A stretch of DNA of 23,038 nt from Ectocarpus siliculosus. Lineage: Eukaryota; Sar; Phaeophyceae; Ectocarpales; Ectocarpaceae. Made by a program: the position numbers and the translations under genes. Shown here piece after piece: positions 1 through 23,038 of this stretch. Location of the stretch: contig FN648558.1 in NCBI GenBank assembly GCA_000310025.1, forward strand, positions 145,680 to 168,717, in the 5' to 3' direction. The notes under the pieces are model-generated. The model saw nothing but the letters and a program-made list of their open reading frames with translations, had not been told where the DNA came from and did not search any database. The first letter of the stretch is position 1. Each line of letters opens with the position of its first letter.

Positions 1-622
1 TTTGCCCCCCCCCCCCCCCCCCCCGGAGGGCCCCAAAAAAAAGTGTTGGGGGTTAGGTGTCGGAAAAAAAAAATTGTGCGCCCTGGTACCGGCGTTCTTA
101 TTTTCACATAGACATCACGGGGTACGAACACAACATAACAACACTTCAGGAATTGCTCAACAAAGGAACGAAACACTTCCAAATAGAGCAAAACATAATC
201 AAAACGAAAGCAACACATGATAGCACGCAAGCTAATCTAACAAGAAAAGTCCTTCGTATCTATTCGCTTCCAAATAATACCCAGTTCCACTTTCTTCCAG
301 TATGAATTCCGCACCAACCATAGGTGCATTTATACCCACAGTGTTTGCAGTCACTACTGTCGAGGTACGAAAAAAGGTATACATGAAAATTGTGTAAAAT
401 ACTACGTATAAGTCGACTAGAAAAGGAACGTTCCTCTTTACGCGGCACATCCACCCACCGGCCCGAGCGCGGTGCGTGTAGTGAGATGGGGTGCTGACGA
501 CTTCGTCGAAAGCAATGGTTGAAGGGAAATTTCCATAGGAAACTTCCTGGCTACACCACCAGAGCTACAGTATATAGCCCGAGAATACACTGACTGGCGG
601 GTGGGTGGGAAGGACGGCGGAA

Positions 623-682
623 AATATATACCCCGAAGGATAAACCGCTTCCAATATATACCCCGAAGGATAAACCGCTTCC
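623..682. repeat. 30-bp tandem duplication (2 copies)
   Basis: Two identical 30-bp units lie head to tail at 623-652 and 653-682. Each starts AATATATACCCCGAAGG and ends CCGCTTCC. Perfect identity suggests a recent slippage or unequal-exchange event, or an assembly duplication. Confidence 0.9.
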
Positions 683-699
683 ATTCTAAACTACTGACT

Positions 700-716
700 G
701 CTGGTTCGAACCCGGT
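700..716 (+). other. tRNA-like T-arm / Pol III B-box match
   Basis: GGTTCGAACCC at 703-713 matches the Pol III B-box consensus. It forms a T-arm: stem 700-704 pairs with 712-716 (two wobbles) around the loop TTCGAAC. No A box, anticodon arm or acceptor stem can be built upstream, so this is not a complete tRNA. It may be a relic of a tRNA-derived SINE or chance. Confidence 0.3.
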
Positions 717-883
717 GCGTGCGCTGTACGTTTTTTTATCACGGCTCGAAGCTAGGATTTAGCAAAAGGGGTGCTTCTATATCGACCAATAAAACGAAAA
801 AAAAAACGAAACCGTGTTTTCTTGAACACATATGGAGGCGTTTTTCCCCGAAAGGATGAAAACAAGGAGCCGGGTTTTTTTGG

Positions 884-981
884 GGCTTGCTAATCCGTGT
901 TTCTGACAGAAACATCGGACAAGCGCACCGCTTGGCTTGCTAATCCGTGTTTCTGACAGAAACATCGGACAAGCGCACCGC
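884..981. repeat. 50-bp tandem duplication containing a palindrome
   Basis: Near-perfect copies lie at 884-933 and 934-981, starting GGCTTGCTAATCC and ending GCGCACCGC. Each contains a 7-bp inverted repeat, GTTTCTG and CAGAAAC, around a single A (899-913 and 949-963). Confidence 0.9.
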
Positions 982-1970
982 GGGCGCTGTAACATCAATG
1001 AGAACGCTAGAAAGACCACCTGCCAGACTCACGTCCAGGTCTATTGTGGAGATGGACAAGCGGCAGAAGCGGCGTTCAGTCCGTTCTTGGCCCAAAACTA
1101 GGCATTGCGTGGTGCTCTCGTCTTCAACTGCTGCTGTTGGTGCTGTTTTTTTTTTTCAATCACACATAGCAAACACGGAAACAGTAGAACGAGTACAGCA
1201 GCAGCACCAAGACCTCCAACGCGCTGATTCCTTCGGCTCGGCTGTCTATATGATACCATCTCCCGGCGCCGTGCTGCTTCGTGGGTATTGGGTGCTTGGA
1301 TGTTGCTCAATAAAGTGTGTGAGAGACGTGTGCCACCTCACCAAAATACCGTTGGAAAAAATGCGGCGAGATGATCTGTTTTTGGTCGGACGCATCAACA
1401 TCAATCCAAGGCACCACGCAGCAGTAGAGCAACAGGGCCTCCGACACGCAAATTCTTTCGGAGTGGCGATCTATATGATGCTGGCCGTCAGCGCGGCTGC
1501 CGCCCTATGATTGTTGAGCTCGTCTACCTTTGGGCAGGTGGTGGTCAAAGATGGGAGTCGCAACCGTGAAAAATGAGCTGGCAAACTGTGAAGAAATCGC
1601 AAACAACACCCAGGTGGCGACACTCTGCCCTGCGTCTGTTGTTGCTGAAAACTGACAACAGCAGGCCAGGTGGACGGGATCTTTCTAAGTGTGTTGTCCT
1701 CTGTGTCGGGTGCTGCCTTTTGCGCTTTCACCGCTGATCTATGGTGAGCAATACCATGTCAACCTGTTGTGTGTCGAGCAAAACGTGTCTTCAGGGAAGG
1801 AAACGAACTCTTCGCGATGACATGACGATTAGAACAAGGGAAAAATAATCGGATTCTTCTTTTCACCGTTCCGTGAAAAAAAGCGCGTTTTTTTCGTTGC
1901 GTTAACAATTTTTTTATAACCCTACCCCATCAACCCAACCGACCCGACCCAAACAAATGGCATTGGAAAG

Positions 1971-2215
1971 TGCTAGGTCACCGTATGTACCAAGCAAGCC
2001 TAGAGGCCACGGCAAGCCGCGGCAACGCTAGGTTGCTGCACGCGGTGAAAAAGCTAGGTTGCTGCACCCTTTGCGTTCTAGTTCCAGCTGTCCCGTTTAG
2101 GCTAAGCCGCGGCGCAGTAGTAGGGGGTAAGGGCTAGGTTGCTGCGCACCGTTTGGGCTAGGTTGTTGTGCAACGCTAGGTTGCTGTACGGTGAAAAGCT
2201 AGGTTGTCGTGCAGG
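1971..2215 (+). repeat. Cluster of GCTAGGTTGCTG motifs
   Basis: The motif GCTAGGTTGYTG recurs at 2027, 2053, 2133, 2157, 2175 and 2198 (the last with TTGTCG), with a partial copy at 1971. Spacing is irregular and the intervening sequence differs, so this is not a simple minisatellite. Related GAGGTTGCTGC motifs form the palindrome near 3400. Confidence 0.7.
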
Positions 2216-2321
2216 GCTGCACCTACCCAAGGAATGTTCCAAGAAACGTTATCCCGACATGGAGACCACCGCTTTCGCAATGGCTTTCGACCAAGTCGTC
2301 AGCACTACTGCTGTGTAATCA

Positions 2322-2667
2322 TGCGGCGGCGTGTGCTCTCTGCTCTCTGCATCTATCTACACGTGGGGGTGGTATTGGTTCTGCACACATACACGTAAAC
2401 AAAAAACCGTGATGCCTCCACAGGTTGCCACAACTACAAAATGTAGGCAGAGTCTACAAGACGGGTGTACACATCACCGGGGCCGAGCGCGGTGCCTGTC
2501 GTGATGCGGCGGCGTGTGCTCTCTATATCTACGTTGTGCATGGTGGTGGTATTGGTTTTGCATATGTTCTTGTTCTTCTTTCTTCTTCTTCTCGTGAACA
2601 AAAAAAAACGTGATGCCTCCACAGGTTACCACAACTACAAAATGTAGACAGAGTGTACAAGTCGGTT
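2322..2667. repeat. Imperfect tandem duplication of about 180 bp
   Basis: The segments 2322-2465 and 2504-2667 align over their length. Both begin ATGCGGCGGCGTGTGCTCTC, share GGTGGTATTGGTT, and share GTGATGCCTCCACAGGTT followed by an ACAACTACAAAATGTAG block. A TTC-rich expansion near 2570-2595 lengthens the second copy. No protein domain is apparent in any frame. Confidence 0.8.
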
Positions 2668-3363
2668 GTGTATCGGCCGACATCTACAAAAACAAGACCG
2701 CTATTGAAGATAACACGATCACTGTACGTCTCTTACACACCTTTGCTTAGAAATGGTGCCGAAGATCCTCAAGCCCGTCAGCACATTAGTGCACTGGCCG
2801 CGGAGCCGGATAGTATGGTTCGACCTCGTGTGAGTTCCTCCGCGCATTCTAAATCCTGGAACCATATGTATCTCGAATGGGTAGCCTTTCTTTCTGTAGA
2901 GTTTTTTTTTTTTTCTTAATATGACACAACGAAACCATCTCTATCATAGAAAAGAGTCTTGAGATAGATTAGCAATGGATCCATAACGTCAGAAAGTACC
3001 TGTATAAATAACTCGAAAAAATGCATGAAACCAGTGGAAGAGCGCGAAAAGTGGATGAATCGAGTTTTATATCGGAGGCGACTTTTGGGCAAAAATGCAT
3101 GTCAGAATCGTTCACACGCGAACCTGGAGACAACCGTCTCATAGAGCTCCAAGTATATATTTGTGTTCCGAGACGAACAGACTGCTCTCTCTATCTCCCT
3201 CTCTCCCTCTCCTCTCTCCTCGCTTTTGCAGCAAACATCACCGCCGTCACAACAGCAAAGACACAGCACACAGTCATAACAACGCCGCCACCACCGCCAG
3301 CCCCCAACCAAGCTTTCGGGCACTGCCCGACCGATTTTTTGTTGTGCTACGTGCGTATCAACG

Positions 3364-3420
3364 CGTACGTGAGGTTGCTGCGTACGTGAGGTTGCTGCAT
3401 GCAGCAACCTCACGTACGCA
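3364..3420. repeat. Perfect 42-nt palindrome with adjacent direct repeat
   Basis: 3379-3399 is the exact reverse complement of 3400-3420, with no spacer and no mismatch. The arm begins TGCGTACGTGAG and ends GTTGCTGCA. Immediately upstream, 3365-3381 repeats the arm sequence GTACGTGAGGTTGCTGC directly. The arm carries the GGTTGCTGC word also clustered at 2027-2215. Confidence 0.95.
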
Positions 3421-4165
3421 TGCTGCTTCACCCTCTCTTTTCCCGTCTGCCCTCCTCTCTCGACGTGCTCCTTTTTTTTCTTTCTCGCTTTTTCTCTGGT
3501 GCCGCCATCGCACGCAAGCACAGACGAACTAACGGACAGACACAGTTGTTCCACAAGGCTCGCGGCATAGCTTATAGGCCGTCCCGTTATTTTTTTGGTG
3601 AAAAGCGGCCCTTCCCAGTCGGCATGGCGGGGAGGCTGGAGGTTGTTGTCGCCGTTGATGCACAGGGTGTGCGTAGTATACTGTATGCCTGTCTTGTTTA
3701 ACTGCTGTCTGCCTGTCTTTTCTAACCCCCTCTCTCGTGTTCTCTTTGGCACAAAAAAAAAAGAAGGACCAAGGACCAACGGTTTGTTATCATCAACGTG
3801 CCCGCGTGCCAAAATACAGAGTAGTATCAGCTAGCGTGGGTTGGGGGCGTTCTTGGCAGAGACGAACGCGCCTTGTCCGCTATTCGTTAGGGTGTGCATA
3901 ATCGTATCACCTTGAAAAAAGGCACTCTAATTTCGCATGCTGCTTGTTTCCGGTTGATCAAATTTGGCTGCACCAACGGCAGCCCACCTGCCCAACACCA
4001 GATGTCCGAGGATGTATTGGCGCAGGCTAACAGTCCTGTGTTTTTATCCTGTGAAGATCTATTCTCGAGTTTTATATCACGGGAGCTTTCCAGCAAAAAT
4101 GTACAAAGCAGCGAAAGGCCTAAAAAAGTCCTGCCGGTCCATGAATCGAGTTTTGAATAACAGTT

Positions 4166-4550
4166 ATTTCATTTATCTTTTTCCTAGAATCGCAGCATTT
4201 TCTCCGGGCCGGGAAACGCTCTCTCGAGCGCTCTCAGGCCACCACGCTTATTCACTTGGTTTCAGAGTGCAGTCCGAACCGTTCGAGCGCTGACAGGCCA
4301 GCATTTCGCATTTTGCAGTTTTCGCAATGTTGACGCTCGGAGCGCAGTTCCTTCGGTCCGATGTGCTCTATCGTCCTCTCCAATGCCATTCCGTTCGTCT
4401 CTGCCTTCTTTTTTCTCTACCGGTCTCGCTGTCTCGCCGTCCGTCGAGTCGTGAGAGACGCTCTCTCTCTCTCTCTCTCTTCGGCGCTTTTTCTCTCTCT
4501 CCTTTCTCGGAATTAGAACGGAACCAGAGTCCGAATGGGCGGTTCAACTT
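4166..4550 (+). repeat. Dispersed repeat R1, copy 1
   Basis: This copy aligns along its whole length with 16933-17336. Shared blocks include TATCTTTTTCCTAGAATCGC, CTCTCGAGCGCTCTCAGGCC, CAGCATTTCGCATTTTGCAG, GCAGTTCCTTCGGTCCGATG and GAATGGGCGG near the 3' end. A CT microsatellite lies inside (about 4461-4500). The copies differ by scattered substitutions and small indels, so they are older than the LTR and A/B repeats nearby. The nature of R1 is unknown; no coding potential is evident. Confidence 0.85.
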
Positions 4551-4558
4551 TATTATTA

Positions 4559-4563
4559 TTATG
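4559..4563. repeat. Target-site duplication of E1, left (TTATG)
   Basis: TTATG directly precedes the left LTR and is repeated exactly after the right LTR at 9171-9175. A 5-bp duplication is characteristic of integrase-mediated LTR-retrotransposon insertion, and it fixes the element ends. Confidence 0.9.
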
Positions 4564-4750
4564 TGTTTGGGTGCGGTAGCCCGTCAGAGGCCGAAAGAGA
4601 AAGAAGGTTGACTCAAGACCTTGGTTGATTAGAGAGTGAGAGACATGCGGTAGGCAAAACCATCGCCATGCAGCATGCCCATCAACACATTTCATCCGCG
4701 TACCCCCCGGAGGCCCCATAGACAGTATACTCTGCCGAGCACCCCAAACA
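4564..4750 (-). repeat. E1 3' LTR
   Basis: 187 bp, with terminal TG and CA, and short imperfect terminal inverted repeats (TGTTTGGGTGC and GCACCCCAAACA). It is almost identical to 8984-9170; I see one difference, in the GACAGTAT/GATAGTAT context. It lies downstream of the element's polypurine tract, hence the 3' LTR assignment. Confidence 0.92.
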
Positions 4751-4762
4751 GCCCCCCTGCTC
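4751..4762 (-). promoter_or_regulatory. E1 polypurine tract
   Basis: In the sense (minus) strand the bases just before the 3' LTR read GAGCAGGGGGGC. A purine run directly upstream of the 3' LTR primes plus-strand DNA synthesis in LTR retrotransposons and fixes the element's orientation. Confidence 0.75.
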
Positions 4763-6470
4763 GGTACGAGATACGATCTACGAAATCCTCGTCACGACTA
4801 TCATTGCCAGGTAAAACGGCGATAAATCAAACTACGCATCCACACGGATATCATCCACCATTCATTCCAATTCAAACAATTTCCCAATAAAACAATGTTC
4901 TACGAAATCTGTCGATCTCCCAATAAAACATGCTTTACGAAATCTTTCAAATCTTCTGATGATATCAAATTACTATCTCCTAAAAGGTCTGTCAATAAAC
5001 AATTCACCCTCTTGAGAAAAATGCTTTACCAAATTCTCAAGAAGTCAAAACACAAACAGTCACCCTTGGAAAAATATCCAGCACAGATCAGATACACATT
5101 ACATCAGAATCACGTCAGAACGGGGACGGGTAACTCCGGGAAAACGTGTCCAACGTCCTGACTTAGCTTAGTCAGAACAAATTCCTCAGATAAACATTCA
5201 TGTTTCAACTCATTGACCAGCTCAAATAATAATCGGAAGCACAAAGGCTTCAACCATGACTGACGAGAACATGCCAAATCCTTCCTCCAATACCCAATAC
5301 CTTGACAAATATACCAGTCCAACAGCCCCCCTGCTGTAACATCCATCCCAAACACGAAGAAACCAAACAAACAAGTCCAAAACAAACATGAAGCAACCAA
5401 CAAATCCCAAACAGACAATAAACAATCCAGCAGCCCCCCTGCTGGGACATCTCATATAAACGGAACGAAAATCCCATTCAATATTCAATTCCATGTCACC
5501 TCCGCAGGTAAAACGCGGAAAACGATCCAGACATGAACTACCCAAATCCCATCAGCCAACATCAATTCCATATAAAATCCCCAGGGAAAACACGGAAAAT
5601 CCCAACATGAACTACCAAACCCGATGTCAGAAACACTGCTTGTTGTGCTGCGGCGGACAGCATGGTATCACATTCCCCCCCCCATGATTTCCGACAGCAG
5701 TGCAACAATCAGGCGTGATTCCGCAAAATCCAGCATGCTAATTCTGCATCGAACTTCATCAACTCCAAACCGAAACAAGAAAAGAAAATATATCAAAGAA
5801 AAGGCGTCACACGTCCAGCGCATACCAGCCTGCCGTACAGGTCTACTTGGAAAGGAAAATTGGTACTCCGCAAGGATTGACTCGTCGGGTACGGTACATC
5901 GGAGGGACAGAGAAACGGTGCGTGCCCCCCAACGTCTTTACCCAGCACGTCGCACGCCAAGCCAACGCCTACGAATATCCAGCACCACCAGAAAAACATA
6001 GCGGTAACTACCATAGAGAATGTTATCCCAACAAAGAGGAAAAACCAAAGTGGAACAAACCGTACGCAGAAATAATACTACCACCGCCATTTGAGATATT
6101 TTCCCGGCAAACAACAGCCCCCCGGCCGCAACATTCCATTTGCCTCCCAGAAAAACAACAATAATCAGCCATGGAAATTCCCTGCCATTTGGCCGTGGAA
6201 ATTAGTGTCCCTGCAAGGTAAAACGCGGGTGGGCATCTCTACAGAACAAAACAGAAGCAAATCCAAACCTGCAAATGTGTCAACGATAGGAAAAATGATT
6301 TGCAGACATTCAAACAACGATGAAAAGTGCAGCATTGTATCTGAAGATCAAAACACAAGAACAACATCCTGCACACAACAAATAATAGAAAAATGACAAG
6401 AAGAATACGCAAACAAACATCACGTGCCTTGGCGAGTTTGAGACCCCAGCAGAAGTCGCGCTGCTTGCCG
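4763..6470 (-). other. E1 region downstream of gag: non-coding, repeat-rich
   Basis: This 1.7 kb occupies the place where pol would be but shows no RT, integrase, protease or RNase H motif in any minus-strand frame. Instead it carries recurring modules. PPT-like runs (plus-strand ACAGCCCCCC) occur near 5322-5335, 5428-5440 and 6114-6123, in addition to the real PPT. A GGTAAAACG word occurs at 4810, 5507 and 6217. An imperfect duplication of about 75 bp (about 5501-5577 and 5578-5650) shares CATGAACTACC. It reads as a deletion remnant or a long 3' UTR. Confidence 0.7.
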
Positions 6471-6740
6471 TCATTGTCGGACTCGCCCGGTCTTCCGAAC
6501 TCCCTTCCCCGCTTCATGATCCTCCTGTCGTTGTTCCGGTCGCGAACACGGGCTCCCCGGCCGTTGCCCCCGCGACATCTTTCCACGGTCGAACGGAGTG
6601 TACACCCCCATCACCGGCCCCACTCTCCCAGCCTTCAGCCGGCACAGCTCCCCCGGGTCGAAGGGGCGCAGCAGTGCCCCAAACCAGGCCACATCCATCC
6701 CCTCCGCCTCGTCGTTGCTACTGCTGCCGCTGCCGCTGCA

Positions 6741-6772
<32 letters not shown>

Positions 6773-8732
6773 GGGAACCATCGACCAGGTCGTCCACCCC
6801 GGGATAGTTGGCGCCGCGCACCCCCGAACACACGGTGCCGGGATCGAAAGGGTGCGTGGACGCCCCCCTCTCGCCACAGACGCTGTCATCCCAGCAGCCA
6901 TCAACCTCACCTGCGCACCAACCGCCATCATCGCTGTCGTCGTCAATGCCGTTGACCACCGCTTCCCCGTTGCTGGCCGTCCCCCCAACCGATACGGTGG
7001 GGGAAACGTCACCGACGGTCGCCATCGTAGCGGCCGGTGCCATCGCCGCGGTCGCGGGTGGTGCCGTCACCGATGTCGCCACTCCAGCCGCCGATGCCGT
7101 CATTGTAGCCACCTGCGCGGGTTCTCGAGCCATTCTCCCCGCCGCCGCAGCGGGAGAAACAACACCGTCGGGTGCCGCCGCCGTCGCCGCTGGAACCGCC
7201 GTCGATACCGACGCTCCAAGCACCAACGCGGGCGCTCCGGTCGTTCTCCCCGCCACTGTCGCGGAGATAACAGTGTCGCCGGGCACCGCAACCGTCGCCG
7301 CTGGAACCGCCGCCGATGCCGTTACTCCAGCTGTCGCCGCGAGCCCTCCGGGCGCTTCCTCCGCCGTCGCTGCGAGGGAAACACTACCGCCGCCGTAAGT
7401 CGCCATCGTCGCCTCTGGAGCTGCTGCCGATGCCGCCGCTCCTGCCGCCACTGCAGGAACCCCGGCAATTCCCCCCGCCGCCGTCGCGGCGACAACACTA
7501 CCGCCGCCGTAGGTCGCCGCCGTCGCCGCTGGAGCTGCCGCCGATGCCGCCGCTCGTGCTGCCACCGCGGGGACTCGGGTCATCCCCCCTGCCGCCGTCG
7601 CGGGGGGAACACTGCCGCCAGAGGTCGCCGCCATCGCCGCCGGAGCTGCCGCCGATGCCGCCGCTCGTGCTGCCACCGCGGGGACCCCGGCCGTTCCCCC
7701 CGCCGCCGCCGCGGGGAAAACACTGCCGCCGGAGATCGCCGCCGTCGCCGCTGGAGCTGCTGCCGATGCCGCCACTCCAGTCGCCAACGCAGGCGCTCCG
7801 GCCATTTCTCCCGCCCCAGCGGCGGGGAAAACATCATCGCAGACACTGCCACCAGCGTGAACCATGTCCACAGAATCATTCCATCCACACCATCCGTCAT
7901 CATCACCGTCCACAGCGCCGCCAGCGTGAACCACGTCGACGAAATCAGAGCGGTACTCGCTCTCTGCCATCACCTCGCCGCCAACGTGAACCAGGTCGAC
8001 AAAATCAGAGCGGTACTCGCTCTCTACCACCACCTGCTGCTGTACGACCGAGCTTCCACCGATGTCCATGCAGCTGCCGCCGCCATTGACGCCCATCCAG
8101 CAGCCACCGCGGACGATACGGCCGTCATCCTCGCCGCTGCTGCCATGAAGATGCACGGCGCAGTTCCGCCACATATGGCCGTACTGACCACAGGCGCCGC
8201 ACGTACCCTCGAACCTGCGGGGTGCGGCGCATTCTTCGCCGTGGTGGCCGTTCCTGCCGCACCGAGTGCAATGGTATACCGTACCAGGCGGAGGGGGTGA
8301 TTCCTGCTGGAAATACACGGCGTTGCTCCCGCAGTCATATATCCCACCAACTCCGGTTGGCGGCAGCTGCTGTTGCTGCCGCGCCAACTGCTGGTGCTGC
8401 CGCGCCTGGTGGCTCTGAGTGAAAACGCAATGTTGGTTCTGCTGACTGACAAAACCACCACGAGAACACTGCTGTACCTGCGATGGCTGCTGCTGCCATT
8501 GAGCACTCCATCGCTGCTGCTGTTGTTGTTGTTGTTGCTGCCGCCTAAGTCTCTCCTTCTCATACTCGGCAGCCTCCGCAGCTCTGAGCACCTTCACCAG
8601 CCTCTCCACCTCCGACTCGGCAGCTCGTAGCTTCTCTGCTGCGTTGCGCGACCTCTCCTCCATCTTGATGCACACAACTGTACCCTCCTCCCTTTGCGAA
8701 TCTCTTCCTATTCCGCCGCTTCTCTCCGCCAT
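6471..8732 (-). CDS. gag: E1 Gag-like protein with two CCHC zinc knuckles
   Basis: A 753-residue ORF starts at ATG 8732, about 250 nt inside the 5' LTR. Residues about 23-64 are rich in A/E/R/L heptads (probable coiled coil) and run into a poly-Gln tract at 65-73. Two CX2CX4HX4C knuckles follow: C155-C158-H163-C168 and C178-C181-H186-C191. These are the retroviral nucleocapsid type and would bind element RNA. A SEYRSDFVD-VH-GG repeat lies at about 238-295, then roughly 300 residues of Ala/Gly/Val-rich tandem repeats (about 36 residues each, around 7850-7000), and a Ser tract encoded by CAG/CTG-type triplets near 6735-6770. No capsid fold is recognisable. Knuckles near the N-terminal quarter are unusual, since Gag normally carries them at the C-terminus. 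The opposite strand is also open over this stretch, which I attribute to base composition. Confidence 0.75.
7000..7860 (-). repeat. Tandem Ala-rich coding repeats in E1 gag
   Basis: About eight degenerate units of roughly 34-37 codons encode variations on GGxAGVPAVAARAAASAAAP followed by ATxATxGGSV. Decay increases toward the C-terminal units. Codons are dominated by GCC/GCG/GGC, which opens several frames on both strands. Confidence 0.8.
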
Positions 8733-8983
8733 AGTCTACGCTTGAAAAATATCCCGTACCCTGCTGTCCCAGCCCTGAAGCGCTGTCCCAGCAATACACC
8801 CCCTGCTGTCCCGGTCCCCGATGGCCACCGTCCCAGCTATACACTACCCGCTGCCGTGCTGTCCCGTCCCCGTTGGCCACGTCCCAGCTTAGCTATATAT
8901 ATCGTATTCGCCGCCCCATTGGCCCGGCACATACAGCTCAGACGCCAATACCCACTACCAACACCAGGCCGTACAATATATTG

Positions 8984-9170
8984 TGTTTGGGTGCGGTAGC
9001 CCGTCAGAGGCCGAAAGAGAAAGAAGGTTGACTCAAGACCTTGGTTGATTAGAGAGTGAGAGACATGCGGTAGGCAAAACCATCGCCATGCAGCATGCCC
9101 ATCAACACATTTCATCCGCGTACCCCCCGGAGGCCCCATAGATAGTATACTCTGCCGAGCACCCCAAACA
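8984..9170 (-). repeat. E1 5' LTR
   Basis: 187 bp with the same TG...CA termini as 4564-4750. In sense orientation this is the 5' LTR. The next ten bases inside the element (8974-8983) are the palindrome CAATATATTG rather than a canonical TGG-type primer-binding site. Confidence 0.9.
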
Positions 9171-9175
9171 TTATG
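9171..9175. repeat. Target-site duplication of E1, right (TTATG)
   Basis: An exact copy of TTATG at 4559-4563, immediately outside the right LTR. Confidence 0.9.
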
Positions 9176-9215
9176 GTACCAGGTATAATTTTTACACGTG
9201 TGTCACACATATTTT

Positions 9216-9407
9216 ATGTTTGCTCAAGAATTCTGGATTATTTTTCTGCAGGCAACCAAAGAAAAACCAAGACACATGAAACAAATTGAGAGCGCAGGTA
9301 AAATGCCGTCTTGCTCCCAACGTTTTCTTATCGGACTAACCCGTTGCAAACTTCCCAAGATTGCCCTCCTATCATTACTATTGTTTCGGCCTAAACATAT
9401 CTTACTC
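9216..9407 (-). repeat. E2 terminal repeat B2
   Basis: 192 bp matching B1 (9735-9933), from ATGTTTGCTCAAGAATTC to TATCTTACTC. B1 has 7 extra bases (a CTGGCCT duplication near 9911-9917). On the sense strand B2 is the 3' terminus of the element. Its outer edge abuts TTT (9213-9215). Confidence 0.9.
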
Positions 9408-9506
9408 ATAATAAACTACCTACACTTGGTACCTCCTAGTCGTCGACCGACTAGAACCCCCCATCCATGCTCCCCCCTCTCTTGAGCGATAGGTGTGGGT
9501 GGGTGG
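9408..9506. other. Unique spacer between A2 and B2 with a small inverted repeat
   Basis: About 100 bp not shared with the other end. It contains CTAGTCG (9436-9442) and CGACTAG (9448-9454) as a perfect 7-bp inverted repeat around TCGAC. It could be a recombinase-binding or structural site, but nothing in the sequence proves a function. Confidence 0.5.
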
Positions 9507-9734
9507 GAAATCGATCAAATCCTAGGCGGCACCCCGTGTTTGCTGCTCCTCAAAGCTGCTATATCTGCTACTCCTCTCCTTCTCTCAAACGCACTTGCTT
9601 GTCTCTCGCCCAGCGAGAACACAAAAACTTTCTGACACCGAGGCTGTCTCTATTTTTCTTCGATCCCCGCTTTTCCGAATTCCAACACGCCTCCACAAAC
9701 CACATATTCACATACGTACTGAATCTTCCCGTTT
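9507..9734 (-). repeat. E2 internal repeat A2
   Basis: 228 bp, the same length as A1 (16620-16847), with about three substitutions. It is contiguous with B1, so B1-A2 reproduces the sequence expected at the junction of a circularised element. Confidence 0.92.
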
Positions 9735-9933
9735 ATGTTTGCTCAAGAATTCTGGATTATTTTTCTGCAGGCAACCAAAGAAAAACCAAGACACATGAAA
9801 CAAATTGAGAGCGCAGGTAAAATGCCGTCTTGCTCCCAACGTTTTCTTATCGGACTAACCCGTTGCAAACTTCCCAAGATTGCCCTCCTATCATTACTAT
9901 TGTTTCGGCCTCTGGCCTAAACTTATCTTACTC
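9735..9933 (-). repeat. E2 internal repeat B1
   Basis: About 199 bp matching B2. It lies directly downstream of the YR stop codon and directly abuts A2. It includes GCAGGTAAAATGCCG, also in B2, resembling modules in E1. Confidence 0.9.
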
Positions 9934-9978
9934 CATTAGGCATGTCCGATAACCTACTCCTCCGAAACCGCTCCCCGG

Positions 9979-11114
9979 TCATTCCTCGGGTTCCGTAAGG
10001 GCCTGAGACACGAACTTCGCTCCTTCACCCCCAGCCCTAACGTACACCATAAAAGCCGATGACTTCCACCTCCCAGCTCTCTGAATCTGGATTACCGACG
10101 CCCCCATACTTGCTAGGTGCGTGGCCCCCCCGATCCTTCCTGAATGCAATGCATACTTCTGCGGGTCTCTACCCGCCACGCTCACGAGTAACCTGAGGTG
10201 TCTCGATGCCTCTGCCCTCGAAATTATCTTCCACCTGTCTTGTGTCCACGATTGCATCAACGGCGCGTGACTCCCGAGCTCGGGGTGCAGATCTAACAGA
10301 TCCAGTAACACCTTCAACGCCTCTCCTGATCTATCTAGTGACGGTTGCTCCCAAACGTTTTTGATCTGCTTTTGACGCTCTGAACGTGACTTCCACTCGG
10401 CTAGCCTGCCTTCTGTCTGCCCATGCAACCCTTACCGGACCGCAAAAGAAACCGAGGTCTCCTCTAGTCAGGCAAAAAACTGAGTGCACGAGCCCCGAGT
10501 CGTCCGCCCAAATTTCTGAAGCTCGGCACATCAGCAGGTACGAGAGGGCAAGTCCACACCAGATCAACTTCCCTGATTCTCCCGAATGTTCGACCACGCT
10601 CTTTCCAGCTGCTAGCATGTCCCACGAAAGTGGATTCCTAATCTTAGGCTTCGTCTGCGTATTGGCGTGGACCCTATCAATGGTCTTCAACATGGCAAGG
10701 ATCTGGAAATGCGAAGTGGGCAACTCCCATCCTGCGTGCATCTTATGGAAGTACTCGATGGCTGACAGATACCGCGAATAGTCTGACTCTGGTTCTTGTG
10801 ACCGAAACACCGGCAAGCCATGAACACAGACAACTCACGCACCGCACTTTCCACCCCCTCGCTCTCGCTGAGCCACGGGCCCGAACCCGCCCCTGCTCGA
10901 GCCTCCTTCCACGTGTTCCACATCCGTTGATACACCTTATTGGTACCACTTCCCAACGACCCGAAGGTGAGTGCGTTGACCAACCGCTCCCCCTCGTCGC
11001 TCGTGCCTCCCCGGCCATCTTTTGCCTGTGTTCCTGATATTCGATCACCGGGTTTTCACAGCGTAAGGAAATACGTACATTTCGAGGTTCCGTTCTAAGG
11101 TACGACAAATTCAT
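9979..11114 (-). pseudogene. E2 tyrosine recombinase (YR), frameshifted
   Basis: Three reading-frame changes divide this gene (near 11000-11020, 10815-10830 and 10335-10370). The start is ATG 11114, about 230 nt after the pol stop. Segments in order: an N-terminal part with VYQRMWNTWKEARAG; a middle part from about 10816 with LALSYLLMCRASEIW, whose Arg (codon at about 10525) fits the first catalytic Arg; and a C-terminal part with HSGRIGGATHLASMG (His and Arg of the HxxR motif, His codon near 10146) and GRWKSSAFMVYVR, whose Tyr (codon near 10044) fits the nucleophile. This enzyme class integrates circular cDNA of DIRS-order elements by site-specific strand exchange. The catalytic residues look intact but are split between frames. 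The copy is therefore a recent pseudogene, or the assembly has indel errors. Confidence 0.85.
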
Positions 11115-11124
11115 GCCGAACCCG

Positions 11125-11200
11125 GGATAGCCCCAACTTGGCTTGAGGGGAGATCAGCAAAATTGGTCGTCCAAACCAACTCTGCCTCCCCCGGCTATCC
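11125..11200 (-). other. Compact nested inverted repeats between pol and YR
   Basis: GGATAGCC (11125-11132) pairs perfectly with GGCTATCC (11193-11200). Inside, GGGGAG (11147-11152) pairs with CTCCCC (11186-11191), and TTGG (11163-11166) pairs with a nearby CCAA. A small CCAA-C-TTGG palindrome (11133-11141) sits in one arm. The 76-nt segment could fold into a branched RNA in the sense transcript, just upstream of the YR start at 11114. That makes a role in YR translation or RNA processing conceivable, but this is inference. Confidence 0.5.
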
Positions 11201-11346
11201 ATTTTATCAAGGCGTCATGAAACCGTGAGTGTGATGCGTGTCCGCCGCTCCAGCTTACTCGTTATCTCAATTCCTTTGATAATTCGTTGATCGACCAGAA
11301 ACGCGGAGCGGTGTCCTACTGCCCTACCTTCGATCTCTTTGCCGTG

Positions 11347-14300
11347 TCAGATATTTCCTGTTCCTTGGACCATACTGTCCCATACCGAGTCGTCCAGACT
11401 ATCTTTCGGTAATTTCTTCTGGAGAATAATGCTGAGCAACGCTCGTCCCCCTTCCCCGATATCCTGTTGTGTCCACCCTGAGTCTTTCGTGAGCATTCTT
11501 ACGTTGGCGGCGATCTCGTTTTCTTCCCAACGTGAAATCCCGTCCGCGAGTGTGTTCTTTCGACCAGGGATGTGCTTGGCCACGTGGCACCAGCCGCAAG
11601 AAATTTCCATCCTACCCATGAGTCTCATTATGAGGCTAGCGCGCCTGTCACGCGACCCCCCACACCTGTTAGTCCAGCTGACGGCTGACACGTTGTCCCC
11701 GCGCATCAACACCGACTGCCCTTCTTCTACGGGTCGGTCTTTCAGGATCATTTGGACTACCCACGCCGTCATGAACATGCCGGTGAGTTCTAACAGATTG
11801 ATCGTTATGTCTGCCGTCTCCTTTGCCTGCGCCTTGCGCTTGAGCTCCGCGGACAGTGAGGGTTCGATCGTGTATCTCCAGAAAGTCTTGAGTTCGGGGC
11901 AGTAGCCGCCAACCGCTGTGAAGCTAGCGTCTGAGAGGTAGAGACGTGATGGTGCTCGTTTAACGTGGAGTAAGAACGATGCGCTGAGGGACTCCCCTCG
12001 ATGGGCCAGGGGCTGGTTGAGGGCCCACTTCCAGAAGGCGATATCGCCGTGGAACTCTCTACCCAAGTCTACTAGACGTCGTGACCGTGCGTGTCGACTG
12101 GCTTGGGTATGCAGACCCGATAGGTGGAGCAGTTGCCACACAAAGTATCTACCAGCCCTGATGACATAGGTGAGGTTCCAAAGATTTCCTGCAATGCTGA
12201 GGACTTCTTGAACACTGGCCTTCTTCCTATCGTGGGGCCAAGCTACCTCTAGGGTGTTCCGGATCGCGCTTACCCGTTCGGGAGTAGTTGCAATTCTGCC
12301 ATCATGCGTGTCTATGGTGTACCCCAGGGCCTCTATGACCGTGTCCCAGTCGGTGCTCTTTTTCGGGGCAAGAATGGGGGTTTCTCCGACTTCTCCCTCG
12401 CCGAACAGTCTGACATGGTCCGAAGCTAATGAGGCGGAAGCAATGAGTGCCGATTCGTCGGTGGGGTCATGCTGGACCTTCTTGAGCAAGAAATCGTCAA
12501 CGTAGACCCTGGCCAAGAAATCGTCCGCGGGGCCACCGCCTCTATGCGGTTGTACGCCTGCCGACGAAGGTATTGGGGTTGGGGTGCCCTTTTCCCAAGG
12601 GGGTTTTATTTTGACGTGAGACATCATTGCGATTCCCTCTGGTAGTAGTCGGGCGTTCGCGAGGGACGTGTTGCGGTGCGAGTGCTCTGCAGCGGAGGCT
12701 AACACACCCCACAATCCTGGTGAAGCTGCCCAGCCAAATGTCAGCCGTAGATCCGCTACTAGCACGTCTCCCATCACGTAGCAAAAGTTGTGAGCATGCT
12801 CTGGTGAAATCCTAACATTTCTGAACGCTGAGGTGACATCAGCCTTGGCTGCGAGAATTCTCTTGTCAGGCCATCTTACCCGTAGGCTAGTGAGCTCCTC
12901 GAGGAAAGCTGGTAGTGCTTCGCCGCACAGGCAACGTGGCACTTCAGACATGATGGTATCTTTGTTGAGCCCACCTTTTGACCCCTTGCTTGTGCTTGGG
13001 TCAAAAGAGAAGTCGTTGATGATCCTCACTTTTTTTCCTGGGACCGCTCCCAACGGAGCTACTCTAATCCCACGTACGTCCGATGCGTTCGCCTTTCTCA
13101 GGACGATACACCTATTACGCTTGACATCGTCGCATAGTTTTTCCCACACTTGTGTTTGGTGATCGTCTACGCTACGGTGGTTGCCGTATGCCAAGGATTT
13201 CTTGAGATTTTGCTGCGAGACTAGAGTGGGGGCAGGGGCTCCTTCACCGACTATCTCCATGAGGTCATCGATACCCGGGAAACCCTTCTCCTCTCCGAAA
13301 TACTGCTTGACGTCGCTCACGTCCAACGGCGGTGACACCAAAGTGCCGCCGATTCCCCTCGCGACGTCTCCCAGCCTTCCATCGTGGAGCTTTACCAAAT
13401 CACTACCAATATCCGCCATCTTCCCAATGATACGTTGTTTCTCGTCTAGTGAGTGTAGGCTTGACGCGAGCATGCTTCTCTGTGCCTCGAGTCTATCGGT
13501 CAGAGTTTTTAAGTTTCTCGAAAAGGTTGTCTTTTTTGGACTCTCTAGGGCCGGAGGTTCTTTCCCCGCCCCAAAGTGAGAAATCGCTGAATTCGACCCG
13601 CAACCCTGTCGCATTGCTTTTGTGATGTCAGCGGCCCTAGCAGTGTCCGCCGCTAGTGTCCTACGTGCCAACGATGCATCCCCCGGGGTGTCCGCCCCCG
13701 GGGTAGCTTTTGACACGGTCATGGTGTCCGCCAATTCCGTGTCGTTCCCGCGAATGGTGTCCGCCAATCGGGGCTGTGTGACTGACAAATTCTTACGCAG
13801 GGTGTCCGCCCCGTGTATGTCCTTCTGCACACTACTGGTGTCCGCCAGTATTTTCTGTTTTCCGACAACGCTCGCGGCGTCCACCGCTTGCGTGCCGCGG
13901 TGCCGATAATGGTCGCCCGGGGTGTCCTCCCCCGGGGCGACTGCATTGCATTGTTCAGCACGTGTGGTGTCCGCCACAGTCTTTGTGGTGTACAAGGCAG
14001 AGCAGTTATTGATCCCGCTATTGGTGTCCGCCAATAGGTTTTCCGTTAGTGTGTTTTCCGCGGGAACGGCGTCCACCGTTTGCGGGAGTGAGGGAAATGC
14101 GTGTTCACATTGCACCCTACTGGTGTCCGCCAGTATTTTTTGTTTTCCGACAACGCTCGCGGCGTCCACCGCTTGCGTGCCGCGGGGCCAATTATATTTG
14201 CCCGGGGTGTCCTCCCCCGAGGCGACTGCATTGCATTGTTCATCACGTGTGGCGTCCACCACAGTCTTCGTGGAGTACAAGGCAGAGCAGTTATTGATCC

Positions 14301-14639
14301 CGCTATTGGTGCCCGCCAATAGGTTTTCCGTTAGTGTGTTTTTCGCGGGAACGGCGTCCACCGTTTGCGGTGGAGTGAGGTTAATGCATGTTCACACCGG
14401 GTGTCCGCCCGGTGTGTGTCAATATTCGCATAATTGGTGTCCGCCAATAGTTGTGACTTATCTATCACCAGTGCGGTGTCCTCCGCTTGTGTGTTATATG
14501 ACCCGTACTTAGCGCCGGGGGTGTCCGCCCCCGTAGCTACTGTTTTTGACGTTTTGGCGTGAGTGGTGTCCGCCACTATGCAGGGTGAAAACGAATCCAA
14601 ACAGTTGACAGTATGGGAAATTACAGGTTCGCAACTCAT
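11347..14639 (-). CDS. pol: E2 reverse transcriptase - RNase H polyprotein (N-terminal frameshift)
   Basis: The probable start is ATG 14639, 60 nt after the gag stop. A 2-nt insertion (TG at 14371-14372, absent from the other copy of the internal duplication) shifts frame. The downstream frame is then open for 1004 codons to 11347. Numbered from codon 14361, RT motifs are RIIND (446-450), KADVTSAF (Asp508), TFGWAASPG (541-549) and YVDD (catalytic Asp622-Asp623, near 12498). RNase H follows with SDASF (Asp811), LLELT (Glu858), RGDN (Asp889) and NTLAD (Asp940). All catalytic acids are present. No protease or integrase is seen, as expected for DIRS-order elements. The first roughly 240 residues are repeats of A-D-T, V-D-A or E-D-T encoded by the hairpin array at 13637-14577, unlike any RT domain I know. 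Confidence 0.9.
13637..14577 (-). repeat. Array of 22 constant-loop, variable-stem hairpins in pol
   Basis: Plus-strand loops are TGTCCG, CGTCCA, TGTCCT or TGCCCG, so the sense loop core is GGAC (GGGC in the one TGCCCG unit). Loops start at 13644, 13689, 13725, 13758, 13803, 13839, 13878, 13923, 13968, 14025, 14070, 14124, 14163, 14208, 14253, 14310, 14355, 14402, 14438, 14477, 14522 and 14567. Nearly all have GG before and CC after the loop. Beyond that the stem sequence changes but stays complementary: pair 3 is Watson-Crick in all 22 units (three pair types) and pair 4 in 19 of 22 (all four pair types). The longest perfect stem is 9 bp (14393-14401 with 14408-14416); others are 4-7 bp or longer with one mismatch. 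Spacings are 33, 36, 39, 45, 54 or 57, all multiples of 3, except one 47. Each unit encodes ADT, VDA or EDT in the same phase. Confidence 0.92.
13833..14402 (-). repeat. 285-bp tandem duplication inside the hairpin array
   Basis: 13833-14117 and 14118-14402 align along their length. Both start with TACTGG and share CGACAACGCTCGCGGCGTCC and CAGAGCAGTTATTGATCCCG. Six consecutive hairpins are thus duplicated (loops 13839-14070 and 14124-14355). Differences between copies include loop changes (TGTCCG to CGTCCA at 14253) that keep the stem intact, and the 2-nt TG insertion at 14371-14372. Confidence 0.9.
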
Positions 14640-14698
14640 GCTCTCACCGTAAAACACAGCGGGTGCCACCGACCCGGGAAGGGGAACTCCCACGCTCG

Positions 14699-15932
14699 CT
14701 ACTGTCCTTCTGCTGTCCGCAAAGGCATTCGCTCCCGTGCCAAGCTCGCCACCCCCCCTTGTCGGCCCCACCTCGTGGAAGTGGGGCCCGCACCGTCACG
14801 GATTGGTACCGCCACGGCCTCCTCCCGCGCGCCCCCCACCTCCTCCTCCTCCAGCTGCTCCTCCTCCCCGGCCGCCTCCATGACTGTACCTCGCGACTGG
14901 TGCTTGTGTCGCTCTCGGGGCCGGGGGGGCACGAGCGGGCGGAGCGGGCGGAGGGGGGGGGGGGGGAGGAACAAGCAGGCAAGAGTGACGGGTGCCGCTG
15001 GGTGTGCCCGTGCGGCGGGGGTGCGGGCAGGTTGACCCTGTGAAGTAGCTTTGCGTTTGGTGCTAGCGGCGGCCGATTTTGGCTGCTGCTGACGGGCTAG
15101 ACCCCCCTGCAGGAGACCCACCATCGAAGAAGCCGTACCCTCCGCAATCAGGATCAACGTCCGTGAGAACTGCGGGACTTGGATCGCCCCCACCGTATTG
15201 GGGGGTGGAGGGGAGAGGGTGTTGCGCTGCCGGAGCGCCCTAGCTTCGGTGGTCAGACGACTGACGAAATCGGCCCAATCGAGGTTGGCGTCTTGCTTGA
15301 ACCTGGCGAAGACGTCGGCCTCGCGGCCCCTGAACTCAGCGCAGTGGCGGGAAGTGTAGTGGCGGAGGTCCTCGGAGATCCTGAAGAGTTCCCGGAGAAA
15401 ACAGGCCAACCCTGTCGGCCCCGGCCGGCGAGGCGCCCGCCATGCCGTCCTTGATGAAGACTTCCAGGACGCGAACGAAGGTGTCGAGATGCACGTCGAA
15501 CGTGCGTGTCACCGCCGCTACCCCCGGGGGACGCGGCGGCGAGAACGCCGCAATGTCGATGGCGCCGAAGGTAAGCAGCGCGTGCAGGCCCGGTTGCGGG
15601 TGGGCCACGTCCCGAATGATGTGGTCGAATTCGCCCCCCGTCATGACAATGGGCGAGAAGGTAGCACCTCGCATTAGGTACAGGGCCGCTTGGCCATCTT
15701 TTTCCCACGTGCGGCCCTCCAGCTTTTGGGCTTCTTTCAGCCGATGGGCATTGTAAACAGGCGCGGCCCCCGGGATGCTCGCGAGCTGTTGGTATCCCTG
15801 GGGCGCGGCCGACGAGGACTGGAGGTAGTGCTGGTTGGGGTAGGCCTGGAGTTGTTGGTGTTGATACTGTTGTTGCAATGGTTGCGGCTGCGACTGCTGC
15901 CGGTGCTGCTGCTGCTGCTGCTGGTGAGGTTG

Positions 15933-15986
<54 letters not shown>

Positions 15987-16616
15987 AGGTTGTTGCTGCT
16001 GCTGCTGCTGCTGCGGCGGCGGCGGCGGCGGCGGCGGCGGTTGGACCAGGGGGAGGACTACTGACTGACTATTGTTGTAGGCGGGGCCATCCCGGGCATT
16101 GTTGTGGGCCGCGGCGCCCTGGGCGGGCTGCCGGTTGCCGGTCAAATTCACGACCACATCCTGGAGAGACCGAATCTGTTGCTGTTGTTCCTGGAGAGAC
16201 CGAATCTGTTGTTGCTGGCGACTGCCCTGGGACACGAGCTGTTGTAGCAGCGCGAAGAGGTTCGGATTACTCCCACTGCCCTCCTGCTGCTGTTGCTGCG
16301 GCTGTTGCTGGGGCTGCTGCTGTTGCTGCTGCTGTTGCATCAGCTGAGGTTGGGGGGCTCCGTGAATCATGGGCAGCGGCGGCGGAATTGCTGCCGCCGG
16401 ACCGCCGTTTTGTTGCTGCGGGTGGCCATGCTGGAGATCCTGCTGCTGCTGCTGCTGCGGCGCCTGACCTGCTGCTGCTGCTGCTGCCTGTTCTGGGCGT
16501 TCCCGCCACGGGCGGCCGAGCTTGGGGGACTGCCGTCCGCCGGATTGCCTTGGCTGGCCACCGCGACGCCCGCGGCGCCGTTCGCCCCTCGCCGGTTGCC
16601 CGTCATTGCCGTCCAT
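14699..16616 (-). pseudogene. gag: E2 Gag-like protein, frameshifted
   Basis: The start is ATG 16616, a few bases inside the A1 boundary. The N-terminal half (about residues 1-260) is basic, then dominated by Gln/Pro/Ala tracts encoded by CAG runs (plus-strand CTG, about 15905-16014, 16285-16340 and 16438-16490). A structured segment follows with LEGRTWEKDGQAALYLMRG and HALLTFGAIDIAAF, which looks like a Gag core domain though I cannot assign a family. The frame must switch near 15405-15440; the continuing frame reads LACFLRELFRISEDLRHYT and on to a stop at 14699. No CCHC knuckle is visible. The switch could be a mutation, an assembly indel in a GC-rich run, or programmed frameshifting. Confidence 0.75.
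15905..16040 (-). repeat. CTG/CAG trinucleotide run and GGC run in E2 gag
   Basis: The plus strand shows near-continuous CTG triplets followed by a CGG/GGC run (about 16014-16040). In sense these encode poly-Gln then poly-Pro in the Gag N-terminal half. Such tracts are prone to slippage. Confidence 0.95.
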
Positions 16617-16619
16617 CCC

Positions 16620-16847
16620 GAAATCGATCAAATCCTAGGCGGCACCCCGTGTTTGCTGCTCCTCAAAGCTGCTATATCTGCTACTCCTCTCCTTCTCTCA
16701 AACGCACTTGCTTGTCTCTCGCCCAGCGCGAGCACAAAAACTTTCTGACACCGAGGCTGTCTCTATTTTTCTTCGATCCCCGCTTTTCCGAATTCCAACA
16801 CGCCTCCACAAACCACAGATTCACATACGTACTGAATCTTCCCGTTT
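16620..16847 (-). repeat. E2 terminal repeat A1
   Basis: 228 bp, matching A2 at 9507-9734 with about three substitutions (in the GCGAGAAC/GCGCGAGC context and CCACATATT/CCACAGATT). It is the 5' end of the element on the sense strand. Its outer edge shares TTT (16845-16847) with the B2 flank, and homology stops just before the gag ATG. Confidence 0.92.
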
Positions 16848-16932
16848 GCACGTGTGTGCGGCTCTTTTCTCATATGAATAACATATCTCATCTTTATCTT
16901 TTCTCATATGAATATATTTTTCCGGAATCTTT
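16848..16932. other. Flank between E2 and R1 copy 2
   Basis: A short AT-rich stretch with a direct repeat of TCTTTTCTCATATGAAT (about 16862 and 16898). With TTT at the junction it represents the right half of the E2 target site. Confidence 0.6.
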
Positions 16933-17336
16933 ATTTCGTTTATCTTTTTCCTAGAATCGCAGGATTTTCTGTGGGCCAGGGATCGTTCTCTCGAGCGCTC
17001 TCAGGCCACCACGCTTAATCACTTGCTTTCAGAGTGAAGTCCCGACCGTTCGAGCGCTCACAGGCCAGCATTTCGCATTTTGCAGTTTTCGCGATTTTGT
17101 CGCTCGGAGGGCAGTTCCTTCGGTCCGATGAGCTCTACGGTCTTCTCCAATACCATTCCATTGGTCTCTGCCTTCTTTTCTCTTCCGGCCTCGCTGTCTC
17201 GCCGTCCTTCCCGTCGTGAGGGACACTCTCAGTCTCTCACTCTCTCTCTCTCTTCGGCGCTTTTTCGCTCTCTCCTCTCTCGGAATCAGAGTCGGAAGCA
17301 GAATCGGAAGCAGAGTCGGAATGGGCGGTACAACTT
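16933..17336 (+). repeat. Dispersed repeat R1, copy 2
   Basis: A second copy of the repeat at 4166-4550. It carries its own CT microsatellite (about 17227-17280) and a short GGAAGCAGA duplication near the 3' end. Removing E1 and E2 would leave the two R1 copies only about 130 bp apart in the same orientation, suggesting an ancient tandem pair. Confidence 0.85.
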
Positions 17337-17478
17337 CTTTCTATTTTTTTTTCCGTTTCTCTCTTTGTCTGTCTCTGTGTCTCTTTGTGTGCCTGTGTGT
17401 CTTTCCCTGCCTTCTCACTCTCTCCTTTGTTTCGTATCTCTTTCTTTTTCTGTCTCTCTCTATCTCTCTCTTGTCACA
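17337..17478. repeat. Pyrimidine-rich (CT/TGTCT) low-complexity tract
   Basis: A nearly pure pyrimidine/GT stretch of TCTCTC, TGTCTG and TTTC words between R1 and the E3 5' LTR. No gene is apparent. Confidence 0.8.
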
Positions 17479-17943
17479 TGTTACGGTTACATAGTTTACG
17501 GTACAGGGAGTTGCACCCTTCGGGATTATAGCGTTGTTCCCATAGGGTGGTGTTGACAGTTCTGTACAATTGCGGAACCCCTTGTCTCGGGCTTCGTGCT
17601 GCCGCACGAAGCCCACTTACTTACTTACTTCCTGTTGGCATCCCGTGCTCAGCAAAAATCAAAGTGCATTCCGTATCCACGACGGGAGACCTTCTCCACG
17701 CTCCACAAGCCTACATCTAGGCTTCCTCTACCGCTGTTCAAGCGCGCATCTTCGAACTCGGTACTGATCGAGAGGCTGCTACCATCAGGTCGGTAGCTTT
17801 TGGTAATCATTCCGGAAAGCGTGACTCCCTTCCTATACACACAACCCTGGACTTGTGGCCACGAATGGCCACAAGCACATGCCTAGATAGACCCACTCAA
17901 GTCGCGAGATCCATCCCAAGTCAGAGCCTCTCTTTCCGTCACA
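17479..17943 (+). repeat. E3 5' LTR
   Basis: 465 bp, with TG start and CA end, aligned along its length with 22579-23028. It includes an 11-bp perfect hairpin (17589-17599 with 17604-17614, loop TGCC) that is mostly missing from the 3' LTR, and an (ACTT)n run near 17616-17630. Confidence 0.88.
17589..17614 (+). repeat. LTR hairpin present in the E3 5' LTR only
   Basis: GGGCTTCGTGC and GCACGAAGCCC form a perfect 11-bp stem with a 4-nt loop TGCC. The 3' LTR has CTCGGCAGAAGCCC at the same place, a 15-bp difference. This suggests deletion within, or growth of, a palindrome. Confidence 0.85.
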
Positions 17944-17962
17944 TGGTGTCCGATCCGAGCAC
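17944..17962 (+). promoter_or_regulatory. E3 primer-binding-like site
   Basis: The sequence directly after the 5' LTR begins TGGTGTCCGATCCG. A TGG start complements the CCA end of a tRNA, as expected for an LTR-retrotransposon PBS. I cannot name the tRNA. Confidence 0.5.
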
Positions 17963-18750
17963 TGTAGTACATGTGCTGTTGTGGTACTGCTGTTGTGTAG
18001 ACGTGAGGTACAGTAGCTCACGCTCACGCTGGGAAATGCGGCGAGATTATTATTTCTGCCGCGACCCTGCCTGCATGTTGTTTTGTCGTACTGTATTGTC
18101 TATCCTTGCGGCTCGTGCTTCGAGCCGAACTGTCCATCGCGAAAGCACACCTGGGAGCCTCTACGCTCTTGGGTGTCTGTCCCTTTGCTTTCAACCCGTT
18201 GTGGCCCTAGTTTTCTTGCTTGCTATAGCGTGCTGTGGGTACAGGTTACTGCTGCAGGAGACCCTGTGGCTCACACTTTTTCACTGCCGTGGGGAGAAGG
18301 AGGACCCTGTGGCTCACACTTCTTTACTGCCGTGGGAAGAAGGAGGACCTGGCCGCACACGCAGACGACGGAGGCTGGCTGTTTCCTGATGGGCGAGTTG
18401 CATGCAAGCTTGAGCCACACACACCGTGTTGACCCCTGTTGCCGTCTTTCCCTTTCGGCGGCCGATAATGATGATGTTTATGAGAAATTAAGTGCATAAG
18501 TCCGAGCTTGAGTTGCAGATTCAGGCCTTGCGGAAACCGGTGTGTATGTGTCTCGCTTTCGCAACCTCTTCCTGGTCTTGGAATACATGCGTCTGGTCTT
18601 TGCTGCTGGATGCAAGTCCACGTCCAAGGCCCAGGCCCAAGCGTCGCTAACATCAACGCGCCAATTCTTGCTACCACGTACGTACCACGCCCACCGATGG
18701 GCGCTGAACCCCAATTTTCCATTTCCTCTGCTGCTTTCAAGCGTTTGCGA
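17963..18750 (+). other. E3 interior, left part: no gene recognised
   Basis: No supported coding region; open frames are short and of mixed composition. A 43-bp tandem duplication (18261-18303, 18304-18346) beginning ACCCTGTGGCTCACACTT and ending in a GAAGGAGG context is the only clear structure. Confidence 0.6.
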
Positions 18751-19056
18751 TGTCGCGCGGCCGTCATCACACAGCTCCCCGGGGACCGCGGGATATTGCT
18801 TTCTGCAAGGGGGGAGACGCCGCGGTCACCGGAGCACGGCTGCCTGAAAGCAGGGCGGAATACCCAGGCAGGATTGGAGGCCATCGGAATGTCGTCGGCA
18901 CGTCTCCCAGAACAACAGCAACGAGGCGACGCGCACAGGGGGCAGGTTTTCACAAGTGTCGTGACAGCAGTTGAAGGCTTGGGGGTACGTAAAGAGGCAA
19001 GACGTTGAATAGGCTAATGCGAACAAAGGGAACGAGTTGCCAGCCACCGCAGAGTC
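18751..19056 (+). repeat. 306-bp direct repeat, left copy
   Basis: Matches 20089-20394 with only a few substitutions (for example GGGGGCAGG versus GGGAGCAGG, and GAATAGG versus GAGTAGG). No protein domain is recognised in either copy. Confidence 0.9.
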
Positions 19057-19545
19057 ATGGATTGCCTCCTTCATTATTATTATTGTTATTATTTATTTTT
19101 ATATGCTCGTTTTTTGCGACGTTCTTTTCTTTATCCTTCTGCTTCCTGTTTGGGGACATTTCTTTTTTTCCAACAATCATTCCCATTTCTGAGTGTTCAT
19201 GCCGACGTTGTCTCATAATCCTTTGTTTGCAACCACGCGGCTTGCACACTGGTGCATGTCCAGGCGTGCAACCCCATGCCTAACTCTCAGCTAACTAACC
19301 CTAACATGTGCTGGTATTTTGATTTTTTTTTTTCCGGTGTCTGCGGTATATTTTTCAAGGCTCACATGCTTCCCTCATGCGATGCGTGGGTCATCGCGCA
19401 TGGCATAATTTCCGTGCACGGTTGCTATCAGCTCACTCGTCTCCCGACCAGTTTTTTTTTCGGCGGTGTGGTTGGCGGGTGGAGAGAAATGTGCATTGGC
19501 TGACCCGGGTGACTACACCCATGGCCGCCCCCCCGGAGGGGGGAG
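19057..19545. other. Interval between repeats: no gene recognised
   Basis: AT-rich start with an ATT microsatellite (about 19073-19100) and T-runs. At 19522-19550 a C-run and a G-run form a GC hairpin at the entrance to the minisatellite. No coding evidence. Confidence 0.6.
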
Positions 19546-19887
19546 GTGCCGCTGGGTGGCTGCACCGACGTCTGATATTGGTGTAGCTGCCACTCCTGGC
19601 GGCTGCATTGATGTTGGGTATTAGGTGTAGCTGCCACTCCTGGCGGCTGCACCGGTGTCTGGTATTGGTGTAGCTGCCACTCCTGGCGGCTGCACCGACG
19701 TCTGATATTGGTGTAGCTGCCATTCCTGGCGGCTGCATGATGTTTGGTATTAGGTGTAGCTGCCACTCCTGGCGGCTGCACCGGTGTCTGGTATTGGTGT
19801 AGCTGCCGCTCCTAGCGGCTGCACCTGTACCACTGCTCGTCTTGTTGAGAGCGATGAAACGTGTGTAGCGACCACTCTGGTTGCTGC
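19546..19887. repeat. 43-bp minisatellite with hairpin units
   Basis: Units starting GTGTAGCTGCC occur at 19581, 19625, 19668, 19711, 19754 and 19797, a period of 43-44 bp, with degenerate units on both sides (19546-19580 and 19863-19887). Every unit contains GTAGCTGCC and GGCGGCTGC, a 9-bp stem with two wobbles, around the loop ACTCCT. In the outlier at 19863 the stem is GTAGCGACC with GGTTGCTGC around ACTCT: both arms changed but pairing is kept. The spacer alternates between CCGGTGTCTGGTATTG, CCGACGTCTGATATTG and TTGATGTTGGGTATTAG forms. Confidence 0.9.
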
Positions 19888-20088
19888 ACGTAATACATGC
19901 GATACGTTTTCCCCGAATAGTGCTCATGCATGCTGTCACGTAGGGGTGAGGTGGAGTTTTGCTCTTGGCAACACACGCTGCGCTGTCGGTAGAAACCGCT
20001 TTCGATGCCGAGATAGGACGTCGAAGAGAGCACCCTCGCACCTTTGGAAACGACCGCGGATGGATGCTTTGACTTCAGCAAGGGGGGA
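19888..20088. other. Interval before right 306-bp repeat
   Basis: No gene recognised. It ends in the purine run AAGGGGGGA (20080-20088) that abuts the right repeat. Confidence 0.6.
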
Positions 20089-20394
20089 TGTCGCGCGGCC
20101 GTCATCACACAGCTCCCCGGGGACCGCGGGATATTGCTTTCTGCAAGGGGGGAGACGCCGCGGTCACCGGAGCACGGCTGCCTGAAAGCAGGGCGGAATA
20201 CCCAGGCAGGATTGGAGGCCATCGGAATGTCGTCGGCACGTCTCCCAGAACAACAGCAACGAGGCGACGCGCACAGGGAGCAGGTTTTCACAAGTGTCGT
20301 GACAGCAGTTGAAGGCTTGGGGGTACGTAAAGAGGCAAGACGTTGAGTAGGCTAATGCGAACAAAGGGAACGAGTTGCCAGCCACCGCAGAGTC
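20089..20394 (+). repeat. 306-bp direct repeat, right copy
   Basis: Copy of 18751-19056, preceded by a PPT-like AGGGGGGA. The shared sequence ends at GAGTC; the flank continues CATGTTAGCC. Confidence 0.9.
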
Positions 20395-20654
20395 CATGTT
20401 AGCCGACATAGTCGTGCTGCCCCACACACGTACGACCACGCAGGGATGGAAGTGACCTGGTCTTTGATATTCTACAGTTGTCACTGGCCCACCTTGGCGA
20501 TATGCATTGGCAGTTTGTGGTGGCCATGTTGCACTACGGATGTCGAAAGAATAAGAGATCGTTACCCTTTCTCCTAACACAACCCCCTTCGAGAACGGGT
20601 AGTTTGCCCGTCCCTTGCACGTTCATAGAGGCTCTTTGTGGCGCCGCGCGTTGA

Positions 20655-21329
20655 GACATCGCCAGCGTCGTAGAGCACGTTGTGCCCGACGCGCGCTCGC
20701 GGCTCCCGGTTGCAGGGCCCGCTGAGGAGAACGTCGATGGCTCTTTTCGGGACGATTTGTCGCCCGCGGTAGAGGACGCGTCAGTCGAGGCTCTGGGCCC
20801 AGAGTTGAACGGTGTGAGATTGGCCGATCTAGACCCTGCACAGGCAGACCAAAAGGAGAATGCGGTAGCTCACGTCCCTTCCCCACCCTTGGTCCATGGG
20901 GCCGTTAACGCTAACCCCTCCGCCCTTGGAGCGCTGCCCTTTGCGATGTGCACAGCGTTGGATGCCGAGTCCCAGGGACTACGCCGTAGCGGCAGGACTC
21001 GCACGCCATCCGTACGCCTGCGGCCCATCGGCGACGTGCAGCTGCCACCGGTGGGAGAGACGGGGCTTCTCCAGGACGAGCAGGAGGCTGGACCCACACC
21101 TGTCGAAGCCGTGCCACCCGCACCCCCGCTTCCAGCGCTACCGCCGTCGCCCGTCCATCGAAGCCACGACGACATCGGTGAAGTGCTCGCGGCGCGGGGG
21201 GAGGTACCGAGGTCGTCGTCGGGACCAGATGTTCGTGGGACGTCAGCCATTGACCGGGCGGCGCAGGTTCTCACCAAGCCATCCATCCTCGCCCAACGGC
21301 AACGGGACGACACCCTTTTGGGCCAGTGA
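20655..21329 (+). pseudogene. Possible copia-type pol linker fragment of E3
   Basis: The frame is open from just after a TGA at 20652-20654 to 21329, with no ATG at its head, so I treat it as a fragment. The translation is acidic/proline-rich and contains LRRSGRTRTPSVRL (about residues 100-113 counted from codon 20682). This resembles the basic RRSxRxRxPP motif that links integrase to RT in Ty1/copia polyproteins. No RT or integrase catalytic motif follows. The composition (Pro, Ala, Asp) differs from neighbouring chance frames, and position and strand agree with E3. It could also be an unrelated proline-rich frame. Confidence 0.4.
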
Positions 21330-22570
21330 CCAGAACTGGGAGGAACTCTCTCGTCGAGAGCTTGAGCGGCTTTCAAGATAACGGCTGCATTACGGCATGC
21401 ACAAATCCGAGGCGTCGCTGTGCGTGCATGATGTTGGATCAGGGCTGTGTCTGCAGGTGGCCTAACATCACCCGTACACGAATCGGCAACCCCCGGATGT
21501 ATTGGCTGAGGCGTTCGTTTATTTAAATCATTGTGTAGGTAGCCTGGGACAACCGTACATGTTGGAGGTGTTTGTTTATTTTACAGTCGTTTTCTAGGTA
21601 GCTTCAAGACACACGTACATTCCTTGGGTATCGTATATGGGTTGACAGATAGTCGCGGCCGTTTGCCGGTAGTTTTACCACGCCTGCACAAGAGTCGGTA
21701 CGCTTCCAACTTTAGTTAAAACGGATGGGGTATCGCTGTATAAGTCCTTGGAGTGTGTTTCGTGGAGCGTTTTTCGTGCAATAAGTGACGTGTCCGTTGG
21801 GGTTGAGATTGTTGTGTTCTGGATGTTTATTTCGTATAGGGAATAGCGTTTTCCCGTAGCTTGCGCACGTTGCTCTGCTCCGTCTGGGCGTCGATATTCG
21901 TGTGATCCAGTTTCGTTTAGGGTGGTATTCATAGAGTTGGATTTTCCGAGTTGTTGCAAGAGTGCTAAGTACCGTGGGGTATAGAGTACCGTACCGTACC
22001 CATTTCGGGAACGCAGCATCGTTGTGCTGTGCGACTTGGTGTGCCGTGCGACCTAGTGTTGTAGGTGCTTGCATAGTACCGCGGGAGTGTGACACCGTTT
22101 TCCGGTGTGATTTGGTGTTGTAGGTGCTTTGCGCAATGGGATTTTCCCTGGATGGCCAGGTCTTTCCCGCGCTGTAGATGAGGGTCGGGCCAGCCACTAC
22201 AGTGAATTCACCAAGCGAGGGACGGTTTTTTGTAAGAGTATTGTACGTCCGAGTGTCACTTGGTGTTTTCGGTCGCTAGCCTGGATTCTTTGACCCTCGG
22301 GATGGGGGCGAAGGGTTTCTCCCGGACACCGGGTTTTTCCTTCGCACAAGTCGATGTCGGGCTTGTTCAACGCGCAGTGAGAATGAATGTCGAGACGAGC
22401 GGTTTTTATGTAGGTTTTGTCGCTGTCACCTCTCGATATTTTCGGTCGAACTTTCGGTCCAACTTATAGGCATCGCATGGTAGTTTTCAAGAGGAAGTGT
22501 GCCACTTTGCGGTGTCCGCAATTCCCGCTACCGTTTAGCATGTGACAGCTGACAAATAGCTGTTCATGCT
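21330..22570 (+). other. E3 interior, right part: no gene recognised
   Basis: GT-rich DNA without supported coding frames. A degenerate duplication of about 60 bp (about 21513-21558 and 21570-21620) shares GTTTATTT, AGGTAGC and CGTACAT words. Another pair near 22048-22070 and 22112-22135 shares GTGTTGTAGGTGCTT. It ends at the E3 polypurine tract. Confidence 0.6.
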
Positions 22571-22578
22571 AGGGGGGA
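22571..22578 (+). promoter_or_regulatory. E3 polypurine tract
   Basis: AGGGGGGA immediately precedes the TG of the right LTR, the expected primer site for plus-strand cDNA synthesis. It fixes plus orientation for E3. Confidence 0.8.
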
Positions 22579-23028
22579 TGTTACGGTTACATTGTTTACG
22601 GTACAGGGCGTTGCACCCTTCGGGATTATAGCGTTGTTCCCATAGGGTGGTGTTGACAGTTCTGTACAATTGCGGAACCCCTTGTCTCGGCAGAAGCCCA
22701 CTTACTTACTTACTTCCTGTTGGCATCCAGCGCTCAGCAATAATCAAAGTGCATACCGTATCCACGACTGGAGACCTTCTCCACGCTCCACAAGCCTACA
22801 TCTAGGCTTCCTCTACCGCTGTTCAAGCGCGCATCTTCGAACTCGGTACTGATCGAGAGGCTGCTACCATCAGGTCGGTAGCTTTTGGTAATCATTCCGG
22901 AAAGCGTGACTCCCTTCCTATACACACAACCCTGGACTTGTGGCCACGAATGGCCACAAGCACATGCCTAGATAGACCCACTCAAGTCACGAGATCCATC
23001 CCAAGTCAGAGCCTCCTCTTCCGTCACA
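22579..23028 (+). repeat. E3 3' LTR
   Basis: 450 bp aligned with 17479-17943 and ending CCGTCACA ten bases before the window edge. It lacks most of the 11-bp hairpin present in the left LTR. Confidence 0.85.
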
Positions 23029-23038
23029 CACACCCAAT

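Follow-up and report, generated by a model that had tools for sequence, protein, structure and literature searches.

A coding array of constant-loop hairpins with variable, complementary stems in an Ngaro-like retrotransposon of Ectocarpus siliculosus

The window analysed here, a 23,038-nucleotide stretch of Ectocarpus siliculosus contig FN648558.1, holds a retrotransposon in which the N-terminus of Pol is encoded by an array of 22 hairpins, presenting one constant hexaloop, NGGACN, on stems whose sequences vary while their arms stay complementary. That these hairpins have been selected as nucleic-acid structure, beyond the protein that they encode, is well supported, and they appear to be held by selection more strictly than the surrounding protein repeat. 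To our knowledge, it is not known how tyrosine-recombinase retrotransposons choose their own RNA; a dense, covarying, in-frame hairpin array is a direct candidate RNA signal, testable by synonymous recoding. It also offers a clear natural case of a coding tandem repeat seemingly kept for its structure while the spacer peptide drifts, and families with and without hairpins are at hand for comparison within one genome.

The element and its array

The sense strand of the array is the minus strand, and the window contains the following features.

9213..16847, minus strand: Ngaro-like tyrosine-recombinase retrotransposon holding the array, about 7.6 kb, with split direct repeats (A1-[ORFs]-B1A2B2)
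16620..16847, minus strand: split direct repeat A1, 5' end, 98.7% identical to A2 (9507-9734)
14699..16634, minus strand: gag-like region, Q/P-rich, in two open frames (15336-16634 and 14699-15508)
14796..14798, minus strand: UGA just upstream of Pol; in the C11 copy, its frame reads on into Pol
14764..14788, minus strand: stem-loop GGCCCCAC...GTGGGGCC, starting 7 nt past the UGA
13636..14580, minus strand: hairpin array, 22 units with constant hexaloop NGGACN and variable complementary stems, coding for the Pol N-terminus
13826..14396, minus strand: tandem duplication of 285 nt, units 6-11 and 12-17
11347..14391, minus strand: Pol open frame with units 6-22, then reverse transcriptase (RT) with YVDD and RNase H-like motifs
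9979..10834, minus strand: tyrosine recombinase region, frames 10331-10834 and 9979-10431
9732..9933, minus strand: split direct repeat B1, 96.0% identical to B2 (9213-9407)
9507..9734, minus strand: split direct repeat A2
9213..9407, minus strand: split direct repeat B2, 3' end

Since PAT-like elements have similar repeats, the element may be assigned to either Ngaro or PAT. It shows the A1-[ORFs]-B1A2B2 layout defined in PMC8547959 and is placed in the DIRS order, like the Ngaro retrotransposons described from Ectocarpus and from Cafeteria (PMC12477816; PMC8547959), with split direct repeats as in the latter source; no hairpin array is described for them in the available portions of the sources, in whose main texts "hairpin" and "palindrom" (PMC12477816) or "hairpin" (PMC8547959) occur zero times. 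Literature searches found no published description of such an array in a tyrosine-recombinase retrotransposon.

Across 19 aligned Pol proteins, the YVDD box shows no variation or almost none; RVT_1 matches weakly (E=0.054 on protein P0016), and a PDB profile search returned no matching chain. Phage_integrase (PF00589) matches the C11 copy at E=0.001 and 19.3 bits, under the curated cut-off of 27.1. Units 1-5 lie in another frame than Pol in the window copy, and the C11 copy carries the entire array within one 1147-aa frame. A Pfam search of the gag-like region gave no match; gag of the C11 copy is one 571-aa frame with a CX8CX4CX3H motif (spotted by eye), and a CCCH-type motif occurs in Gag of this copy and of several related families. 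In four other family groups, a counterpart of the stem-loop past the UGA, with other paired bases, follows the gag stop.

The 22 units lie at 13648-14571 (plus-strand coordinate of the first G of GGAC). As the preliminary description had claimed, the GGAC loop is fixed and closed by GG/CC in nearly every unit: NGGACN is found in 21 units (CGGACA in 13, TGGACG in five, AGGACA in three), and unit 14314, with the loop CGGGCA, is counted in, while GGAC sites 13822 and 13661, which have neither the GG/CC closing nor a stem, are left out. Watson–Crick pairs at levels 1-8 occur in 22, 21, 22, 19, 15, 11, 11 and 10 of the 22 units, reproducing the earlier counts for pairs 3 and 4; the level-2 exception is a G.U pair in unit 13648. 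Several stems extend past an internal loop (e.g., GACACGG/CCGTGTC outside a 3x3 loop in unit 13729), and the arms share little common sequence outward of pair 2. The duplication of units 6-11 and 12-17 stands as first described, but the accompanying estimate of about 16 independent units comes down to about 12, because units 1-4 belong to an older copy of the duplicated block (13800-13977 vs 14399-14576, 68% identical).

Complementarity and covariation of the stems

Neither codon choice nor arm permutation accounts for the complementarity. With one half of the 285-nt duplication removed, the remaining 16 units pair at 40 of 48 positions in pairs 3-5, as compared to 16.5±3.6 in permuted arms (P<=5e-5) and 28.8±2.1 in a codon-preserving null (P<=5e-4); for the 12 independent units the count is 29 of 36, against 11.6±3.1 (P=5e-5) and 20.5±1.8 (P=3e-4), respectively, and both nulls are also rejected with the full 22 units. 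Complementarity thus exceeds what the ADT/VDA/EDT peptide demands, and the codon-preserving shuffles, named beforehand as a possible refutation, gave fewer complementary stems than observed. Folding of the C11 array relative to codon permutation gives z=-4.9 in the sense and -4.2 in the antisense strand; two RT stretches after the array give -1.0 and +1.1 (sense) and show no hairpin excess. At the protein level, codon complementarity links the residues on either side of ADT-type motifs in two homologues, P0001 and P0002 (P=0.013 and 0.009; 13 and 10 motif matches, each set including one match probably outside the array, and the pattern having been picked after looking); amino-acid complementarity is not significant for P0016 (P=0.20) and family C (P=0.12).

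The covariation claimed from the window alone is borne out by 38 units (16 from the window, six from C55, three from C16 and 13 from C25), whose covariation score of 0.485 compares with 0.161±0.028 in shuffles, none of 500 of which reaches it, and with 0.06-0.14 in slid controls. From the diverged copies, units having two mismatches in the core were admitted only if they paired; of eight such candidates, one (in C25) entered the analysis and the other seven, most of them unpaired, were excluded. Dropping that one leaves the result standing (pairs 3-4, 33/42 vs 14.8±3.2, P=1e-4). Units of other family copies, checked for stems varying without complementarity, did not refute the claim. Double changes that preserve pairing are seen between homologous block units: ATTGG/CCAAT in unit 4 vs ACTGG/CCAGT in unit 17, and AGTGG/CCACT in unit 1 vs TGTGG/CCACA in unit 14.

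Variation among copies

Among 12 genomic copies, nucleotide diversity (pi) at third codon positions is 0.021 in stems and 0.057 elsewhere in the array (P=0.004), pair-2 third positions are variable at 1 of 46, and the spacer, at 0.056/0.043/0.057 for the three codon positions, shows little codon-position constraint. The hairpins look selected as nucleic-acid structures because their third positions vary less and the spacer is so little constrained by codon position. Overall, stem and loop sites are about half as variable as the spacer, synonymous sites included; the left G of pair 1 is nevertheless variable in 26% of units, and among copies unit 13807 has G-C, G.U or A-U as its pair 4. Across pairs 1-5 in the 12 near-identical copies there are 22 distinct departures from the commonest Watson–Crick pair, all one-sided (six G.U, seven A.C, nine unpaired), and no new compensatory pair was found among them; in recent copies, the picture is thus one of decay that favours neither strand.

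Proposed function and alternatives

We infer, tentatively, that the array provides the genomic RNA with recognition hairpins to which a protein, probably Gag, binds many times over in the course of packaging or assembly. Each unit would be a short stem of free sequence displaying the identical NGGACN hexaloop in sense (genomic or messenger) RNA; the protein binding the loops one after another would most likely be Gag of the element itself, which has a CCCH-type motif in the C11 copy and in several related families. With roughly 22 such sites, the array would label RNA that is full-length and seed a particle or condensate to serve reverse transcription. Stems may vary because only pairing is required of them, and their unlikeness could prevent neighbours from mispairing and lessen jumping between repeats. 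Among the functions that the preliminary description had placed side by side, repeated RNA structure in genomic RNA, as a recognition or packaging array, is favoured, and both template switching and palindromic protein-binding sites in DNA lose ground, the latter because the arms past pair 2 share little sequence.

The same structure-level data would equally serve sense-RNA hairpins with a role other than packaging, which we regard as possible, if rather unlikely: they might pace the translation of Pol, let the RNA dimerise, or serve as a platform, either for m6A or for a host protein that binds RNA. The m6A motif DRACH has GGAC as its core, and 16 of the 22 loops read GGACA, fitting DRACH, but the five TGGACG loops and CGGGCA fall outside it. 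Dimerisation is opposed by the loop itself: GGAC is not self-complementary, and loop–loop kissing between units is therefore impossible. As for translation, Gag/Pol readthrough appears to be served by the separate hairpin upstream of the array.

Is the selected form RNA or DNA? Single-stranded or cruciform DNA might be selected, with cDNA hairpins acting in strand transfer, second-strand synthesis or tyrosine-recombinase recombination. Both strands of family A fold about equally well, the recent changes (G.U and A.C alike) carry no strand bias, and a recombinase region and split direct repeats are both present in the element. Nevertheless, the inner five pairs of units from three lineages (window, C55 and C16) include five G.U and no A.C, and the array sits in pol, whereas recombination would be expected far away, at the split direct repeats. 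We consider DNA-level selection unlikely and sense RNA, as the recognition reading has it, weakly shown to be the selected form; in the C25 copy, A.C (six) is no rarer than G.U (four).

Less likely still is a mutational origin without function, in which template switching during reverse transcription copies arm onto arm and perfects quasi-palindromes. Such switching would alter both arms together, and it does happen: unit 21 has an inverted loop in C2 and in the second C8 copy, as an arm-to-arm switch would leave. As the source of the array it is weakened by the slower evolution of stem sites relative to the spacer, synonymous sites included, and by the three states that one pair, pair 4 of unit 13807, takes; furthermore, none of the 22 recent departures changes both arms, the following RT stretches lack a hairpin excess, and a fixed loop is not predicted. 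Finally, that the peptide repeat alone matters, with complementarity following from amino acids and codon bias, is very improbable: a family without hairpin excess does have peptide repeats at the same place, but codon-preserving shuffles fall short of the observed pairing, the residues before and after ADT change codon-complementarily, and synonymous stem sites are the least variable.

Comparison with known systems

In CsrB/RsmZ-type RNAs (GGA-loop arrays) and in the METTL16/MAT2A hairpins, one protein binds hairpin after hairpin, the loop motif being constant and the stems free, but these lie in non-coding or untranslated RNA of other organisms and have another loop, whereas the window array is coding and displays NGGACN. 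Rickettsia palindromic elements, like the array, are palindromes inside open reading frames; they are dispersed insertions of one sequence, whereas the window stems differ and the array is, among the matches listed, limited to one element family, with no dispersal into unrelated genes. Packaging signals of single-stranded RNA viruses share a common loop motif on variable stems, scattered along the genome and degenerate, whereas the window array is dense, in-frame and has one strict loop. In MS2, STNV and enterovirus, the available portions of the sources describe dispersed packaging signals, many stem-loops being read by coat protein (PMC3662417; PMC7793301; PMC4836477).

The nearest analogue is the alphavirus packaging signal, which, in the available portion of PMC8233893, consists of stem-loops with a conserved G-rich loop motif in the nsP1/nsP2 coding region, disruption of either the stem-loops or the motif abolishing preferential packaging. 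The window array, too, lies in a coding region and repeats a conserved loop motif over several stem-loops, and the earlier view that no counterpart had been described is weakened by this precedent (PMC8233893). The alphavirus signal differs in belonging to an RNA virus and in numbering 4-6 stem-loops, whose loop base reads GGG (PMC8233893). The window array has 22 duplication-grown units with NGGACN loops, lacking GGG at that position, and forms a putative signal in a retrotransposon Pol.

Other families and searches

The paired-core pattern has 220 matches in the genome, against 10 for the reversed control. Among the 100 matches listed, 87 lie within copies of the window array and 13 elsewhere, six of the latter in one GPP-like repeat on C9, so that the listed matches place the array in a single element family. 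In viral contigs, a narrower pattern, GGCGGACACC occurring twice, gave 31 stretches with one match each and no array, and Pol patterns matched 10 stretches, none encoding a relative. At E<=1, no Rfam family matches the array; its four matches in the window, all under the gathering score, fall in triplet repeats at 15846-16398. A protein search using the array region alone scored none of 5958 candidates, and a search with the RT part of Pol found 20 homologues among 8000 scored candidates.

The constant loop is not general. The nearest other family found, family C, has a different coding hairpin array at the same Pol position, with constant flanks and differing stems and loops. Its folding score (z=-5.36) is inflated by near-identical tandem copies; one unit has ordinary folding energy (z=-0.21), yet contains three hairpins of stem at least 5, against 0.51 expected (P=0.003). 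In the more distant family D, this position is taken by peptide repeats, in which a test for hairpin excess found none, and the pre-RT region of C171 (L084, 74% RT identity) has no array within 1.5 kb and carries stops there; the pre-RT sequence is all N in C209 and mostly N in C17 (1045/1551). It is conceivable, though speculative, that, in this Ngaro-like group, coding hairpin arrays turn over fast at the Pol N-terminus, with the RNA hairpins as the object of selection and the peptide largely a by-product. Each family would have its own array grammar, such as the constant loop on free stems of the window element, as if RNA tag and reader protein co-evolved, making each family's RNA recognisable to its own machinery. 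Other repeat types are present in P0003, P0005, P0011-P0013 and P0015, which the analysis covered at the protein level.

Stem pairing in the hairpin array

13648-14571, minus strand (sense): array of 22 hairpin units

Twenty-one of the 22 units carry the six-base loop NGGACN closed by GG/CC, the exception being NGGGCN at 14314, and each unit encodes in frame x-A-D-T-x, x-V-D-A-x or x-E-D-T-x (A-G-T once). The third bases of the A/V/E codon and of the next codon are G and C in 22/22 units; pair 2, counted outward from the loop, joins two wobble positions, and in pairs 3 and 4 the codon preceding the motif pairs with the one that follows it. Watson–Crick pairs occupy levels 1–8 in 22, 21, 22, 19, 15, 11, 11 and 10 of 22 units, a recount that reproduces the preliminary description at pairs 3 and 4, and local folding places outer helices past internal loops in several units.

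Neither permuting right arms among units nor redrawing synonymous codons reached the observed pairing in sets of 22, 16 or 12 units. The 16-unit set omits one half of the 285-nt duplication and agrees with the earlier estimate of about 16 independent units; that estimate has to be lowered, as units 1–4 also sit in an older duplicate of that block and their removal leaves 12. Among these 12, pairs 3–5 are formed in 29/36 cases, vs 11.6±3.1 permuted (P=5e-5) and 20.5±1.8 codon-preserving (P=3e-4), and pairs 6–12 in 44/84 vs 30.9±3.6 permuted (P=6e-4). The codon-preserving null falling short, the earlier contention that the ADT/VDA/EDT peptide does not explain the stem covariation holds.

Covariation and conservation among copies

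The host genome (189 Mb, 492 contigs) yielded 21 matching stretches. Twelve copies, the window copy included, were aligned, the others being 93–99% identical to it, and diverged copies on contigs C55, C14/C16 and C25 supplied additional units. In a 38-unit set (16 window, 6 C55, 3 C16 and 13 C25 units, C14 being omitted as a near-copy of C16) covariation scores 0.485 vs 0.161±0.028 shuffled, with 0/500 shuffles as high, and 0.06–0.14 with a slid partner. The complementarity that the preliminary description proposed to seek in other family copies is present in the 22 diverged units alone, with pairs 3–4 formed in 35/44 cases vs 15.8±3.3 arm-permuted (P=1e-4), and in the 21 with stricter cores (33/42 vs 14.8±3.2, P=1e-4). 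Homologous block units show two paired changes, ATTGG/CCAAT vs ACTGG/CCAGT and AGTGG/CCACT vs TGTGG/CCACA, and pair 4 of unit 13807 is G.U, G-C or A-U depending on the copy.

Across the 12 copies, third-position diversity is 0.021 in stems vs 0.057 in the rest of the array (P=0.004), stem and loop sites together have 0.026 vs 0.052 (P=1e-4), and only 1/46 pair-2 third-position columns varies. Outside stems, first, second and third codon positions are alike (0.056, 0.043 and 0.057), and thus little constraint acts on the spacer peptide. Two observations count against selection on structure: the left base of pair 1 is variable in 26% of units, and at pairs 1–5 all 22 distinct departures from the most frequent Watson–Crick pair (6 G.U, 7 A.C, 9 unpaired) affect one side only, as in decaying copies.

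As to the selected strand, G.U:A.C counts in the inner five pairs are 2:0 both in the 16 window units and in C55, and 1:0 in C16 (likewise in its near-copy C14), but reversed (4:6) in C25, and recent changes among the 12 copies show no preference. Compared with its codon-permuted versions, the array of the C11 copy has a more stable fold on the sense (z -4.9) and the antisense (z -4.2) strand alike; two RT stretches after it show no such advantage. Sense RNA is therefore favoured, not proven. In two copies (L010 on C2 and L012, the second on C8) the unit 21 loop is inverted between intact arms, apparently a trace of arm-to-arm template switching or of inversion within the hairpin.

Element architecture and the start of Pol

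16620-16847: direct repeat A1
9732-9933: direct repeat B1
9507-9734: direct repeat A2
9213-9407: direct repeat B2
14764-14798: stop codon and hairpin directly before Pol

Arranged as A1-[ORFs]-B1A2B2, these repeats match the layout described for Ngaro elements in PMC8547959, and Ngaro and PAT-like content is reported in Ectocarpus (PMC12477816). In the C11 copy (L083) a 571-aa gag-like frame holds a CX8CX4CX3H motif. A 1147-aa Pol frame carries the array close to its N-terminus and, after it, RT and RNase H motifs (all motifs by eye); this copy also shows a recombinase region. The window copy has gag split over two frames, without that motif, and units 1–5 in a different frame from the others. 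By eye, CCCH-like motifs occur in the gag-like regions of L083, L093, L099 and L103, in the form CX8CX4-6CX3H in L083, L099 and L103.

Directly before Pol, five family groups (the C11 copy, L085/L093, L098, L099/L100 and L103) have UGA or UAG (contexts UGA CGG, UGA CA, UAG GGA), then 7 bases, then a 7–9-bp hairpin. Its arms, GGCCCCAC/GTGGGGCC, GGCCCCA/TGGGGCC, GGCTCTGCC/GGCAGAGCC, GGCTCTGCC/GGCAGGGCC and GGCTCTGTC/GACAGGGCC, differ compensatorily between groups. A gag-like motif lies in frame upstream of the stop in L093, L098, L100 and L103; the open gag frame of the C11 copy runs past the stop in another frame. The arrangement fits readthrough of the stop codon as the route to Gag-Pol; it is a probable readthrough signal and would be a second RNA structure on the sense strand that carries the array.

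Related proteins and families

Twenty homologous proteins (38–71% identical) were recovered with the RT part of Pol as query, several of them bearing different peptide repeats in the corresponding N-terminal position. Residues flanking ADT-like motifs are more codon-complementary than permuted in P0001 (P=0.013) and P0002 (P=0.009); the corresponding test in P0016 gave no significance. Unrelated N-terminal repeats occur in P0003, P0005, P0006, P0011, P0012, P0013, P0015 and P0016, and some homologue repeats (F-P-H-G-K, D-P-x-x-x-G-E) could be coding sequence of short hairpins.

Pre-RT regions were examined for 20 of 69 tblastn matches to the RT part in the same genome, with nearness ranked by RT identity. 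Family C (L085, L086, L090, L093-L095, L097; seven members, 55–64%) has a 120-nt coding repeat, defined on L085, with three hairpins between GAC and AGA flanks (CTAGTG-ggaa-CACTAG, CCCCG-ttac-CGGGG, CCAATA-cgtg-TATTGG); L086 was assigned by translation, outside the hairpin scan. L085 contains 18 hairpins of stem at least 5 vs 5.1±1.8 codon-permuted, and one repeat unit alone 3 vs 0.51 (P=0.003), with ordinary folding energy. Family D (L087-L089, L096, L098, L101, L102; seven members, 52–54%) has long peptide repeats, with no hairpin excess in the two members tested (L087 9 vs 8.7, L088 7 vs 8.3) and ordinary sense-strand folding in the two folded (z -1.6 L087, -0.5 L098); their antisense strands fold better than codon-permuted versions (z -4.9 L087, inflated by a long duplication; -2.6 L098). 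In L103 (53%) the repeats are of another kind, the sense strand folds ordinarily (z -0.33), and the raw count is 7 hairpins over 1.6 kb. No repeat region is seen in L099 and L100 (38%), whose raw hairpin counts, 13 and 14, come mostly from gag. The L084 region is without an array, and N fills most or all of the L091 and L092 regions.

Proposed mechanism and known counterparts

The array may be a multivalent RNA tag recognised by a protein, a reading that the fixed exposed loop, free stems, dense run and lower variation in hairpin than in spacer fit, as does the different array type of the nearest other family. Of the described systems, the alphavirus packaging signal comes closest: PMC8233893 gives it as 4–6 stem-loops within a coding region that share a conserved GGG at the base of the loop. 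The array probably works like it. Because the two differ in loop motif, number, host and origin, and binding is putative, we do not class the array as a member of that type.

Other features in the window and genome

A 754-aa open frame (6471-8735, minus strand) contains tandem repeats of 111 nt as well as two CCHC-like knuckles (CTRCGRNGHHGEEC, CGACGQYGHMWRNC) and is perhaps gag of another element. Further direct repeats (17478-17943/22578-23028, 94%; 18749-19056/20087-20394, 99%; 4164-4550/16931-17336, 85%) suggest other elements or nested insertions. Elsewhere, GPP-like (collagen-like) repeats at G000:C9:3234121-3234868 match the paired-core pattern through composition.
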